Assembly: GCF_003627965.1 (NCBI RefSeq)
Contig: NZ_RBWE01000001.1
Span: 1,418,769 to 1,482,768 of the forward strand
DNA: 64,000 nt
Direction of reading: 5' to 3'
Origin: Desulfofundulus salinus
GTDB lineage: Bacteria > Bacillota > Desulfotomaculia > Desulfotomaculales > Desulfovirgulaceae
A program made the translations under genes and the position numbers. Shown piece by piece: positions 1 to 64,000 of the stretch. The notes beneath the pieces are model-generated. The model ran no database searches. It had not been told where the DNA came from and saw only the letters and a list, made by a program, of their open reading frames with translations. Position 1 is the stretch's first letter; each line of letters starts with the position of its first letter.

Positions 1-2190
1 GCTGACGGCCTGGAAATAATTGCTGAGGATGTGCGTCAGGGGCGTGTAGACCGGGTAGTGGTTGGAGCATGCTCACCGGCCGTACACCGGGATACCTTTC
101 TTCGTCTTGCACGGCAGGTAGGCTTGAACGAACACTTTCTGGAACGTTGTAACCTAAGGGAACAGTGCACCAGGGCCCACCGGGACCAGCCGGCGCTGGC
201 GATGGCAAAGGCCCGTAATTTGCTAAAAATGGCCGTGGGGCGGTTGAGCCCGGCAGAATCCTTTGAACCGGTTAGTTCTTCAACTTCCCGGTCTGTACTG
301 GTAGTCGGGGGAGGTATTGCCGGGCTAACCGCAGCAGAGAATCTGGCCCGGGCCGGGGTTAACGTAACGCTGGTAGAAAAATCCCCTTTCCTGGGAGGCA
401 AGGTGGCCCGGTTGCACCGCTATTACCCGCGCTTTTGCTCACCCCGGTGTGGGTTGGAGGTACTGATGGCGCGTTTGCTGGCTACGGGAAGGGTAACGGT
501 GCACACCTTGACCGAGGTAACCGGTGTGCGTGGTACTGCCGGTAACTTTACGGTGGGACTTTTAAAACAACCCCGTTACGTCAAGGATGCCTGCACCGGG
601 TGTGGTGCCTGCCTTGAGGTTTGCCCGGTGGAGGTAGCACCCTCCGCAGCATTGCCACCGGGCAGGCAGCGGGCCATTGAAGGCCCGGGGTTATTTCCCT
701 ATCCTCTTAACTATGCCGTCAACCGTGAGTTTTGTCGTGGTAAATCCTGCAGCCGGTGTGTGGAAGTCTGTCCGGCCGGGGCCATTGACCTGGACCAGGA
801 GGAAGACAGGCTGAGCATTGGTGTGGACGCGATCATTCTGGCTGCGGGTTGGGAACCTTACGATGCCGGACGGATTAACAATTACGGCTACGGGCATTTG
901 CCTGGAGTAATTACCAGCATGGACATGGAGGTTCTGGCCCGCCCGGACGGACCAACTGGTGGCCAGTTAATCCGGCCTCACGATAAAAAGCCCGTAAGGC
1001 GGGTGGCCTTTATCCAGTGTGCCGGCAGCCGTGATAAACAGCACCTGGCTTATTGTTCCGGTGTATGCTGTGCGGCCACATTAAAACAAATTGATTACGT
1101 ACGGGTGGCGGCGCCGGAAGCCGGCATTTTTGTCTTTTACATGGACATCCGTACTCCGGGCAACCTGGAAGAACTGTACCGCCGGGCACGGGAAGAACAC
1201 GGTGCAGTTTTTATCCGGGGTAACCCCTATGCAGTGGAATGGGATCCTGTAGCAGAAGAACTGGTCGTCACGGCTGATGATACCTTAAGTGGTTCACGGG
1301 TAGCGGTACGGGCCGAACTGGTGGTACTGGCCACCGGTATGGTACCCTGTACCGTCTCGGCTTTCGAGTGCCTGGAAAAGGACACAACCGGCTTTATCAC
1401 CGGTCACCTGCCCTGTTCGCCCATGGAGGTGCGGCGTGCGGGTATTTATGTGGCCGGTTGTGCTCAGGAACCGATGGATGTGAGTACAACCGTCAAAAGC
1501 GCCCTGGCTGCAGCGGCGGAATGTCTGGCTGCCATCCAGAACCAATCTGTGGTAGTTCCACCGGTAGTGGAGCGGCACAAGTGCGACCGGTGCGGGCGCT
1601 GTGTAGAGGAATGTCCCTACGGTGCCTGCAGCTTTGATACGGACGGTTATCCGGCGGTAAATCCGCTGGCCTGCCGTGGATGTGGTATCTGTCAAGGAGG
1701 ATGTCCCTTGAGATGTATTTACCTGCCGGGATTCAGTTCCCGGGAAATGGCCGGACTTATAGAAGCGGTGGATCCGGGCAGCATGGATGAGCAACCTTGC
1801 GTCCTGGCTTTCTTATGTGCTAACGATGCTTACCCGGCGCTGGATCTGGCCGGCACCCGGGGGACCAGCTATGGGGCTAATATATTGACGGTCAGGGTTC
1901 CCTGTGCAGGAGCGGTGAATGCGGGCTGGATCAATGATGCGCTGCTCAGCGGGATAGACGGTATACTGGTGGTAGGTTGCCGTACTACGGAGTGCCATTA
2001 CGGGCGGGGTATATCCCTGGCCGAATCCCGGGTCAACAACTTGCGGGAAACCTTGCAGCGCATGCTGGTGGAACCCGAGCGGGTGCAGGTGCTCACCGCC
2101 GGTATTGAGGACGGGCAGAGCCTGGTGGCAGCAATAAAAAGATTTGTGAAGCAGCTTCAAGAATTAGGTCCCAATCCTTTTAAAGAATGA
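1..2190 (+). CDS. HdrA-like heterodisulfide reductase subunit with C-terminal MvhD domain (5' partial)
   Basis: The reading frame is open from base 1, so the true start lies outside the window. An N-terminal ACSP-x2-H stretch is followed by an FAD-binding Rossmann motif (VVGGGIAG, about residue 100 of the visible part) and four Cys-rich 4Fe-4S sites (near bases 590, 740, 1580 and 1670). The last ~150 residues resemble the MvhD / F420-non-reducing hydrogenase delta domain (CxxTECHYGRG). HdrA proteins carry the bifurcating FAD of cytosolic electron-transfer complexes, and MvhD passes electrons from a hydrogenase or formate dehydrogenase to HdrA. An HdrC-like gene follows after 22 bp. QmoB has a similar layout, but no apr or qmo genes are visible, so the exact complex is unresolved. 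Confidence 0.85.
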   Translation, partial: ADGLEIIAEDVRQGRVDRVVVGACSPAVHRDTFLRLARQVGLNEHFLERCNLREQCTRAHRDQPALAMAKARNLLKMAVGRLSPAESFEPVSSSTSRSVLVVGGGIAGLTAAENLARAGVNVTLVEKSPFLGGKVARLHRYYPRFCSPRCGLEVLMARLLATGRVTVHTLTEVTGVRGTAGNFTVGLLKQPRYVKDACTGCGACLEVCPVEVAPSAALPPGRQRAIEGPGLFPYPLNYAVNREFCRGKSCSRCVEVCPAGAIDLDQEEDRLSIGVDAIILAAGWEPYDAGRINNYGYGHLPGVITSMDMEVLARPDGPTGGQLIRPHDKKPVRRVAFIQCAGSRDKQHLAYCSGVCCAATLKQIDYVRVAAPEAGIFVFYMDIRTPGNLEELYRRAREEHGAVFIRGNPYAVEWDPVAEELVVTADDTLSGSRVAVRAELVVLATGMVPCTVSAFECLEKDTTGFITGHLPCSPMEVRRAGIYVAGCAQEPMDVSTTVKSALAAAAECLAAIQNQSVVVPPVVERHKCDRCGRCVEECPYGACSFDTDGYPAVNPLACRGCGICQGGCPLRCIYLPGFSSREMAGLIEAVDPGSMDEQPCVLAFLCANDAYPALDLAGTRGTSYGANILTVRVPCAGAVNAGWINDALLSGIDGILVVGCRTTECHYGRGISLAESRVNNLRETLQRMLVEPERVQVLTAGIEDGQSLVAAIKRFVKQLQELGPNPFKE

Positions 2191-2212
2191 ATTCAAGCCG
2201 GAGGTTATCCCC

Positions 2213-2566
2213 ATGCATGAGGAGCATCCCTTCAGGGAAATAACCCTCCAGGATCTGGAACGACTTGATCCGGTTACTCTTCGTACTGTCCGCAGTTGCG
2301 CCAATTGCGGGCGGTGTGGTGGAGCCTGCCTTGCCCGTATCAGGGACCTTTCGCCTGCCCGCGTGCTGCGTCTATTGCAGCTCGGCCGGCTGGACGAGGT
2401 GCTAACTTCCCGTTTTCTCTGGTCGTGTATCGGCTGCCGGCGGTGCAGCCGGTGTTGCCCCCAGGAACTGGATGTGGCTACGGCAGTGGTGCGCCTGCGG
2501 CGCCTGGCAGCAAGACATCCCCGGGCCACCTTTCCTGAATATTTATTGCGATATGTAACTAGATAG
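2213..2566 (+). CDS. HdrC-like 4Fe-4S protein
   Basis: This 117-residue protein has two Cys clusters: C-x2-C-x2-C-x3-C near residue 30 and C-x2-C-x2-C-x2-CP near residue 72, separated by a short helical segment. That is the pattern of the HdrC subunit of heterodisulfide reductase, which relays electrons between HdrA and HdrB. The first cluster lacks the usual proline after its last Cys. A Shine-Dalgarno GGAGG lies just upstream of the ATG and the gene is the last of its unit, ahead of a terminator. No HdrB gene follows, so the catalytic thiol/disulfide subunit is either encoded elsewhere or not used. Confidence 0.75.
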   Translation: MHEEHPFREITLQDLERLDPVTLRTVRSCANCGRCGGACLARIRDLSPARVLRLLQLGRLDEVLTSRFLWSCIGCRRCSRCCPQELDVATAVVRLRRLAARHPRATFPEYLLRYVTR

Positions 2567-2649
2567 GTCATAAAACCCTGACAAAGTGCAGGGCATCCAT
2601 CAGCCCGCAGTACCGGGGCGACCCTTCCCGTATAATTTTTAAATTTGTG

Positions 2650-2673
2650 CCTCCCCTTTCACGGGGAGGTTTT
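2650..2673 (+). terminator. Rho-independent terminator after hdrC-like gene
   Basis: A CCTCCCC / GGGGAGG stem with a 6-nt loop is followed directly by TTTT. It closes the hdr-like unit. Confidence 0.75.
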
Positions 2674-2748
2674 GCCTGTAAAGAGGATTACTAAACAGAT
2701 ATATTGTATACTTGCGTTTACCCTATTTCCGGGACCTGTAGATTTTAA

Positions 2749-2754
2749 TATAAT
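2749..2754 (+). promoter_or_regulatory. Candidate -10 box upstream of pycB
   Basis: A perfect TATAAT lies about 95 bp before the pycB start. The matching -35 region (TTTCCG, 17-nt spacing) is poor, so the promoter may need an activator or be wrongly placed. Confidence 0.35.
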
Positions 2755-2786
2755 AACATCAAGTTGATAATAAACAGGCTAATGGT

Positions 2787-2822
2787 TCAGGTTGTATTTA
2801 TTGCAACCTGAGTATTTTTTGT
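2787..2822 (+). terminator. Terminator-like hairpin in the pycB leader (possible attenuator)
   Basis: TCAGGTTG pairs with CAACCTGA across a 9-nt loop and is followed by GTA and a T-rich run (TTTTTTGTTTTG). It ends only 27 bp before the pycB start codon and lies downstream of the TATAAT at 2749. It could be an attenuator in the leader, or simply a terminator or operator. No competing antiterminator helix is evident by eye. Confidence 0.45.
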
Positions 2823-2848
2823 TTTGCCGTGTTTTGGGGGAGGTTTCC

Positions 2849-4720
2849 ATGGGTTTAAAGATCACCGACACTACCCTGCGCGATGGCCACCAGAGCCTCT
2901 GGGCCACCCGCATGCGTACTCAAGATATGCTGCCCATCCTGGAGAAACTTGATGCGGTAGGCTATCATTCCCTGGAAGTGTGGGGCGGGGCCACTTTTGA
3001 CGTTTGCATGCGTTATTTGAACGAAGATCCCTGGGAACGTTTGCGGACTTTAAAAAAGCACATTAAGCGCACGCCCTTGCAGATGCTTTTACGTGGTCAG
3101 TCCCTGGTGGGCTACCAGCATTATCCCGATGATGTGGTCGAGGCCTTTATTAATAAGATGGTGGAAAACGGCATAGACATTATCCGCATCTTTGACGCCT
3201 TGAACGACCTGCGCAACTTTGAAGCACCCATGCGGGTGGCTTCAAAGACGGGGGCACACATCCAGGCGGCGGTGGTTTATACCATCAGCCCGGTACACAC
3301 CACCGAGCACTATGTGGAAACGGCGGTCAGCCTGGCCCAGATGGGAGCTCATTCCATCTGCATTAAAGATATGGCCGGGCTGCTTACCCCTTATAAAGCT
3401 TACGAACTGGTAAAACTGATTAAGGAACGGGTCGGTCTGCCCGTACAGCTTCACAGCCACTACATTGGCGGTCTGGCCCTGGGGGCCTATCTCAAGGCGG
3501 CCGAGGCGGGGGTGGATGTGGTGGATACCGCCTCGGTGCCCCTGGCCTTTGGTTCTTCCCAGCCTCCGGTGGAAACGGTGGTGCGGGCGCTGCAGGGGAC
3601 GCCCTACGATACCGGCCTGGATCTCCACCTGCTTTTTGAGATTGCCGCTTACTTTGAAGACCTGCGCAAGTCCCTGGGTTACGAGCGCGGGGTCACCCGC
3701 ATCAACGACATGCGGGTCTTTGAACACCAGGTGCCCGGAGGGATGATTTCCAACCTGGTTACCCAGCTGGAAGAACAAAAGGCCCTGCATCGCCTGCCCG
3801 AGGTGCTGGCGGAAATTCCCCGGGTGCGGGCGGAGCTGGGTTACCCACCCCTGGTTACTCCCACCAGCCAGATCGTGGGCACCCAGGCCGTGCTGAACGT
3901 TCTCACCGGAGAACGCTACAAACTCATTCCCGGCGAGGTGCGGGCCTATGTAGAAGGGCTTTACGGCAGGCCACCGGCCCCCATAGATCCGGATGTGGCC
4001 AGAAAGATTTTGGGGGACAAAGAGCCTATTACCTGCCGGCCGGCCGATTTACTGGAGCCCAAAATGGATAAAATAAGAGAAGAGATCAAGCACCTGGCAA
4101 AGTCGGAAGAAGATTTCATTTCCTACGCCCTGTTTCCCCAGGTGGCGAAGAGATTCTTTGAAAACCGCAACCGGCCGGGTCACCAGCCCGTGGATTCTGC
4201 TGCGCCTTTGCGCAACGGAACCCGCGAGCAAAAACCCGGTCGTAAGGAGGATGGAAGCATGAACTTACAGGAAATCAAGGAGTTAATTAAACTAATTGAC
4301 CAGACGGCCATTGCCGAGCTATCCCTGGAGAGTGCGGGGGTGAAAGTGGCCATAAGGAAAGCCGGCGCGCAAGGAACAATGCCTGCACCTGCGGGTGAGG
4401 ATTCCCCGGTGCCGCCGCCGGCCCGGGAAACGGCTGCCCCGCCGGCACCGGCGCCGGAAAAAACCATTGATACTACGGGCCTTGCCGTGATCAGGGCTCC
4501 CATGGTAGGTACCTTTTACCGCGCTCCGGCTCCCGATGCCCCGCCCTTTGTCCAGGTGGGAGATGTGGTGGAGAAGGGCCAGACGCTTTGTATTATTGAG
4601 GCCATGAAGCTGATGAACGAAATTGAATCCGAAGTGGCCGGTGAGATTGTAGACATCCTGGTGGAAAACGGCCAGCCCGTGGAGTACGGACAGGAGCTAT
4701 TCCTGATTCGGGAAAAATAG
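2849..4720 (+). CDS. pycB: Pyruvate/oxaloacetate carboxyltransferase subunit fused to biotin carrier domain
   Basis: The carboxyltransferase domain (roughly residues 1-460) has the [15 protein letters not shown] active-site loop, a KDMAG motif whose lysine is carbamylated in this family, and the metal-binding HSH motif. A Pro/Ala-rich linker leads to a C-terminal biotinyl domain with EAMKLMNE around residue 585. It transfers carboxyl groups between biotin and pyruvate/oxaloacetate; with the biotin carboxylase 18 bp downstream it should form a two-subunit pyruvate carboxylase (or a transcarboxylase-type enzyme). The start is ATG 2849, preceded by GGGGGAGG; a longer frame from 2792 would begin inside the leader hairpin. 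The C-terminal 153 residues look like a complete AccB with its own ribosome site. Confidence 0.88.
4244..4261 (+). promoter_or_regulatory. Internal ribosome binding site and in-frame ATG for a separate AccB-like product
   Basis: AAGGAGG lies 8 nt before an ATG at 4259 that is in frame with pycB. The protein from there begins like a free-standing AccB ([13 protein letters not shown]) and carries the whole biotinyl domain (4259-4720, 153 residues). Translation could yield both a fused and a free biotin carrier; this is inferred from sequence only. Confidence 0.5.
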
Positions 4721-4738
4721 ATAGGCAGGGAGCAGGAC

Positions 4739-6085
4739 ATGTTCAAAAAGATACTGATTGCGAACCGGGGAGAGATTGCCTTAAGAATCATTCGTGCCTG
4801 TCGGGAGATGGGCATTAAAACTGTTCTGGTATATTCCGAAGCCGACCGGGACAGCCTGCCGGTGCGTATGGCCGATGAGGCCTACTGCATTGGCCCGGCC
4901 CCGGCAGCCAAAAGTTACCTCAATATCACCAACATTATCAGTACGGCCATGGTTTCCGGGGCGGATGCCATCCACCCCGGTTATGGTTTTCTGGCTGAGA
5001 ACGCCGGGTTTGCGGAAATCTGTGAAAGTTGCGGCCTGACCTTTATTGGCCCACCGGCCTCCGCCATGGAAAAAATGGGTGCCAAGGCCGTGGCCCGGGA
5101 AACGGTGCTAAAAGCCGGGGTACCGGTGGTACCCGGTTCCCCCGGTGTGCTCCGGGACGTGCAGGAGGCCCTGGAGGTGGCGGAACAAATTGGCTACCCC
5201 GTGCTGGTTAAAGCTTCTGCCGGCGGTGGCGGCCGGGGCATGAGGGTGGCTCAGGGCCCCGAGGACCTGATCCGGGCGGTGCAGACGGCCCAGACGGAAG
5301 CCCAGGCGGCCTTTGGCAATGCCCAGGTTTATGTGGAGAAATATGTGGACGAACCCCGTCATATTGAGTTTCAGATCCTGGGCGACAAGCATGGCAATAT
5401 CATCCATCTGGGTGAACGGGATTGCTCAATTCAGAGGCGCAATCAGAAGATGATCGAGGAATCCCCTTCCACGGCTCTTACCCCGGAATTGCGCCGGAAA
5501 ATGGGTGAAATGGCGGTAAGGGCCGCCCGGGCCGTGGGTTATTATAACGCCGGGACCGTGGAATTCCTGCTGGACAAGCACCAGAACTTTTATTTCATTG
5601 AAATGAACACCCGCATCCAGGTGGAGCACCCGGTTACCGAAATGGTTACCGGCATTGATCTGATCAAAGAACAAATACGCCTGGCGGCTGGAGAACCTCT
5701 GGGTTATACCCAGGAAGACATCCAGATCCGGGGCTGGGCTATTGAATGCCGGATTAACGCCGAGGATCCCGCCCGTAACTTTGCTCCCTCCCCGGGATTA
5801 ATTACTGCTTACCTGCCTCCCGGCGGTCCGGGGATCCGTCTGGACAGTGCGGCCTACCCTGGCTGGAAGGTTCCGCCCCATTACGATTCCATGATCGCCA
5901 AGCTGATTGCCTGGGGCCAGGACCGGGATGAAGCCATTGCCCGGATGCAGCGGGCACTTGGGGAGTTTATCATTGAGGGAATCAGGACCACCATTCCTTT
6001 CCATCAGCGGGTGCTGCATAACGCCTTTTTCCGCCGGGGCGAGATTTACACCAACTTCATTCAGCGCCGCATCCTGATGGACTAA
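4739..6085 (+). CDS. accC: Biotin carboxylase (pyruvate carboxylase subunit A / acetyl-CoA carboxylase AccC type)
   Basis: The 448-residue protein has the full biotin carboxylase layout: N-terminal [12 protein letters not shown], the glycine-rich ATP loop [11 protein letters not shown] near residue 160, the catalytic [14 protein letters not shown] near residue 288, and the C-terminal domain. It carboxylates biotin on the carrier domain using ATP and bicarbonate. It follows pycB by 18 bp. Adjacency to the carboxyltransferase supports a pyruvate carboxylase role (pycA). The carrier resembles AccB and the downstream nusB/folD neighbourhood matches the accBC locus of Bacillus, so service to fatty-acid synthesis is also possible. 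Confidence 0.92.
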
Positions 6086-6089
6086 TTGG

Positions 6090-6118
6090 TTGCAGATTCC
6101 CTATCGTTCTGATATAAT
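6090..6118 (+). promoter_or_regulatory. Sigma-A-type promoter for the Asp23-amaP-nusB unit
   Basis: TTGCAG, a 17-nt spacer and TATAAT. It lies directly after the accC stop codon and about 45 bp before the Asp23-family start. Confidence 0.7.
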
Positions 6119-6138
6119 GGGGGACATGGAGGTAAAAT

Positions 6139-6174
6139 ATGACAAGCACGGGGAGGTTTATTAATGATGGATAA
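6139..6174 (+). CDS. Possible 11-residue leader peptide overlapping the Asp23-family start
   Basis: An ATG at 6139 has its own GGAGG 6 nt upstream and opens an 11-codon frame (MTSTGRFINDG) that stops at 6174, past the Asp23-family ATG at 6164. The peptide would pass through the downstream ribosome site, so translational coupling is possible. It may also be chance. Confidence 0.25.
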   Translation: MTSTGRFINDG

Positions 6175-6568
6175 TAAGGAAATGGTGGTACGGGAAGAGC
6201 AAACCAGTTTGGGTTCCATCCGGATTGCCGATGAAGTAGTACGGGTCATTGCCGGCCTGGCCGCCACTGAAGTTCCGGGTGTAGCCGGAATGAGCGGCGG
6301 AGTGGTGGGCGGTATTGTAGAAATGCTGGGTAAAAAAAACCTGTCCAAGGGTGTTAAAGTGGAGGTAGGCGAGAAGGAAGCGGCCGTAGACCTGTTTGTC
6401 ATCGTCGATTACGGCACCCGCATTCCCGATGTGGCCCTTCGAATTCAGGAGAACGTAAAAAAAGCCATAGAGTCAATGACCGGCCTTTCGGTGGTCGAAG
6501 TTAATGTCAATGTCCAGGGAGTAGCTTTCAGCCAGGAGGGTAAAGAGGAAGAACACCGGGTCCGTTAG
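6164..6568 (+). CDS. Asp23/Gls24 family envelope protein
   Basis: The 134-residue protein matches the Asp23/Gls24 (DUF322) fold: an N-terminal strand with IRIADEVVRVIAGLAATEVPGV, a glycine-rich middle, then VDLFVIVDYGTRIPDVALRIQENVKKAIE and a C-terminal VEVNVNVQGV. These cytosolic proteins are tethered to the membrane by AmaP, whose gene is next, and take part in envelope homeostasis. The start ATG 6164 has GGGGAGG 7 nt upstream and a strong promoter before it. The position between accC and nusB matches yqhY of Bacillus. Confidence 0.9.
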   Translation: MMDNKEMVVREEQTSLGSIRIADEVVRVIAGLAATEVPGVAGMSGGVVGGIVEMLGKKNLSKGVKVEVGEKEAAVDLFVIVDYGTRIPDVALRIQENVKKAIESMTGLSVVEVNVNVQGVAFSQEGKEEEHRVR

Positions 6569-6615
6569 GGATCCGGCGAAAACAGGGAAATATAATATTA
6601 GGGGGTTACATTTTT

Positions 6616-7146
6616 ATGGGGCCCTTTGACCGCGGCCTCCTGGTGGTTTATACTTTTATTGTTACAGTTGCTTTGGTCTGGGCTGCCGCTGCCGTGGCCG
6701 GTTTTATTCCACCCTACCGGGTGTGGGGCGGGCTGAACATGGTCATTGGGCAACCGCAGGCCGTCATTGCCCTCCTGGGCCTGTTTATTTTAGGCGGCGC
6801 CCGCCTGTTTTGGGTGGGGGTACGCCCGCGCCGCCGGCAGGCGGTGGTTCACGAGGCAGCCCTGGGACAGGTGCGTATTGCCCTTACCGCCATCCAGGAC
6901 CTGGTGGAAAAGGTGGCTCTGGCACAAAATGGGGTGCGGGAAGCCGGTGCCCGGGTCTACCCGGGCAAAGAGGGCATCCGCATTGGTATACGGGTGGCGG
7001 TAACTCCAGACATAAACATTCCCGCCATTGCCGCCATGGTGCAGGAACAGGTGAAAAACCGGGTGCTGGAGGTTACCGGGGTGACGGTGCAGGATGTCGC
7101 CATTACGGTCAAAAGTATTTCCGCCCGTAAACCCCGGGTGGAGTAA
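6616..7146 (+). CDS. amaP: Alkaline shock response membrane anchor protein AmaP
   Basis: Two hydrophobic helices occupy the N-terminal third (residues ~8-32 and ~50-68) with basic residues (RPRRRQ) after the second. A soluble C-terminal half of Asp23-like character follows (TPDINIPAIAAMVQEQVKNRV, then VTGVTVQDVAITV). AmaP anchors Asp23 to the membrane. It lies 47 bp behind the Asp23-family gene and abuts the DUF2273 gene, giving the standard three-gene envelope module. Confidence 0.85.
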   Translation: MGPFDRGLLVVYTFIVTVALVWAAAAVAGFIPPYRVWGGLNMVIGQPQAVIALLGLFILGGARLFWVGVRPRRRQAVVHEAALGQVRIALTAIQDLVEKVALAQNGVREAGARVYPGKEGIRIGIRVAVTPDINIPAIAAMVQEQVKNRVLEVTGVTVQDVAITVKSISARKPRVE

Positions 7147-7383
7147 ATGGGGTGTATTCAACCGATGGATGCATATACCCTTGCGGAATTATGGAAGCGG
7201 CACCGGGGTAAGATTACCGGTGTCATTTTAGGTCTGGCCTTCGGATGGTTTGCCATTATCTACGGGATTCTTAAGGCCCTTTTTGTGGGCGCATGTGTTT
7301 TTGCCGGCTACTATGTGGGGAAACGCCTGGATGAGCGGGTGGATTTCCGGGAGCTGTTTTCCCGGCTGTTCCAGGAGAGATGA
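7147..7383 (+). CDS. DUF2273 small membrane protein
   Basis: This 78-residue protein has one long hydrophobic hairpin-like region (GVILGLAFGWFAIIYGILKALFV) followed by a GYYVGKRLDE motif and an amphipathic tail, as in the DUF2273 family that accompanies Asp23 and AmaP. Its ATG directly follows the amaP stop codon; a second in-frame ATG at 7165 is the alternative start. Function is unknown beyond the association with the envelope module. Confidence 0.8.
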   Translation: MGCIQPMDAYTLAELWKRHRGKITGVILGLAFGWFAIIYGILKALFVGACVFAGYYVGKRLDERVDFRELFSRLFQER

Positions 7384-7414
7384 AGCATTTTGTTAAAAGC
7401 AGGAGGGGCTGTGT

Positions 7415-7912
7415 ATGGGCAGGAGGCAGGCCAGGGAAGCGGCACTGCAGGTTCTCTACCAGGTAGATGTAGGACAGGTTGATCCCGAAGAAGCCCTCAA
7501 TCACTTGTGGAAAATGGCTTCTCAAAACCCCGGGAACTTTGATGAAAGTGATCAAGAAAACGAAGAAGATGCGGAAATGGCTTCCCTAAGCTCCAGGGAC
7601 TTGCTTTTTGCCCGTGAACTGGTCACCGGCACCCTGACCCATGTGAAAGCCTTTGATCAGGTCATTGCCCGTTTAAGCCGGGACTGGCCGCTATACCGTA
7701 TAGCCGCAGTGGACCGGAATATCATGCGTCTGGCGCTGTTTGAAATTTTCCACCGGGAGGACATCCCCAACAGCGTGGCGGTAAATGAGGCAGTGGAGCT
7801 GGCCAAAACCTTTGGGGGACAGGACTCCAGCCGTTTTATTAACGGCATTCTCGGCCGGGTGGTTAAGGATCCGGGCTGCTATTATCCACCACCGGAAGGA
7901 GAGATGGGCTAA
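7415..7912 (+). CDS. nusB: Transcription antitermination factor NusB
   Basis: The 165-residue protein starts with GRRQAREAALQVLYQVD and ends with VNEAVELAKTFGG and FINGILGRV, all typical of NusB. NusB binds boxA RNA with NusE (S10) and promotes antitermination in rRNA operons. A somewhat long acidic insert lies near residues 45-65. The ATG has AGGAGG upstream. It sits between the Asp23 module and nfnAB/xseA/folD, as in many Firmicutes (accC-yqhY-nusB-folD). Confidence 0.93.
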   Translation: MGRRQAREAALQVLYQVDVGQVDPEEALNHLWKMASQNPGNFDESDQENEEDAEMASLSSRDLLFARELVTGTLTHVKAFDQVIARLSRDWPLYRIAAVDRNIMRLALFEIFHREDIPNSVAVNEAVELAKTFGGQDSSRFINGILGRVVKDPGCYYPPPEGEMG

Positions 7913-7931
7913 ATCTCCTTTTTCTTTTTTG
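7896..7931 (+). terminator. Terminator overlapping the nusB stop codon
   Basis: AAGGAGA pairs with TCTCCTT across an 11-nt loop that contains the nusB stop codon, followed by a T-rich run (TTTTTCTTTTTT). Confidence 0.7.
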
Positions 7932-7968
7932 AAAGTGCTGTTCATAAGTTATGGGACGTGGCAGGAAT

Positions 7969-7998
7969 TTGCTATCATAGCTAGAATAATAAGATAAT
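7969..7998 (+). promoter_or_regulatory. Candidate promoter for nfnAB
   Basis: TTGCTA, an 18-nt spacer and GATAAT, about 60 bp before nfnA and after the nusB terminator. Confidence 0.4.
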
Positions 7999-8057
7999 TA
8001 TTTTAAAGAGGTTCCATACTTATTTAAAATGCATTTAAGGGAGGGGGAAGGGAATTT

Positions 8058-10318
<2,261 letters not shown>

Positions 10319-10335
10319 ATTTTAGCAAAGATGAA

Positions 10336-10402
10336 CGGACGGCGGTCTTTTCCTCCGGCTACGCCATTGCCGCGGGGGACGACCGCCGCCCGAAGGGTTT
10401 TT
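10336..10402 (+). terminator. Long-stem terminator after nfnB
   Basis: A 12-bp GC-rich stem with one mismatch (10336-10347 with 10381-10392), a 33-nt loop and a TTTTT run at 10398-10402. Confidence 0.6.
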
Positions 10403-10473
10403 GATAATAATGGTAATTGTCTAATAATAATTAATGAGACAAAAAGTGAGAATAATACGGAGCTTGTAGTTAG

Positions 10474-11682
10474 ATGCTCAAGGTACTTACCGTAAGCGAA
10501 CTTACCGGCCACATCAAAAACCTCCTTGATAAAGACCCGCTTTTGCTGAACCTCTGGGTAAAAGGGGAGATCTCCAACTGTAAACAGGCGGCCAGCGGTC
10601 ATCTTTATTTTACCCTCAAGGATGAGTTCTGTTCCATTAAGGCGATAATGTTTCGTTCCCGGGGGCGCCGTCTCCTTTTTCAACCGGAAGACGGGATGGC
10701 CGTGCGTGTACGGGGCTATGTATCGGTTTACCCCCGGGACGGTACATACCAGCTATATGTGGAAGAGATGGAGCCCGAAGGTACAGGGGCCCTTTATCTG
10801 GCCTTTGAACAATTAAAGCAAAAGCTGGAAAAAGAAGGCCTTTTTGCTCATCAGTATAAAAAAAAGTTGCCCCTTTTGCCGCGCCGCATCGGTATTGTTA
10901 CCTCGCCAACCGGGGCGGTGCTGCGGGATATGGTTAAAATTATCCGCCGGCGCTGGCCGGGCCTGCAGATCATTTTTGTGCCCGTGTCGGTACAGGGGGA
11001 AAGCGCCCCCCGGGAGGTGGCCCGGGCACTGCATTGGCTGAACCGCCTGGGGGCCTGCGATGTGATCATTGTCGGCCGTGGTGGTGGGTCCCTGGAGGAA
11101 TTGTGGGCCTTTAACACCGAAGTGGTGGCCCGGAGCATTTTTGCTTCCGATATTCCGGTAATTTCGGCCGTCGGCCATGAAACCGATTTTACCATTGCCG
11201 ACTGGGTTGCGGATGTACGGGCTCCCACTCCTTCGGCGGCGGCAGAAATGGTGGTCCCGGTTCGCGAAGAAATGGCCCGATATCTGGGGCTTTTGGAAGG
11301 GCGCCTGTTACGGACCATACGGGAAAAATTGCAAACCTATCGAGCAAGGCTGGATGCCTGCCGTCAGAGCAGGGTATTCCGTTACCCGGTGGATGTCCTC
11401 TGTGGTTTCCGGGGACAAATGGTGGACGATCTGTTCCGCCGCTTAAAACGGGCCATGGAGCAATATCGCCTGCGCCAGCAAAGCCGCCTGGCGTTGCTGT
11501 CCGGTCAACTGCAGGCCCTGAGTCCCCTGGCCACCCTTGCCCGGGGGTACAGCATTTGTACCCGTCCAGATACAGGTGAGGTGGTGCGGCGGGCCGGGGA
11601 GGTTGCACCGGGGGAGAAGGTACAGGTAGAGCTATATCGCGGCCGTCTTTTCTGCCAGGTAGAGGGATCAATTATAGAGTAA
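10474..11682 (+). CDS. xseA: Exodeoxyribonuclease VII large subunit
   Basis: The 402-residue protein opens with an OB-fold domain (LTVSELTGHIKNLLDKDPLL, then LWVKGEISN and HLYFTLKDE) and contains the catalytic-domain signatures GIVTSPTGAVLRDM, IIVGRGGGSLEELW and PVISAVGHETDFTIAD. With XseB it degrades single-stranded DNA to short oligonucleotides. The C-terminal coiled region that binds XseB ends with LARGYSI. Translation starts at ATG 10474 behind a weak CGGAG. xseB is 3.4 kb downstream instead of adjacent, with folD, fchA and a radical-SAM gene between. Confidence 0.95.
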   Translation: MLKVLTVSELTGHIKNLLDKDPLLLNLWVKGEISNCKQAASGHLYFTLKDEFCSIKAIMFRSRGRRLLFQPEDGMAVRVRGYVSVYPRDGTYQLYVEEMEPEGTGALYLAFEQLKQKLEKEGLFAHQYKKKLPLLPRRIGIVTSPTGAVLRDMVKIIRRRWPGLQIIFVPVSVQGESAPREVARALHWLNRLGACDVIIVGRGGGSLEELWAFNTEVVARSIFASDIPVISAVGHETDFTIADWVADVRAPTPSAAAEMVVPVREEMARYLGLLEGRLLRTIREKLQTYRARLDACRQSRVFRYPVDVLCGFRGQMVDDLFRRLKRAMEQYRLRQQSRLALLSGQLQALSPLATLARGYSICTRPDTGEVVRRAGEVAPGEKVQVELYRGRLFCQVEGSIIE

Positions 11683-11687
11683 TTAAA

Positions 11688-11785
11688 TGTTCAGTAAAAC
11701 CGCATTGTTAACTACAAGGGCACGGCGTTGTCCGGAAGCATATGAGTGAGCGGATAACGCCTGCCTTAGGCGGGTGACTAAACAT
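11688..11785 (+). repeat. Palindromic intergenic repeat, family 2 (short copy)
   Basis: It begins 5 bp after the xseA stop with TGTTCAGTAAAACCGC and ends with GCGGGTGACTAAACAT, which is close to its reverse complement. Inside is an 11-bp hairpin (11724-11734 with 11751-11761, one G-U pair) whose loop GAAGCATATGAGTGAG resembles those at 14.99 and 57.54 kb. Confidence 0.65.
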
Positions 11786-11818
11786 TTACTAGAGTAAATG
11801 TAAAGGGGGAGGCTAAAC

Positions 11819-12670
11819 ATGGCAGCGACACTTATTGATGGGAAAAAGGTGGCGGCGGAGATCCGGGAAGAGGTTAAGGCCGAAGTGGCCCAGTTGAGGG
11901 AACGGGGCATTATACCCAAGCTGGCCGTGGTCCTGGCCGGTGACGATCCGGCCTCTGTGGTCTATGCCCGGTCCAAGGAGAAATCCTGTGCCAATGTGGG
12001 CATTGAGTTTGAGCTTTTCACCTTGCCCGGCAACGCGCCCGAGGAAGAAGTGCTGGCGCTCATCGACCGCTTGAACAAGGACGACAGCGTACACGGGATT
12101 ATGATTGAGTTGCCCTTGCCCAAACACATGAACAAACAGCGGGTGCTGGAAGCCGTGTCGCCGAAAAAGGACGTGGATGGCGTCCACCCCATCAACCGGG
12201 GTTACATTTTAAGCGGCGGGGACGGCCTGTTCCCGGCCACACCCCAGAGCTGCATTGAAATCATGCTCCGTACCGGCATTGAAATCAAGGGTAAAAATGC
12301 CGTGATTGTGGGCCGGGGCGAAACGGTCGGCAAACCACTCATCTTTATGATGCTAAACCAGAATGCCACGGTTACCGTGTGCCATACCAGGACCGCCGAT
12401 CTGGCCTACCATACCCGCCAGGCAGATATCCTCATTGCCGCCGTCGGCAAGCCGAAAATGATCAAGGCCGATATGATCAAACCCGGCGCTGTAGTGGTGG
12501 ATGCCGGTATCAACCAGGTGGAGGGCGGCATCTGCGGTGACGTGGACTTTGAAAACGCCAGGGAGGTTGCCGGGGCCATTACCCCTGTGCCCGGCGGTGT
12601 GGGCAGCCTGACCACCGTGCTAATTCAAAAGAACGTGCTGAAGGCCATCAAGCTGCAGGGGAAAATTTAA
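11819..12670 (+). CDS. folD: Bifunctional methylenetetrahydrofolate dehydrogenase / cyclohydrolase FolD
   Basis: The 283-residue protein has the FolD signatures: YxxxK (Y and K in VVYARSKEKSC), PLPKHMNKQ, the PROSITE-type stretch DVDGVHPINRG, and the NADP-binding GRGETVGKPL. It converts methylene-THF to formyl-THF through methenyl-THF in the cytosol, part of the methyl branch of the Wood-Ljungdahl pathway in such anaerobes. GGGGGAGG precedes the ATG. fchA follows after 13 bp, giving a small one-carbon operon. Confidence 0.95.
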   Translation: MAATLIDGKKVAAEIREEVKAEVAQLRERGIIPKLAVVLAGDDPASVVYARSKEKSCANVGIEFELFTLPGNAPEEEVLALIDRLNKDDSVHGIMIELPLPKHMNKQRVLEAVSPKKDVDGVHPINRGYILSGGDGLFPATPQSCIEIMLRTGIEIKGKNAVIVGRGETVGKPLIFMMLNQNATVTVCHTRTADLAYHTRQADILIAAVGKPKMIKADMIKPGAVVVDAGINQVEGGICGDVDFENAREVAGAITPVPGGVGSLTTVLIQKNVLKAIKLQGKI

Positions 12671-12683
12671 GGAGGTGCCTTTG

Positions 12684-13316
12684 ATGAGCGAGATTTTTGA
12701 TTTTCCCTTTCGCAAGATACTGGCGGTAGCTGCTTCCGATGCCCCAACTCCCGGTGGGGGCAGCGTTTCCGCCATGGTGGGTGCTCTGGGGGTGGCCATG
12801 ACGGCCATGGTCGGTAACCTCACGGTTGGTAAGCCCAAGTTTGCCGACGTGGAGCCCCAGGTCAAGGAAATTACCGGTGCCGCTTACTTTATTATGAATA
12901 AATTGGAAAAGCTGGTGGCGGCCGATATCGCTGCCTTCGGTAAATTCATGGAAGTCTACCGGATGCCCAAAAACACCGAGGAAGAGAAGGCCAGGCGGGA
13001 CGAGCTGATGCAAAAGGCCCTGAAAACGGCCACTGACACTCCCATGGAAGTGGCCCGCACCCTCCTGGAGGCCCTGGAGATTACCGAAAGGCTGGCTAAG
13101 ATTGGCAATAAAATGGCCATCAGCGATGCGGGTGTGGCCGCCTACGTCTGTGAAGCGGCCATCAACGCCGTCCTTTTGAGTGCTGACATCAACATCCCCA
13201 TGATCAAAGACGAGGACTATGTCAAGGGCATTCTGGCAGAAAAGGAAAGGATCGTTTCCGAGGCCAAACGGTTAAAGGATGCAGCTGTGGCCGTGGTTCA
13301 GGAAAGAATGAAATAA
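12684..13316 (+). CDS. fchA: Cyclodeaminase/cyclohydrolase family protein (methenyl-THF cyclohydrolase FchA-like)
   Basis: The 210-residue helical protein has the formiminotransferase-cyclodeaminase signature TPGGGSVSAMVGALG near residue 27 and ANxAVLLSADIN-type C-terminal helices. In acetogens and related anaerobes stand-alone members act as methenyl-THF cyclohydrolase. Start ATG 12684 is chosen because GGAGG ends 8 nt upstream; a GTG at 12675 overlaps that site. It follows folD closely, so FolD dehydrogenase and FchA cyclohydrolase activities are probably paired. Confidence 0.85.
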   Translation: MSEIFDFPFRKILAVAASDAPTPGGGSVSAMVGALGVAMTAMVGNLTVGKPKFADVEPQVKEITGAAYFIMNKLEKLVAADIAAFGKFMEVYRMPKNTEEEKARRDELMQKALKTATDTPMEVARTLLEALEITERLAKIGNKMAISDAGVAAYVCEAAINAVLLSADINIPMIKDEDYVKGILAEKERIVSEAKRLKDAAVAVVQERMK

Positions 13317-13342
13317 AGAACCTTTCGATTTGCACTATTACG

Positions 13343-13384
13343 CGGGCGGGTCTGCCGGCAACAGGCGGACCCGCCCGCCGTTTT
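13343..13384 (+). terminator. Strong terminator after fchA
   Basis: A 14-bp GC-rich stem (13343-13356 with 13364-13377, one G-U pair), a 7-nt loop and TTTT at 13381. Confidence 0.8.
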
Positions 13385-13410
13385 ATACATGCATGGTTTA
13401 GTTATTTTAG

Positions 13411-13545
13411 TTAATAAAATGTCACCTCATTTAACTTGATCCAGCCCAGCAGGTCCAGCAGATCCGCCAGCTGATCAAATAATTGCTTTTGTTCCTCCAG
13501 GGAGAGTTCCTCTATTGCTCGCACCAGTTCCTCTATCCGGGACAT
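13411..13545 (-). CDS. Hypothetical 44-residue amphipathic protein
   Basis: A minus-strand ATG at 13545 has a near-perfect ribosome site (AGGGAGGTG, 7 nt spacing) and opens a 44-codon frame with regularly spaced Leu and Glu/Gln (IEELVRAIEELSLEEQ, then LADLLDLLG). The product would be acidic and mostly helical, suited to a coiled coil or a small adaptor. It lies alone, divergent from the radical-SAM gene and convergent with fchA. I do not recognise a family. Codon use and the ribosome site favour a real gene. Confidence 0.55.
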   Translation of the reverse strand: MSRIEELVRAIEELSLEEQKQLFDQLADLLDLLGWIKLNEVTFY

Positions 13546-13620
13546 ATTTTCACCTCCCTGCTTACATAAGATAAGCAATGCCCGCTTCCTTTGTCAAATC
13601 ATTCGCGAACGCACGGGTAT

Positions 13621-13648
13621 TTGCGCTACCGGCCATTTGTGGTAAGAT
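13621..13648 (+). promoter_or_regulatory. Candidate promoter for the radical-SAM gene
   Basis: TTGCGC, a 16-nt spacer and TAAGAT, about 20 bp before the start codon. Confidence 0.35.
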
Positions 13649-13668
13649 AGGGGCCAGGAGGGTCACTC

Positions 13669-14643
13669 ATGTCCGCAAACCAGACCCGCTACCGGGTTTA
13701 TTCGGAATTCCTGAAAGAAAAATTCGGGGGCAAAGTATACAAGCTGCCCATCAACCTCCCCGGAACCTGTCCCAACCGGGACGGCACTATCAGTACCGGC
13801 GGTTGCATTTTCTGCGACGAGGAGGGGGCGGGTTTTGAGTGCCTGCCCAGCAGTCTCTCGGTGGAGGAACAGCTGGCAGCCAACCGGGAGTTTTTTCGCA
13901 AACGCTACAAAGCGGATAAATTCATCGCCTACTTCCAGGCTTTTACCAACACTTACCTGCCCTTTGAGCGCTTCCGGGAATATGTCCTGGCCGCTGCCGG
14001 CGGTGAAGATATGGTGGGCATTTCTATTTCTACCCGCCCGGACTGCATCAACGACCGTTACCTGGATTTCCTGGCAGAAGTGGGCCGGGAAAAAAATCTG
14101 GTCATGGACATCGAACTGGGGCTGCAAACGGTCAATTACCATTCCCTGTTGCGGGTCAACCGCGGGCATACCCTGGCCGAGTTTATCGATGCGGTGCAGC
14201 GCATCAAAGAGCGGGAGCTGGAAATCTGCGTGCACCTGATCCTGAACCTGCCCTGGGACGATATGATTGACGTAATCGAAAACGCCAAGATTCTCTCCGC
14301 CCTGCAGGTGCAATATGTAAAGCTCCACTCCCTTTACGTTGTCCGGGATACCGTACTGGGGGAAATGTACCAGCGCGGGGAGTTTTCCATCATCCCTATG
14401 GAGGAATACGTGGACCGGGTGGTGACATTTCTGGAATACCTGCATCCGGATATCGTCATCCAGCGCCTGGTCGGCCGCGGCCCCTATGACCGGGTGCTTT
14501 TCTCCAACTGGGGAGTGAGCTGGTGGCAGGTAAAGCAAAGGATTGAAGCCAGGCTGGAGGAACTGAACACCTGCCAGGGCCGACTCTGCGACTATTTAAA
14601 CGGCCCGGCGTTGCGGAAGAGATTTTTAAGTAGACACCTATGA
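13669..14643 (+). CDS. TIGR01212-family radical SAM protein
   Basis: The 324-residue protein has a Cys motif near residue 30-48 (CPNRDG ... GGCIFC) that provides the three cluster cysteines, followed by typical TIM-barrel segments (FQAFTNTY, GISISTRPDC, ELGLQT, HLILNLPWD, KLHSLYVV). This is the YhcC/TIGR01212 family of radical SAM proteins, of uncertain function. The last four codons and stop are supplied by a repeat that begins at 14631, so the original C-terminus has probably been replaced or trimmed. Start ATG 13669 has a GGAGG-like site (CCAGGAGGGTC) upstream. Confidence 0.85.
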   Translation: MSANQTRYRVYSEFLKEKFGGKVYKLPINLPGTCPNRDGTISTGGCIFCDEEGAGFECLPSSLSVEEQLAANREFFRKRYKADKFIAYFQAFTNTYLPFERFREYVLAAAGGEDMVGISISTRPDCINDRYLDFLAEVGREKNLVMDIELGLQTVNYHSLLRVNRGHTLAEFIDAVQRIKERELEICVHLILNLPWDDMIDVIENAKILSALQVQYVKLHSLYVVRDTVLGEMYQRGEFSIIPMEEYVDRVVTFLEYLHPDIVIQRLVGRGPYDRVLFSNWGVSWWQVKQRIEARLEELNTCQGRLCDYLNGPALRKRFLSRHL

Positions 14644-14890
14644 CGCTTTCAGCGTCACTGCCGTTTTGCACGGAAGCGAGCGACATTGAGCCGAGCAGAT
14701 GCCAAACTTAGCGAGACCGAGGGCGGAGGCGGGGCCGAGGGCATGGATGCCCGAGGCCGGCCCCTGAGGCACGGATGCCGAATGGGCCGGGAACCCCGCC
14801 GGAGTCCGAGGTCGAGCGCTAGTTTGGCCTGCGAGGCGAACGGAGCGAGCGCGTGCAAACGGCAGGCAATTGCTATTTTCAGGGTAGATA
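14631..14890 (+). repeat. Palindromic intergenic repeat, family 1 (long copy)
   Basis: The copy starts TAGACACCTATGACGC inside the end of the radical-SAM gene and contains the hairpin TGACGCT-TTC-AGCGTCA (14641-14657). A large nested inverted repeat follows: GCCGTTTTGCACG (14660) pairs with CGTGCAAACGGC (14852), and GCCAAACT (14701) with AGTTTGGC (14821). It ends with GGCAATTGCTATTTTCAGG. The same two ends occur at 54.1 kb around a much shorter core. No coding sequence is apparent in it. Confidence 0.7.
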
Positions 14891-14978
14891 AGCCGATTTC
14901 GTCCGGTCCGGATCGTCTTCCGCGACGAGGGAAGGCCGGCACCCATGCGATAAAACCAGAGCCGGCCTGAAGCAAGCC

Positions 14979-15025
14979 GCGGTGCTGTCGGCGCGAAGCA
15001 TTGGAGTGAGCGAGGACAGCACCGC
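14979..15025 (+). repeat. Hairpin related to family 2 repeats
   Basis: An 11-bp perfect stem GCGGTGCTGTC / GACAGCACCGC encloses a loop with AGCATTGGAGTGAGCG. The loop sequence recurs at 11.74 and 57.54 kb with a different stem. It lies 32 bp before xseB. Confidence 0.6.
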
Positions 15026-15056
15026 ATCCAACCGGGTTCAAAAGCGAGGTATAGCC

Positions 15057-15314
15057 ATGAAAAAACTAACCTTTGAAGAAGCGCTGGCCAGACTGGAAGC
15101 AGTGGTACGGGAACTGGAAGAAGGACAGTTGCCTCTGGAAAAATCCCTGGCCCTTTTCGGGGAGGGGATTACCCTTACGCGTTTCTGTCATCAGGAGCTG
15201 GAAAAGGCCGAGGAGCGTATTTCCATACTCACCGCCAATGAAAAGGGAGAACCGGTATTAAAAGATTCCGACCCCTGTCTTGCTGATCTGCTCAATCCGG
15301 AGAGGAAGGAGTAA
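15057..15314 (+). CDS. xseB: Exodeoxyribonuclease VII small subunit
   Basis: The 85-residue protein has the XseB signature [30 protein letters not shown] followed by a helical C-terminus. It forms the regulatory subunit of exonuclease VII with XseA. The start is ATG 15057, behind GAGG; the longer upstream frame runs into repeat DNA. The stop lies 5 bp before the ispA start, so the two are co-transcribed as in other Firmicutes. Confidence 0.93.
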
Positions 15315-15319
15315 GCAAA

Positions 15320-16210
15320 TTGGACTTTTTGACCGAACTTAAAGTTAGGGCAGCCCTGGTGGACCGGGCACTGGATGAGCTTTTACCGTCAGAAGATACT
15401 TATCCGCCTGTAATTCACCAGGCCATGCGGTACAGCCTTTTTGCCGGGGGGAAAAGGCTGCGGCCCGTCCTGGTCCTGGCAGCGGCCGAAACGGTAGGCG
15501 GCGACCCCGCACGGGTATTGCCGGCAGCCTGTGCCCTGGAATTGATCCATACCTATTCTTTGATCCATGACGATCTGCCTGCCATGGATAACGATGATTT
15601 CCGGCGGGGAAAGCCGACCTGTCACCGGGTTTATGGTGAAGCGGTCGCCATCCTGGCGGGGGACGCCCTGCTAACCCATGCCTTTGCTCTTCTGGCTAAA
15701 AATGCCCAAAACCAGCTGGCACCGGCGGAACGGGTGGTGCAGGTCATTGAGGAGGTAGCGGCAGCTGCTGGCACGCTGGGGCTCATTGGCGGGCAGGTGG
15801 TGGATACCCTGGCTGCGGACACCACAGTAGATGACGCTACCCTGGAGTATATCCACCGCCACAAAACCGGGGCGCTGTACCGGGTGGCCGTGCGGGCAGG
15901 GGCCATTTTAGCCGGCGCAAAGGAAAAGCAGCTGGAGGCCTTGACTATTTATGCCGAGAACCTGGGTCTGGCTTTTCAAATACAAGACGATATCCTGGAT
16001 GTAGAAGGTGACCCGGCCAGGCTGGGCAAACCCGTGGGCAGCGACGAAAGAAATAAAAAGGCTACCTATCCGGCTCTTTTCGGATTGGATGTGGCCAGGG
16101 CAAAGGCCAGGGAAGCGGTCGCGGCAGCCCTGGCCGCCCTGGAGCCTTTTGATGAGCGTGCCGATTTTTTGCGGGAACTGGTCCGGTTTGTAATTGCGCG
16201 GGATTTTTAG
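15320..16210 (+). CDS. ispA: Farnesyl/geranyl diphosphate synthase (polyprenyl synthetase)
   Basis: The 296-residue protein has both Asp-rich motifs: HDDLPAMDNDD (first, near residue 80) and QDDILD (second, near 220), plus the GGKRLRP and TYPALFG motifs. It condenses IPP with DMAPP/GPP to make farnesyl diphosphate for quinones and undecaprenyl phosphate. Translation starts at a TTG 8 nt after AAGGAG. dxs, the first isoprenoid-precursor gene, lies downstream past the OLE RNA locus. Confidence 0.93.
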   Translation: MDFLTELKVRAALVDRALDELLPSEDTYPPVIHQAMRYSLFAGGKRLRPVLVLAAAETVGGDPARVLPAACALELIHTYSLIHDDLPAMDNDDFRRGKPTCHRVYGEAVAILAGDALLTHAFALLAKNAQNQLAPAERVVQVIEEVAAAAGTLGLIGGQVVDTLAADTTVDDATLEYIHRHKTGALYRVAVRAGAILAGAKEKQLEALTIYAENLGLAFQIQDDILDVEGDPARLGKPVGSDERNKKATYPALFGLDVARAKAREAVAAALAALEPFDERADFLRELVRFVIARDF

Positions 16211-16231
16211 AGCTTGAAGGAGATTTAGCGC

Positions 16232-16303
16232 GTGGCATTGACCCTGAAGGGTTTGTATGTCAGCGGCGAGCTGCTGCCAACCGGGGGTCATCTTAAAGGT
16301 TAA
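16232..16303 (+). CDS. Possible 23-residue peptide between ispA and the OLE RNA
   Basis: A GTG at 16232 has GAAGGAGA with 9-nt spacing and opens 23 codons (begins MALTLKGLYVSGELL). It ends just before the OLE promoter. It could be a translated micropeptide at the end of the ispA unit or a decayed gene start. No family recognised. Confidence 0.3.
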   Translation: MALTLKGLYVSGELLPTGGHLKG

Positions 16304-16312
16304 CAGCATCAT

Positions 16313-16342
16313 TTGCTTTTATTTCTGAGCTTATGTTATAAT
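16313..16342 (+). promoter_or_regulatory. Promoter of the OLE RNA
   Basis: TTGCTT, an 18-nt spacer and a perfect TATAAT. Transcription would start near 16349, about 15 nt before the 5' strand of the closing helix of the RNA. Confidence 0.7.
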
Positions 16343-16348
16343 ACACTT

Positions 16349-16965
16349 CCGGAACTAGAAAGTGGGATAAGTGACGCAGTATCCTAGTCAGGTATGCCTT
16401 TTTTGAAGACGGGCCTAAAAATCCGTCGCGGGCACATCGATGAAGTTCCTGGTGCTGGCTGCTGACGCCCAGTCGGGGGCTGGTACTGGGAGTTAAGGAG
16501 TGAGGGCGAGCCGCAAAGGCATGCGGGCGTGGACCCTGACTCCGCGGAGACCCAAGTGCGTGGGAAAGCGTAAAAGCCGTACTATGGCTTGGGGTGTGAA
16601 CCTGCACGTGGTGAAAGCTGCGTGCAGTGTAGCCTGCCTTGAGTGGTAGCGGTGGATGTCGTTGGTAGCCGGTACCTTTATCCCCAATGGGCCCAGGGGA
16701 AGGTAACCGGTGGACTGAAACCGTTACTGCAAAAGAGGCTAGAAAAAGGCCATCCTGTCGGGGAAAACTCCTAGGCTGTCCGGTAACACCGGGGCAGCGC
16801 GGGGATTGCAGTGTGGACTAAGTGGTAATCCAGCCCCGGAACCGGCAACGTCCCGGAGGCAGTCCGAAGGGGAAACCGCCGGCATGGCGACAGCCGGTGA
16901 CTGCTTGGGAAAACCTGCTGGACCTTAAGCCACAATATTTACCCGCGCTGCTGTCACTTACCTCC
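16349..16965 (+). ncRNA. OLE RNA (ornate, large, extremophilic)
   Basis: This ~600-nt stretch has no credible reading frame but is rich in local hairpins and GNRA-type/A-rich joints. Its ends pair: 16365-16379 with 16948-16962 gives a closing helix (TAAGTGAC with GTCACTTA, then GCAG with CTGC, small bulges). The length, the position between ispA and dxs, and the downstream four-helix membrane protein are the known hallmarks of OLE RNA and its protein partner OapA in extremophilic and anaerobic Firmicutes. OLE ribonucleoprotein sits at the membrane and is linked to alcohol, cold and Mg2+ stress in Bacillus halodurans. The call rests on architecture and synteny; no covariance model was run. Confidence 0.85.
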
Positions 16966-17009
16966 GTAAAACATACTCCCTTTTTCCTTCCCGTATGAGG
17001 TGACTGTAT

Positions 17010-17597
17010 TTGGGAAACAATAAATCTACAGTTTCAGGCCGGTACGTACTTGTGGTGGGTACGGCCTCTTTTTTACTGGCCATAATATTTTTTTGGTTTT
17101 CAGAATTGTTGGCCGGCAAGGTAAAAAGTCTTTTTTTATCTTTTCTTTTTTTAGTTATAATTATACTGATCGGTATCGTGGCCGATATCGTGGGTACGGC
17201 AGTGGCAGCTGCTGAAGAGTCCCCTTTCCATGCCAAAGCGGCCAAGCGGGTGCGCGGGGCAAGGGAAGGGGTATATCTGATCAGGAACGCCGACCGGGTG
17301 GCCAACATCTGTAATGATGTTATCGGGGATATTGCCGGAACAGTAAGTGGCGCTCTGGGAATTGCCCTGGTTTTGCAAATCTTACTTTACTGGAAGGGTA
17401 TCAACCAGGCTTTGTTGAATATGATGGTAACCGCTCTCATTGCCGCTTTTACCGTAGGCGGCAAGGCGGCCGGGAAGCGCATAGCCATTTCCCGGGCCAA
17501 CGAGGTAATTTTTCTGGTGGGAAAATTACTGGCTGCCTTTGAACAGTTGACGGGGATAAGTGTGACCAGGAAAAAATACCGTCGGGCAGGCAAATAA
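17010..17597 (+). CDS. oapA: OLE-associated membrane protein A (OapA)
   Basis: The 195-residue protein has four hydrophobic helices (about residues 11-33, 39-66, 104-126 and 131-150), with a basic loop (AKAAKRVRGAREG, residues 75-87) between the second and third. A D103-x3-D107 motif starts the third helix, matching the conserved D-x3-D motif reported for OapA, which binds OLE RNA at the membrane. The basic loops could contact RNA. Translation starts at TTG 17010 behind GAGGTG. It lies directly after the OLE RNA and 27 bp before dxs, the arrangement described for this ribonucleoprotein. Confidence 0.88.
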   Translation: MGNNKSTVSGRYVLVVGTASFLLAIIFFWFSELLAGKVKSLFLSFLFLVIIILIGIVADIVGTAVAAAEESPFHAKAAKRVRGAREGVYLIRNADRVANICNDVIGDIAGTVSGALGIALVLQILLYWKGINQALLNMMVTALIAAFTVGGKAAGKRIAISRANEVIFLVGKLLAAFEQLTGISVTRKKYRRAGK

Positions 17598-17624
17598 CAC
17601 CAGGTGCGTCGGGAAGGGGAAAAA

Positions 17625-19544
17625 ATGGGAGACTTGCTTTCGACAATTAACTCTCCGGCGGATCTACGCTCTCTGGATATGGCCGGTTTACAGCAGCTTG
17701 CTTCCGAAATCCGGCAGGAGATTATCGAAACAGTGGCCAAAAACGGCGGCCACCTGGCCCCCAATCTGGGGGTGGTGGAACTTACCCTGGCATTACACCG
17801 GGTTTTTCAAACCCCCCGGGATAAAATTGTCTGGGATGTAGGCCACCAGTCCTATGTGCACAAGCTGGTTACCGGCCGCCGTCCGGTTTTTCATACACTG
17901 CGCCAGTTTGGGGGCATCAGCGGTTTTCCCAGACCCCAGGAGAGCGAACATGATGCCTTTGGCACCGGGCATAGCAGCACCTCCATTTCCGCAGCTTTAG
18001 GTTTGGCCCTGGCCCGGGACCTGAAGGGCGACAATTACTCCGTGGTAGCGGTGATTGGGGACGGGGCGTTGACTGGGGGTATGGCCTTTGAGGCCTTAAA
18101 CCATGCCGGCCACCATAAGACCAATTTAATCGTTGTCTTAAATGACAACGAGATGTCCATTGCCCCCAATGTAGGAGGGCTTGCTAAATACTTGAGCCGC
18201 CTCCGCACCGATCCCATGTATTCCAAAGGCAAGGAAGAGCTGGAACAGCTTTTAAAGCGCATTCCAGCCATTGGTCCCCGCGTGGTTAAAGCGGTGGAGC
18301 GGGTAAAGGACTCCCTGAAATATCTGGTAGTACCCGGCATGTTTTTCGAGGAACTCGGCTTCATCTACCTGGGGCCGATTGACGGGCACAATATCCAGGC
18401 CATGATCAATGTCTTCCAGCAGGCCAAAACCACCAGAGGACCCGTACTGGTACACGTGCTCACCCGCAAGGGGCGGGGTTACCCGCCGGCGGAGGAGAAT
18501 GCCGATAAATTTCACGGGGTTGGTCCGTTTGAAGTTAAAACGGGCCAGGTAATTAAAAAGCCGGGGCAGCCTCCCTCTTATACCGAGGTATTTGGGCGCA
18601 CCCTGGTGGAACTGGGACGCCGGGACAAGCGCATTGTAGCCATTACCGCAGCCATGCCTTCCGGTACCGGTTTGGATCATTTTGCCGCTGCCTTTCCCGA
18701 ACGGTTCTATGATGTTGGTATTGCCGAACAACACGCCGTTACCCTGGGCGCGGGCCTGGCGGCTGGCGGATTAAGGCCCGTAGTGGCTATTTATTCTACC
18801 TTTTTGCAAAGGGCCTACGACCAGGTGCTCCACGATGTCTGCCTGCAAAACCTGCCCGTAACCTTTGCCCTTGACCGGGCAGGTCTGGTCGGAGAAGACG
18901 GAGCTACCCATCACGGCGTGTTTGATTTTGCTTATCTGAGATCCATTCCCAACCTGGTGCTTATGGCTCCCGGGGACGAAAATGAGCTGCGCCAGATGTT
19001 AAAAACGGCGCTGGATTACCCGGGACCGGCGGTTTTGCGCTATCCCCGGAGTGCCGGTACGGGGTGCCCGCTGGATGAAAAAATTATCTCCCTGCCGGTG
19101 GGGAAGGCCCGGGTGCTCCGGGAAGGAGACGACATCACCCTGTTAGCCGTGGGCACCATGGTTTCCCTGGTCGAGGAGGCGGCTTCCCTTTTGGAACAGC
19201 AGGGCATCCATGCCACGGTGATCAACGCCCGGTTCGTCAAGCCACTGGATGAGGAATGTATTACCCGCTATGCCCTGCGCACCCGGCGGGTGGTTACCAT
19301 CGAGGAGCACGTCCTGCAGGGAGGATTCGGCAGCGCCGTCCTGGAACTGCTTGGGGACAGAGGGTTGCGCAACGTCCAGGTCATTCGCCTGGGAATTCCC
19401 GATGAGTTTATCGAGCACGGCAGCCGGGCCGTTTTGCTGGCCCGTTGCGGCCTGACCGTGGAAGGGTTGGTCAATACCGTATTACAGGCCCTGGGGGCGC
19501 GCAGGGCAAGAACAAAGGTAAAAATTGGAGTGCAATGGCCATGA
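17625..19544 (+). CDS. dxs: 1-deoxy-D-xylulose-5-phosphate synthase
   Basis: The 639-residue transketolase-like protein has the thiamine-diphosphate motif [18 protein letters not shown] ... NDNEMSI near residue 150, the N-terminal catalytic His in [12 protein letters not shown], and the [15 protein letters not shown] segment. It condenses pyruvate with glyceraldehyde 3-phosphate, the first step of the MEP isoprenoid pathway. Start ATG 17625 follows GGAAGGGG; a GTG at 17604 is a longer alternative. The gene overlaps tlyA at its end and supplies precursors for IspA upstream. Confidence 0.95.
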
Positions 19545-20362
19545 CCGCCGCCAGGCAGCGCCTGGATTTGTTGCTGGTGGAACGGGGACTTTTTGCCAGC
19601 AGGGAAAAAGCCAGGGCTGCGGTGATGGCCGGCCAGGTACGGGTGGACGGGCAACCGGTGGATAAGCCCGGCCGGCTGGTGGACCCCCGGAGCCAGATTG
19701 AGGTTACCGGGCAGATGCCTTACGTCAGCCGCGGCGGTTTAAAACTGGAAAAAGCCATTCATAGCTTTCAGCTGGATTTTACCGGCCGGGTAGTTCTGGA
19801 CGTGGGGGCATCCCACGGCGGATTTACCGACTGTGCCCTGCAGCATGGTGCCCGCCTTGTTATTGCTGTGGATGTGGGATACGGTCAGATGGCCTGGAAG
19901 CTCCGCTGCGACCCCCGGGTGGTACTCCTGGAGCGCACCAACATCCGTTACCTGCAGCCGCAAGACCTGCCTTACCTGGCTGATATAGCGGTGGTAGATG
20001 TTTCTTTTATTTCCCTGGAGAAGGTACTGCCCAAACTGCAGGAACTGACCACCAGCGATGCCCTGGGTGTAGCGCTCATTAAACCCCAATTTGAGGCCGG
20101 ACGGGAAAGGGTGGGCAAAAAGGGAGTGGTACGGGACCCGGCGGTGCACCGGGAAGTCATTACTGCCGTTTGCCGGGTCATTAAAGGTCTGGGGTGGGGC
20201 GTACGGGGTCTCGATTTTTCGCCCATTAAGGGTCCGGAGGGCAATATCGAGTTTTTGGTTTGTTTTCACCGGAAGGCCCCCGACCAGGTAGACCTCTCTT
20301 CCACCATCCCGGCGGTGGTGGCCCGGGCCCACGCCGAACTTGACGCCGGTAACGGGGATTAG
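19541..20362 (+). CDS. tlyA: TlyA family RNA methyltransferase
   Basis: The protein (about 273 residues) has an N-terminal S4 RNA-binding domain ([27 protein letters not shown]), a linker with [12 protein letters not shown], and a FtsJ-like methyltransferase core ([21 protein letters not shown]). TlyA enzymes 2'-O-methylate cytidines in 16S and/or 23S rRNA. GGAG lies 10 nt before ATG 19541; ATG 19535 is closer than usual to it. The start overlaps the dxs stop. The dxs-tlyA-nadK-argR-recN order equals that in Bacillus (yqxC). Confidence 0.9.
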
Positions 20363-20399
20363 CCCGCTGCCGGCGGTTTTACCTAAAAGGAGTGACCCG

Positions 20400-21269
20400 A
20401 TGAAAACCATCGGCCTGGTGGTTAACCTGGGTAAACAAAGGGTAGCTCCCCTGGTGGAACAAATTGTTGACTGGCTGACTGCACGGGGTTGCCGGGTGGT
20501 GATGACCGGTGATGCGGCCACCGCCCTGGGCCGGCCCGAACTGGGTATCCCCCGGGAACAGCTCGTTGAGGAAACCGAAATTCTGCTGGTGCTGGGTGGC
20601 GACGGTACCCTGCTGCGCTGTGCCCGGGAATCCGCTCCCCGGGGTATACCGCTTCTGGGAATCAATCTTGGCCATCTCGGTTTTCTAACCGAAATTGATG
20701 TTCCGGAACTTTTACCCGGTTTGGAGAAACTTTTAGCCGGCCGGTACACCATTGAGGAGCGGATGATGCTTGAGGCCAGGGTTATCCGGGAGGGACTTAC
20801 AGTAGAGCGGGTTATTGGTTTAAACGACGCGGTCATTACCAAAGGAGCCTTTGCCCGGCTGATTTTTCTGGAAACCTATGTTAACGATGATTTCGTCAGC
20901 ACCTATCCAGCCGATGGCCTGATTGTAGCCACTCCTACCGGTTCCACGGCCTATTCCCTTTCTGCTGGCGGTCCTCTGGTTACCCCGGAGCTGGACCTGA
21001 TGGTGGTCACCCCCATCTGTCCCCATTCCCTCTGGGCACGGCCACTGGTCATTAACGCTGCCAGCCGCGTGCGGGTGATTGTTCGCTCGAAACAGGGGGA
21101 AGTAATGTTAACGGTTGATGGCCAGCAGGGCTGCAAATTGAAGTTCAATGACACGGTGCTCGTACAACAATCGGCCCATCGTGCCCGGTTGATCCGGTTG
21201 AAAAACCGCAGCTTTTTCTATCTCTTGCGCCAGAAGCTAAGTGAGGGTGAGCGTCTGAATGGTTGCTAG
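20400..21269 (+). CDS. nadK: NAD kinase
   Basis: The 289-residue protein has the NAD kinase signatures [13 protein letters not shown] near residue 65, [10 protein letters not shown] near 93, and the [15 protein letters not shown] loop near 180. It phosphorylates NAD to NADP with ATP or polyphosphate. AAAAGGAGTG precedes ATG 20400. Its 3' end overlaps the following methyltransferase by 11 bp, so the genes are translationally coupled. Confidence 0.94.
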
Positions 21270-21837
21270 AAGTGCCAGTGCTGTCCAGTGGGCGCAAAGC
21301 TTTATTGCTCCGGTGCTGGTGCCCGGCTGCCTGGCGGTGGACGCCACCGCAGGTAACGGTCAGGACACGTTGTTCCTGGCCCGGGGTGTGGGGCCGCAGG
21401 GGAAGGTTTTTGCCTTTGACATTCAGCTCCAGGCCCTGGAAAAAACCAGGGAACAGCTGGCCGGGGCCGGTTTGCTGGACCGGGTGATCCTGCTGGCCGC
21501 GGACCACCGGGAAATGGCCGCCCATGTTCCCGGTGCCGTGAAGGCAGTTATGTTTAACCTGGGCTATCTGCCCGGCGGGGACCACCGGATCATCACCCGG
21601 CCCGAATCCACCCTGGAAGCGCTCAAAGCGGCCCTGTCCCTTTTAGCTTCCGGAGGGCGTATTTCCCTGGTGGTTTATACGGGGCATCCGGGCGCCACAG
21701 AGGAACTAAAGGTTGTGGAGGAGTTCACCCGGGATCTTTCTTCCCGGCAATATACGGTGGTAAGGCTATCCTTCTGGAATCGTTCTTCAAAGGCGCCGGT
21801 AGTAGTCCTTTTGGAAAAGGCGGGTGCAGAAACGTGA
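21259..21837 (+). CDS. mnmM: tRNA (mnm(5)s(2)U34)-methyltransferase-like protein (MnmM/YtqB family)
   Basis: The 192-residue Rossmann methyltransferase has the SAM motif [18 protein letters not shown] near residue 28 and the family motif [12 protein letters not shown] near 98, typical of the YtqB family, shown in Bacillus to be MnmM, which methylates nm5s2U34 in tRNA. It overlaps nadK upstream and argR downstream (GTGA). Older annotations call it putative rRNA methylase. The assignment rests on motif recognition. Confidence 0.82.
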
Positions 21838-22289
21838 AGGCCCGGCGGCAAAGGCAAATCCTTGAGATTATCCGCCAGCAGGTTATCGAAACCCAGGAAG
21901 AACTGGCGGAGGCCCTGCGGGCCGCCGGGTTTCCCGTTACCCAGGCCACCGTGTCCCGGGATATCCGGGAGCTGGGATTGGTCAAGGTGCCCGGAGAGAA
22001 CAATACCTTTCGCTATGCTGCTCCCGGTGAAACGCCTCCTTTAAGACGGTATGAACGGTTGAAGAGACTTCTGCGCAGCTCGGTACAGTTCATCGATTTT
22101 AGTGAAAACCTGGTGGTGGTTAAAACACTGCCGGGCGAAGCTCAGGGTGTAGCTTCGGCCATTGACCAGGCGGCCTGGCCGGAAATTATCGGTACCGTGG
22201 CCGGGGACGATACCATTTTGATTGTAGTTAAACCGAAAAAACTGGTAACTACAGTTTTGCAACGCTTAAATCAGCTGGCCAGGGGGTGA
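21834..22289 (+). CDS. argR: Arginine repressor ArgR
   Basis: The 151-residue protein has the N-terminal winged helix ([20 protein letters not shown] ... [17 protein letters not shown]) and the C-terminal arginine-binding/hexamerisation domain with the [13 protein letters not shown] stretch. It represses arginine synthesis and activates catabolism when arginine-bound. Translation starts at GTG 21834, overlapping the mnmM stop. The argR-recN pairing is conserved in Firmicutes. Confidence 0.95.
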
Positions 22290-22293
22290 GAAA

Positions 22294-24003
22294 TTGCTAG
22301 TTTCCCTGGATATTCAGGATTTTGGCCTCATTGACCGGCAGACCATTGAATTTACTCCCGGATTAAATGTGCTCACCGGGGAAACGGGTGCGGGAAAATC
22401 CATAGTTGTGGAGGCCCTGCAGGTGGCCCTGGGCGGCAGGGCGTGGGCGGAATTTATCCGGACGGGTAAGGAAAGGGCCAGGGTTGCGGCAGTTTTTGAG
22501 GTTCACCCGTTAGCTGTGCTGAAGGAAAAGCTAAAGGCGTGGGGAATCCCGCTGGAAGACGACGGGATACTGGTCATGGCCCGGGAACTGGCCCGGAGCG
22601 GGCGCAACATTTGCCGGTTAAACGGGCAGGTGGTTGCTCTAAGCGTCTACCGGGAAGCGGGCCAGCATCTGGTGGATATCCACGGCCAGCACGAAAGCCA
22701 GTCGCTCTTTAACCCCGATCACCACAGGGATCTTCTGGATCGTTTCGGAGGGTTGTGGTCCTTGCGGCAAGAGGTAGCCGAAATCTACCACAGGTGGCGT
22801 GATCTTACATCTCAACTGGAGGAACTCCGCCACGGTGCGAGGGACAGGCTGCACCGCCTGGACATGCTTACATATCAGGTCCAGGAGATTGATCGTGCCC
22901 GCCTCTTGCCGGAGGAAGAGGAAGCACTCACCCAGGAACGCAACCGGCTGGCCAATGCCGAGAAGATTGCGGCCCTGGCCGGCCGGTGTTATCAGGCCCT
23001 GCACGGGGGAGAGGAAGGCATCCCGGCGGTAATGGATCTCCTGGGCCGGGCCTGCCGGGACCTGGAGGAGCTGTCCCGCCTGGATCCTGACCTTTCATCC
23101 CTGGCATCATCCCTGGACGGCGTCTTATACCAGGTGGAGGATGTGGCGCGGGAACTGGCCCGTTACCGGGACGGGGTGGAATTTAACCCCAGCCGGCTAC
23201 AGGAAGTGGAGGAGAGACTTTCCCGTATTCGCGATCTCAAGCGCAAGTATGGTGATAGTGTGGAGGAAATCCTGCGTTACCGTGAAGAGGCGGCAGCCGA
23301 GCTGGAGTTACTGGCTTCCAGCGAGGAAAATACGGCGGCGCTGGAGGATGAGATCAAACTCTGGGAAGAACGCTGGCAGCAAAAGGCACTGGACCTGTCC
23401 CGGGCCCGCCGGGAGCATGCCCGGAAACTGGAAGAGGCGGTGGCCCGGGAACTGGCGGATCTGGAAATGGGGAATGTAGAGTTCCAGGTTCTCTTTGAAG
23501 ATCTGAGCCAGCCTTCCGCCACCGGGCGGGAACGCGTGGAGTTTCTGATCTCTCCCAATCCGGGGGAACCCCTGCGTCCCCTGGCCAGAATTGCTTCCGG
23601 GGGTGAGTTGTCCCGGGTGATGCTGGCCATGCGCGCCATCCTGGCTACAGTGGATGAGTTGCCCACCCTGGTTTTTGACGAAGTAGATGCGGGCATCGGT
23701 GGGAGGACCCTGGTGGCCGTGGCCGAAAAGCTGGCCGATATTGCCGGCCACCGTCAGGTGGTATGCGTTACCCACGCGGCCCAGATAGCCAGCTTTGCCC
23801 GCACCCACTTCAGCATTTCCAAAGAAGTCCGGGCCGGTCAAACCACCACCCGGGTGAGAAGGCTTGATGAGGAAGGCCGCCTGGCGGAGCTGGCCCGCAT
23901 GCTCGGCGGGCGGGAGGCAGACGGCCTGGCCAGGGATCATGCCCGTCACCTGCTGGAACAGGCCAGGGAAAGGATTGAGATTGCCCGGAAGAAGACCTGT
24001 TAA
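22294..24003 (+). CDS. recN: DNA repair protein RecN
   Basis: The 569-residue SMC-like protein has Walker A GETGAGKSIVVEALQ near residue 29, a QHESQSLFNP Q-loop-like segment near 132, two coiled-coil arms (about residues 155-380), and the ABC signature ASGGELSRVMLAMRAI with Walker B LVFDEVDAGIGG near 460. RecN organises DNA ends in double-strand break repair. Translation starts at TTG 22294 behind GGGGGTGAG, 4 bp after argR. Confidence 0.95.
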   Translation: MLVSLDIQDFGLIDRQTIEFTPGLNVLTGETGAGKSIVVEALQVALGGRAWAEFIRTGKERARVAAVFEVHPLAVLKEKLKAWGIPLEDDGILVMARELARSGRNICRLNGQVVALSVYREAGQHLVDIHGQHESQSLFNPDHHRDLLDRFGGLWSLRQEVAEIYHRWRDLTSQLEELRHGARDRLHRLDMLTYQVQEIDRARLLPEEEEALTQERNRLANAEKIAALAGRCYQALHGGEEGIPAVMDLLGRACRDLEELSRLDPDLSSLASSLDGVLYQVEDVARELARYRDGVEFNPSRLQEVEERLSRIRDLKRKYGDSVEEILRYREEAAAELELLASSEENTAALEDEIKLWEERWQQKALDLSRARREHARKLEEAVARELADLEMGNVEFQVLFEDLSQPSATGRERVEFLISPNPGEPLRPLARIASGGELSRVMLAMRAILATVDELPTLVFDEVDAGIGGRTLVAVAEKLADIAGHRQVVCVTHAAQIASFARTHFSISKEVRAGQTTTRVRRLDEEGRLAELARMLGGREADGLARDHARHLLEQARERIEIARKKTC

Positions 24004-24078
24004 GACATAAATGCGAAAATCCAAAAAATCTTGGATTTTGGATTAATGTAAAAAAATCGCTATATCTTTTTAATTTTT

Positions 24079-24108
24079 AAAGCCCAATAATGGGCTTTTT
24101 ATTTTTTT
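24079..24108 (+). terminator. Terminator after recN
   Basis: AAAGCCCA / TGGGCTTT stem, ATAA loop, T-rich tail. The 265 bp between recN and spoIVB hold this terminator, a weaker AATCCA/TGGATT hairpin near 24016 and no gene. Confidence 0.8.
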
Positions 24109-24268
24109 AAACGCAAATAAGCCAATAACGGCACATTTAGTCAGAATAATTGATATTACCTCGGGCTATCTTAAAAATGCACACATTTATTTTAATTTTT
24201 GATGCCTTATCTGGGTACCAGTATGTAGATGGAGGTGGGACAAAAAATCAACGGGGAGGCGATAAATT

Positions 24269-25555
24269 CTGAGCAGGAAGAGATTTTTTTCCATCACGGC
24301 AGTGTTCACCCTGGTACTGAGTCTTTTGTGTGCAAACATAACCTTAAAAACCTTATTTATGTCTGTGGGACCAAACGTGGCCATAGGCGACCCCCTTATA
24401 CCCCGGGGATTACCCGTAAAACTTTTTAAAGTGGAAATTTTGTCCGGGCAGCCAAAAGCCAGGTGGACCTCCGGGCAGGGTGTCGTTCCCGTAGCCAGCG
24501 TCCCCGGCCGGGTAGATATGCAAATAAAGCTTCTGGGTCTTATTCCTCTAAACCGTATGGTGGTTAATGTGGTGCCTGCCGTGCGGGTCATCCCGGGAGG
24601 GCATTCCATCGGCGTCCTGCTCCATGCCCAGGGAGTAATGGTGGTTGGCCACGCGGTGGTTACGGATCTTAAGGGACAACGGCACAATCCCGCCCTGCAG
24701 GCAGGAATTTTAAACGGTGATGTTATCATAAAAGTAAACGGGTGCCGGGTACAGAGTGAACAGCAGGTGCGCAACGAAATAAGCCGGTGCGGTGAAACGG
24801 GCCGCCCGGTCACCCTGGAAATAAAACGGGGGCAACGTGTCTTCACCACCCGGGTTAAACCAATCTTTTGTGCCGAAACAAGGCGTTACCGTATTGGGCT
24901 TTACGTGCGGGATAGTGCCGCAGGAGTCGGTACCCTGACTTTTTATGAACCGCGAAGCAAAAAATATGGTGCCCTCGGTCACGTGATTACCGATATTGAA
25001 ACGAACCGCAAGATTGAGCTTGGTGACGGTCAAATTATGGAGGCAATGGTGCAGGGAATCCGTCCGGGCCGCCGGGGCCAACCGGGGGAAAAAATAGGGC
25101 TTTTCAACGGTAGCGGGTTCACCGGTAATATAGAGAAAAATACATCCTGCGGAATTTTTGGTTACTTGCGGCAGCCCCTGAAAAATTCCTTATATCCCCA
25201 ACCAGTACCTGTAGCCCTGGTATATCAGGTGAAAAAGGGGCCGGCCGAGATGCTCACGGTTCTAAAGGGTAACCGTATTGGACGTTTTTCCGTGGAAATA
25301 TTACAGGTGATGCCCCAGAACAAGTGGGAGGGAAAGGGTATGGTGATTAAAGTTAACGATCCCGAGCTTTTACGACAAACCGGGGGCATCATCCAGGGAA
25401 TGAGCGGCAGCCCCATTATACAGGACGGAAAGTTTGTCGGAGCCGTGACGCACGTGTTTGTTAACGATCCCACCCGGGGTTATGGCGTACTTGCCGAGTG
25501 GATGCTTTGGGAAGCAAATTTAATGCCCATTCCGAAGGAGAAAAAAGCTGCTTAA
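24269..25555 (+). CDS. spoIVB: SpoIVB serine peptidase (sporulation checkpoint protease)
   Basis: The protein has an N-terminal membrane anchor, a PDZ domain (about residues 105-185, with LQAGILNGDVIIKVNG) and the S55 peptidase domain with the catalytic His in ALGHVITD and Ser in GMSGSPI. SpoIVB is secreted into the intermembrane space of the sporangium and signals sigma-K activation. The frame is open back to a stop at 24263; GGGGAGG (24253-24259) fits only a CTG at 24269 (9 nt) or ATT at 24266 (6 nt). The first ATG-like codon, GTG 24302, has no ribosome site and would cut the basic anchor start RKRFF. A CTG start is therefore assumed. spo0A follows. Confidence 0.9.
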   Translation: MSRKRFFSITAVFTLVLSLLCANITLKTLFMSVGPNVAIGDPLIPRGLPVKLFKVEILSGQPKARWTSGQGVVPVASVPGRVDMQIKLLGLIPLNRMVVNVVPAVRVIPGGHSIGVLLHAQGVMVVGHAVVTDLKGQRHNPALQAGILNGDVIIKVNGCRVQSEQQVRNEISRCGETGRPVTLEIKRGQRVFTTRVKPIFCAETRRYRIGLYVRDSAAGVGTLTFYEPRSKKYGALGHVITDIETNRKIELGDGQIMEAMVQGIRPGRRGQPGEKIGLFNGSGFTGNIEKNTSCGIFGYLRQPLKNSLYPQPVPVALVYQVKKGPAEMLTVLKGNRIGRFSVEILQVMPQNKWEGKGMVIKVNDPELLRQTGGIIQGMSGSPIIQDGKFVGAVTHVFVNDPTRGYGVLAEWMLWEANLMPIPKEKKAA

Positions 25556-25644
25556 ATATAAGCTTTTTCGACTAAGACCCAGGTTTTATGCATAAGTCGT
25601 TCACTTGGTGTTATATTTTGACAGAAATAGTAAATAAAATAATC

Positions 25645-25670
25645 ACTCCGTCCAGAAGGAGTTTTTTTTT
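25645..25670 (+). terminator. Terminator between spoIVB and spo0A
   Basis: ACTCC / GGAGT short stem, 8-nt loop, nine T residues. Confidence 0.6.
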
Positions 25671-25740
25671 ATGCGTCGAAATTGGCTATAAATACCATTA
25701 GAGAGAAAATATAATAAAATACTTCAGGAGGCGGGATTTA

Positions 25741-26505
25741 ATGGTGAAAAAGACCGTTAAGGTGCTAATTGCTGATGATAATCGAGAGTTTTGCGAATTA
25801 CTCAAGGAATTTATCAGCCAACAGGAGGACTTTCAATTAGCAGGTATTGCATATAATGGCTTAGAGGCCCTGGAGCAAATTAAACAGCAAAAACCGGATG
25901 TGGTAGTGCTGGATATCATCATGCCCCACTTAGATGGCATTGGCGTGCTTGAAAAATTGGAGAGTGTTTCGCCCCGTCCCAAGGTAATTATGCTTACGGC
26001 CTTTGGCCAGGAAAGTGTTACCCAGCGGGCAGTGGAACTTGGGGCCGACTACTATATTTTAAAACCTTTTGACTTTGGCGTACTGGCCACGCGTATCCGG
26101 CAGCTTGCCGATGGAGTAAATGTATCCCAGTACATATCCCCGGCCAAAACGAAAAACCTGGACGTGGCGGTAACAAACATCATCCATGAAATGGGCGTAC
26201 CGGCCCATATTAAAGGCTATCACTATTTGCGGGATGCTATTCTGGCAGTAATTAACGAAGTCAACCTGCTGGGGGCAGTAACCAAAGAACTTTACCCCAT
26301 GATTGCCCAGAAATATCAAACCACGCCCAGCCGGGTGGAAAGGGCTATCCGTCATGCCATTGAGCTGGCGTGGGACAGGGGTAATGTAGAAATGATGACG
26401 AGATTTTTTGGTTATACTATAAATCTACAAAGGGGTAAACCAACCAATTCCGAATTTATAGCCATGGTTGCGGACAAGCTAAGGCTGGAGGCCAAGGTGA
26501 GTTAG
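25741..26505 (+). CDS. spo0A: Sporulation master response regulator Spo0A
   Basis: The 254-residue protein has a receiver domain (acidic pair ADD near residue 12, phosphorylated Asp58 in VVVLDIIMP, Thr in LTAFGQ, Lys in ILKPFDFG) and the Spo0A DNA-binding domain with [34 protein letters not shown]. It receives phosphate from the phosphorelay or orphan kinases and activates early sporulation genes. AGGAGG precedes ATG 25741. A TATAAT at 25710 may be its -10 box but no good -35 is seen. Confidence 0.97.
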
Positions 26506-26518
26506 AACTAAATGCCAG

Positions 26519-26544
26519 AACCTGACCGGCGGTCAGGTTTTTTT
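26519..26544 (+). terminator. Terminator after spo0A
   Basis: A perfect 9-bp stem AACCTGACC / GGTCAGGTT, GGC loop and seven T residues. Confidence 0.85.
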
Positions 26545-26623
26545 ACGAAACAGGGACCGTTTCTTGACTGGCCGCTACAAAAACTGTAAAATGTTAGAGA
26601 AATATTAAGGCGGTGAGAGTGGC

Positions 26624-27745
26624 ATGCACGTTAAGGGTATTGCCCGGGTGGACAAGCGGACCAAGCACCTTGTCAAACGTCTGGCGGCTCACGAAATTGC
26701 CATTATCAACCACCCTGAGCTTGATGAAGTCGCCGCCCAGTCTCTGGTGGAGGCGCGGGTACGGGCGGTCATTAACGCTGCTTCCTCCTTGAGCGACCGG
26801 TATCCCAACCCCGGCCCCCTGATCCTGGTCCAGGCCGGGGTGATCCTGGTTGACAATGCCGGGGAAGAAATTATGGATCTGGTGGCGGAGGGACAGGAAG
26901 TGGAAATAAAAGACGGCCTGATTTTCTGTCGTGGCCGCCAGGTGGCCGCCGGACATATCCTCACTGCCGAAGAAATAAAGCAAAAAATGGCCCTGGCCCA
27001 GCAAAACATGGGAACCGTTATTTCCCGTTTTGTGGAAAATACCCTGGAACATGCCCGGCACGAAATGAGCCTGATTAAGGGTGAGTACCAGCGGCCGCTC
27101 TTGCGCACCTCTTTTAAAGGCAGGCATGTGCTCATTGTGGTACGGGGACATAATTATAAGGAGGACTTAAATGCCATTAAATCCTACATTGACGAAATGC
27201 GCCCCGTACTGGTGGGCGTGGATGGCGGTGCCGATGCCCTGATAGAATTTGGTTACCAGCCCGACATCATAGTTGGCGATATGGATAGCGTTTCGGATAA
27301 AACTTTGCAGTCGGGGGCGGAGCTGGTGGTCCACGCTTACCCCGATGGAAGAGCTCCCGGGTTGCAACGCATTCAGCAACTGGGGTTAAAGGCAGCGGTT
27401 TTTGCCGCCCCCGGTACCAGCGAAGATATAGCCATGCTTTTAGCTTATGATGGAGGAGCAGAGTTAATTGTAGCCGTCGGTACCCATTTCTGTGTGGAGG
27501 ATTTTTTAGAGAAGGGGCGGAAGGGCATGGGGAGCACCTTTTTGGTACGGTTGAAGGTCGGCTCAATTTTAGTTGATGCCAAAGGGGTCAGCAAGCTCTA
27601 CCGCAATCGCATTAAAGCCAGGTACCTGGCCCAAATTGTTCTTGCTGCCCTCTTGCCTGCCGGTGTGGTGGTAGTTGTCTCCCCTGCCACCAGGGAATTG
27701 TTACGCTTGCTGTACATACACTTCCGGTTGCTGCTGGGAATTTAG
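26624..27745 (+). CDS. steA: SteA-like protein (thiamin pyrophosphokinase-fold, cytokinetic-ring family)
   Basis: The 373-residue protein has an N-terminal beta-rich domain, a central thiamin-pyrophosphokinase-like domain (VGVDGGADALIEFGYQPDIIVGDMDSVSD, near residue 195) and a single C-terminal membrane helix (AALLPAGVVVVV, near 350). This is the layout of SteA, a cytokinesis protein of Corynebacteriales also found in many Firmicutes. The gene starts a four-gene envelope-related run and its partner SteB-like gene follows after 9 bp. Its role in spore-formers is not known to me. Confidence 0.8.
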   Translation: MHVKGIARVDKRTKHLVKRLAAHEIAIINHPELDEVAAQSLVEARVRAVINAASSLSDRYPNPGPLILVQAGVILVDNAGEEIMDLVAEGQEVEIKDGLIFCRGRQVAAGHILTAEEIKQKMALAQQNMGTVISRFVENTLEHARHEMSLIKGEYQRPLLRTSFKGRHVLIVVRGHNYKEDLNAIKSYIDEMRPVLVGVDGGADALIEFGYQPDIIVGDMDSVSDKTLQSGAELVVHAYPDGRAPGLQRIQQLGLKAAVFAAPGTSEDIAMLLAYDGGAELIVAVGTHFCVEDFLEKGRKGMGSTFLVRLKVGSILVDAKGVSKLYRNRIKARYLAQIVLAALLPAGVVVVVSPATRELLRLLYIHFRLLLGI

Positions 27746-27754
27746 GCTGGTGGG

Positions 27755-28684
27755 ATGATGATAATAAATTTGCGGTATCATATTGCTTCCCTGGTAGCAG
27801 TTTTTCTTGCCCTGGGACTTGGTATACTGGTGGGCAGTACCATGCTCGGCAATGATGCCCTGACGAAACAACAAAAACAGCTGGCGGATAAACTCATGGT
27901 GCAGATGGAGCAGCTCAGGGAAAAAAATGAAGCGGTGGAAGCCCGGGCCAATGCTCTGGAGATGGATAACCAGAAACAAAAACAGTTTGAAAAGCAGGTG
28001 CTGCCGGTTTTGGTCCGTGATCGTTTGACGGGGTACCGGCTGGCTATAATTGAAACAAACAGTTATGGGTTTCCCGATGATCTAATTGCCACTTTGCGCC
28101 TGGCCGGGGCGGAAGTAGAGTCCATCACCACCGTACTTAATGGTTTTTACATAAACGGCCAGGACCAGACGCTGCAAAGGCAGTTGGGATGGAGTAACCT
28201 GACTAACGAACAATTAACCACCCGCCTGGCCGGGGAAATTGCCCGGGGACTGGTTAAAGGCAAGAGCAAGGTCCTGGATGTCCTGGTGGAAGAAAACCTG
28301 ATTAAAATTACGGGGAATTATGGGGTACCCCTGGACGGAGTCATTATCATCGGTGGCAGCCAGGACCGGGATATGGTCAGGGTCCAGACACTGGATTTGC
28401 CCCTTATTGATACGCTTTTGCAGTATAAAATACCGGTCTACGGCGTGGAGGAAACCAATGTGCTTTACTCCTACATGCCGGATTACCAGAAGAAACGCAT
28501 TACCACTGTTGACAATATCGACACCATTCCCGGTCAGGTGGCCCTGGTGATTGCCCTCACCGGGAAGCCGGGACATTACGGGGTCAAACCTACTGCTCAG
28601 AAGCTGCTCCCCGAAATGGACGAAGGGGGAAAACCTGCCGATGGAAAAAGAACAGGCAGTATCGGTACTGGTTCCCGCTTATAA
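27755..28684 (+). CDS. SteB/MctB-like copper transporter family membrane protein
   Basis: The 309-residue protein has one N-terminal transmembrane helix (HIASLVAVFLALGLGILVGST), a coiled coil (about residues 34-80, TKQQKQLADKLMVQMEQLREK) and an extracytoplasmic alpha/beta domain. That is the pattern of the MctB family (PF11382), called copper transporter in databases; the actinobacterial member beside SteA is SteB. Copper transport is not demonstrated for this branch. The 3' end overlaps the GT2 start by 44 bp. Confidence 0.78.
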   Translation: MMIINLRYHIASLVAVFLALGLGILVGSTMLGNDALTKQQKQLADKLMVQMEQLREKNEAVEARANALEMDNQKQKQFEKQVLPVLVRDRLTGYRLAIIETNSYGFPDDLIATLRLAGAEVESITTVLNGFYINGQDQTLQRQLGWSNLTNEQLTTRLAGEIARGLVKGKSKVLDVLVEENLIKITGNYGVPLDGVIIIGGSQDRDMVRVQTLDLPLIDTLLQYKIPVYGVEETNVLYSYMPDYQKKRITTVDNIDTIPGQVALVIALTGKPGHYGVKPTAQKLLPEMDEGGKPADGKRTGSIGTGSRL

Positions 28685-29321
28685 CGAGGCAAGCCGCATA
28701 AAGGATACCGTGCGGGCTGTTCTATCTATCCCCGAGGTGGCCGAGGTAGTGGTTGTTGATGACGGTTCCACCGATGCTACGGCTGAAGTAGCCCGGGCCA
28801 GTGGTGCCCGGGTAATTCGTCTTCCCCGCAACCTGGGCAAGGGGGAGGCTTTAAACCGGGGTGCGGCCCTTTGCACCCGTAACGTGGTCCTGCTCATTGA
28901 TGCCGATCTGGGTGCCAGTGCCGTCGAAGCCAGGCACCTGCTTTTACCGATCCTGAAGGGAGAAGCCGATATGACGGTGGCCCGCTTTCCCGCAGCCAGG
29001 CGCAAGGGGGGATTTGGCCTGGTGAAGGGACTGGCCATGGCCGGGATCCGGTGGTATACCGGCCTGGTAATGGAATCCCCCTTATCCGGGCAGCGGGCCA
29101 TGACCCGGGAAGTGCTGCAGCACCTGATGCCTTTTGCCTCCGGCTTTGGAGTAGAGGTGGGTATGACTATTAAAGCTGCCCGCCTGGGCTTCCGGGTGCA
29201 GGAAGTTCCCGTGGTCATGACCCACAGGGAGACCGGGCGGGATTTGAAAGGGTTTTTACACCGGGGAAAGCAATTCTGGCATGTAGCCCGGGTTCTCTGG
29301 CAGGCCAGAAATTCGCTATAA
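28641..29321 (+). CDS. Family 2 glycosyltransferase
   Basis: The 226-residue protein has the GT-A fold motifs: VLVPAYNEASRIKDTV at the start, EVVVVDDGSTDAT near residue 40, and the metal-binding DADLGAS near 82. No membrane helices are evident, so it lacks the C-terminal domain of dolichyl-phosphate-mannose-synthase-like enzymes with channels. The start is ATG 28641, inside the SteB-like gene and behind a purine-rich GGGGGAAAA. Its acceptor is unknown; the next gene encodes a polyprenyl-phosphate sugar transferase. Confidence 0.82.
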   Translation: MEKEQAVSVLVPAYNEASRIKDTVRAVLSIPEVAEVVVVDDGSTDATAEVARASGARVIRLPRNLGKGEALNRGAALCTRNVVLLIDADLGASAVEARHLLLPILKGEADMTVARFPAARRKGGFGLVKGLAMAGIRWYTGLVMESPLSGQRAMTREVLQHLMPFASGFGVEVGMTIKAARLGFRVQEVPVVMTHRETGRDLKGFLHRGKQFWHVARVLWQARNSL

Positions 29322-29342
29322 TATTTACTTGAGGTGTTAATC

Positions 29343-30194
29343 ATGCCCTTTTTTATAACCGCCTTTTCTTTTCCGGCCACCCTGGTTTTTGCCTGTCTTT
29401 TAGGGGTCCTGCTCACCCGCCTTTTCCTGCCCGGACTGATGGGGATGATTGTCGAAGCCGGCTTTGTGCGCCCCAATTTCCGGGGTGAGGTTATTCCCCT
29501 GGGGGTAGGCCTGGTGTTTTCCCTGGCTGCCGTAGCGTGCATAGTCCTGCTTTACCCGTTTTTGCCGGGGCAGCTGCAGTTTTTTGCCCTGGCCTTTTGC
29601 CTTGCCCTGGCCGCTTTCACCTGCCTGGGCCTGGTGGATGACGTCTGGGGTTCCCGTGCTACCAGCGGCTTGAAGGGGCACCTGAAGAGCCTTTTGCAGG
29701 GGAGGCTAACCACCGGTGCCCTGAAGGCCCTGGCCGGCGGGGCCTTAAGCCTTTTCCTGGCGGTAGTGGCCGGCCCCCTGGTCTGGGTGCCGGTCAATGC
29801 CCTGACCCTGGCCCTTTCGGTAAACGCCATCAACCTTTTGGATTTGCGCCCCGGCCGGGCCGGAAAGGGTTTTCTTTTGGGCTCTTTTCTTTTATTTGTG
29901 GCCGGTTGGGGGCAGTGGCCCTTAATCTTCCTGGCCGTTTTAACGGGCAGTGTTGTGGCCTACCTGGCCGTGGATTTGAAGGCCAGGGCCATGATGGGCG
30001 ATACGGGAGCAAACGCCCTGGGCGCCGCCCTGGGGCTAACGGCGGTATGGGTCCTCCCGGATGGGGTTAAGCTGGCTTACCTGGGACTGCTCCTTGTCCT
30101 GCACGTGGTGGCCGAAAAATATTCCCTCACCAGCCTTATTGCCCGCAGCCCATTGCTGGATCGCCTGGACCGTTGGGGCAGCGACCGGAAATAA
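29343..30194 (+). CDS. MraY/WecA-like glycosyl-1-phosphate transferase
   Basis: The 283-residue protein is almost wholly hydrophobic (about eight to ten helices) with family 4 motifs: GLVDDVWG near residue 98, NAINLLDLRPGRAGKG near 160 and MGDTGANALGA near 215. Such enzymes move a sugar phosphate from a UDP-sugar to undecaprenyl phosphate. The family Asp-Asp pair and NxxNxxD are intact. Start ATG 29343 follows GAGGTG. It may supply the lipid-linked sugar for the GT2 upstream; substrate unknown. Confidence 0.8.
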   Translation: MPFFITAFSFPATLVFACLLGVLLTRLFLPGLMGMIVEAGFVRPNFRGEVIPLGVGLVFSLAAVACIVLLYPFLPGQLQFFALAFCLALAAFTCLGLVDDVWGSRATSGLKGHLKSLLQGRLTTGALKALAGGALSLFLAVVAGPLVWVPVNALTLALSVNAINLLDLRPGRAGKGFLLGSFLLFVAGWGQWPLIFLAVLTGSVVAYLAVDLKARAMMGDTGANALGAALGLTAVWVLPDGVKLAYLGLLLVLHVVAEKYSLTSLIARSPLLDRLDRWGSDRK

Positions 30195-30265
30195 ACAGTT
30201 TTTCGCTGCGGGGATAGGAAATTCGGTGTCTTTGTCGAATTGTTTTGACCGTGGGGTGATCCCGG

Positions 30266-30952
30266 GTGAGCACAGGTTTGAGAAGAATAACAATTTTTAC
30301 CGGCCATCTGGGTAGCGGAAAGACCGAACTGGCCATTAATTTTGCCCTTTCCCTGAAGGAGCGGGGTTTGCCCACGTCCGTAATTGATCTGGATGTGGTA
30401 AACCCCTATTTTCGCACCCGCCTGGTCAGGGAAAAACTGGAACATCTGGGGTTGACGGTGGTTTGTCCCCGGGGTGAGTGGATGAGGGCGGATTTACCGG
30501 CCCTGCCCCCGGCCATCCGCGGGGTGCTGGAGGACCCGGGCCGGTACGGGGTTTTTGATGTGGGTGGCGATGAAGTGGGGGCAACGGTCCTGGGACGGTT
30601 CAAACCCCTGCTGCCCGCTAAAGACTACCACCTCTGGCTTGTGGTGAATGCCTGCCGCCCTTTTACGCGAGATAAAGAGGGCATCATCAATATGCTGAAG
30701 GGTATCGAGAAGGCCTGCCGCCTGCAGGTAACGGGCCTGGTAAGCAATACCAATCTGGGGGCGGCTACCGGCTGGCAAACCATCCTGGCCGGACACCGGG
30801 TGGTGCAGGATGCGGCCCGCGTCCTCAACCTGCCGGTGGTAATGGTGGCGGCGCGCCGGGAGTTGGCGGAACATCTGCGTCCCCACATCCCCCCCGGGTT
30901 GCCAGTACTGCCCTTGAACCTCTTTATGCAAACCCCGTGGCAGGATTTTTAA
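30266..30952 (+). CDS. P-loop NTPase associated with 2-oxoacid oxidoreductase genes
   Basis: The 228-residue protein starts with a Walker A loop FTGHLGSGKTELAINFA (near residue 12) and has a switch-like VIDLDVVNPYFRTR and a FDVGGDEVGA Walker B-like segment near 97. It resembles MinD/ParA-type or CobQ/CobB-like ATPases of unknown role. It lies 25 bp ahead of the ferredoxin subunit of the oxidoreductase, so it may help assemble or regulate that enzyme; this is inference. GTG 30266 follows GGGGTGAT. Confidence 0.6.
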   Translation: MSTGLRRITIFTGHLGSGKTELAINFALSLKERGLPTSVIDLDVVNPYFRTRLVREKLEHLGLTVVCPRGEWMRADLPALPPAIRGVLEDPGRYGVFDVGGDEVGATVLGRFKPLLPAKDYHLWLVVNACRPFTRDKEGIINMLKGIEKACRLQVTGLVSNTNLGAATGWQTILAGHRVVQDAARVLNLPVVMVAARRELAEHLRPHIPPGLPVLPLNLFMQTPWQDF

Positions 30953-30977
30953 GGCTCAAGTTTGGGGAGGGAGATTT

Positions 30978-31205
30978 TTGGCTGCCGCACGAGTGACATT
31001 TAGAGAAGAACGCTGTAAGGGTTGCGAACTCTGTGTTACCTTTTGCCCGAAGGGCATAATTACCCTGGCCAAACATATCAACAGCATGGGTTTTCATCCG
31101 GCGACCATTGAAGATCAGGGTAAATGTACCGGCTGTGCCACCTGTGCCCGCATGTGTCCGGATCTGGTCATAGAAGTAGAAAGGGAGGTGGCCCGGGTTG
31201 GCTAA
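30978..31205 (+). CDS. 2-oxoacid:ferredoxin oxidoreductase, delta (2x4Fe-4S) subunit
   Basis: The 75-residue ferredoxin has two C-x2-C-x2-C-x3-CP motifs (CKGCELCVTFCPKG, CTGCATCARMCPD). In KorABCD/VorABCD enzymes this subunit carries electrons from the TPP/4Fe-4S core to free ferredoxin. Translation starts at TTG 30978 after GGGGAGGGAG, and the 3' end overlaps the alpha subunit by 8 bp. Confidence 0.88.
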   Translation: MAAARVTFREERCKGCELCVTFCPKGIITLAKHINSMGFHPATIEDQGKCTGCATCARMCPDLVIEVEREVARVG

Positions 31206-32259
31206 AATACTAATGAAAGGAAACGAGGCCATCGGGGAGGGTGCGGTAAGGGCCGGCTGCCGTTACTTTTTCGGTTATCCCATTACGCCCCAGAGCGAAC
31301 TGCCCCACTACCTGGCCAAGCGCCTCCCGGAAGTGGGGGGACTTTACCTGCAGTCGGAAAGTGAAACGGCCGCCATTAATATGGTTTACGGTGCCGCCGG
31401 GGCGGGTGCCCGGGTGATGACTTCGTCCTCCGGTCCGGGCATCAGCCTGATGCAGGAAGGCATTTCCTACCTGGCCGGGGCTGAGTTGCCCTGTGTCATT
31501 GTAAATATGATCCGTGGTGGCCCCGGTTTGGGCAATATCGCCCCGGCCCAGTCCGACTACTTTCAGGCCACCAAAGGGGGCGGCCACGGAGATTACCGGG
31601 TAATTGTCCTGGCTCCCGCCTCGGTGCAGGAGATCATTGATTTGATGCAGGTAGCCTTTGACCTGGCCGACCGCTACCGTAACCCGGTGATGGTGGCGGG
31701 CGACGGTATCCTGGGACAAATGATGGAGCCGGTGGAACTGGGAGAAGAAAAGGAAATAGAGATTCCCCCCCGGCCCTGGGCGGCCACGGGACGCATGGGC
31801 GGGGAAAAAAAGTTGATCAACTCCCTGTACATTGTTCCCGAAGAGCTGGAGCAGCATAATCTAAAACTGGCTCAAAAATATGCCCTGATCAGCGAGCGGG
31901 AACAGCGCTGGGAGGAATACCGGCTTGACGGGGCAAAGCTGGTGCTGGTGGCCTTTGGAACTGCCGCCCGCATCTGCAAGGCAGTGGTGGACCGCTGCCG
32001 GGAAGAAGGCCTGGCGGTAGGCCTGATCCGGCCCATCACCCTGTGGCCCTTCCCCCAAAATGCTTTTGAGCCGGTAATTGAGGAAACAGAACGATTCCTG
32101 GTTGTGGAAATGAGCCTGGGACAGATGGTAGAGGATGTCCGCCTGACCGTGAATGGCCGCCGTCCCGTGTATTTTTACGGCCGTTGCGGCGGTATGCTTC
32201 CCGTGGCGGCAGATGTGGTGCGGGAAGTGAAAAAATTGTACGGGGGGGAGGGCCAGTGA
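31198..32259 (+). CDS. vorB: 2-oxoacid:ferredoxin oxidoreductase, alpha subunit (VorB/KorA type)
   Basis: The 353-residue protein has the pyruvate:ferredoxin oxidoreductase domain I start ([30 protein letters not shown]) and domain II in its C-terminal third ([17 protein letters not shown]). With the beta subunit it oxidatively decarboxylates a 2-oxo acid to acyl-CoA, reducing ferredoxin. Sequence features look closest to 3-methyl-2-oxobutanoate (branched-chain) enzymes, but 2-oxoglutarate is possible. TTG 31198 follows GGGAGGTGG by 8 nt. Confidence 0.85.
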
Positions 32260-33005
32260 TGAAAAAAGTTTTCACCAGACCCCGGTCGTTGAAGGATATT
32301 CCCACCCATTACTGTCCCGGTTGTACCCACGGTATCGTTCACCGTCTGGTAGCCGAGGTAATTGACGAGCTGGAAATTTTCGACCGTACCATCGGCGTGG
32401 CACCGGTGGGTTGTTCAGTCTTTGCTTATAATTACTTTGATTGCGATATGTTCCAGGCTTCCCACGGCCGTGCCCCGGCTGTGGCCACCGGAATCAAGCG
32501 GGTGTTGCCCGACCGGGTGGTCTTTACCTATCAGGGAGATGGTGACCTGGCGGCCATTGGGACGGGAGAAATAGTCCACGCCGCAGCCCGGGGAGAGAAA
32601 TTTACGGTGATTTTTATCAATAACGCCATTTATGCCATGACCGGGGGCCAGATGGCTCCCACCACCCTGTTGGGGCAAAAGACCACCACCACTCCCTACG
32701 GGCGGGATAAGGAAGTTAACGGCTACCCGGTAAAAGTAGCGGAAATGCTCAGTGTGCTGGACGGTACGGCTTATGTGGCCCGGGTTTCCGTGCATGATCC
32801 GGCCCATGTGGTCAAGGCCAAAAAGGCCATTAAACGGGCCTTTGAAGTGCAGCTGGCCAATCTTGGCTTTTCCATTGTCGAGGTGCTGTCGGCGTGTCCC
32901 ACCAACTGGGGCCTGCCTCCGGCGGAAGCCTTAAAATGGTTGGCCGAAAACATGATTCCCTACTATCCCCTGGGGGAGTACAAAAAACCTGCGGAGGTTG
33001 GTTAA
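32259..33005 (+). CDS. 2-oxoacid:ferredoxin oxidoreductase, beta (TPP-binding) subunit
   Basis: The 248-residue protein has the Cys motif YCPGCTHG near residue 20 and the TPP motif [20 protein letters not shown] ... [11 protein letters not shown] near residues 90-125. It binds thiamine diphosphate and carries out the decarboxylation with the alpha subunit. ATG 32259 overlaps the alpha stop (ATGA) and follows GGGGGGGAGGG. Confidence 0.88.
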
Positions 33006-33006
33006 A

Positions 33007-33567
33007 ATGTATGAGGCAATTTTGATCGCCGGCTTTGGCGGGCAGGGGGTTCTTTCTACCGGACAACTTCTGGCCTGCGCCGGTATGCTGGAAGGGAAGC
33101 ACGTGTCCTGGATTCCCTCCTACGGTCCTGAAATGCGGGGCGGTACGGCCAATTGCGGGGTAACCATTTCCGGTTCTCCCATCAGTTCCCCGGTAGTTAC
33201 CGAACCTACTTCCCTGATTGTGATGAACCGCCCCTCCCTGGAAAAGTTTGAGGGGAGCGTGGTCCCCGGGGGACTGATCTTGATCAACAGTTCCCTTATT
33301 GATATCAAGGCTACCCGTAAAGATGTCCGGGTATATTATATACCGGCCAATGGACTGGCCGAAGAACTGGGAAACGCCAGGGTGGCCAACAACGTCATTC
33401 TGGGGGCACTGCTGGAATTGACGGGGGTAGTTTCCCTGGATGCGGTGGAAAAATCCCTGCGCGAGGTTTTGCCCGCCCATCGCCACAACCTGATTCCCCT
33501 CAACCGCCGGGCCCTGGAAACCGGTGCCGCCCTGGTTCGCCGTTCAGCCGCCGCCCGGGCAGGGTAA
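33007..33567 (+). CDS. 2-oxoacid:ferredoxin oxidoreductase, gamma subunit
   Basis: The 186-residue protein starts EAILIAGFGGQGVLSTGQLLA and has SWIPSYGPEMRGGTANC, both typical of the gamma subunit that binds CoA and completes the active site. ATG 33007 follows GGAGG by 10 nt; TTG 32998 lies too close. The subunit order delta-alpha-beta-gamma completes a four-subunit enzyme. Confidence 0.88.
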   Translation: MYEAILIAGFGGQGVLSTGQLLACAGMLEGKHVSWIPSYGPEMRGGTANCGVTISGSPISSPVVTEPTSLIVMNRPSLEKFEGSVVPGGLILINSSLIDIKATRKDVRVYYIPANGLAEELGNARVANNVILGALLELTGVVSLDAVEKSLREVLPAHRHNLIPLNRRALETGAALVRRSAAARAG

Positions 33568-33603
33568 TGGCCGCCGGCGAGATCAGCTCCTGGAGGGGTT
33601 TCG

Positions 33604-34728
33604 ATGATCAATCAGGATAGAATCCTGGCCGAATTTCTCGAGCTGGTACAGGTAGATAGCGTCAGCGGGCGGGAAAGGGCGCTGGCAGACCTGCTGGCGG
33701 CCCGCTTAAGGGGGCTGGGATTGGATGTATATGAGGACCGGGCCGGGGCCGAAACCGGGGGAGAAGCCGGCAACCTGATTGCCACCCTGCCGGCCCGGGG
33801 CCCGGAGCGCCCCCTTTTGCTGGCGGCCCACATGGATACGGTGGAACCGGGCCGGGGCGTTCGACCGGTGGTGGAGAACGGAGTTGTCCGTTCTGCCGGC
33901 GATACCATTTTAGGGGGCGACGACAAGGCCGGCATAGCAGCCATTCTGGAAGTGCTGCGGGTCATTACGGAACAACAGCTTGCGCACGGCGGGCTGGAAG
34001 TGGTCTTTACCATTGGGGAGGAAATTGGCCTTTTGGGGGCCAAACATCTGGACCACACCCGGTTGCGCTCTTCCATTGGTTACGTGCTGGACTGTGACGG
34101 GCCCGCCGGAACCATAGTGGTACAGGCCCCCACACAGGATAAAATAGAGGCGGTTATCCGGGGCCGGGCGGCCCATGCCGGGATCAATCCCGAGGATGGG
34201 ATTAATGCCATTGCCGTGGCCGCCCATGCCGTAGCCCGTATGTCCCTGGGCCGTATTGATGACGAAACCACGGCCAACATCGGCGTTATCTCCGGTGGCA
34301 AGGCCATTAACGTTGTTCCCGATTCCTGCCGTCTCGAGGGGGAAACCAGGAGCCTTGACGGGAGTAAATGCCGTGCTCAAACGGCGGCCATGGTAGAGGT
34401 CCTTGAAACAACAGCCGCCCAATTTGGGGCCAGGGTGGAAGTGACAACCCGGACCCTCTACCACGAATTTAAACTGGCCGAATCCCATCCTGCCGTTGCA
34501 CTGGCGCGAAGGGCGGCCGAAAACCTGGGCCTGGTCCCACGGCTGGTTAAAACCGGCGGAGGCAGTGATGCCAACATATTTAACTCCCGCGGCATTACCT
34601 GCGTCAACCTGGGAATTGCCATGCAAAAGGTTCATACCACTGAAGAATTTATTCGTGTAGAGGATCTGGTGACCAACGCCCGCTATCTCCTGGAAATTAT
34701 CCGGGTGGCGAATGGTAGTAACCAGTAG
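33604..34728 (+). CDS. M20/M25/M40 family metallopeptidase (PepT-like)
   Basis: The 374-residue protein has the M20 metal ligands and catalytic residues in order: LLAAHMDTVEPG (His and Asp), GGDDKAGIAAI, TIGEEIGLLGAKHL (catalytic Glu and metal Glu), and a C-terminal His in VHTTEEF. It resembles tripeptidase-like YqjE proteins, which hydrolyse small peptides or N-acyl amino acids in the cytosol. It lies between the oxidoreductase genes and a DUF3866 gene. Substrate is not predictable. Confidence 0.85.
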   Translation: MINQDRILAEFLELVQVDSVSGRERALADLLAARLRGLGLDVYEDRAGAETGGEAGNLIATLPARGPERPLLLAAHMDTVEPGRGVRPVVENGVVRSAGDTILGGDDKAGIAAILEVLRVITEQQLAHGGLEVVFTIGEEIGLLGAKHLDHTRLRSSIGYVLDCDGPAGTIVVQAPTQDKIEAVIRGRAAHAGINPEDGINAIAVAAHAVARMSLGRIDDETTANIGVISGGKAINVVPDSCRLEGETRSLDGSKCRAQTAAMVEVLETTAAQFGARVEVTTRTLYHEFKLAESHPAVALARRAAENLGLVPRLVKTGGGSDANIFNSRGITCVNLGIAMQKVHTTEEFIRVEDLVTNARYLLEIIRVANGSNQ

Positions 34729-34742
34729 TTGGAGGCCGTGGA

Positions 34743-35849
34743 ATGATCCGCATCCGTACTGGAGAAGTTGTGGGTGTGCAGGCCAGACGTCCGGGGCTGA
34801 CCGAGGTCCTGGTCAGGGTGGAGGGGAAGGAAGAGCGGGCCGTAAACTACGATCAACTTACCGGTCCGGTCAAACCGGGGGATGCGGTGGTGCTCAACAC
34901 CACCGCCGTATACAAAAAACTGGGTACCGGAGGTACCCATTTTATTATGGCCAACCTGGCCAACCCGGCGCTTGATGTCCCCTGTGCGGGGCACATTATG
35001 AAGGCCCGCTATACCCCCTCCCAGGTTAAAGTGCTGGCCGTGGAAGAGGAGGAGCATCCCGAAAACCAGTCCTTCCGGGCGGTGGATTCTCTAGACGGCA
35101 CCCCGGTAATCATAGCCTCCCTGCACAGCATGATTGCCCCGGCGGCGGCCGTAATCCACAAGCTGACCCGCGGGAAGGCCCGGGTAGTGTATTTGATGAC
35201 CGATGGTGCGTCCCTACCCCTTCCTTTGAGCCGCCTGGTATATGAACTAAAAGAGAAAGGGCTCCTGTCAGCCACCGTCACCTGCGGCCATGCCTTTGGC
35301 GGAGACTACGAAGCCGTCACTGTCTACAGTGGCCTTCTGGCCGCCCGGGGTGTAGCCGGGGCAGACATCATCATCGCGGCCATGGGACCGGGCATTGTCG
35401 GCACCGGCTCCACCTTTGGTTTTACCGGCGTAGAGCAGGGAGAGCTGGTGAATGCGGTACATATCCTGGAGGGACAACCGGTGGCAGTGCCGCGCATCGG
35501 CTTTGCCGATGCCCGGGAACGCCACCGGGGGTTGAGCCATCATACCCGGACTGCCCTGGGCCGGGTGGCCCTCGCCCCCTGTACCGTCCCCATTCCGGCC
35601 CTGGCTTTAGAAAAGCATGCCCTGGTTTGGCGGCAGCTCCAGGAGAGCGGCATCCTGGACAGGCACCGGGTGGTCGTGGTAGAAGACAACCCCACCCGGG
35701 AGGCGCTGCAGGAGTATGGCCTTGCCGTTACCACCATGGGGCGGGGCATAGATGAGGACCCTGAATTCTTCCTTGCCGCGGGAGCAGCTGGGGCATATGC
35801 TGCTGGGCTGTTTTTAAAAACAAATGCCGTCAGTGAAGGGAAGCCCTGA
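34743..35849 (+). CDS. DUF3866 family protein
   Basis: The 368-residue protein matches DUF3866: an N-terminal beta-rich part (MIRIRTGEVVGVQARRPGLTE), a HIMKARYTP motif near residue 83, and a C-terminal alpha/beta part with MGPGIVGTGSTFGFTGVEQG near 215 and GLSHHTRTALG near 262. No catalytic function is established. It follows the M20 peptidase by 14 bp; the gene neighbourhood (peptidase, DUF3866, spoIIM, xerD) recurs in Firmicutes. GTAGTTGGAGG precedes the ATG. Confidence 0.82.
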   Translation: MIRIRTGEVVGVQARRPGLTEVLVRVEGKEERAVNYDQLTGPVKPGDAVVLNTTAVYKKLGTGGTHFIMANLANPALDVPCAGHIMKARYTPSQVKVLAVEEEEHPENQSFRAVDSLDGTPVIIASLHSMIAPAAAVIHKLTRGKARVVYLMTDGASLPLPLSRLVYELKEKGLLSATVTCGHAFGGDYEAVTVYSGLLAARGVAGADIIIAAMGPGIVGTGSTFGFTGVEQGELVNAVHILEGQPVAVPRIGFADARERHRGLSHHTRTALGRVALAPCTVPIPALALEKHALVWRQLQESGILDRHRVVVVEDNPTREALQEYGLAVTTMGRGIDEDPEFFLAAGAAGAYAAGLFLKTNAVSEGKP

Positions 35850-35894
35850 GGAAGTGCCCTGGTATTTAATGGTATAACGTGATGGGGTGAGATT

Positions 35895-36554
35895 TTGTTA
35901 CCCGCAGTGATCCTTACCGCCAACGCCAGCGGAGCCGCCTGGGCCGCCCGGCAGGGCCTGGTGGTTGTGGTGGTGGATGTGATTGACATGTCTACCAGCC
36001 TGGAAGCGGCTCTGGATGAAGGAGCGGCGGCGGTGTTTGGAGCCAGCCTCGATGCGGCCAAACCCCCGGTTCCCGTTGATCCGGCAGGGGTGGGCCGGCT
36101 GGCCGGGGAAAGGGCCCGGGCACTGGATACCGGTGTGGTGGTGATTGCCGAGCCCCGCACCGGTACCGGGGAGCAACGCAAGGCCGGCATACAAAAGGTG
36201 CTCGGGGGCATTGCCGCTGCCGGGGCAAGGCTTGAGGCTGTAGTTCCCAATTTAGGCGCTTCCGTCGCCGAACTGGCAGACTTTAAAGGAAGGGTGGTGG
36301 TGGCGGCCACGGGGTCCGGGGGGGTGGCCTTTGATGCCGCCCTGACGGCCGGTGCTCCGGCCGTCCTTGCCGGAACGGTGGCCCGTACACGCCACAAAAA
36401 AGGCAAGGACCCGGCTCTGGCTGCCGCCGCCAGGGCGGTAGCGACAGCAAAAAAAATGCACCGGGGCATTGCCGTGGTGGCCGCCAGCGGCAATTCTATG
36501 GAAGACTTGCTTGCCGCCGGCTACATTTATCGCCTGATCCTTGAACTTTTTTAA
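35895..36554 (+). CDS. Hypothetical protein, Ala/Gly/Val-rich, ComB-like N-terminus
   Basis: This 219-residue protein is strongly alanine- and valine-rich. The stretch VVVVDVIDMSTSLEAALDEGAAAVFGA recalls the DVLRASTT-type motif of 2-phosphosulfolactate phosphatase (ComB), and AAVLAGTVARTRH lies in a second Rossmann-like part. The similarity is weak, so I do not assign the function. There are no membrane helices clear enough to call. Translation starts at TTG 35895 after GGGGTGA. It sits between the DUF3866 gene and spoIIM. Confidence 0.7.
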   Translation: MLPAVILTANASGAAWAARQGLVVVVVDVIDMSTSLEAALDEGAAAVFGASLDAAKPPVPVDPAGVGRLAGERARALDTGVVVIAEPRTGTGEQRKAGIQKVLGGIAAAGARLEAVVPNLGASVAELADFKGRVVVAATGSGGVAFDAALTAGAPAVLAGTVARTRHKKGKDPALAAAARAVATAKKMHRGIAVVAASGNSMEDLLAAGYIYRLILELF

Positions 36555-36628
36555 TTCCCTCCACCATTCATACACCCCCTTCTTCAGCCATATATATGAG
36601 CATGGACAGGTTGGAAGGGGGGAGAGCT

Positions 36629-37246
36629 TTGCTCGACGTTTTCCGTCATTCCCTGCGAAGCAGCTGGCCCCTTTGTTTGCTGGTATTAATTATCTTTACC
36701 CTGGGCCTGATTTGTGGTGCCCTTAACCTTACCTTCCTTCCCCCGGTACAGATCCAGGAACTTCACGATTATATGAATACATTCATAAAGGAGGTTCGGA
36801 ATCTTGATTTGGAAACGGGCCGGGTGGCCTGGGAGGCCATGTACGGCAAAATGCTCATCATGGTTGCCCTTTACCTTTTGGGACTAACATTTATTGGTAT
36901 CCCCGTGATCCTTGCTCTGGTTTTCCTGAAAGGATTTGTTCTGGGCTTTACCGTAGCTTTTCTCAATTATGACCTGGCCTGGAGTGGATTGCTTTTAGCC
37001 CTGGCCTGTATTATCCCGCAACATTTGCTTTATTTACCTGCACTGTTTGTGGGTGCGGTGGCGTCCCTTTCCTTTGCCCTCGTGCTTCTTCCCCGTCCCT
37101 CCAGTACCTGGAGCAAAATATGGGGGTCCTTTGCCAGCTACACCGGGGTGATGCTGGTTGCTCTGACCGTGGCAGTCGGGGCGGGGCTGGTAGAGGCCTT
37201 TTTGACGCCCTGGTTGACCAGAATGGTGGTCGGCATCCTGGAGTGA
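36629..37246 (+). CDS. spoIIM: Stage II sporulation protein M
   Basis: The protein (about 205 residues) has five hydrophobic helices and the SpoIIM-type order: N-terminal helix ending GLICGALNL, a soluble loop, then GIPVILALVFLKGFVLGFTVAFL and IIPQHLLYLPALFVGAVAS. SpoIIM works with SpoIID and SpoIIP in peptidoglycan remodelling during engulfment. Start choice: an ATG at 36596 has no ribosome site; TTG 36629 follows GGGGGGAG. Its location before the DUF4227-like gene and xerD is the standard one. Confidence 0.85.
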   Translation: MLDVFRHSLRSSWPLCLLVLIIFTLGLICGALNLTFLPPVQIQELHDYMNTFIKEVRNLDLETGRVAWEAMYGKMLIMVALYLLGLTFIGIPVILALVFLKGFVLGFTVAFLNYDLAWSGLLLALACIIPQHLLYLPALFVGAVASLSFALVLLPRPSSTWSKIWGSFASYTGVMLVALTVAVGAGLVEAFLTPWLTRMVVGILE

Positions 37247-37255
37247 GATAGTAAA

Positions 37256-37271
37256 TGTTCAATAAAACCAC
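37256..37271 (+). repeat. Single end of a family 2 repeat (relic)
   Basis: TGTTCAATAAAACCAC starts 9 bp after the spoIIM stop and matches 14 of 16 bases of the repeat end at 11688. No partner end is visible before the next gene. Confidence 0.4.
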
Positions 37272-37319
37272 AAGGCAAGGGAGGGAAAACCCGGTGGACT
37301 ACCACGACCGGGTGGGATC

Positions 37320-37592
37320 ATGATGGTAATTCTTTTAACGAAACTAAAACGCCGGTTAATGTTTTGCCTGCGCATGCTGGTGGTGCTGGCCATCCTCGCC
37401 GTTCTCTGCGGGCACATTTACAGCCTGATCAGGTCGGGTGGTACCTTTAACCAGCCCCGGTCCCCTTCTCCCGACAGCTCCGTTTACAACCCCGCCACTG
37501 GTCCTTTTGATGCGGGTCATGGTACATTTATGGATCGCCTGTTCGAGTTTTTACGGGAATATTACCGGGGTCGTCATGGTAAGCCGGATTAA
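37320..37592 (+). CDS. DUF4227-like small membrane protein
   Basis: The 90-residue protein has one N-terminal membrane helix (about residues 15-36, MLVVLAILAVLCGHIYSLI) preceded by basic residues (KLKRR), a proline/serine-rich middle, and a C-terminal amphipathic helix (MDRLFEFLREYYRG). Its location between spoIIM and xerD matches yqzK-type DUF4227 genes of Bacillus. Function unknown. The start is ATG 37320 behind GGTGGG. Confidence 0.65.
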   Translation: MMVILLTKLKRRLMFCLRMLVVLAILAVLCGHIYSLIRSGGTFNQPRSPSPDSSVYNPATGPFDAGHGTFMDRLFEFLREYYRGRHGKPD

Positions 37593-37613
37593 CAAACCGG
37601 GCTTTTCTTTTTT
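37581..37613 (+). terminator. Terminator after DUF4227-like gene
   Basis: AAGCCGG pairs with CCGGGCTT (one bulge) and is followed by TTTTCTTTTTT; the left arm covers the last codons of the gene. Confidence 0.6.
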
Positions 37614-37735
37614 ATCCGTTTTATGTCGTCAAAAAAGGAAATAATTTTTAAAGAAAGAAATTATAAAAAGAATACAACGCCCGGGGTTTTCCCGGGGCAT
37701 TACCTGCAGCTTAACTGTGATGGAGGGATGAGATT

Positions 37736-38842
37736 CTGGTAGCTAAAGTTTTTTTTGCCGACATGCGGGCAAAACATAAAGAAAATCTTCTGGATAAGGT
37801 GGAAAAGCTCTTTGAGCGCGCGGGAATGAGAGAGCTTTTTGCTCCCAGGGACCTGGTGGCCTTTAAAGTTCATTTTGGGGAGCGGGGTAATACGGGCTAT
37901 GTGCGGCCCCAGTTTATTCGCCGCCTGGTGAACAAGGTCAAAGAACTGGGTGGGAAACCCTTTCTTACCGATGCCAACACCCTTTACGTGGGCGGCCGTT
38001 CAAACGCGGTAGATCACCTGCAAACAGCCATTGAAAACGGTTTTGCCTATGCCGTGGTTGACGCTCCCCTGATCATTGCCGATGGACTTACGGGGAAGGA
38101 TTACATTAATGTGCCGGTTAATTTGAAACACTTTAAAGAGGTAAAGGTTGGCAGCGCTCTTATTCATGCCGATGCCCTGCTGGTGGTGAGCCATTTTAAA
38201 TGTCATGAACTCACGGGCTTTGGCGGTGCCCTGAAGAACATCGGCATGGGATCGGGTTCCCGTAGCGGCAAGCAAATGATGCACTCCGACGTACTGCCCA
38301 GGGTGAACCCTGAAAAATGTGAGGGTTGCGCCCGTTGTACCCGCTGGTGCCCGGCGGGAGCTATTGCCGTGTCCAGGGAAACTAAAAAAGCAGCGATCGA
38401 TCAGGAAAAATGTATTGGCTGCGGTGAGTGTACGGTCACCTGCCCGGTGGAAGCAATAGACATTAACTGGAAAACGGAGCCGGAAGCGATCCAGGAAAAG
38501 ATTGTGGAATACGCCGCCGGGGTGCTCCAGAATAAGAAGGGCAAAGCCGGGTTCATCAACTTTGTGACCAATGTTTCTCCGGAATGCGACTGTGCCAGCT
38601 GGACGGACGCTCCCGTGGTGCGGGACATTGGCATCCTGGCTTCCCTGGACCCGGTGGCCCTGGATCAGGCCTGTGCCGACCTGGTGAACGGGGAGAAGGT
38701 TTTACCCGGTTGCCGCCTGGAGGGCCGGGAAGTGCAGGACATATTCCGTGCCCTGTGGCCTCAGGCCGTGTGGGAGCGCCAGCTGACCTACGGGGAAGAA
38801 ATAGGCCTTGGTACCCGGCAATACGAACTGATAAAAATTTAA
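37736..38842 (+). CDS. DUF362 domain protein with two 4Fe-4S clusters
   Basis: The protein has an N-terminal DUF362 part (VAFKVHFGERGNTGYVRP, HFKCHELTGFGGALKNIGMG) and an internal ferredoxin module with CEGCARCTRWCP and CIGCGECTVTCP (about residues 198-240). DUF362 proteins are iron-sulfur proteins of undefined function in anaerobes. The frame extends upstream of ATG 37763 without ATG/GTG/TTG; GGAGGG at 37722 fits a CTG at 37736 (9 nt) or ATT at 37733. Starting there restores the expected first beta strand (VAKVFFADMRA). A non-AUG start is therefore assumed. Confidence 0.83.
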   Translation: MVAKVFFADMRAKHKENLLDKVEKLFERAGMRELFAPRDLVAFKVHFGERGNTGYVRPQFIRRLVNKVKELGGKPFLTDANTLYVGGRSNAVDHLQTAIENGFAYAVVDAPLIIADGLTGKDYINVPVNLKHFKEVKVGSALIHADALLVVSHFKCHELTGFGGALKNIGMGSGSRSGKQMMHSDVLPRVNPEKCEGCARCTRWCPAGAIAVSRETKKAAIDQEKCIGCGECTVTCPVEAIDINWKTEPEAIQEKIVEYAAGVLQNKKGKAGFINFVTNVSPECDCASWTDAPVVRDIGILASLDPVALDQACADLVNGEKVLPGCRLEGREVQDIFRALWPQAVWERQLTYGEEIGLGTRQYELIKI

Positions 38843-38986
38843 CCCCCGCCACATACCTTCTAATGCACACACCATACCCTTCTACATCCGATTCCAGAGA
38901 CGGTGCGGCTGTGGTGGAAGGCCGGTTTGCCACGGAGCAATGGCAGTCGGCTTACCATACCTGCACCTTTTTTCACGACCGTTATT

Positions 38987-39022
38987 AAGGGGACTTCTGG
39001 TTTTTGGCCAAAGTCCCTTTTT
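38987..39022 (+). terminator. Terminator upstream of xerD
   Basis: AAGGGGACTT pairs with AAGTCCCTT (one bulge) and runs into TTTTT. The 260 bp between the DUF362 gene and xerD otherwise hold only a 42-codon frame without a ribosome site. Confidence 0.6.
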
Positions 39023-39102
39023 ATGTGGTGACAACCGGTGAGGAAAAACATGGCAATTAGCAGGATTAGTGAGTTTCCCGTGGAAATAGAAGGGGTAACA
39101 AT

Positions 39103-40020
39103 GTGCAACGGGGGCGATGTGCCTTGCAGGCATTAATTGGCAGTTTTATCCATTATCTGGCGGTGGAAAAGGGGCTGGCCCGAAACACCACGTCTTCCTA
39201 CCAGCTCGATTTAAATCAGTACTGGCTTTTTTGCCAGTCCCAGCGGTTGGATCCCCTGGGGGAGGGACGCAGTGCCGTAATGGCTTATTTGCTCAAATTA
39301 AAAAAAGACGGACGGGCTCCAGCCACCATTTCCCGGCACCTGGCGGCTTTAAAATCTTTCTACCGTTTTCTGGTTCAAGAAGGAGTCATTTCTGCCGACC
39401 CTACCGCTAATCTGGAATCGCCCCGCCTCGCCCAGCGGTTGCCGAGGGTATTGACCACCGAAGAAGTAGACAGGCTTCTGGCTCAACCCCGCACATCCTC
39501 GGCCACCGGACTGCGGGATAAGGCCATGCTGGAGCTGCTTTACGCCACCGGCCTGCGGGTGAGTGAACTGGTTTCCCTGGATCTGGCCGATGTTAATCTG
39601 GAACACGGTTTTGTGCGTTGCTTTGGGAAAGGATCCAAAGAACGGATTATCCCCCTGGGTTCTGTGGCGGCCTTTTATGTGTCCGAATACCTCACCCGGG
39701 CCAGGGGTAAACTAACCAGAGGCACCAATACCCCCGCTCTGTTTGTCAATCAGCAAGGCCGCCGCCTCACCCGGCAGGGATTCTGGAAGATTATTAAAAA
39801 ATATGCCCGCCAGGGGCGAATTACCAAGGTGATAACCCCCCACGTCTTACGCCATTCCTTTGCCACCCACTTGCTGGAAAACGGTGCCGACCTGCGCTCT
39901 GTTCAGGAATTGCTCGGTCACGCCGATATTGCCACCACGCAAATTTACACCCATTTAACCCGCACCAGGCTGCGGGAAATTTACGACCGCACCCATCCCC
40001 GGGCACAACTGGATGGATAA
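39103..40020 (+). CDS. xerD: Tyrosine recombinase XerD
   Basis: The 305-residue protein has an N-terminal SAM-like DNA-binding domain (YLAVEKGLARNTTSSYQLDL) and the catalytic domain with R (ATGLRVSELVSLDL), K (GKGSKERIIPL), H-x2-R (HVLRHSFATHLL), H (LLGHADIATTQ) and the nucleophile Tyr (IYTHL). XerC/D resolves chromosome dimers at dif. The location after spoIIM and before deoB matches xerD (ripX) in Bacillus. Translation is set at GTG 39103 behind AAGGGG; TTG 39124 is an alternative. Confidence 0.92.
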   Translation: MQRGRCALQALIGSFIHYLAVEKGLARNTTSSYQLDLNQYWLFCQSQRLDPLGEGRSAVMAYLLKLKKDGRAPATISRHLAALKSFYRFLVQEGVISADPTANLESPRLAQRLPRVLTTEEVDRLLAQPRTSSATGLRDKAMLELLYATGLRVSELVSLDLADVNLEHGFVRCFGKGSKERIIPLGSVAAFYVSEYLTRARGKLTRGTNTPALFVNQQGRRLTRQGFWKIIKKYARQGRITKVITPHVLRHSFATHLLENGADLRSVQELLGHADIATTQIYTHLTRTRLREIYDRTHPRAQLDG

Positions 40021-40037
40021 AAAGGAGTTGATCTTAC

Positions 40038-41216
40038 TTGGCCGCAACCATCAGCCGTCTTACCCTTATTGTTCTTGACAGCGTGGGTATCGGGGAGCTT
40101 CCCGACGCCGCTCAATACGGGGATGCGGGCAGCAATACCCTCGCCAATACTGCCCGGGTCGTGGGAGGACTCAATTTACCCCACCTGGGCCGGCTGGGCC
40201 TGGGAAATATTGTTCCCATCGAGGGAGTTCCCCCGGTGGACCGGCCCCTGGCCGCTTACGGGCGGATGGCTGAGGCTTCCGCCGGCAAGGATACTACCAC
40301 CGGCCACTGGGAAATTGCCGGTTTATTGCTGGAACGACCCTTTCCAGTCTATCCCAACGGCTTTCCCCCGGAAATAATCAAGCCCTTTGAGGAGCGCATC
40401 GGGCGGCCCGTATTGGGGAATAAAGCGGCCTCCGGTACGGCTATCATTGAGGAACTGGGCCCGGAGCACATGAGGACCGGGTATCCCATTGTTTATACCT
40501 CGGCCGACAGTGTGTTTCAAATTGCCGCCCATGAAGAGATTATTCCCGTGGAGGAATTATACCGGATGTGCCGTATTGCCCGGGAGTTGCTCACCGGTGA
40601 CCACGCCGTAGGGCGGGTTATTGCCCGGCCCTTTGTGGGGCGGCCCGGTGCTTTTAAGCGCACGGACAGGCGGCGGGATTTCTCCCTCCTTCCGCCGGGA
40701 CCCACCGTTTTAGATTTGCTTTTAGAAAACGGATTTCCTGTTCTGGCCGTAGGCAAAATTGAGGATATTTTTGCCGGCAAAGGCATTACCGAAGCCGTAC
40801 ATACGGAAGGTAATATGGACGGGGTGGATCAAACCCTTGCCTGCATGCGACGCCTGGAGCGGGGGCTGATTTTTACCAACCTGGTAGACTTTGACATGCT
40901 TTACGGTCACCGCAACAATCCCCGGGGGTATGCCGGTGCCCTGGAGGCTTTTGACCGGCGCCTGCCGGAAATTTTGCATGCCACCAGACCCGATGAGGTG
41001 CTGATTATCACCGCCGATCACGGGTGTGATCCCACCACCAGCAGTACAGACCACAGCCGGGAATACGTACCTCTTCTGGTTTACGGCCACAGGGTGAAAC
41101 CAGGGGTAAATCTGGGGACTCGCAATACTTTCAGTGACGTGGCCGCCACTGTGGCCGAGCTTTTCGGACTTTTCTATCCGCGGGGAACCAGTTTCGCCCG
41201 GGAAATATTGAGGTGA
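40038..41216 (+). CDS. deoB: Phosphopentomutase
   Basis: The 392-residue alkaline-phosphatase-superfamily protein has [20 protein letters not shown] at the start, the phosphorylated Thr region [10 protein letters not shown] near residue 85, and the C-terminal metal site [19 protein letters not shown]. It interconverts (deoxy)ribose 1- and 5-phosphate in nucleoside catabolism. Translation starts at TTG 40038 behind AAAGGAG. pdp follows, giving a deoB-pdp salvage unit. Confidence 0.95.
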
Positions 41217-41222
41217 AGAATT

Positions 41223-42557
41223 GTGCGCATGTACGATATTATCCTGAAAAAACGCCAGGGATTCGAGCTCACCACGGAAGAAATCAACTTTTTTGTCCGG
41301 GGATATACGGCTGGGGAAATACCCGATTACCAGGCAGCAGCGTTATTAATGGCCATTTTCTTCCGGGGACTTAATTCCCGGGAAACGGCGGACCTCACCC
41401 TGGCCATGGCCAGTTCAGGAGAACGGGTCGATCTTTCCGGCATTCCTGGATGCAAGGTGGACAAGCACAGTACCGGCGGGGTGGGAGACAAAACCACCCT
41501 GGTGCTGGCCCCCCTGGTGGCTGCCGCCGGGGTATCCGTGGCCAAGATGTCCGGCCGGGGATTGGGCCACACCGGCGGAACTGTGGATAAGCTGGGGTCC
41601 ATTCCCGGTTTTAAGGTAAACCTTACTCCGGATGATTTTATACGCCAGGTCAGGGAAGTTGGCGTGGCGGTGGTGGCCCAAACGGGCAACCTGGTGCCGG
41701 CGGATAAGAAGCTCTACGCCCTGCGGGACGTGACGGCCACGGTGGACAGCATTCCCCTGATTGCTTCCAGCGTGATGAGCAAAAAAATCGCCGCCGGAGC
41801 CGATGCCATCGTCCTGGATGTAAAGGCGGGCAGCGGAGCCTTTATGCGTTCCGTGGATGAGGCCTCTACCCTGGCCCGGGCCATGGTAGCCATCGGCCGC
41901 CAGGCAGGCAAAAAGACTGTGGCCGTGATAAGCGATATGGACCAGCCTCTGGGCTTTGCCGTGGGCAACGCCCTGGAGGTGCGGGAGGCCATTGAGACCC
42001 TGTCCGGGCAGGGTCCATCCGATTTGCGGGAGCTGTGTCTCGTGCTGGGCGGCCACATGCTCGTCCTGGCCGGTGCGGCAACGGATGTAGAGGAAGGGAT
42101 GAACCGGCTGGCTGGCTTGCTTGAACGGGGACGGGCATTGGACAAGTTCCGGGAGATGGTTAAGGCCCAGGGCGGTGATCCGCGGGTGGCGGATGAACCG
42201 GATCTGTTACCGGAGGCCTCATACAAAGAGCAGGTGAAGGCGCAGGAAGATAGGTATGTGGCAGCCATCCATGCCGAAAGAATTGGCCGGGTAGCCATGC
42301 TTTTAGGGGCCGGCCGGAAGACCAGGGAAGACACCATCGACCCGGCAGTGGGAGTAGTGTTGCACAAAAAGGTGGGCGACCGCGTCAAGGTGGGGGACGT
42401 CCTGGCCACTTTGCATGTAAACAATCCGGACAATCTGGCCACAGCGCGGCAGCTAATCGCCGGAGCCTTTACCTTCAGTTCCAGCGCACCCGGGGTAAAA
42501 AAGCTGATCCACGGGGTGGTTGGCCTTCAAGGAGTCGTGTATCAATGTTTGAGTTAA
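41223..42557 (+). CDS. pdp: Pyrimidine-nucleoside phosphorylase
   Basis: The 444-residue protein has the thymidine/pyrimidine phosphorylase signature [21 protein letters not shown] (near residue 108), the phosphate site [13 protein letters not shown] and the C-terminal biotin-like domain. It cleaves uridine/thymidine with phosphate, feeding deoB. GTG 41223 lies 9 nt after GAGGTG, better than ATG 41229. Its last 13 bases overlap the Fic gene. Confidence 0.93.
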
Positions 42558-43279
42558 TAGACCAAAAAAAGAAAGAGCTGGATGCCTTAAGGCCCTTTCC
42601 TCCTGCCGTTGCCGCCAGGCTGAGGGAATTTTACCTCGTGGAGTGGACCCACCACTCCACGGCCCTGGAAGGAAATACTCTGACTCTAATGGAGACGCGG
42701 GTGGTTCTGGAAGGCATTACCGTGGGAGGTAAAACGCTGCGGGAACACCTGGAGATCATTGACCATAAAGATGCCATTGAGTACGTTGAGGAATATGTCC
42801 ATGAGGACATTCCCTTAACGGAAACATTTATCAGAGATGTTCACCGCCTCGTGCTTAAGAGTACCTTTCCGGATGCGGCCGGACGCTACCGTACGGGTAA
42901 CGTGGTTATTGCCGGGAGTAAACACAGACCCCCTGAAGGGTTCCAGGTGCCAGCCTTAATGAAGAATCTGGTTGAAGATTTTAATACCAGATGGTCAACC
43001 AAACACCCTGTGGAAAGGGCAGCCTGGCTGCACTGGAAACTAACGCACATTCACCCCTTTGTGGATGGCAACGGGCGGACGGCCCGGTTGCTGATGAATT
43101 TTATTTTCATGCGGGAGGGGTATCCACCCGTAGTTTTCAAAAAAGAGGAGCGGGAGCGCTACCTGACCTCTCTGGAGGAGGCGTCGGTGACCGGTAATAT
43201 GATGTCCTTTCTGGAGTTGGTCAGGGATGCTTTGCTGACCTCCCTGGAGACATTTTTAAGTGTGGCTCGTTCCTCATGA
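42545..43279 (+). CDS. Fic family protein (predicted AMPylator with N-terminal inhibitory helix)
   Basis: The 244-residue protein has the complete Fic motif [12 protein letters not shown] (His170 to Arg181) and an N-terminal inhibition motif S-x3-E-G (Ser38 to Gly43, STALEG), which in class II Fic proteins blocks ATP until relieved. The beta-hairpin flap region [13 protein letters not shown] precedes the motif. Such enzymes transfer AMP to Ser/Thr/Tyr hydroxyls of target proteins. It overlaps pdp and no antitoxin is needed or seen. The target is unknown. Confidence 0.9.
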
Positions 43280-43377
43280 TGAAGGAGATGGCTTTTTTAA
43301 GCGAGCAGTGGAAGGGCTTTTTTTCGGTTAAAGAGAACTTAAACATAGATGGGGCTGCCTAGAGTGGGTGAAAAAAC

Positions 43378-43423
43378 CCCGGCTCTACCAGTAAGTGGGG
43401 GCCGGGATTTTTTATTTTTTATT
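43378..43423 (+). terminator. Terminator after the fic gene
   Basis: CCCGGC / GCCGGG stem with a 17-nt loop and a long T-rich tail (ATTTTTTATTTTTT). Confidence 0.6.
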
Positions 43424-43450
43424 GACATTAGTCTGAAACAGGAATAAAAT
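43422..43450 (+). promoter_or_regulatory. Consensus promoter of the NifX/MinD cluster
   Basis: A perfect TTGACA, a 17-nt spacer and TAAAAT, 36 bp before the first gene. It overlaps the T tail of the preceding terminator. Confidence 0.75.
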
Positions 43451-43486
43451 AGTTTTGGACTTTAGCTCATTACAGGAGGGAATCCG

Positions 43487-43858
43487 ATGAAGGTGGCTGT
43501 TTGCGCTCAGGATAACCACATTGATGCCCGGGTAGACCCTCGCTTTGGTCGCTGCCCGTATTTCATTGTGGTAGACCTGGACAGCGGAGACTGGGAAGGG
43601 GTACAGAACACGGGAACACAGTCCAGTGGGGGTGCCGGCGTTCAAACGGCACAATTGCTGGTCAACCGGGGCGTCAATGTGGTACTGGTGGACCGTATTG
43701 GACCCAATGCCATGGAAGTGCTCGGCAGGGCAGGGATCCAGGTATATGGGGGAATAAACGGTACGGTAAGCCAGAGCCTTGAAGCCTACCGCCAGGGGCG
43801 GTTGACCCTCCTCAGCCGGGCAAACTCCCCCAGCCATGGCGGTATGGGAAGGGGTTAG
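43487..43858 (+). CDS. NifX/NafY-type dinitrogenase iron-molybdenum cofactor family protein
   Basis: The 123-residue protein matches the NifX/NifB C-terminal-like fold: KVAVCAQDNHIDARVDPRFGRCPYFIVVD, a GAGVQTAQLL helix and DRIGPNAMEVLGRAGIQVY. Stand-alone members bind metal-sulfur clusters; in Desulfovibrio the related orange protein (ORP) binds a Mo-Cu-S cluster and works with MinD ATPases. No nitrogenase genes are present. It opens a run of five related Fe-S genes. Confidence 0.85.
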   Translation: MKVAVCAQDNHIDARVDPRFGRCPYFIVVDLDSGDWEGVQNTGTQSSGGAGVQTAQLLVNRGVNVVLVDRIGPNAMEVLGRAGIQVYGGINGTVSQSLEAYRQGRLTLLSRANSPSHGGMGRG

Positions 43859-43864
43859 AATTTT

Positions 43865-44722
43865 ATGATCATTGCAGTAGCCAGCGGCAAGGGGGGGACG
43901 GGTAAAACTTCAGTGGCCAGCAGCCTGGCCCTGGTGGCGGCGGAAAAAGGAGAAGTATTGTTCCTGGACTGTGATGTAGAAGAACCCAACGGTCACATCA
44001 TGCTTAAACCGCGCTGGCACAAAAAAGAAACGGTGCGGGTTCCGGTACCGGAAATCAACCGGGAAAAATGTACCTTATGTGGCAGGTGTGCGGAGGTTTG
44101 TGCCTTCCATGCCCTGGTCGTCCTCCCTCAGGAGGTTATGCTTTTCCCCACCATGTGCCACGGCTGCGGGGGATGCTGGCAGCTCTGCCCGGCCGGAGCC
44201 ATTTCTCCCGGGTGGCGGGAAATAGGACAGGTTGAAGAAGGTTCAAGCGGGAAAATTGGTTTTGTTCACGGCCGGTTAAATGTGGGTGAGGCCATCAGTC
44301 CTCCTCTCATCCAGGCAGTCAAGGAGCGAATTCGACCGGACATATTGAACATAATCGATGCACCGGCGGGAACCTCCTGCCCGGTAATCCGGGCAGTGAA
44401 AGGAGCCGGCTTCTGCCTCCTGGTTACCGAACCCACGCCTTTCGGACTTCATGACCTGAAACTGGCATATGAAATGGCCACCCAGCTGGGGGTGCCCTGC
44501 GGAGTGGCTGTTAACCGTTCAGATGGAAATGATAGCCTCATACGCCGGTTCTGCCACAATAATAACCTCCCCCTGCTTTTCCAGCTGCCCCAGGACCGGG
44601 AAGTGGCCAGGGGATATGCCCGGGGCATTCCTGCTGTTGAGGTACGCCCTGAGTGGAAGGAGCACCTTTTAGCCTTACTGGCCTTTTTAGAAAAAGGGGG
44701 TTACGCCCGGTGCGCGAATTAG
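43865..44722 (+). CDS. MinD/Mrp-type ATPase with embedded 4Fe-4S domain (first copy)
   Basis: The 285-residue protein has a deviant Walker A SGKGGTGKTSVASSL at its N-terminus, an inserted two-cluster ferredoxin segment (CTLCGRCAEVCAF, CHGCGGCWQLCPAG, about residues 60-115) and then the rest of the MinD fold (DAPAGTSCP, TEPTPFG). These ATPases occur in pairs beside NifX/ORP proteins. They may load or move iron-sulfur clusters; the role is unproven. It overlaps the second copy by 13 bp. Confidence 0.88.
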   Translation: MIIAVASGKGGTGKTSVASSLALVAAEKGEVLFLDCDVEEPNGHIMLKPRWHKKETVRVPVPEINREKCTLCGRCAEVCAFHALVVLPQEVMLFPTMCHGCGGCWQLCPAGAISPGWREIGQVEEGSSGKIGFVHGRLNVGEAISPPLIQAVKERIRPDILNIIDAPAGTSCPVIRAVKGAGFCLLVTEPTPFGLHDLKLAYEMATQLGVPCGVAVNRSDGNDSLIRRFCHNNNLPLLFQLPQDREVARGYARGIPAVEVRPEWKEHLLALLAFLEKGGYARCAN

Positions 44723-45576
44723 TGGTGCTCAGCGGGAAAGGAGGTACGGGTAAAACCACCGTCTGCGGGAGCCTGGCCGTACTGGCTTCCAATAAGGTGA
44801 TGGCAGATTGTGATGTGGACGCGGCAAACTTACATTTACTTCTGGACCCTGTGTTGAAATCCTCCTCACCCTTTTACGGCTTGAAAAAAGCCACGATCAA
44901 CCAGGAAAAGTGCCTGGGGTGTAATCTCTGCCTGCATTTATGCCGGTATGATGCCATCGGTCCCGGATCTATTGTGGATCCGGTTCTCTGTGAAGGATGT
45001 ACCGTTTGTTATCACGCCTGTCCCTGCGGGGCAGTGGAAATGATAGAGCATGTAGCCGGTTATTTATTCCTGTCCGATACCCGTTACGGTCCCCTGGTAC
45101 ATGCGCGGCTGGGTATAGCCGAAGATAATTCGGGGAAACTGGTGGCGGCGGTGCGCAAAGAAGCCCGCCGCCTGGCAGAGGAAGAAAAAAAAGAACTGAT
45201 CATTACCGATGGTCCACCCGGTATAGGCTGTCCCGCCATTTCTTGCTTATCGGGAGCGGATCTGGTCCTGGTAATAACCGAACCCACTTTTTCCGGAAGA
45301 CACGACCTGGAACGGGTTCTGGAACTGGCAAAACATTTCGGATGCCGGACTGCAGTTTGCATCAACAAATGGGACCTGGAGCCTGAAAACACCCGCGAAC
45401 TGGAGTCGCTCTGCAACCGGCATTCCGTTCCGGTGGCAGGGTACCTGCCCTACGACGAAAGTGTAATGGAGGCAGTTAAAAGCGGCCGGCCGGTCATCCA
45501 GGAATGTTCCGGCCCCATGGCAGAGGGAATGCTTGCTTTATGGGATGAACTTAAAACCCTGTTGGAATTGAGGTGA
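44710..45576 (+). CDS. MinD/Mrp-type ATPase with embedded 4Fe-4S domain (second copy)
   Basis: The 288-residue paralog of the preceding gene has SGKGGTGKTTVCGSLAVL, ferredoxin segment CLGCNLCLHLCRYDA and CEGCTVCYHACPCGA, and DGPPGIGCP / TEPTFSGRHDLERV. The pair probably forms a heterodimer like the two MinD proteins of the Desulfovibrio orp operon. Translation starts at GTG 44710 behind AGGGGG; the extra upstream frame lies inside the first gene. Confidence 0.88.
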   Translation: MRELVVLSGKGGTGKTTVCGSLAVLASNKVMADCDVDAANLHLLLDPVLKSSSPFYGLKKATINQEKCLGCNLCLHLCRYDAIGPGSIVDPVLCEGCTVCYHACPCGAVEMIEHVAGYLFLSDTRYGPLVHARLGIAEDNSGKLVAAVRKEARRLAEEEKKELIITDGPPGIGCPAISCLSGADLVLVITEPTFSGRHDLERVLELAKHFGCRTAVCINKWDLEPENTRELESLCNRHSVPVAGYLPYDESVMEAVKSGRPVIQECSGPMAEGMLALWDELKTLLELR

Positions 45577-45583
45577 AGAAGCT

Positions 45584-45625
45584 ATGACCCAAGACCAGGC
45601 AAAGTGCAGTACCTGTAAAGATTAA
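45584..45625 (+). CDS. Possible 13-residue CxxC peptide
   Basis: ATG 45584 lies 8 nt after GAGGTG and opens the 13-codon frame MTQDQAKCSTCKD. It resembles the Cys-containing N-terminus of Mrp-type Fe-S proteins (CSxC). It is either a translated micropeptide or the remnant of an mrp gene whose body is lost. The 64 bp up to the next gene show no continuation in any frame. Confidence 0.4.
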   Translation: MTQDQAKCSTCKD

Positions 45626-45689
45626 CATACCCATTCTGGGTCTGGTGGAGAATATTAAGAAAAAAAATAGTAGAGGAGCGTGAAGGAGC

Positions 45690-46070
45690 ATGAAAATTGC
45701 CCTCCCCAACGACCGCGGCCAGGTTAACCAGCATTTCGGCAGGAGCGAAGAATTTGTTATTTTCGAGATGTCCGGCCAGGAAATTAAAAGCCGGGAAACA
45801 GTATCCACCGCCACCCTGCAGCATAACCACGAAGGTCTGGCCGAACTGTTTAAAAACAAAGGGGTTGATGTATTAATTCTGGGCGGCGTAGGACCCCGTG
45901 CCATACAGGCGCTGCAGCAATACGGCCTGCAGGTGATCACCGGTGCCAGCGGTAACGTGGAAGAGGTGGCCCGGGCCTATGCCCGGGGGGAACTGGTCAG
46001 CCGGGGGTCCATATGTGACCACGGCCACGGTCACGGTAGTCACTGTCATCACGGGCCGGGCTGCCATTAA
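45690..46070 (+). CDS. NifX-type protein with His/Cys-rich metal-binding tail
   Basis: The 126-residue protein has the NifX fold (KIALPNDRGQVNQHFGRSEEFVIFE, ILGGVGPRAIQALQQYGLQV) and a C-terminal tail with eight His and three Cys (CDHGHGHGSHCHHGPGCH), absent from the paralog at 43.5 kb. The tail should bind nickel, zinc, copper or iron. It closes the ORP-like gene run. AGGAG-type site GGAGCGTGAAGGAGC precedes ATG 45690. Confidence 0.85.
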   Translation: MKIALPNDRGQVNQHFGRSEEFVIFEMSGQEIKSRETVSTATLQHNHEGLAELFKNKGVDVLILGGVGPRAIQALQQYGLQVITGASGNVEEVARAYARGELVSRGSICDHGHGHGSHCHHGPGCH

Positions 46071-46121
46071 CAGGTTCCAGGCTCTTGATAGATCTTGATT
46101 TAAATGCGGTTAAGACAAACA

Positions 46122-46139
46122 GGAGGGCTTGTGCCCTCC
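46122..46139 (+). other. Hairpin between the NifX-like and NifU-like genes
   Basis: GGAGGGC / GCCCTCC stem with a TTGT loop. There is no T tract, so it may be an RNA-processing or weak pausing site and not a terminator. Confidence 0.4.
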
Positions 46140-46186
46140 CTAAACTTTATGCATAAAGGTCCAATGATTTCAGGGGGGACTATCAA

Positions 46187-46654
46187 ATGAGTTTTGATCT
46201 GGATAGATTGGCGGAGGAACTCCAGAAAAAAATCTGGTCACAATTCAGTGATGTAGTTATCGATCATGCCAACAATCCCAGGAACATCGGGAGCATTGAA
46301 GATGCAGACGGGTATGCCAGCGTTACCGGCTTATGCGGCGACACGATCCAGATCTGGCTGAAGGTAACGGATGGGAAAATTGGTGAAATTACCTTTTGGA
46401 CTGACGGCTGCGGCACCACCATCGCCGCCGGTAGTATGGTTACCGAACTGGCCAGGGGTAAGGCTCTCCCTGAGGCCTTGCAGATCACACCTCGTGACGT
46501 GCTGGATGCTCTGGGAGGACTGCCTGAAGAAAGCGTGCATTGCGCTTTTCTGGCGGCAAACGCCCTGCATGAAGCTATCAAAGATTACCGGAAATCTCAA
46601 GCCGGCCATTTCAATGGCGGCCCACAGACCAGATCGGGGGCCGAGGGTAAATAA
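46187..46654 (+). CDS. IscU/NifU-like iron-sulfur scaffold protein
   Basis: The 155-residue protein has the three scaffold cysteines with their contexts: GLCGD (near residue 50), DGCGTTIAAGSM (near 78) and VHCAFLAANAL (near 120). It assembles Fe-S clusters for transfer to apoproteins. The N-terminus carries an extra helical segment (LDRLAEELQKKIWSQFSD). Its position after the MinD/NifX genes suggests it supplies clusters to them. No IscS gene is in the window. Confidence 0.88.
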   Translation: MSFDLDRLAEELQKKIWSQFSDVVIDHANNPRNIGSIEDADGYASVTGLCGDTIQIWLKVTDGKIGEITFWTDGCGTTIAAGSMVTELARGKALPEALQITPRDVLDALGGLPEESVHCAFLAANALHEAIKDYRKSQAGHFNGGPQTRSGAEGK

Positions 46655-46682
46655 AGAGGAGGCACCCGGCTGGACTGAATGC

Positions 46683-47099
46683 CTATTGCCTGTGGCGTCC
46701 CTCCAATCCAAGGTACTCTTTGAGCGCTGCTTGAAGTACTTGGGAAAAATTAACTTTTCTTTCTTCGGCCATGTCGTTTAGCCACTTGGGAATGGTCAGA
46801 GTTTTTTTAACAGCCTTTTCTTCCATCCTGTCGCGAAATGGTGGCATCCAAACTTCGATAAGCACAATAGCTTGGTTGGGCTCTGCCTTGATTTGGCTAA
46901 TTTTGCTTGGCTCAGGGATGGCCATGCCCTCCTGTTCCATGCCGTACAGGTGGAGTGCTAATGCTTCTTTGGCCATGTGCAGGGCCTCTTCTTCAGTATC
47001 GCCGCAGGTAATGCATCCAGGAAGGTCGGGAAATTCGACTGAAATGCCGTCATCAGCATAATCAAAGATTGCTGGATATATATATCTCTCTTTTACCAT
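46683..47099 (-). CDS. hicB: HicB antitoxin
   Basis: The 138-residue protein has the HicB fold (YPAIFDYADDGISVEFPDLPGC, TEEEALHMAKEALALHLYGM) that binds HicA, and a C-terminal DNA-binding helix region (KKTLTIPKWLNDMAEERKVNFSQVLQAALKEYLGL) of ribbon-helix-helix type. It neutralises HicA and should repress the promoter at 47347-47375. Its ATG follows AAGGGGG. The gene lies 31 bp after hicA on the minus strand. Confidence 0.93.
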   Translation of the reverse strand: MVKERYIYPAIFDYADDGISVEFPDLPGCITCGDTEEEALHMAKEALALHLYGMEQEGMAIPEPSKISQIKAEPNQAIVLIEVWMPPFRDRMEEKAVKKTLTIPKWLNDMAEERKVNFSQVLQAALKEYLGLEGRHRQ

Positions 47100-47130
47100 T
47101 GTTAGATCCCCCTTACGAGGATATAGATTT

Positions 47131-47325
47131 TTACGCCTCTATCTCCGCTTGCTTAAAGATGCTTTTCACTGTTTTGGCTGGCAGGCTTTTCTTTGGGTGG
47201 GGGACGGTAACCAGCCCCTTTTTTATTGGATGCTTGAATTGGTGGTGGCTTCCTGTTACTCTGACTAACTGCCAACCGTCTTGCTTCAGTATGGTTATGA
47301 TTTCTTTTGAGGAGTATGTTTTCAT
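47131..47325 (-). CDS. hicA: HicA toxin (mRNA interferase)
   Basis: The 64-residue protein has the double-stranded-RNA-binding-like HicA fold with the catalytic His region VTGSHHQFKHP and the LPAKTVKSIFKQAEI helix. HicA cleaves mRNA independently of ribosomes. Its ATG follows GGGGAGA. Order hicA-hicB and the shared promoter are typical. Confidence 0.93.
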   Translation of the reverse strand: MKTYSSKEIITILKQDGWQLVRVTGSHHQFKHPIKKGLVTVPHPKKSLPAKTVKSIFKQAEIEA

Positions 47326-47346
47326 TGCCTTCTCCCCTTTGAGCAG

Positions 47347-47375
47347 ATTATAACACGTATAACTATACGTTTCAA
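47347..47375 (-). promoter_or_regulatory. hicAB promoter with operator palindrome
   Basis: On the minus strand TTGAAA, 17-nt spacer and TATAAT. The spacer contains the near-complete palindrome ACGTATA-AC-TATACGT (47355-47370), a likely HicB operator lying between the -35 and -10 boxes. Confidence 0.8.
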
Positions 47376-47489
47376 TTGGGTGCTGCCTTTTTTACACAAT
47401 GTTCAACCTGCTTGGGGAAAAGATGGTCAGTATTGGTGGCCAGGAGTGAAAAATTAGCCGCAAAGGGCCATGGTGGATGGCTGGCGGCC

Positions 47490-47650
47490 CAATGAATAGG
47501 GCCCTGAGTCACGCCTACTGGCGGACTCAGGGCCTGCTCAGTCCCGAATGCTATGAAGCAATCAGTCATGCTTGGCGAACTGCCGGATGCGGATCCGCAT
47601 GACCGGTGGCGGTAGAGGACGGGGGTTAGCCGCTCCCTCCTACTCGATTT
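47490..47650 (+). mobile_element. Probable group II intron 3' remnant (domains V-VI)
   Basis: 47580-47610 folds as a domain-V-like hairpin: CCGG, ATGCG, GATC loop, CGCAT, 2-nt bulge GA, CCGG. 47611-47648 resembles domain VI, ending CCTACTCGAT with an A 7 nt from the end as candidate branch point. Upstream lies an 11-bp inverted repeat (GGCCCTGAGTC 47500 / GACTCAGGGCC 47524). No reverse transcriptase or intron 5' end is visible. The 330 bp between hicA and cotJC hold only this and the hic promoter. Confidence 0.5.
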
Positions 47651-47656
47651 CTTAAA

Positions 47657-48229
47657 TTAAAACACCTTTTTCCGGGTCAACTCCTCCTGGACGTCAACCA
47701 GCGCCTCGCCGAAACGCTGGAAGTGCACCACTTCCCTTTCCCGCAGGAAACGCAGGGTATCCTTGACGCCGGGGTCGTCGGTCAGCCGGATCAGGTGTTC
47801 GTAGGTGGTGCGGGCCTTCTGCTCCGCCGCCATGTTTTCATGCAGGTCGGTGACCGGGTCTCCGGTGGCCTGGACGTAGGCGGCCGTCCAGGGTACCCCG
47901 CTCGCATCCACCGGGTAGACCGCCCGGTCGTGTTCGGCAAAATAAGCTCCCAGATCTTCCCGGCGCAACTGTTCCGGGGTGGCACCCTTCATCAGGCGAT
48001 AGATCATGGTACCTACAATTTCCCAGTGGGCCAGCTCTTCGGTGCCAATGTCCGTGAGCAGGCCTCGAGCTTTATTCGTGGGCATGGTGTAGCGCTGGGT
48101 TAAATACCTTACGGCAGCCGACAACTCGCTGTCGGGCCCGCCGTACTGGGCCATCAGATACCTGGCCATGCGCAGGTCGGTCTTATAGACCCTTACTGGA
48201 TATTCCAGCTTTTTTTCGTAAATCCACAT
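47657..48229 (-). CDS. cotJC: Spore coat protein CotJC (manganese-catalase family)
   Basis: The 190-residue protein has the ferritin-like Mn-catalase helices with metal-binding EELAHWEIVGTMI, HENMAAEQKARTTYEHL and REREVVHFQRFGEAL. CotJC is a spore coat protein in Bacillus and related genera. ATG 48229 follows GGAGAGG; a longer frame runs into cotJB. It is the last gene of cotJABC. The last codons lie a few bases from the group II remnant. Confidence 0.92.
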   Translation of the reverse strand: MWIYEKKLEYPVRVYKTDLRMARYLMAQYGGPDSELSAAVRYLTQRYTMPTNKARGLLTDIGTEELAHWEIVGTMIYRLMKGATPEQLRREDLGAYFAEHDRAVYPVDASGVPWTAAYVQATGDPVTDLHENMAAEQKARTTYEHLIRLTDDPGVKDTLRFLREREVVHFQRFGEALVDVQEELTRKKVF

Positions 48230-48245
48230 CCTCTCCAGTCCTTTC

Positions 48246-48503
48246 TTAAAATTGAATTTCCCAGGGCCAGGGATCTTCAACCCAGCGCCAGGGGTATTCG
48301 CTGGGCGAAAAGCCATAAGATACCAGCGGACCGTACATGCGCTCGTAATGGGCCTTCAGCTGGTTCAAGCGCTCGGTAACCAGGTTGTAATCATTTAAAG
48401 GCTCCTGTTCAGTGGGATGGGTGTCCAGGTAAAGGGTCAACTCTATGGCTACGAATTCTAATGCCATAATGTCATGCAGCAGTTGTAACCGCCTCGAGTC
48501 CAC
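48246..48503 (-). CDS. cotJB: Spore coat protein CotJB
   Basis: The 85-residue protein matches CotJB: MALEFVAIELTLYLDTHPTEQEPL, YERMYGPLVSYGF and a Trp-rich C-terminus (YPWRWVEDPWPWEIQF). It lies between cotJA and cotJC on the minus strand. Translation starts at GTG 48503 behind GGAAGGAGG. Confidence 0.92.
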   Translation of the reverse strand: MDSRRLQLLHDIMALEFVAIELTLYLDTHPTEQEPLNDYNLVTERLNQLKAHYERMYGPLVSYGFSPSEYPWRWVEDPWPWEIQF

Positions 48504-48535
48504 TTGTTTTCCTCCTTCCAGGGGGAAGTTACATT

Positions 48536-48745
48536 TTAATAGGGGTAGGGGCTGTAAAGTTCAGGGAAAAAGGTGCCTTTTTCCAGAGCTTCCGCCGGAC
48601 TGTAAGTTCTGCCGTAACGCTGGGGGGGTACATAGGCCTGCGCCAACCGTAGCGGGGGGTAAAAGGCAGTGGTATGGGCGACCAGGGGAGCGTCTGCGGC
48701 GGCTGCTTTTACTTCCTGCTCTGGCGTTTTTTCGGGAGTGGTCAT
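48536..48745 (-). CDS. cotJA: Spore coat associated protein CotJA
   Basis: The 69-residue protein has the CotJA-like LAQAYVPPQRYGRTYSPAEALEKGTFFPELYSPY. It is the first gene of cotJABC. GGAGG precedes the ATG. A sigma-E promoter is expected upstream; the sequence TCATATTAT near 48770 on the minus strand resembles a -10 element but no convincing -35 is found. Confidence 0.92.
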   Translation of the reverse strand: MTTPEKTPEQEVKAAAADAPLVAHTTAFYPPLRLAQAYVPPQRYGRTYSPAEALEKGTFFPELYSPYPY

Positions 48746-48870
48746 TCTGACAAGCCTCCTCTAAATGGTATAATATGAAAATCTTACTAATACAGTATGT
48801 TATGTCAGCAGATAATGACACCGCAAAAAGTGTAATACTTTTAGCTTCTTGTCCACAATGATGAGCTACT

Positions 48871-48909
48871 GACAAAAGCCCCCGGCGGGTGGCGCCAGGG
48901 GTTTTTGTC
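48871..48909. terminator. Bidirectional terminator-like hairpin
   Basis: GACAAAAGCCCC (48871) pairs with GGGGTTTTTGTC (48898-48909) around a GC-rich loop. It touches the abfD stop codon and serves abfD on the minus strand. Confidence 0.65.
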
Positions 48910-50347
48910 ATTCCGCAATGCCGGCTAGGTTTTTGGCCAGCTTTTTCTTTTTTTCCAGGTCGGTGAGGGCGAACAGGGCCATCTTTTGGGCCTGGGGAGA
49001 CCCGGCCCCGTGCCACGTGCCTGCGCCGTGCAGGCCGGCGCACCAGTTTTGAATGAACTTGGCTATGCGCAACCTTAACTCGGCAGGTGCGGCCGCCTTC
49101 ATGAATTTCCTGATGTACTGGGCCGTTTCTGGATTTTCCAGTTCCAGTTCCGAGGGCATGGTCACGGCCATACCACCCCCAATATCCCCGGCCCATTTCA
49201 TGATTTCCCAAAACCCGTCAGCTACGGTAAGCTTGGCCACATTGCCAAAGACGTCGTCCGGCTGGTAAAATCCAGAACCCGCCGGTTCTTCCCGGCCTTT
49301 TACGGCAGCAGCTATGGCACAGGCGTAACAGGTTTCCCTGACCCGGATCATATCGGTAATTTTTTCGACAATGTGCGGGGCTTTATGGACACCCGAATAC
49401 TCTGCCGCCAGTTGAGACGCTCCAATGATCAAATCCGCAAATCCAACTTTGCAGGCACCACCGCAATTCATGCGGTGGGTTTTGGCAAAGCGGGCAATCA
49501 GTTTGCCGGTAAATTGGGTTTCACCGCACAGGAAGACCCTCTCCCAGGGAATAAATACGTTTTCAAAAACCATAGTACAGGTTTCCCTCTGGCCGTACAG
49601 GGGATTACCCAGGTATTTAATATCCGGGATCACTTCCCGTTCGGCTGTAAAGGGAGTGTACTGGCTGATATAGGTGATGCCGGGAGCGCCGTTGGGAACC
49701 GCAAAGGCTACGGCAAAGTTTTCCTCCCCGGGGCGCATGGCCATGGTCGGGATAACCACCGTTTCATGGCACCCGATAGCCCCGCTCTGGCTTACCTTGG
49801 CACCCCGCACCACAATACCGTCGGAACGTTTTTCCACCACGTGGACATAAACGTCCGGGTCTTCCTGTTGCGCCGGACGCCTGGTTCTTTCTCCCTTCGG
49901 ATCGGTAACGGCACCGCTTACGGCCAGGTCATTTTCCTGCAAGTATTTAAGGTAGTTTATAAACCGCTGGTGATATTCCGTTCCCAGGTCCCGGTCCATT
50001 TCCCAGGTGACACCCGCCAGGGCGTTGAGTGTATCCGCCCCCACACACCGGTAGTTGCATGTCCCCAGCACCTGACTGGTTAAAAGGGCCATCTCGGCCC
50101 GCATTTCCAGGTCATGGATACTCTGGGCAATGTGCAGGCAGCGGCTGACCCGTTCACCGGTATAAGGCGATATGGCTGTCATAATCTCTTGATATTGCGG
50201 GTCTTCTGCCAGTTCATACACCCGCGCGTTGGCCCGGACTACAGTCATGGTAGTGGGGTTTTCTAAGAGATTCACCTGCTTGCCTCCCAGAAATATCCTG
50301 GGGCTCAGATCTTTCATGCTTTCCATGTATTCTGCCGCTGTTTTCAA
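48908..50347 (-). CDS. abfD: 4-hydroxybutyryl-CoA dehydratase / vinylacetyl-CoA isomerase-like flavoprotein
   Basis: The 479-residue protein belongs to the 4-hydroxyphenylacetate 3-hydroxylase / AbfD family. AbfD uses FAD and a 4Fe-4S cluster held by three Cys and one His to dehydrate 4-hydroxybutyryl-CoA to crotonyl-CoA. Visible ligands are C97-x3-C101, H291 and C299-K300. The loop is HRMNCGGACK, with C295 where I recall a Tyr in the clostridial enzyme and one extra residue between His and Cys. TTG 50347 lies 9 nt after GGAGG. An IS element ends 46 bp upstream of the start. Function as a true AbfD versus a paralog is open. Confidence 0.82.
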   Translation of the reverse strand: MKTAAEYMESMKDLSPRIFLGGKQVNLLENPTTMTVVRANARVYELAEDPQYQEIMTAISPYTGERVSRCLHIAQSIHDLEMRAEMALLTSQVLGTCNYRCVGADTLNALAGVTWEMDRDLGTEYHQRFINYLKYLQENDLAVSGAVTDPKGERTRRPAQQEDPDVYVHVVEKRSDGIVVRGAKVSQSGAIGCHETVVIPTMAMRPGEENFAVAFAVPNGAPGITYISQYTPFTAEREVIPDIKYLGNPLYGQRETCTMVFENVFIPWERVFLCGETQFTGKLIARFAKTHRMNCGGACKVGFADLIIGASQLAAEYSGVHKAPHIVEKITDMIRVRETCYACAIAAAVKGREEPAGSGFYQPDDVFGNVAKLTVADGFWEIMKWAGDIGGGMAVTMPSELELENPETAQYIRKFMKAAAPAELRLRIAKFIQNWCAGLHGAGTWHGAGSPQAQKMALFALTDLEKKKKLAKNLAGIAE

Positions 50348-50365
50348 TGCAAAACACCTCCATGC

Positions 50366-50383
50366 CAATCCCAGAGGGGATTG
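50366..50383 (-). other. Hairpin directly upstream of the abfD ribosome site
   Basis: CAATCCC / GGGATTG stem with AGAG loop, 3 bp from the GGAGGTG site. It may affect translation or be the stub of a control element cut by the IS. Confidence 0.35.
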
Positions 50384-50393
50384 AATTTTCTAG

Positions 50394-52305
50394 GAGCCTG
50401 TTGCAAAATAGTCTCTTTTTTCTGCTGAAAAGCCACTTGCAAAAATTTTGGATTACAATTAATGGTAATCTGTCATAGAAACAGGCTTAAAACATGTTTG
50501 AACCAGCTAATAACCATTTGTTTTACGGGTATTTTCCTTATTTTACCTGTATTTGGGCAGACTACCCCCTATCCACTAGCCAGGACCGGTGTAGTGCCAT
50601 TTATTGCCATATCGTTATGGGGAAAAGCAGCAGTTACTTTTTGATTAAGCAACTTCCAGTAACGTTTAAAGTTAACCACAGTGGCAACTAAAAGCGCCTG
50701 CAGGGTTACTTTGGCCAGACCAAGATAACGAGCTTTTCGCAGGCCATGCATCACCATTTCCGCCTGCTTTCTCTCGATCTTGCAGCGTTCGGGATATTTA
50801 CCGGCAAACTCCTCGGTTTTTTGAAAGGCCCGACCCTCCTGGAGGTAGCGTTCGTAGGCATTTACCGTGACTGTCCGTCTACCCTTTTTGTTTCTGGTAC
50901 ACTGGTTTAATAAAGGACAGTTTTGGCACTGTTCCGGGGAAAAGAGAAATACTTTGAGCCGGCCCGTTTTTTTGTCATAGATTTTTTCAGGTGCGATTTG
51001 ACCGGCTGGGCAGCGGCAGATCTGTCTGTCCAGGTCAATTTCAAAAGCCGATTTGGGGAAACAGCCATCTTTCCCGATTCCTTCGGGGACAGGGCTGATC
51101 ACTTTAATCTGGCGGGTGGCCATTTCTTCCCTGACCCTGCCCGTGCCATAAGCAGTGTCAAAGATCGCTTCCTCTGGCCGGCGCTCTTCGGGTTGCTGGT
51201 CGACAAGCGCAAAAGTTGCCTCTGAATCGTGGGTGTTCCCGGGGGTTACGGTAACGGCGGTGATAAATTCACTTTCTTTATCTATGGCGGTATGGCTCTT
51301 GTAGCCGTCAAAGAGCCGGGAGTGAGACTTTCTTCCGTGGCGCATTTCGGGATCAGTGGTGGAAATGACCCGGTCCTTGGCCACCCCCCGTTTTATGGTT
51401 ACCGAGCCGTCTTCCTTTTGTTCTATATCCTGGGTGGCTACCGTCAATAGGAGGTCTTTTAATTCCCTTTCTTTACAGGATAATTCCATCCCCTCCGTTG
51501 CGCTAATAATCGTTAAGGCATCCTGGTAAAGCTGGTTTAACAGCCTTTCCCGTTCGGCGGGGTCTTCCCAGTTGATTTTGGGTTTGCCCTTGCCCTGATA
51601 ATTAAGATTCAGCCTCAATTCCGGGAAATCAGGGCGTTTTTTCAGGGCGCTCAAAAGTTTTCTTATGGCCAGCCGGATTAAAGTGTAGGTGTCCTGGACC
51701 GCTCCGGCACCCAGGACGTAGGTGGAGTCCATGATCTGTTGAACACATTTAGCGGGAAGCAACCCTTTGGCTTCCGCCGCCTTCAGGATTTCTTCAAAAG
51801 CGGCGCGTTCTTTCTTGTTCAACAATAACCTGGCCCGAAACCGGCACAGGTCGGTATGGTCAAATCCTGCTTCCCCCAGGGAAAGGTTCAGTGCTACTTT
51901 CCAGCGCAGGTCGTATAAAGCACGTTGTTCCGCTTCCCGGTCTGATACCCGGTCGTGAAACTGCAGCAGGAGCACCTTGACCAGGCGGCTGGGTGGGATG
52001 GACGGACGTCCGCAGGAGGCATAGCAGTCGGCAAATAGTTCGTCCCGGAAGATATCGTCAGCCTGAGAGAAGCCATAGTAAAAGCTGTCTTCGGGAACGA
52101 GGGGCTTTTGCTCCCAGGCCTGCAGGACGTCGATGTTCGTAAATTTCAATTGTTGTTTTTGGCGGCCCAGCATTTCAAATTACCAACCTCTATCTAATGA
52201 TACCTTAGATATTCGACAAATTGCTGGTCAATTCCTTCTAAATGGAAAATCTTATGGTTTTTCCGTTAGATTTTTGTGGGTGGTAAGGAGTTTTGCAACA
52301 GGCTC
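50394..52305 (-). mobile_element. IS1182-family insertion sequence
   Basis: The element is bounded by perfect inverted repeats: CTAGGAGCCTGTTGCAAAA at 50390-50408 and its exact complement at 52291-52309. The CTAG at each end is palindromic and could be a 4-bp target duplication. The element is about 1.9 kb with one intact transposase. It stands between the start of abfD and the upstream region it once had, in the same orientation as abfD. A 6-bp-arm palindrome (GATTAC-N8-GTAATC, 50451-50470) lies in its left end. Confidence 0.88.
50569..52173 (-). CDS. IS1182 family transposase
   Basis: The 534-residue protein has the N-terminal IS1182 domain (FTNIDVLQAWEQKPLVPEDSFYYGF, ADCYASCGRPSIPPSRL), a DDE RNase-H core with DSTYVLGAGAVQ, DPEMRHGRKSHSRLFDGYKSHTAID and FDTAYGTGRV, and a Cys-rich insert (CRCPAGQ, CQNCPLLNQC). 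All expected parts are present and uninterrupted, so the element may be active. ATG 52173 lies about 130 bp inside the right end. Confidence 0.93.
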   Translation of the reverse strand: MLGRQKQQLKFTNIDVLQAWEQKPLVPEDSFYYGFSQADDIFRDELFADCYASCGRPSIPPSRLVKVLLLQFHDRVSDREAEQRALYDLRWKVALNLSLGEAGFDHTDLCRFRARLLLNKKERAAFEEILKAAEAKGLLPAKCVQQIMDSTYVLGAGAVQDTYTLIRLAIRKLLSALKKRPDFPELRLNLNYQGKGKPKINWEDPAERERLLNQLYQDALTIISATEGMELSCKERELKDLLLTVATQDIEQKEDGSVTIKRGVAKDRVISTTDPEMRHGRKSHSRLFDGYKSHTAIDKESEFITAVTVTPGNTHDSEATFALVDQQPEERRPEEAIFDTAYGTGRVREEMATRQIKVISPVPEGIGKDGCFPKSAFEIDLDRQICRCPAGQIAPEKIYDKKTGRLKVFLFSPEQCQNCPLLNQCTRNKKGRRTVTVNAYERYLQEGRAFQKTEEFAGKYPERCKIERKQAEMVMHGLRKARYLGLAKVTLQALLVATVVNFKRYWKLLNQKVTAAFPHNDMAINGTTPVLASG

Positions 52306-52488
52306 CTAGAAACCTGATTCATAGCAAGAACAAGACCAGGTTACAAAAGCGCTCAACAAATCCCGTGGATGCGTTATTTGTCAGAAACTAGATCCTCCCA
52401 GGGCTTATAAATTTTATAGGGATTGTAAACCTTAAGTGACAGCCGGCAAAATTACCGGATCCGACATTAGTTGCCGAGGTGGGAACCC

Positions 52489-53211
52489 GTGTTACATCCT
52501 GCGCCGAAAAGTTTTACCCACATTATGGTCATGGCAGTTATTTTTTGCCTGTTTTATCGGGTGGCGGTTCCATTAGAAGCAGCTCCTTCCAGTAACATCC
52601 TGGCCGGACGCGTGATCGTAATTGATCCCGGCCATGGTGGGGACGACCCCGGGACGGTGGGATGTCATGGCATTGTGGAAAAGGATGTGGCTATGGAAAT
52701 CAGCCGGCGGGTGGCGGATGTTTTCCGGCGGACCGGGGCCCGGGTGGTGCTGACCAGGGATGGGGACCGGGAAACGGCGGGTCCCGGGGAAAGCGGTGGG
52801 GAAAGGATAGAAGCCCACGATTTGGCCCGCCGGGTGGAGCTGGCCAACAAATGCGGTGCCCATCTTTTCCTGAGCATTCACTTAAATCATTTTTCCGAGC
52901 CCGATGAATACGGGGCACAGGTATTTTACCAGACCGGTTCCCAGGAAAGCCGCAAACTGGCCGAGGCCATCCAGGCCGAACTAAACAAGAACCTGGTGGA
53001 TTCGGGGCGCCAGGCTTTGGCCGGCGATTTTTACGTCTGCCGCAACTCCCGCATGCCGGCAGTAATAGTAGAAGTGGGGTTTTTAAGCCACGAACGGGAA
53101 TCCCGGCAGCTAACCGATCCCGCCTATCAGGAACGGGCTGCCCGGGCCATCCTCCAGGGTGTGGTCAATTACTTTCAGGGCGACAGGGGGGAGGTGAAAC
53201 AGCATGGTTAA
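52489..53211 (+). CDS. cwlD: N-acetylmuramoyl-L-alanine amidase CwlD
   Basis: The 240-residue protein has an N-terminal signal anchor (about residues 10-28) and an Amidase_3 domain with zinc ligands: His in IDPGHGG, Glu in VEKDVAM, His in SIHLNHF, and catalytic Glu in VIVEVGFLSH. CwlD makes muramic-delta-lactam in the spore cortex together with PdaA. GTG 52489 follows GAGGTG by 7 nt. The 315 bp between the IS transposase and this gene contain the IS right end and a 180-bp leader without visible genes. Confidence 0.88.
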   Translation: MLHPAPKSFTHIMVMAVIFCLFYRVAVPLEAAPSSNILAGRVIVIDPGHGGDDPGTVGCHGIVEKDVAMEISRRVADVFRRTGARVVLTRDGDRETAGPGESGGERIEAHDLARRVELANKCGAHLFLSIHLNHFSEPDEYGAQVFYQTGSQESRKLAEAIQAELNKNLVDSGRQALAGDFYVCRNSRMPAVIVEVGFLSHERESRQLTDPAYQERAARAILQGVVNYFQGDRGEVKQHG

Positions 53212-54121
53212 CATTTTCCGCCTGGTGGTTTTTTTGCTCGTTTTAAGCCTGGCCGCCGGTCCCGCTGCCGCTGCAAGTCATAGTGTCCCGGTGACCGGGA
53301 GGCTTTCCAATCAACCGGTACGGAATATTGATTACTCACCTTTAAAAAAGCAGATGGAAAAATTTGTGCGCGAAAAAAAGTCCACCTTTGCCATTTATTT
53401 TGAGGATCTGGCCTCCGGCGCCAGTTTCGGCATTAATGCCGACAAACCAATGGTGGCAGCCAGCACAGTCAAACTGCCCATGGCCCTGTATATAAACCAT
53501 CTGGTGGTGCAGGGTAAAATGCACTGGCACGACCGGGTGAGTTACCGCAAGGCCACCGATTACGAAGACGGTTCTGGAGTGCTGCGTTACGAAGCCAGGG
53601 ACGGTGATACCTATTCCCTCCGCTTGCTTACCAATCTGGCCATCACCATCAGTGATAACGTGGCCTTTCGCATGCTGGCCAGGCACGTGGGCCGGCCGAA
53701 TTTTTATGCCTATATGAAGGAACTGGGTGGCCGCACGGTCTATCCAGGAGGTAAAAATTTGACCACCGCCCGGGATCTGGCCACCTATGTCAAGGCCACC
53801 CTGGATTTCGCCCGGCGCTATCCGCAGGAAGGCCAGCGCCTGCTGGATGATCTGGCCCACCCGTCTTTTCATATTGGCTTACCGGGACTGCTTCCGCACC
53901 AGGTCATGGTGGCCCATAAGGAAGGGGATTTAGATGGGGTAGCCAACGACTGCGGGGTGGTTTTTGGCCGGCGGCCTTACATCCTGGTGGTTTTGTCCAG
54001 CGGGGTAAAAGAGACCCGGGAGGGTTTTGCCGACATCGCCCGCTTAAGCAAGATGGCTTACGATTTTCAGGAGTCCCTCCCGGCAGCTGAAATATTCCCA
54101 TTATACCAATCACCGAAATAG
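53204..54121 (+). CDS. Class A beta-lactamase-fold serine hydrolase (secreted)
   Basis: The 305-residue protein has a signal peptide (residues 1-24, VVFLLVLSLAAGPAAAAS), S87-T-V-K90 (SxxK), SDN in ITISDN, and a KEG replacing the usual KTG (VAHKEGDLDG). Similar proteins in spore-formers sit near peptidoglycan genes and are not necessarily resistance enzymes. The KEG change suggests altered substrate use. It overlaps cwlD by 8 bp. Its stop codon is the first base triplet of a repeat. Confidence 0.8.
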   Translation: MVNIFRLVVFLLVLSLAAGPAAAASHSVPVTGRLSNQPVRNIDYSPLKKQMEKFVREKKSTFAIYFEDLASGASFGINADKPMVAASTVKLPMALYINHLVVQGKMHWHDRVSYRKATDYEDGSGVLRYEARDGDTYSLRLLTNLAITISDNVAFRMLARHVGRPNFYAYMKELGGRTVYPGGKNLTTARDLATYVKATLDFARRYPQEGQRLLDDLAHPSFHIGLPGLLPHQVMVAHKEGDLDGVANDCGVVFGRRPYILVVLSSGVKETREGFADIARLSKMAYDFQESLPAAEIFPLYQSPK

Positions 54122-54232
54122 ACACCCATGACGCTTTCAGCGTCACCAACAAAGGATGAAAATCGCTGCCGTTTTGCACGTAAGCGAACGGAGCGAGCGC
54201 GTGCAAACGGCGGGCAATTACTATTTTCAGGA
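54119..54232 (+). repeat. Palindromic intergenic repeat, family 1 (short copy)
   Basis: TAGACACCCATGACGC starts at the stop codon of the preceding gene and includes TGACGCTTTCAGCGTCA (54129-54145). A hairpin GCCGTTTTGCACG (54168) / CGTGCAAACGGC (54200) follows, then GGCAATTACTATTTTCAGG. Ends match the 14.6 kb copy while the core is only about 20 bp. Confidence 0.75.
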
Positions 54233-54256
54233 TAAGGGTAAGGAGGTTTGCACTAA

Positions 54257-55426
54257 ATGTTCGCCCGGAAAATCCTCAGTACATTGTTGATTTGTTTATT
54301 TACCCTGGCTTGTGCCTTACCGGCCTGGGCGGTGAAAGAGAAGGAGGAAGGCACCAGCGGCGGGCTGGATACTACCGCCGAATCAGCGGTGCTCATGGAA
54401 GACCATACGGGCAAAGTTTTATGGGCCAAAAATCCCGATAAGGAATTACCCATGGCCAGTGTGACCAAAATCATGACCCTTCTTTTAGCCGTAGAAGCCG
54501 TGGAACAGGGCAAGGTCAGCCTGAAGGACCGGGTGGTGGCCAGTGAGAACGCGTGGGAGATGGGCGGCTCCCAGATTTACCTTGAACCCGGGGAAGAATT
54601 CAGTTTCGAGGAAATGCTCATTGCCGTGGCCGTAGGATCGGCCAATGATGCCAGCGTGGCCGTGGCCGAGCATATCCTGGGGAGTGAAGAAGCCTTTGTG
54701 GAGGCCATGAACCAGCGGGCCAAACAACTGGGCTTAAAACACACCCACTTTGTCAACTGCACCGGCCTGCCGGCTGAGGGCCATTACACATCGGCCTACG
54801 ATATGGCGGTTATTTTGCGGGAATGTTTAAAATATCCCCTTTTCCGCCGCATCTCGTCCATTTACGAATATGATTTGCGGGGCGGAAAGTTCAAGCTGTG
54901 GAATACCAACAAGCTGCTCAAGTGGTATGAGGGTGTGGATGCGGGCAAGACGGGGTGGACCAACGAGGCCAAATATTGCCTGGCTTCTTCGGCGGAACGG
55001 GACGGCCTGCGGTTGATTGTGGTAGTCCTGGGAACGCCCGAACCCAAAAGCCACTTCCGGGAATCCATCAAGCTGTACAAGTATGGCTTTGCCCGCTACA
55101 AGGCGGTAAACATCTTCCCTGCGGGTGCTAAAGTAAAATCCCTGCCTGTAAGCAAGGGAGTGGTGAATAAGCTGGATGTGGTGACAAAAGACCGGGTTAC
55201 CGTGGTGGCGCCCAAAGGGGAGGACCGGGGATTCACCACCCACCTGGAACTGCCCTCCCACGTAACCGCTCCCGTGACCAGGAGGCAGCAGCTTGGCTAC
55301 TGTGTGGTGAAAAAGGACGGGCAGGAAGTGCTGCGGGTGCCTTTAGTGGCCCGGTACGAAGTTAAAAAGGCCAGCTTGCTGCAGCAGATCAAAAAGGTCT
55401 TCACCCGCCTGCACGGCGTTCGCTAA
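54257..55426 (+). CDS. dacF: D-alanyl-D-alanine carboxypeptidase DacF
   Basis: The 389-residue penicillin-binding protein has a signal peptide (about residues 1-25), S68-V-T-K71 (SxxK), SAND (SxN) near 138 and KTG (DAGKTGWTNEAKYC) near 230, then a C-terminal beta domain (PBP5_C). It trims pentapeptides in spore peptidoglycan. AAGGAGG lies before ATG 54257. The position before spoIIAA is the standard dacF location. Confidence 0.93.
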   Translation: MFARKILSTLLICLFTLACALPAWAVKEKEEGTSGGLDTTAESAVLMEDHTGKVLWAKNPDKELPMASVTKIMTLLLAVEAVEQGKVSLKDRVVASENAWEMGGSQIYLEPGEEFSFEEMLIAVAVGSANDASVAVAEHILGSEEAFVEAMNQRAKQLGLKHTHFVNCTGLPAEGHYTSAYDMAVILRECLKYPLFRRISSIYEYDLRGGKFKLWNTNKLLKWYEGVDAGKTGWTNEAKYCLASSAERDGLRLIVVVLGTPEPKSHFRESIKLYKYGFARYKAVNIFPAGAKVKSLPVSKGVVNKLDVVTKDRVTVVAPKGEDRGFTTHLELPSHVTAPVTRRQQLGYCVVKKDGQEVLRVPLVARYEVKKASLLQQIKKVFTRLHGVR

Positions 55427-55429
55427 AAC

Positions 55430-55456
55430 AAGGTGCCCCGGGATAAGGGGCACCTT
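55430..55456 (+). terminator. Hairpin after dacF
   Basis: A 10-bp stem AAGGTGCCCC / GGGGCACCTT. The following tail AAAATTT is poor in T, so termination may be partial. Confidence 0.5.
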
Positions 55457-55493
55457 AAAATTTGCATTTCGACAGAATGTATGGTAACATTTA

Positions 55494-55523
55494 GCAGGAG
55501 AATCCCACCCCAACGTAGAAGTT
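55494..55523 (+). promoter_or_regulatory. Candidate sigma-H promoter of the spoIIA operon
   Basis: GCAGGAGAA, a 12-nt spacer and GTAGAAGTT resemble the sigma-H consensus (RnAGGAwww, RnnGAATww) with one mismatch per box. A CTGAG/CTCAG hairpin and a repeat fragment lie between it and spoIIAA, which weakens the call. Confidence 0.3.
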
Positions 55524-55572
55524 ATGAGTCAAAACCTGAGTTATCCTCAGTTTTAAGAGCGTGATTTAGCTC

Positions 55573-55634
55573 GAAAGCGAGCGACTTGAGCCAAGCGGAA
55601 GACCAAACTTAGCGAAATTGAGGACAGAGGCGGG
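55573..55634 (+). repeat. Partial family 1 repeat
   Basis: AAGCGAGCGACTTGAGCC and CCAAACTTAGCGAAATTGAG match parts of the core of the 14.6 kb copy (14675-14740). It sits in the spoIIA leader. Confidence 0.5.
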
Positions 55635-55673
55635 TTCACTGGATATTTACCCAAAACACGGCAGGAGTGATCT

Positions 55674-56015
55674 ATGGTGGAACTGGACCTGGAAACCAGG
55701 CAGGATACCCTGTTTGTCCGGCCGGAAGGGGAGCTGGACCTGGGGGTAGCCGATTTTCTGCGCAATGCCCTGGAAGAATCTTTAAATAAAAACCCGGTGC
55801 GTCACCTGGTGTTTAATCTAAGCCGGGTCTCTTATATTGATAGCTCCTGTTTGGGGGTTATCCTTGGCCGCTACAAGCGCCTGGCCAGGGAAGGGGGCAG
55901 GGTTTCGCTGGTGGGCCTGCAGCCCCATGTGCGGCGCATTTGTGAGCTTTCGGGGCTGTTGCGGATCATGGGCGAGTATACCACGGAAGAGGAAGCTGTA
56001 GCCAGGGCCGGGTGA
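55674..56015 (+). CDS. spoIIAA: Anti-sigma F factor antagonist SpoIIAA
   Basis: The 113-residue STAS-domain protein has the phosphorylation site in VSYIDSSCLGVILGRYK, with Ser57/Ser58 as the acceptor. Unphosphorylated SpoIIAA frees sigma F from SpoIIAB in the forespore. Start ATG 55674 follows AGGAG. spoIIAB begins 12 bp downstream. Confidence 0.93.
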   Translation: MVELDLETRQDTLFVRPEGELDLGVADFLRNALEESLNKNPVRHLVFNLSRVSYIDSSCLGVILGRYKRLAREGGRVSLVGLQPHVRRICELSGLLRIMGEYTTEEEAVARAG

Positions 56016-56027
56016 GGGGGGATTACC

Positions 56028-56480
56028 ATGAAAGTGATTAACCAGCTAAAGATGGAGTTTTTAAGCCTGCCGGACAACGTAGCCTTCGCCCGGGTGGCCG
56101 TGGCCGCCTTTGCCTCCCAGCTGGACTTTACCTTAAACGACCTGGAAGAAATTAAAGTAGCTGTTTCCGAAGCGGTGGCCAATGCCATTGTCCATGGTTA
56201 TGAAAATTCCCCGACAGGTATCGTACGGGTGCTCGTCACGTTGCTGGAAACCGGGGTGGAAATCCGGGTGGAAGATAACGGCAAGGGCATTGCCGATGTA
56301 AAAAAGGCGCTGGAACCGGCCTATTCCACCGATCCGGAACGGATGGGACTGGGGTTTGTGTTTATGCAGTCCTTCATGGACCGCCTGCATGTGGATTCCG
56401 GCCCGGCCAGGGGAACCCGGGTAACGATGATTAAAAACATTAACCGGGGTGCAGCAGCGGCTTCCCAGGGGGGTCATTGA
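56028..56480 (+). CDS. spoIIAB: Anti-sigma F factor SpoIIAB
   Basis: The 150-residue GHKL-fold kinase has the N box (VSEAVANAIVHGYEN), G1 box (VEDNGKGIADV) and a G2-like GLGFVFMQSFMD. It binds and inhibits sigma F and phosphorylates SpoIIAA. It follows spoIIAA closely and precedes sigF. Confidence 0.93.
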   Translation: MKVINQLKMEFLSLPDNVAFARVAVAAFASQLDFTLNDLEEIKVAVSEAVANAIVHGYENSPTGIVRVLVTLLETGVEIRVEDNGKGIADVKKALEPAYSTDPERMGLGFVFMQSFMDRLHVDSGPARGTRVTMIKNINRGAAAASQGGH

Positions 56481-56492
56481 GGTGACTGCCCC

Positions 56493-57275
56493 ATGAGTAC
56501 GCGATTAGTGGAAATGAATTTACCCCGCTTCCCCCTTTTGGGCGATGAAGAGATACGGGAACTGCTGCGCCGCGCCCGGGCCGGGGACAAGGCTGCCCGG
56601 GAAAGGCTCATCAACTGTAATTTAAAACTGGTCTTCAATCTGGTCCGGCGCTTTCAAAACCGGGGTTACGAACTGGAAGATTTGTTCCAGATTGGTTGCA
56701 TTGGCCTGATGAAGGCCATAGATAAGTTCGATCTAAACTACGACGTTAAATTTTCCACTTATGCCGTGCCCATGATTGTGGGGGAAATCCGGCGCTTCTT
56801 GCGGGATGATAACCCCGTGAAGGTAAGCCGGTCGGTGAAAGAAACCGCCTACCGCATCCAGCAGGCCCGGGAGCGCCTTACCGGGCGGCTGGGCCGGGAG
56901 CCCTCGGTAGGGGAAGTGGCTGCGGAGTTGGGGATTTCCCGGGAGGATGTAGTCACCGCCATGGAAGCGGCTCAGGCGCCTACCTCCATCTACGAGACCC
57001 TCCACCAGGATGATGGCGATCCCATATACCTTCTGGATCAGCTCCGGGATGGAGGGGAAGGGGAGATGCCCTGGCTTGACCATATTGCGGTGAAGGAGTT
57101 GCTCATGTCCCTGCCCGAACGGGATAGAAAAATCCTCATGTGGCGTTTTTTTGAAGACAAAACCCAGGCAGATGTGGCCAGACAGCTGGGTTTGTCCCAG
57201 GTACAGGTATCCCGGCTGGAACGCCAGGCTTTAAAAAAGCTCAAGGAAATGATGCAACCCGGGGAGGATGGTTAA
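56493..57275 (+). CDS. sigF: RNA polymerase sigma-F factor (SpoIIAC)
   Basis: The 260-residue sigma factor has region 2 (LINCNLKLVFNLVRRFQNRGYELEDLFQIGCIGLMKAIDKFD), region 3 (RIQQARERLTGRLGREPSVGEVAAELGIS) and region 4 (LLMSLPERDRKILMWRFFEDKTQADVARQLGLSQVQVSRLERQAL). It directs early forespore transcription. Order spoIIAA-spoIIAB-sigF is complete. A large palindromic repeat starts 12 bp after its stop. Confidence 0.95.
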   Translation: MSTRLVEMNLPRFPLLGDEEIRELLRRARAGDKAARERLINCNLKLVFNLVRRFQNRGYELEDLFQIGCIGLMKAIDKFDLNYDVKFSTYAVPMIVGEIRRFLRDDNPVKVSRSVKETAYRIQQARERLTGRLGREPSVGEVAAELGISREDVVTAMEAAQAPTSIYETLHQDDGDPIYLLDQLRDGGEGEMPWLDHIAVKELLMSLPERDRKILMWRFFEDKTQADVARQLGLSQVQVSRLERQALKKLKEMMQPGEDG

Positions 57276-57287
57276 CCCCCGGGTAAC

Positions 57288-57588
57288 TGTTCAGTAAAAC
57301 CGCTACCACCGGCAGGTGCCGCGTTGTCCAAAGCGAACGACTTGCGAAGCGCTGGTAACAGCACCCGGCGAAGCGAGGGTAACCGGACTGTGGCGCGAAA
57401 CCAGCGGCACCGAAATGTAGCTTTAGAAAAGGTAACTTACTAAAACGACAAAAAGATGAAAGTAAGATACAACAGCCATGCCGCATTTGCAGCGCCGCCA
57501 GTTCGGTCCGAAGCGAGCCGCGGTGCTGTCAGCGCGGAGCACTGGAGTGAGCGTGGACAACGCGGCACCATAGCGGGATCACTGAACA
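57288..57588 (+). repeat. Palindromic intergenic repeat, family 2 (long copy, MITE-like)
   Basis: Ends TGTTCAGTAAAACCGCTA (57288) and TAGCGGGATCACTGAACA (57571-57588) are inverted. Inside, GGTGCCGCGTTGTCCA (57315) pairs exactly with TGGACAACGCGGCACC (57554), and an inner near-perfect pair joins GCGCTG-ACAGCACC-CGGC near 57350 with 57517-57535. The whole 300 bp could fold into one long hairpin. It fills the 420 bp between sigF and the dodecin gene, with no coding frame. It is not flanked by an obvious target duplication. Confidence 0.75.
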
Positions 57589-57695
57589 TTTACAACCCCT
57601 GGGTCTTTTTATTGTTTCTTGCCCGCATAAAACTCTCTTTCATCGTAGATAATAGCCTTAGTTGTTAAAAAAGTTTATCAAAGGGGAGTGACTTT

Positions 57696-57890
57696 ATGCA
57701 TATTAGGGTTTCGGAATTAGTAGGTGAGTCGCCCAACGGATGGAAAGCCGCAGTTCAGGCGGCCGTGGACGAAGCCTCCAAGACCATCAACGATATTGTG
57801 GGCGTGGAGGTGGTCAACCTGACCGCCAATGTGCAAAACGGCCGGGTTGTCGAGTACAAGGCCAATGTAAAGATTGCCCACCGGGGCTAA
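57696..57890 (+). CDS. Dodecin family protein
   Basis: The 64-residue protein has the dodecin pattern: strand RVSELVGES, helix GWKAAVQAAVDEASKTI and two strands (VEVVNLTANVQNG, VEYKANVKIAHRG). Dodecins are dodecameric flavin- or CoA-binding storage proteins in the cytosol. The flavin-stacking Trp is present at W17. AAAGGGGAGTGA precedes ATG 57696. It lies alone with its own terminator. Confidence 0.88.
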   Translation: MHIRVSELVGESPNGWKAAVQAAVDEASKTINDIVGVEVVNLTANVQNGRVVEYKANVKIAHRG

Positions 57891-57900
57891 TCACAAAAAC

Positions 57901-57931
57901 GGGACACCACCCACGGGTGTCCCTTTATATT
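57901..57931 (+). terminator. Terminator after dodecin gene
   Basis: GGGACACC / GGTGTCCC stem with a 7-nt loop and a T-rich tail (TTTATATTTC). Confidence 0.75.
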
Positions 57932-58011
57932 TCTTAGCGTTTCAGGGCTCCCTCCCGGGCGCATAATTGTCTGGTTGGGAGGAAACCATAACAACCGGGG
58001 GTGAGACTCTG

Positions 58012-58476
58012 ATGGCTGAGGTGAAAGATTCTCAACCGCTGGAAATACAGAAAAAAGAATATCAAAAGATGGTCCAGGAGGTTCAACCGCGGCCTACCGT
58101 GGGCCGTAACGTTTTCTGGGCTTTTGTTGTGGGAGGGCTGATCAGCGTTTTAGGGCAGTTATTTTTGAACTTTTTCCAGGCCCGGGGGCTGACCTTGCAG
58201 GAAGCGGGAGCGGCCACGTCCACGGTACTGGTTTTTCTGGCCGCTCTGTTCACCGGGCTGGGGGTATACGATGAGATTGCCAAACTTGCCGGTGCCGGTA
58301 CAATAGTGCCCATTACTGGCTTTGCCAACTCCATGGTCGCTCCGGCCATGGAATACCGGGGTGAAGGACTGGTCCTGGGAGTGGGGGCAAGGCTTTTCAC
58401 CGTTGCCGGACCGGTGCTTGTTTTTGGCATTGTGACAGCCTGGTTAGCTGCACTTCTGTACTATTTCTTCCGGTAA
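58012..58476 (+). CDS. spoVAC: Stage V sporulation protein AC
   Basis: The 154-residue membrane protein has about four helices and the SpoVAC pattern (QKMVQEVQPRPTVGRNVFWAF, FTGLGVYDEIAKLAGAGTIVPITGFANSM). It is the mechanosensitive-type channel component for dipicolinic acid movement in spores. ATG 58012 follows GGGGGTGAG; the upstream frame from 57967 is not needed. It starts the spoVACDEF run. Confidence 0.92.
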   Translation: MAEVKDSQPLEIQKKEYQKMVQEVQPRPTVGRNVFWAFVVGGLISVLGQLFLNFFQARGLTLQEAGAATSTVLVFLAALFTGLGVYDEIAKLAGAGTIVPITGFANSMVAPAMEYRGEGLVLGVGARLFTVAGPVLVFGIVTAWLAALLYYFFR

Positions 58477-58489
58477 GGAGGTGGAGCCT

Positions 58490-59503
58490 TTGCCGGCACC
58501 CAAAAAAAACGGGCTGCAAACCGTGTGGTTTCAAAATCCACCGGTAATCATCTCTACGGCCACCATTGTGGGAAGTAAAGAAGGCCAGGGGCCTTTGGGG
58601 CATACCTTTGACAAAGTGGTGGAAGACAACTATTACGGGGAAAATACCTGGGAAAAAGCAGAGCGGCGGATGCTCAAAGAGGCCATGCAAAATGCTATCC
58701 AGCGGGCCAACCTGCAACCCCAGAATATTGACTACCTGCTGGCCGGTGACCTCTTGAACCAGATTATTAGTGCTGATTTCGTCGCCAGGGATCTGGGCAT
58801 TCCCTTTATCGGCCTTTACGGGGCCTGCTCCACCATGTATGAAGGCCTGGCCCTGGGGGCAATGCTCATTGACGGCGGTTTTGCCGAATATGTGCTGGTG
58901 GGGGTATCCAGCCATTATTCTACGGCCGAAAGGCAGTACCGTTACCCGACGGAGCAGGGTACCCAGCGCCCCCTGTACGCCACCTGGACGGTAACCGGGG
59001 CGGCGGCGGCAGTACTGGCCCGCCAGGGTAACGGCCCGGTGATTACCCATGCTACCATCGGTAAAGCAATTGATTTGGGCCAGGGGGACCCCATGAACAT
59101 GGGGGCGGCCATGGCCCCGGCAGCTGCCGATACCATGGCCCGTCACCTCATGGATACCCAGCGGCAACCCGATTACTACGATCTCTTTATCACCGGCGAT
59201 TTGGGAACTTACGGGCGGGAACTCGCTCTCAAACTGATGCAGCAAAAGGGTTATGACATTTCCACCCGGTTCAGTGACTGCGGAGTCCTGATTTATTCCC
59301 CCGAGCAGGACGCCCATGCGGGGGGCAGCGGCTGCGCCTGTGCGGGTGTGGTCACCTGTGGCTACCTGATGCAGGAAATTAAAGCCGGCCGCTTAAAGCG
59401 TATCCTGGGGGTGGCTACCGGGGCTCTGCTCAGCCTCTGCAGCTACCAGCAGGGAGAGACCATTCCCGGCATTGCCCATGCCGTGGTCATAGAAGGACGG
59501 TGA
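58490..59503 (+). CDS. spoVAD: Stage V sporulation protein AD
   Basis: The 337-residue protein has the thiolase-like fold of SpoVAD (GLYGACSTMYEGLALGAMLI, VSSHYSTAERQYRYPTEQGTQRP, GDLGTYGREL, DAHAGGSGCACAGVV). SpoVAD binds dipicolinic acid during uptake into the forespore. AAGGAGG lies 8 nt before TTG 58490; GTG 58481 overlaps that site. Confidence 0.92.
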   Translation: MPAPKKNGLQTVWFQNPPVIISTATIVGSKEGQGPLGHTFDKVVEDNYYGENTWEKAERRMLKEAMQNAIQRANLQPQNIDYLLAGDLLNQIISADFVARDLGIPFIGLYGACSTMYEGLALGAMLIDGGFAEYVLVGVSSHYSTAERQYRYPTEQGTQRPLYATWTVTGAAAAVLARQGNGPVITHATIGKAIDLGQGDPMNMGAAMAPAAADTMARHLMDTQRQPDYYDLFITGDLGTYGRELALKLMQQKGYDISTRFSDCGVLIYSPEQDAHAGGSGCACAGVVTCGYLMQEIKAGRLKRILGVATGALLSLCSYQQGETIPGIAHAVVIEGR

Positions 59504-59504
59504 T

Positions 59505-59870
59505 TTGAAAAACATGATTTTTTTAAAGGCGTTTCTCGTGGGCGGTCTGTTATGTGTGATTGCCCAGCTCCTGATGGATCTGACCAGCTATAAGGTTACC
59601 CCCGCCCACGTGCTGGTAGGTTTTGTTACCGCAGGAGTTATTTTAAGCGCCCTGGGGTTGTACCAGCCCCTGGTGAACTGGGCCGGGGCTGGGGCTACGG
59701 TGCCCTTAAGTGGTTTCGGCCACCTGCTGGCCCAGGGAGCCATCGGCGGGGTAAAACAAAAGGGAGTCCTGGGGGCCTTTTCCGGAGGGGTGGCCGCTAC
59801 GGCCGCCGGTATAACCGCAGCGGTCGTTTTTGGTTACCTGGCCGCCCTGGCCTTCCGACCAAAAGGATAG
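59505..59870 (+). CDS. spoVAE: Stage V sporulation protein AE
   Basis: The 121-residue protein is mostly hydrophobic (about four helices) with LVGFVTAGVILSALGLYQPLVNWAGAGATVPLSGFGHLLAQG, as in SpoVAE/SpoVAC. It is part of the dipicolinic-acid channel. Translation starts at TTG 59505 immediately after the spoVAD stop. Confidence 0.9.
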   Translation: MKNMIFLKAFLVGGLLCVIAQLLMDLTSYKVTPAHVLVGFVTAGVILSALGLYQPLVNWAGAGATVPLSGFGHLLAQGAIGGVKQKGVLGAFSGGVAATAAGITAAVVFGYLAALAFRPKG

Positions 59871-59881
59871 GAGTGAATTTC

Positions 59882-61411
59882 ATGAGCCAGCAGACGGCAG
59901 ACGTGAGCCAACAGGCAGCAGATGCCAGCAATAAAACGCCGGTGAAAAAACGGCTGGAAGAGAATACGGAATTCCTGAAAAAGGCTCTGGGAATAGGGGA
60001 AAGCTACGATGTTATCCTGCGGGAATTAAACATTGGCGGGGTCAAGGCAGCCCTTATTTTTGTGGACGGGCTGACCAACGATCAGATTTTTACCCTTATT
60101 TTGGAGCACCTGGCGGAACTGGAACGGGAAGGGATGACCATCAATACCTTCCGCAAGCTTTTTTACCGCCACATTCCCTTCACCGAAGTCAGCCAGGTGG
60201 AACACCTGGAGGACGTGGTGGAAAAGGTGCTTTCCGGCCCCCAGGCACTGCTTATTGACGGGGAAGAGAAGGCCATTATCATTGACGTCCGAACTTATCC
60301 CGTGCGCCAGCCCGAAGAGCCGGATCTGGAAAGGGTGGTACGGGGTTCCCGGGATGGTTTTACCGAAACGCTGGTTTACAACACCGCCCTCATTCGTCGC
60401 CGTCTCAGGGACCCCAGGCTGCGCATGGAAATCCTCCAGGCGGGCAAACGGTCCAAAACCGATATAGTTATTTGCTTTTTGCAGGATGTGGCCAATCCGG
60501 ATCTGGTGGACAGCATCAAGGAAAAGATTAAAAACATCGACATTGATGGGCTGCCCATGGCGGAAAAAGCGGTGGAGGAATTAATTACTCCCGGCAGCTA
60601 CTGGAATCCCTTCCCCAGGGTGCGCTACACCGAGCGGCCCGACGTGGCCGCCATCCACCTGCTGGAAGGACACGTCCTGGTGCTGGTGGACACCTCTCCC
60701 AGTGTGGCCATTGTCCCCGCTACCTACTTTCATCACCTGCAACATGCCGAGGAATACCGCCAGAGCCCGGCAGTTGGGGTATGGTTGCGGGCGGTACGCT
60801 TTGTGGGGGTGGCCGTGTCCATCTTCCTGTTACCCCTTTGGTTTTTAGCCGCCCTGCATCCTGAACTGTTACCACCGGCTTTGAAGTTCATCGGCCCCAA
60901 AAAAATTGGAGCCATTCCCTTGATAATACAGTTTATTATTGCCGAGTTTGCCGTTGATATGGTACGGCTGGCCACCATCCACACCCCCACGGGCCTGTCG
61001 GTGTCCATCAGCTTGATTGCCGCCCTGCTTATAGGCGATATTGCCGTTTCCGTGGGTTTATTTGCCCCCGAGGTGATTTTGTATACGGCGGTAGCCGCAA
61101 CCGGAATCTTTCTTACCCCCAGTTACGAACTCTCCCTGGCCAACCGCCTGGTGCGCCTGTTCTTGCTGGCGGCAGTGGCTGTGGCCGGCCTGCCCGGCTT
61201 TATCATCGCCATGCTGGTAACCTTTGCCTTTCTGGTGGCTACCAGGTCCTTTGGCATCCCTTACATGTGGCCCCTGATCCCCTTTAACTGGACGGCCATG
61301 AAGAAAGTGCTGGTGCGTTCCCCTGTGCCGATAGACAACATCCGCCCCAGCATCTTAAAACCCCGGGATAAATACCGGCAGGCCATACCCGAACCGGCCC
61401 GGAAACGGTAA
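59882..61411 (+). CDS. spoVAF: Stage V sporulation protein AF (GerA-type germination protein)
   Basis: The 509-residue protein has the GerA/SpoVAF architecture: a soluble N-terminal domain (about residues 1-280, LVYNTALIRRRLRDPRLRME) and a C-terminal five-helix membrane domain (VGVAVSIFLLPLWFLAALHPELLP, ELSLANRLVRLFLL). It works in germination alongside the spoVA channel. ATG 59882 follows GGAG by 10 nt; GTG 59873 is too near. It closes the operon before a strong terminator. Confidence 0.92.
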   Translation: MSQQTADVSQQAADASNKTPVKKRLEENTEFLKKALGIGESYDVILRELNIGGVKAALIFVDGLTNDQIFTLILEHLAELEREGMTINTFRKLFYRHIPFTEVSQVEHLEDVVEKVLSGPQALLIDGEEKAIIIDVRTYPVRQPEEPDLERVVRGSRDGFTETLVYNTALIRRRLRDPRLRMEILQAGKRSKTDIVICFLQDVANPDLVDSIKEKIKNIDIDGLPMAEKAVEELITPGSYWNPFPRVRYTERPDVAAIHLLEGHVLVLVDTSPSVAIVPATYFHHLQHAEEYRQSPAVGVWLRAVRFVGVAVSIFLLPLWFLAALHPELLPPALKFIGPKKIGAIPLIIQFIIAEFAVDMVRLATIHTPTGLSVSISLIAALLIGDIAVSVGLFAPEVILYTAVAATGIFLTPSYELSLANRLVRLFLLAAVAVAGLPGFIIAMLVTFAFLVATRSFGIPYMWPLIPFNWTAMKKVLVRSPVPIDNIRPSILKPRDKYRQAIPEPARKR

Positions 61412-61442
61412 GCCCCCGGCCGGGGGCTGTTTTATTTTTTTT
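61411..61442 (+). terminator. Terminator after spoVAF
   Basis: AGCCCCC / GGGGGCT stem with GGCC loop and a T-rich tail (TTTTATTTTTTTT); the left arm starts at the stop codon. Confidence 0.85.
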
Positions 61443-61490
61443 CCGTTGGGCCATAATAAGAGTATTGTTACACCGGAAAGGAGTGAACCC

Positions 61491-62480
61491 ATGACCCTTA
61501 AGGTAGGTATACCCAGGGCCTTGCTCTATTACTACTACTTACCTTTGTGGCGTACCTTTTTTGAAGCTCTGGGGTTGGAAGTGGTTATCTCAAGGCCAAC
61601 CACTAAAACTATTTTAGATGCCGGTTTACAGAACTCTGGGGATGACGTATGCCTGCCGGTACGGTTAGCCTTTGGTCACGTGCTTGATTTAAAAGACCGG
61701 GTAGACGTACTTTTTTTGCCCCGGCTGGTAAGTATAGCCCGGCGGGAATATATATGTCCCAAGTTCCTGGGCTTTCCCGATATGGTCCGGCACGGGATTT
61801 CAGGGCTGCCGCCCCTCATAGATCCAAACCTCAACCTTTACCGCAAGGATAGCCCCTATCCTTTCTTTGTTGCCCTGGGCCGCAACTTTACCAGTAACCG
61901 GCTCGCCATTTACCTTGCCTACCGCCGGGCCATGCACGCCCAGGTCCGCTATGTGCAGCTGTTGGAAAGAGGGCTTTTCCCGGAACAGGCCCTGGCGCTA
62001 CTGTACCAGGGAGTTGCGGAAGGGCAGGAATCGGGTGGCGGTGGCCCGACGGTGGCTGTAATCGGCCATCCGTACAATATTTACGACCCCTATATCAGCA
62101 TGAACCTTTTGAGCCGTCTTGCAAGGAGCGGGGTACGGGTTTGTAGCGCCGATAACCTCCCGGAAACCCTCATCCGGGAACAGGCCGCCAGGCTGCCCAA
62201 GCATCTTTTCTGGAGCCTGGGACAGCGCATGATCGGTGCTGCCTGGCACTACCTGCAGAGCCCGGATGTGGACGGCATCATCCACGTGGCTTCCTTTGCC
62301 TGTGGCCCCGATTCCCTCACCGGGGAACTGATCTCCCGGGAGGTAAGGCGCCGGGGTAAGCCCTTCCTCAACCTGACCCTGGACGAACATTCGGCAGAAG
62401 CCGGGGTGGTGACCCGCCTGGAAGCCTTTTTGGACATGATGGAACGCCGGCAGTTTCTTCCAGTAAGGGAGAGTGTATAA
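61491..62480 (+). CDS. DUF2229 / acyl-CoA dehydratase activase-related protein (first copy)
   Basis: The 329-residue protein has the DUF2229 pattern KVGIPRALLYYYYLPLWRTFFEALGLEVV at its start, Cys-containing DDVCLPVRLAFGH near residue 48, and a C-terminal DSLTGELISREVRRRGKPFLNLTLDEHSAEAGVVTRLEAFLDM. These occur beside BadF/HgdC-type activases and are relatives of the D-component fold of 2-hydroxyacyl-CoA dehydratases. Function unproven. AAAGGAG precedes ATG 61491. It overlaps the next gene by one base. Confidence 0.83.
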   Translation: MTLKVGIPRALLYYYYLPLWRTFFEALGLEVVISRPTTKTILDAGLQNSGDDVCLPVRLAFGHVLDLKDRVDVLFLPRLVSIARREYICPKFLGFPDMVRHGISGLPPLIDPNLNLYRKDSPYPFFVALGRNFTSNRLAIYLAYRRAMHAQVRYVQLLERGLFPEQALALLYQGVAEGQESGGGGPTVAVIGHPYNIYDPYISMNLLSRLARSGVRVCSADNLPETLIREQAARLPKHLFWSLGQRMIGAAWHYLQSPDVDGIIHVASFACGPDSLTGELISREVRRRGKPFLNLTLDEHSAEAGVVTRLEAFLDMMERRQFLPVRESV

Positions 62481-63562
62481 TGAAGGTTACCTTTCCTCAC
62501 ATGGGACATATGTGGATCTGTCTTTCGGCCATGCTGGAATACCTGGGGGTGGAGGTGGTGGTACCGCCGCCTTCCAGCAAACGCACCCTGACCCTGGGAG
62601 CCAGGCATGCCCCCGAATTTGCCTGTTTACCCCTTAAATTAAACCTGGGCAATTTCATGGAGGCCAGTGAACTGGGGGCGGACACCATTCTCATGGCCGG
62701 TGGGTGCGGGCCCTGCCGCTTTGGCTACTATGCCCAGGTGGAGCACGCCATCCTGGAAGACCTGGGTTACAAATACCGCCTGGTGGTGATGGAACCTCCC
62801 CAAAAACATGTGGGGGAGCTGCTTTCTAAGATCAAATATATCACCGGCCACAGTTCCTGGTGGGAAGTGGTACGGGGTATTCGCTTCGGGTACCAGAAGG
62901 CCCGCATGGTGGACGAGCTTGAAAGACAGGCCAATTACCTGCGTCCCCGGGAGATCCACCGGGGCAGCACCGATAAAGCGTTCAAACGGGCCCTGCAGGA
63001 AATCATCGCCGCCAAACACCCGCGGGATTTGCCTCAAGCCGGGGAACGGGTGCGCAAGATCATGGCCCAGGTGGTTATAAAGCCCCGGCCGGTTCTGCGC
63101 GTGGGTATCGTCGGTGAAATCTTCACCCTTTTGGAGCCCTTTGCCAATTACGATCTGGAAAGGAGGCTGGGCTACCTGGGTGTGGAGACCGACCGGTCCA
63201 TTTATTTGAGCGAGTGGATCAACGATCACCTTTTCCTGGGCCTGGTCAGAGGGCTGCGCAGCCGCAAGGAGGCCTGCCAGGCGGCGCCTCCTTACTTGAA
63301 CCATTTTGTAGGAGGCCACGGACAGGAAACCGTCGGTAGCACGGTCATGTACGCTAAGCAGGGCTATGACGGCGTAATCCAGCTCCTGCCCTTTACCTGC
63401 ATGCCCGAAATTGTGGCCCACAGCGTGCTGCCCAGGTTGAGCACCGAGCTGGGCATTCCCACGTTAACCATCACCGTAGATGAGCAGTCCGGGGAAGCGG
63501 GGCTGGTGACCCGCCTGGAGGCTTTTATAGATTTGCTGGCCAGAAAAAAAGGGGTGGTATAA
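62480..63562 (+). CDS. DUF2229 / dehydratase-like protein (second copy)
   Basis: The 360-residue protein shares the fold and C-terminal signature of its neighbour (TITVDEQSGEAGLVTRLEAFIDLL) and has Cys residues in FACLPLKLNLGNF, GGCGPCRFGYYAQVE and PFTCMPEIVAHSVLP that could hold a 4Fe-4S cluster. It starts at ATG 62480 in the overlap AATG and ends overlapping the activase. Substrate unknown. Confidence 0.83.
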   Translation: MKVTFPHMGHMWICLSAMLEYLGVEVVVPPPSSKRTLTLGARHAPEFACLPLKLNLGNFMEASELGADTILMAGGCGPCRFGYYAQVEHAILEDLGYKYRLVVMEPPQKHVGELLSKIKYITGHSSWWEVVRGIRFGYQKARMVDELERQANYLRPREIHRGSTDKAFKRALQEIIAAKHPRDLPQAGERVRKIMAQVVIKPRPVLRVGIVGEIFTLLEPFANYDLERRLGYLGVETDRSIYLSEWINDHLFLGLVRGLRSRKEACQAAPPYLNHFVGGHGQETVGSTVMYAKQGYDGVIQLLPFTCMPEIVAHSVLPRLSTELGIPTLTITVDEQSGEAGLVTRLEAFIDLLARKKGVV

Positions 63563-64000
63563 TGAAAGGATACCTGGGCATCGATGTTGGTTCCGTAAGC
63601 ACCAACCTGGTCTTTATGGATGAAAACGGTAAAATCAGGGAAGCCATTTACCTGCGCACCCGGGGGCAGCCCATTTTTGCTTTGCAGGAGGGATTGCGGC
63701 AGCTGGCCGAACGCCTGCCCGCAAATACTATTGTCCGGGGGGTAGGCACCACCGGCAGCGGCCGTTTTTTGGCCGGGATAATTGCCGGGGCCGATGTGGT
63801 AAAAAATGAAATTACCAGCCACGCCGTGGCTGCCTCCACCCTGGTACCGGGAGTGCAGACCATCCTGGAGATTGGGGGCCAGGACTCCAAAATCATTATC
63901 CTGCGCAATGGCGTGGTGACCGACTTTGCCATGAACACTGTTTGTGCCGCAGGCACCGGCTCTTTCCTGGACCAGCAGGCGGCCCGGTTGAATATTCCCA
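63562..64000 (+). CDS. BadF/BcrA/HgdC-type CoA-enzyme activase (3' partial)
   Basis: The visible 146 residues start GYLGIDVGSVSTNLVFMDENG, the first phosphate loop of the ASKHA ATPase fold, followed by GTTGSGRFLAGII, EIGGQDSKIIIL and NTVCAAGTGSFLDQQA. The last carries the conserved Cys that helps bridge a 4Fe-4S cluster in the dimer. Such ATPases inject an electron into 2-hydroxyacyl-CoA dehydratases or benzoyl-CoA reductases. It overlaps the preceding stop by one base and runs off the window. Confidence 0.88.
   Translation, partial: MKGYLGIDVGSVSTNLVFMDENGKIREAIYLRTRGQPIFALQEGLRQLAERLPANTIVRGVGTTGSGRFLAGIIAGADVVKNEITSHAVAASTLVPGVQTILEIGGQDSKIIILRNGVVTDFAMNTVCAAGTGSFLDQQAARLNIP

Follow-up and report, generated by a model that had tools for sequence, protein, structure and literature searches.

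Introduction

Few conserved bacterial RNAs are as large as OLE RNA, whose biochemical function is still unexplained. The arrangement of the OLE RNA gene and oapA between ispA and dxs is already known, and the copy in Desulfofundulus salinus analysed here is an ordinary one. Published data point to a membrane-bound, dimeric ribonucleoprotein containing OLE, for which stress phenotypes are known (PMC12265935, PMC12286853). In Halalkalibacterium halodurans ole has its own promoter within a larger operon, and P13 is the OapB-binding loop of OLE (PMC9723947). In the cryo-EM models of PMC12265935, the A-rich P4 loop forms one dimer contact and P9 is the kissing loop of the dimer. The CNNM-like fold of OapA and a link between OapA and MpfA have also been published (PMC11332333).

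We analysed a 64,000-nt stretch of the D. salinus genome (hereafter the window). Its OLE gene shares with those of H. halodurans, Clostridium acetobutylicum and C. botulinum the full-length match to the covariance model, the neighbouring oapA gene, a promoter of its own (predicted in the window copy), the A-rich loop and the GGGCCC loop; the differences are ordinary sequence differences only. We are highly confident that the window holds a canonical OLE RNA gene accompanied by oapA. It is a clean and complete member from the Desulfofundulus group, whose genome encodes candidates for all known partner genes. In some relatives the OLE gene lies away from oapA, so that the RNA and its partner need not be made together.

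Results

The OLE RNA gene occupies positions 16355-16973 on the + strand and matches the Rfam covariance model RF01071 over its full length (model positions 1-616 of 616) with 514.5 bits (E 3e-149) against a gathering threshold of 50. It is the sole Rfam match across the whole window and the single OLE copy in the genome. The original prediction of an OLE RNA of ~600 nt, for which a high covariance-model score had been proposed as the check, is borne out by this score. OLE is present in 101 out of 113 genomes of the class (the Desulfotomaculum/Pelotomaculum class), and 96 distinct OLE RNAs drawn from the genomes that carry it were aligned (alignment A1).

A closing helix joins the two ends of the RNA: positions 16364-16375 pair with 16953-16964 (both on the + strand), with the best support at 16366-16375. 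Among the 96 OLE RNAs, 11 of the 12 pairs show changes on both sides, and the covariation of 0.406 compares with 0.197 in shuffled alignments and with at most 0.125 when the partner strand is slid. Conservation across the 96 sequences fails at the outermost pair and frequently at its neighbour, so we take 16366-16375/16953-16962 as the firm helix, within which the window copy has an A-C mismatch at 16367/16961. The helix had been proposed at 16365-16379 with 16948-16962; the covarying part of that pairing stands, and its inner GCAG/CUGC extension does not, scoring no better than shuffles. These inner pairs behave as chance pairing because the CUGC strand belongs to a neighbouring 11-bp Rfam helix (16793-16803 with 16942-16952, + strand), in which CUGC pairs with 16795-16798; this helix is paired in 93-100% of the aligned OLE sequences. 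The structure line of RF01071 leaves the closing-helix positions unpaired, whereas the covariation found here supports pairing. The helix is presumably the one named P1 in published OLE models (PMC12265935).

Three loops on the + strand recall those of the described RNAs. The hairpin at 16408-16427, present in the Rfam model, carries the CUAAAAA sequence of the A-rich P4 loop, which is conserved in alignment A1. The palindromic loop GGGCCC at 16689-16694 is found in 84 of 87 operon-linked OLEs and, by analogy with the published dimer, would be the P9 kissing loop. Near the 3' end, the GGCGAC loop at 16886-16891 likely corresponds to the OapB-binding P13 loop, as judged from its GGYGAC conservation: the motif lies within the last 130 nt of 85 out of 87 operon-linked OLEs and of none of the nine relocated OLEs described below.

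Upstream of the RNA we read from the sequence an extended -10 element, TGTTATAAT (TGT-TATAAT, 16334-16342, + strand), with a predicted transcription start near 16349. A weak -35-like hexamer, TTGCTT (16313-16318, + strand), precedes the -10 by 18 nt and is kept in the genus. A generic sigma-70 scan of the OLE upstream stretch reported no promoter, as the -35 hexamer is weak. The extended -10 element is conserved upstream of OLE genes: TGnTATAAT precedes 75 of the 96 (0.6 expected from shuffles), and a looser form precedes 86 of the 96 (2.6 in shuffles). These counts support the TATAAT promoter that had been assigned to OLE, and such an element was to be expected here given the published ole promoter of H. 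halodurans. The data support a conserved, predicted extended -10 promoter belonging to OLE itself inside the ispA-dxs operon.

The flanking genes lie on the same strand. The farnesyl diphosphate synthase gene ispA (15320-16210) matches PF00348 (E 2.7e-64) and NF045485 (393 bits, cut-off 275), and the 1-deoxy-D-xylulose-5-phosphate synthase gene dxs (17604-19544, with a possible alternative ATG at 17625) matches TIGR00204 with 885 bits. Between OLE and dxs, oapA (17010-17597, 195 codons, TTG start codon at 17010) follows a ribosome-binding site, GAGGTGA, recognised at 16997-17003. The known arrangement of OLE and OapA between ispA and dxs, as originally predicted, is thus upheld by the RF01071 score and the flanking genes. 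Among the class genomes, OapA is encoded directly downstream of OLE in 89 of 98 loci, nearly all of which keep the order ispA-OLE-oapA-dxs. An ArgR-like gene, recognised by eye, is located ~4 kb downstream of OapA at 21834-22289; PMC12265935, citing unpublished data, mentions ArgR as a possible partner of OLE.

OapA of the window is 97% identical to that of Desulfofundulus thermosubterraneus, the nearest named organism. It gave no match in Pfam or NCBIfam (E up to 0.001) or among PDB sequences (E up to 1) and scores below the cut-off of the Pfam CNNM profile (PF01595); several relatives give weak, sub-cut-off CNNM-profile matches at the OapA position. Since sequence searches were empty, the protein was assigned by position, alignment and fold. 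Its D103-x3-D107 motif (codons 17316-17318 and 17328-17330) is invariant among 42 homologues (alignment A2). The AlphaFold model (pLDDT 76) shows four long helices and a further helix at the C terminus, and superimposes on MtCorB with Z 13.8 and an rmsd of 2.1 over 126 residues, compared with Z 8.3 for the best unrelated structure; a bacterial CorC membrane domain (7cff) gives Z 12.2. OapA therefore appears to share the four-helix membrane core of the CNNM/CorC Mg2+ transporters (MpfA, CorB; Z 12-14 for MtCorB and 7cff/7cfg). It differs from that family in its lack of CBS and CorC domains, its score below the Pfam CNNM cut-off and its invariant D-x3-D. The model supports a CNNM-like membrane protein, in line with the OapA-MpfA link of PMC11332333, and the 195-residue, four-helix OapA with D103-x3-D107 that had been proposed from the reading frame agrees with the motif, the position and the modelled fold, to which the C-terminal helix is an addition.

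The other known partners have candidate genes in the same genome. A gene between map and infA matches PDB 7k9b, annotated as OLE-associated protein B (E 4e-10), and is a candidate for OapB; a gene between rpoC and rpsL matches YbxF (2.5e-13) and is a candidate for OapC; bS21 is encoded as well. No CNNM/MpfA protein over the cut-off was found in this genome. Among the OLE-negative genomes of the 113, eight are also without OapA and the other four keep it. In three of these four, OapA is within ~230 nt of a contig start, so the missing OLE in these three may be an assembly gap. The eight genomes suggest that OLE and OapA are lost together. Just one of the eight has a CNNM protein over the cut-off, which is reached in 36 of the 113 genomes, and no anticorrelation between MpfA and OLE was seen within the class. 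Five genomes that are >90% complete (G074-G077 of group g38, and G048) are without OLE, OapA and CNNM/MpfA, and the published replacement by MpfA is therefore not seen in them. In Gracilibacter sp. BRH_c7a, OapA (L218:2409-2980) is present and OLE is not detectable anywhere in the assembly; the space between ispA and oapA holds a gene for a 152-residue membrane protein. OLE may be missing through a gap in the assembly, or OapA may occur here without it.

Nine short OLE genes of 559-596 nt (L104-L112, from genomes G069, G030, G032, G033, G027, G028, G026, G031 and G029) are not accompanied by OapA, ispA or dxs. Their Rfam-model scores are 399-447 bits, and they form one clade with 100% support. 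In a rooted tree this clade is placed inside the class with moderate support and on a long stem. We considered a short-OLE clade without any OapA and rejected it when a whole-genome search found OapA in most of these genomes, in the ispA-dxs operon. In six of them OapA is encoded between ispA and dxs and begins 33-290 nt downstream of ispA, OLE being absent from the locus; in five, a cross-check against the named records showed that the OapA locus has no OLE and that a single OLE lies elsewhere. G029 and G031 gave no convincing OapA, which may reflect their assemblies: neither yielded a full-length dxs, and in G031 the best match to dxs is at a contig edge. Peptococcaceae bacterium BRH_c4b (G030) carries OLE twice, at full length in the operon (L068) and as a short free-standing gene (L105).

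The relocated genes appear to have their own start and stop signals. Promoters of the form TTTACA-17/18-TA[T/A/G]AAT precede OLE in 8 of 8 loci of family f5. Immediately beyond the closing helix, 8 of the 9 relocated OLEs have an intrinsic terminator, versus 2 of the 87 operon-linked ones. The GGGCCC loop is missing from the relocated RNAs (the sequence occurs twice among them, near the 3' end only), and GGCAAC replaces GGYGAC near the 3' end in 8 of 9. All nine genomes retain an OapB gene. From the published contacts, we infer that these losses would cost the dimer one of its contacts and reduce the binding of OapB.

Like OLE variants 1 and 2 (Fernando and Breaker 2024, PMC11332333), the relocated OLEs are shortened and have a changed loop where OapB likely binds; our Rfam bit scores are not comparable with those from the model of that paper. 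The relocated OLEs differ from the two variants, as described there, in belonging to class relatives of the window and in lying outside the oapA operon. In the open OLE literature we found no description of relocated OLE genes in the main texts, and figures or supplements may list them.

Discussion

It is likely that the unlinked OLE and OapA still work together, because both are retained. We consider it probable that OLE in one clade of the class (family f5, including Peptococcaceae bacterium BRH_c4b, and one f10 genome) is a free-standing, reduced gene working in trans, perhaps with two OLE particles in one cell where both copies are kept. The relocated copies offer a direct test of trans action, of which parts are dispensable and of where the RNA ends.

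For Desulfofundulus we infer a particle mechanism carried over from other species. By analogy with H. halodurans and clostridial OLE, the RNA would dimerise; as in published OLE work, OapA would be bound at the membrane, with OapB, OapC and bS21 bound elsewhere. The particle would help the cell to withstand stresses such as cold, alcohol and Mg2+, probably by working alongside a Mg2+ transporter or by substituting for one.

The gene order leaves room for a second role in cis beside the trans role, for example in setting the OapA:OLE ratio through read-through from the OLE promoter into oapA, which we regard as possible but rather doubtful. Most loci by far keep the same gene order and spacing, there is usually no terminator after OLE, and H. 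halodurans OLE is part of an operon yet has its own promoter (PMC9723947), all of which would fit such a role; the relocated genes, however, indicate that linkage is dispensable in at least one lineage, and the conserved order may equally reflect simple co-expression.

It is very unlikely that OLE serves mainly as a leader, controlling oapA and dxs in cis in the manner of a very large riboswitch. OLE does precede oapA by 37 nt on the same strand, with no convincing terminator between the two in the window, and a terminator-like site follows the closing helix in only 2 of the 87 operon-linked OLEs. Yet the short OLE of relatives sits elsewhere with its own predicted promoter and terminator, and oapA remains in place between ispA and dxs after OLE has gone, 33-290 nt from ispA. 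Where OLE is unlinked from oapA and has its own start and stop, a leader role is therefore not its essential function. The RNA is moreover conserved over its whole length with its ends joined by a helix, and in other species OLE binds proteins as a separate RNA (PMC12265935). The comparison with relatives favours a trans-acting OLE over a leader of oapA.

The interval had been predicted to be noncoding, and no reading frame in it is conserved among the 96 relatives: in-frame stops break the candidate frames in 59-86 of them and net frameshifts occur in 62-73. That the interval is a protein gene missed by annotation, or a decaying relic, can be practically dismissed, for it does hold short frames on both strands but the candidate frames are broken in most relatives and the structure and sequence of OLE are kept across the class.

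As a separate observation upstream of the operon genes discussed here, an interspersed repeat is found at 14640-15040, upstream of xseB. The genome matches it 42 times, over two separate parts of ~220 bases (80-97% identity) and ~85 bases (83-96%).
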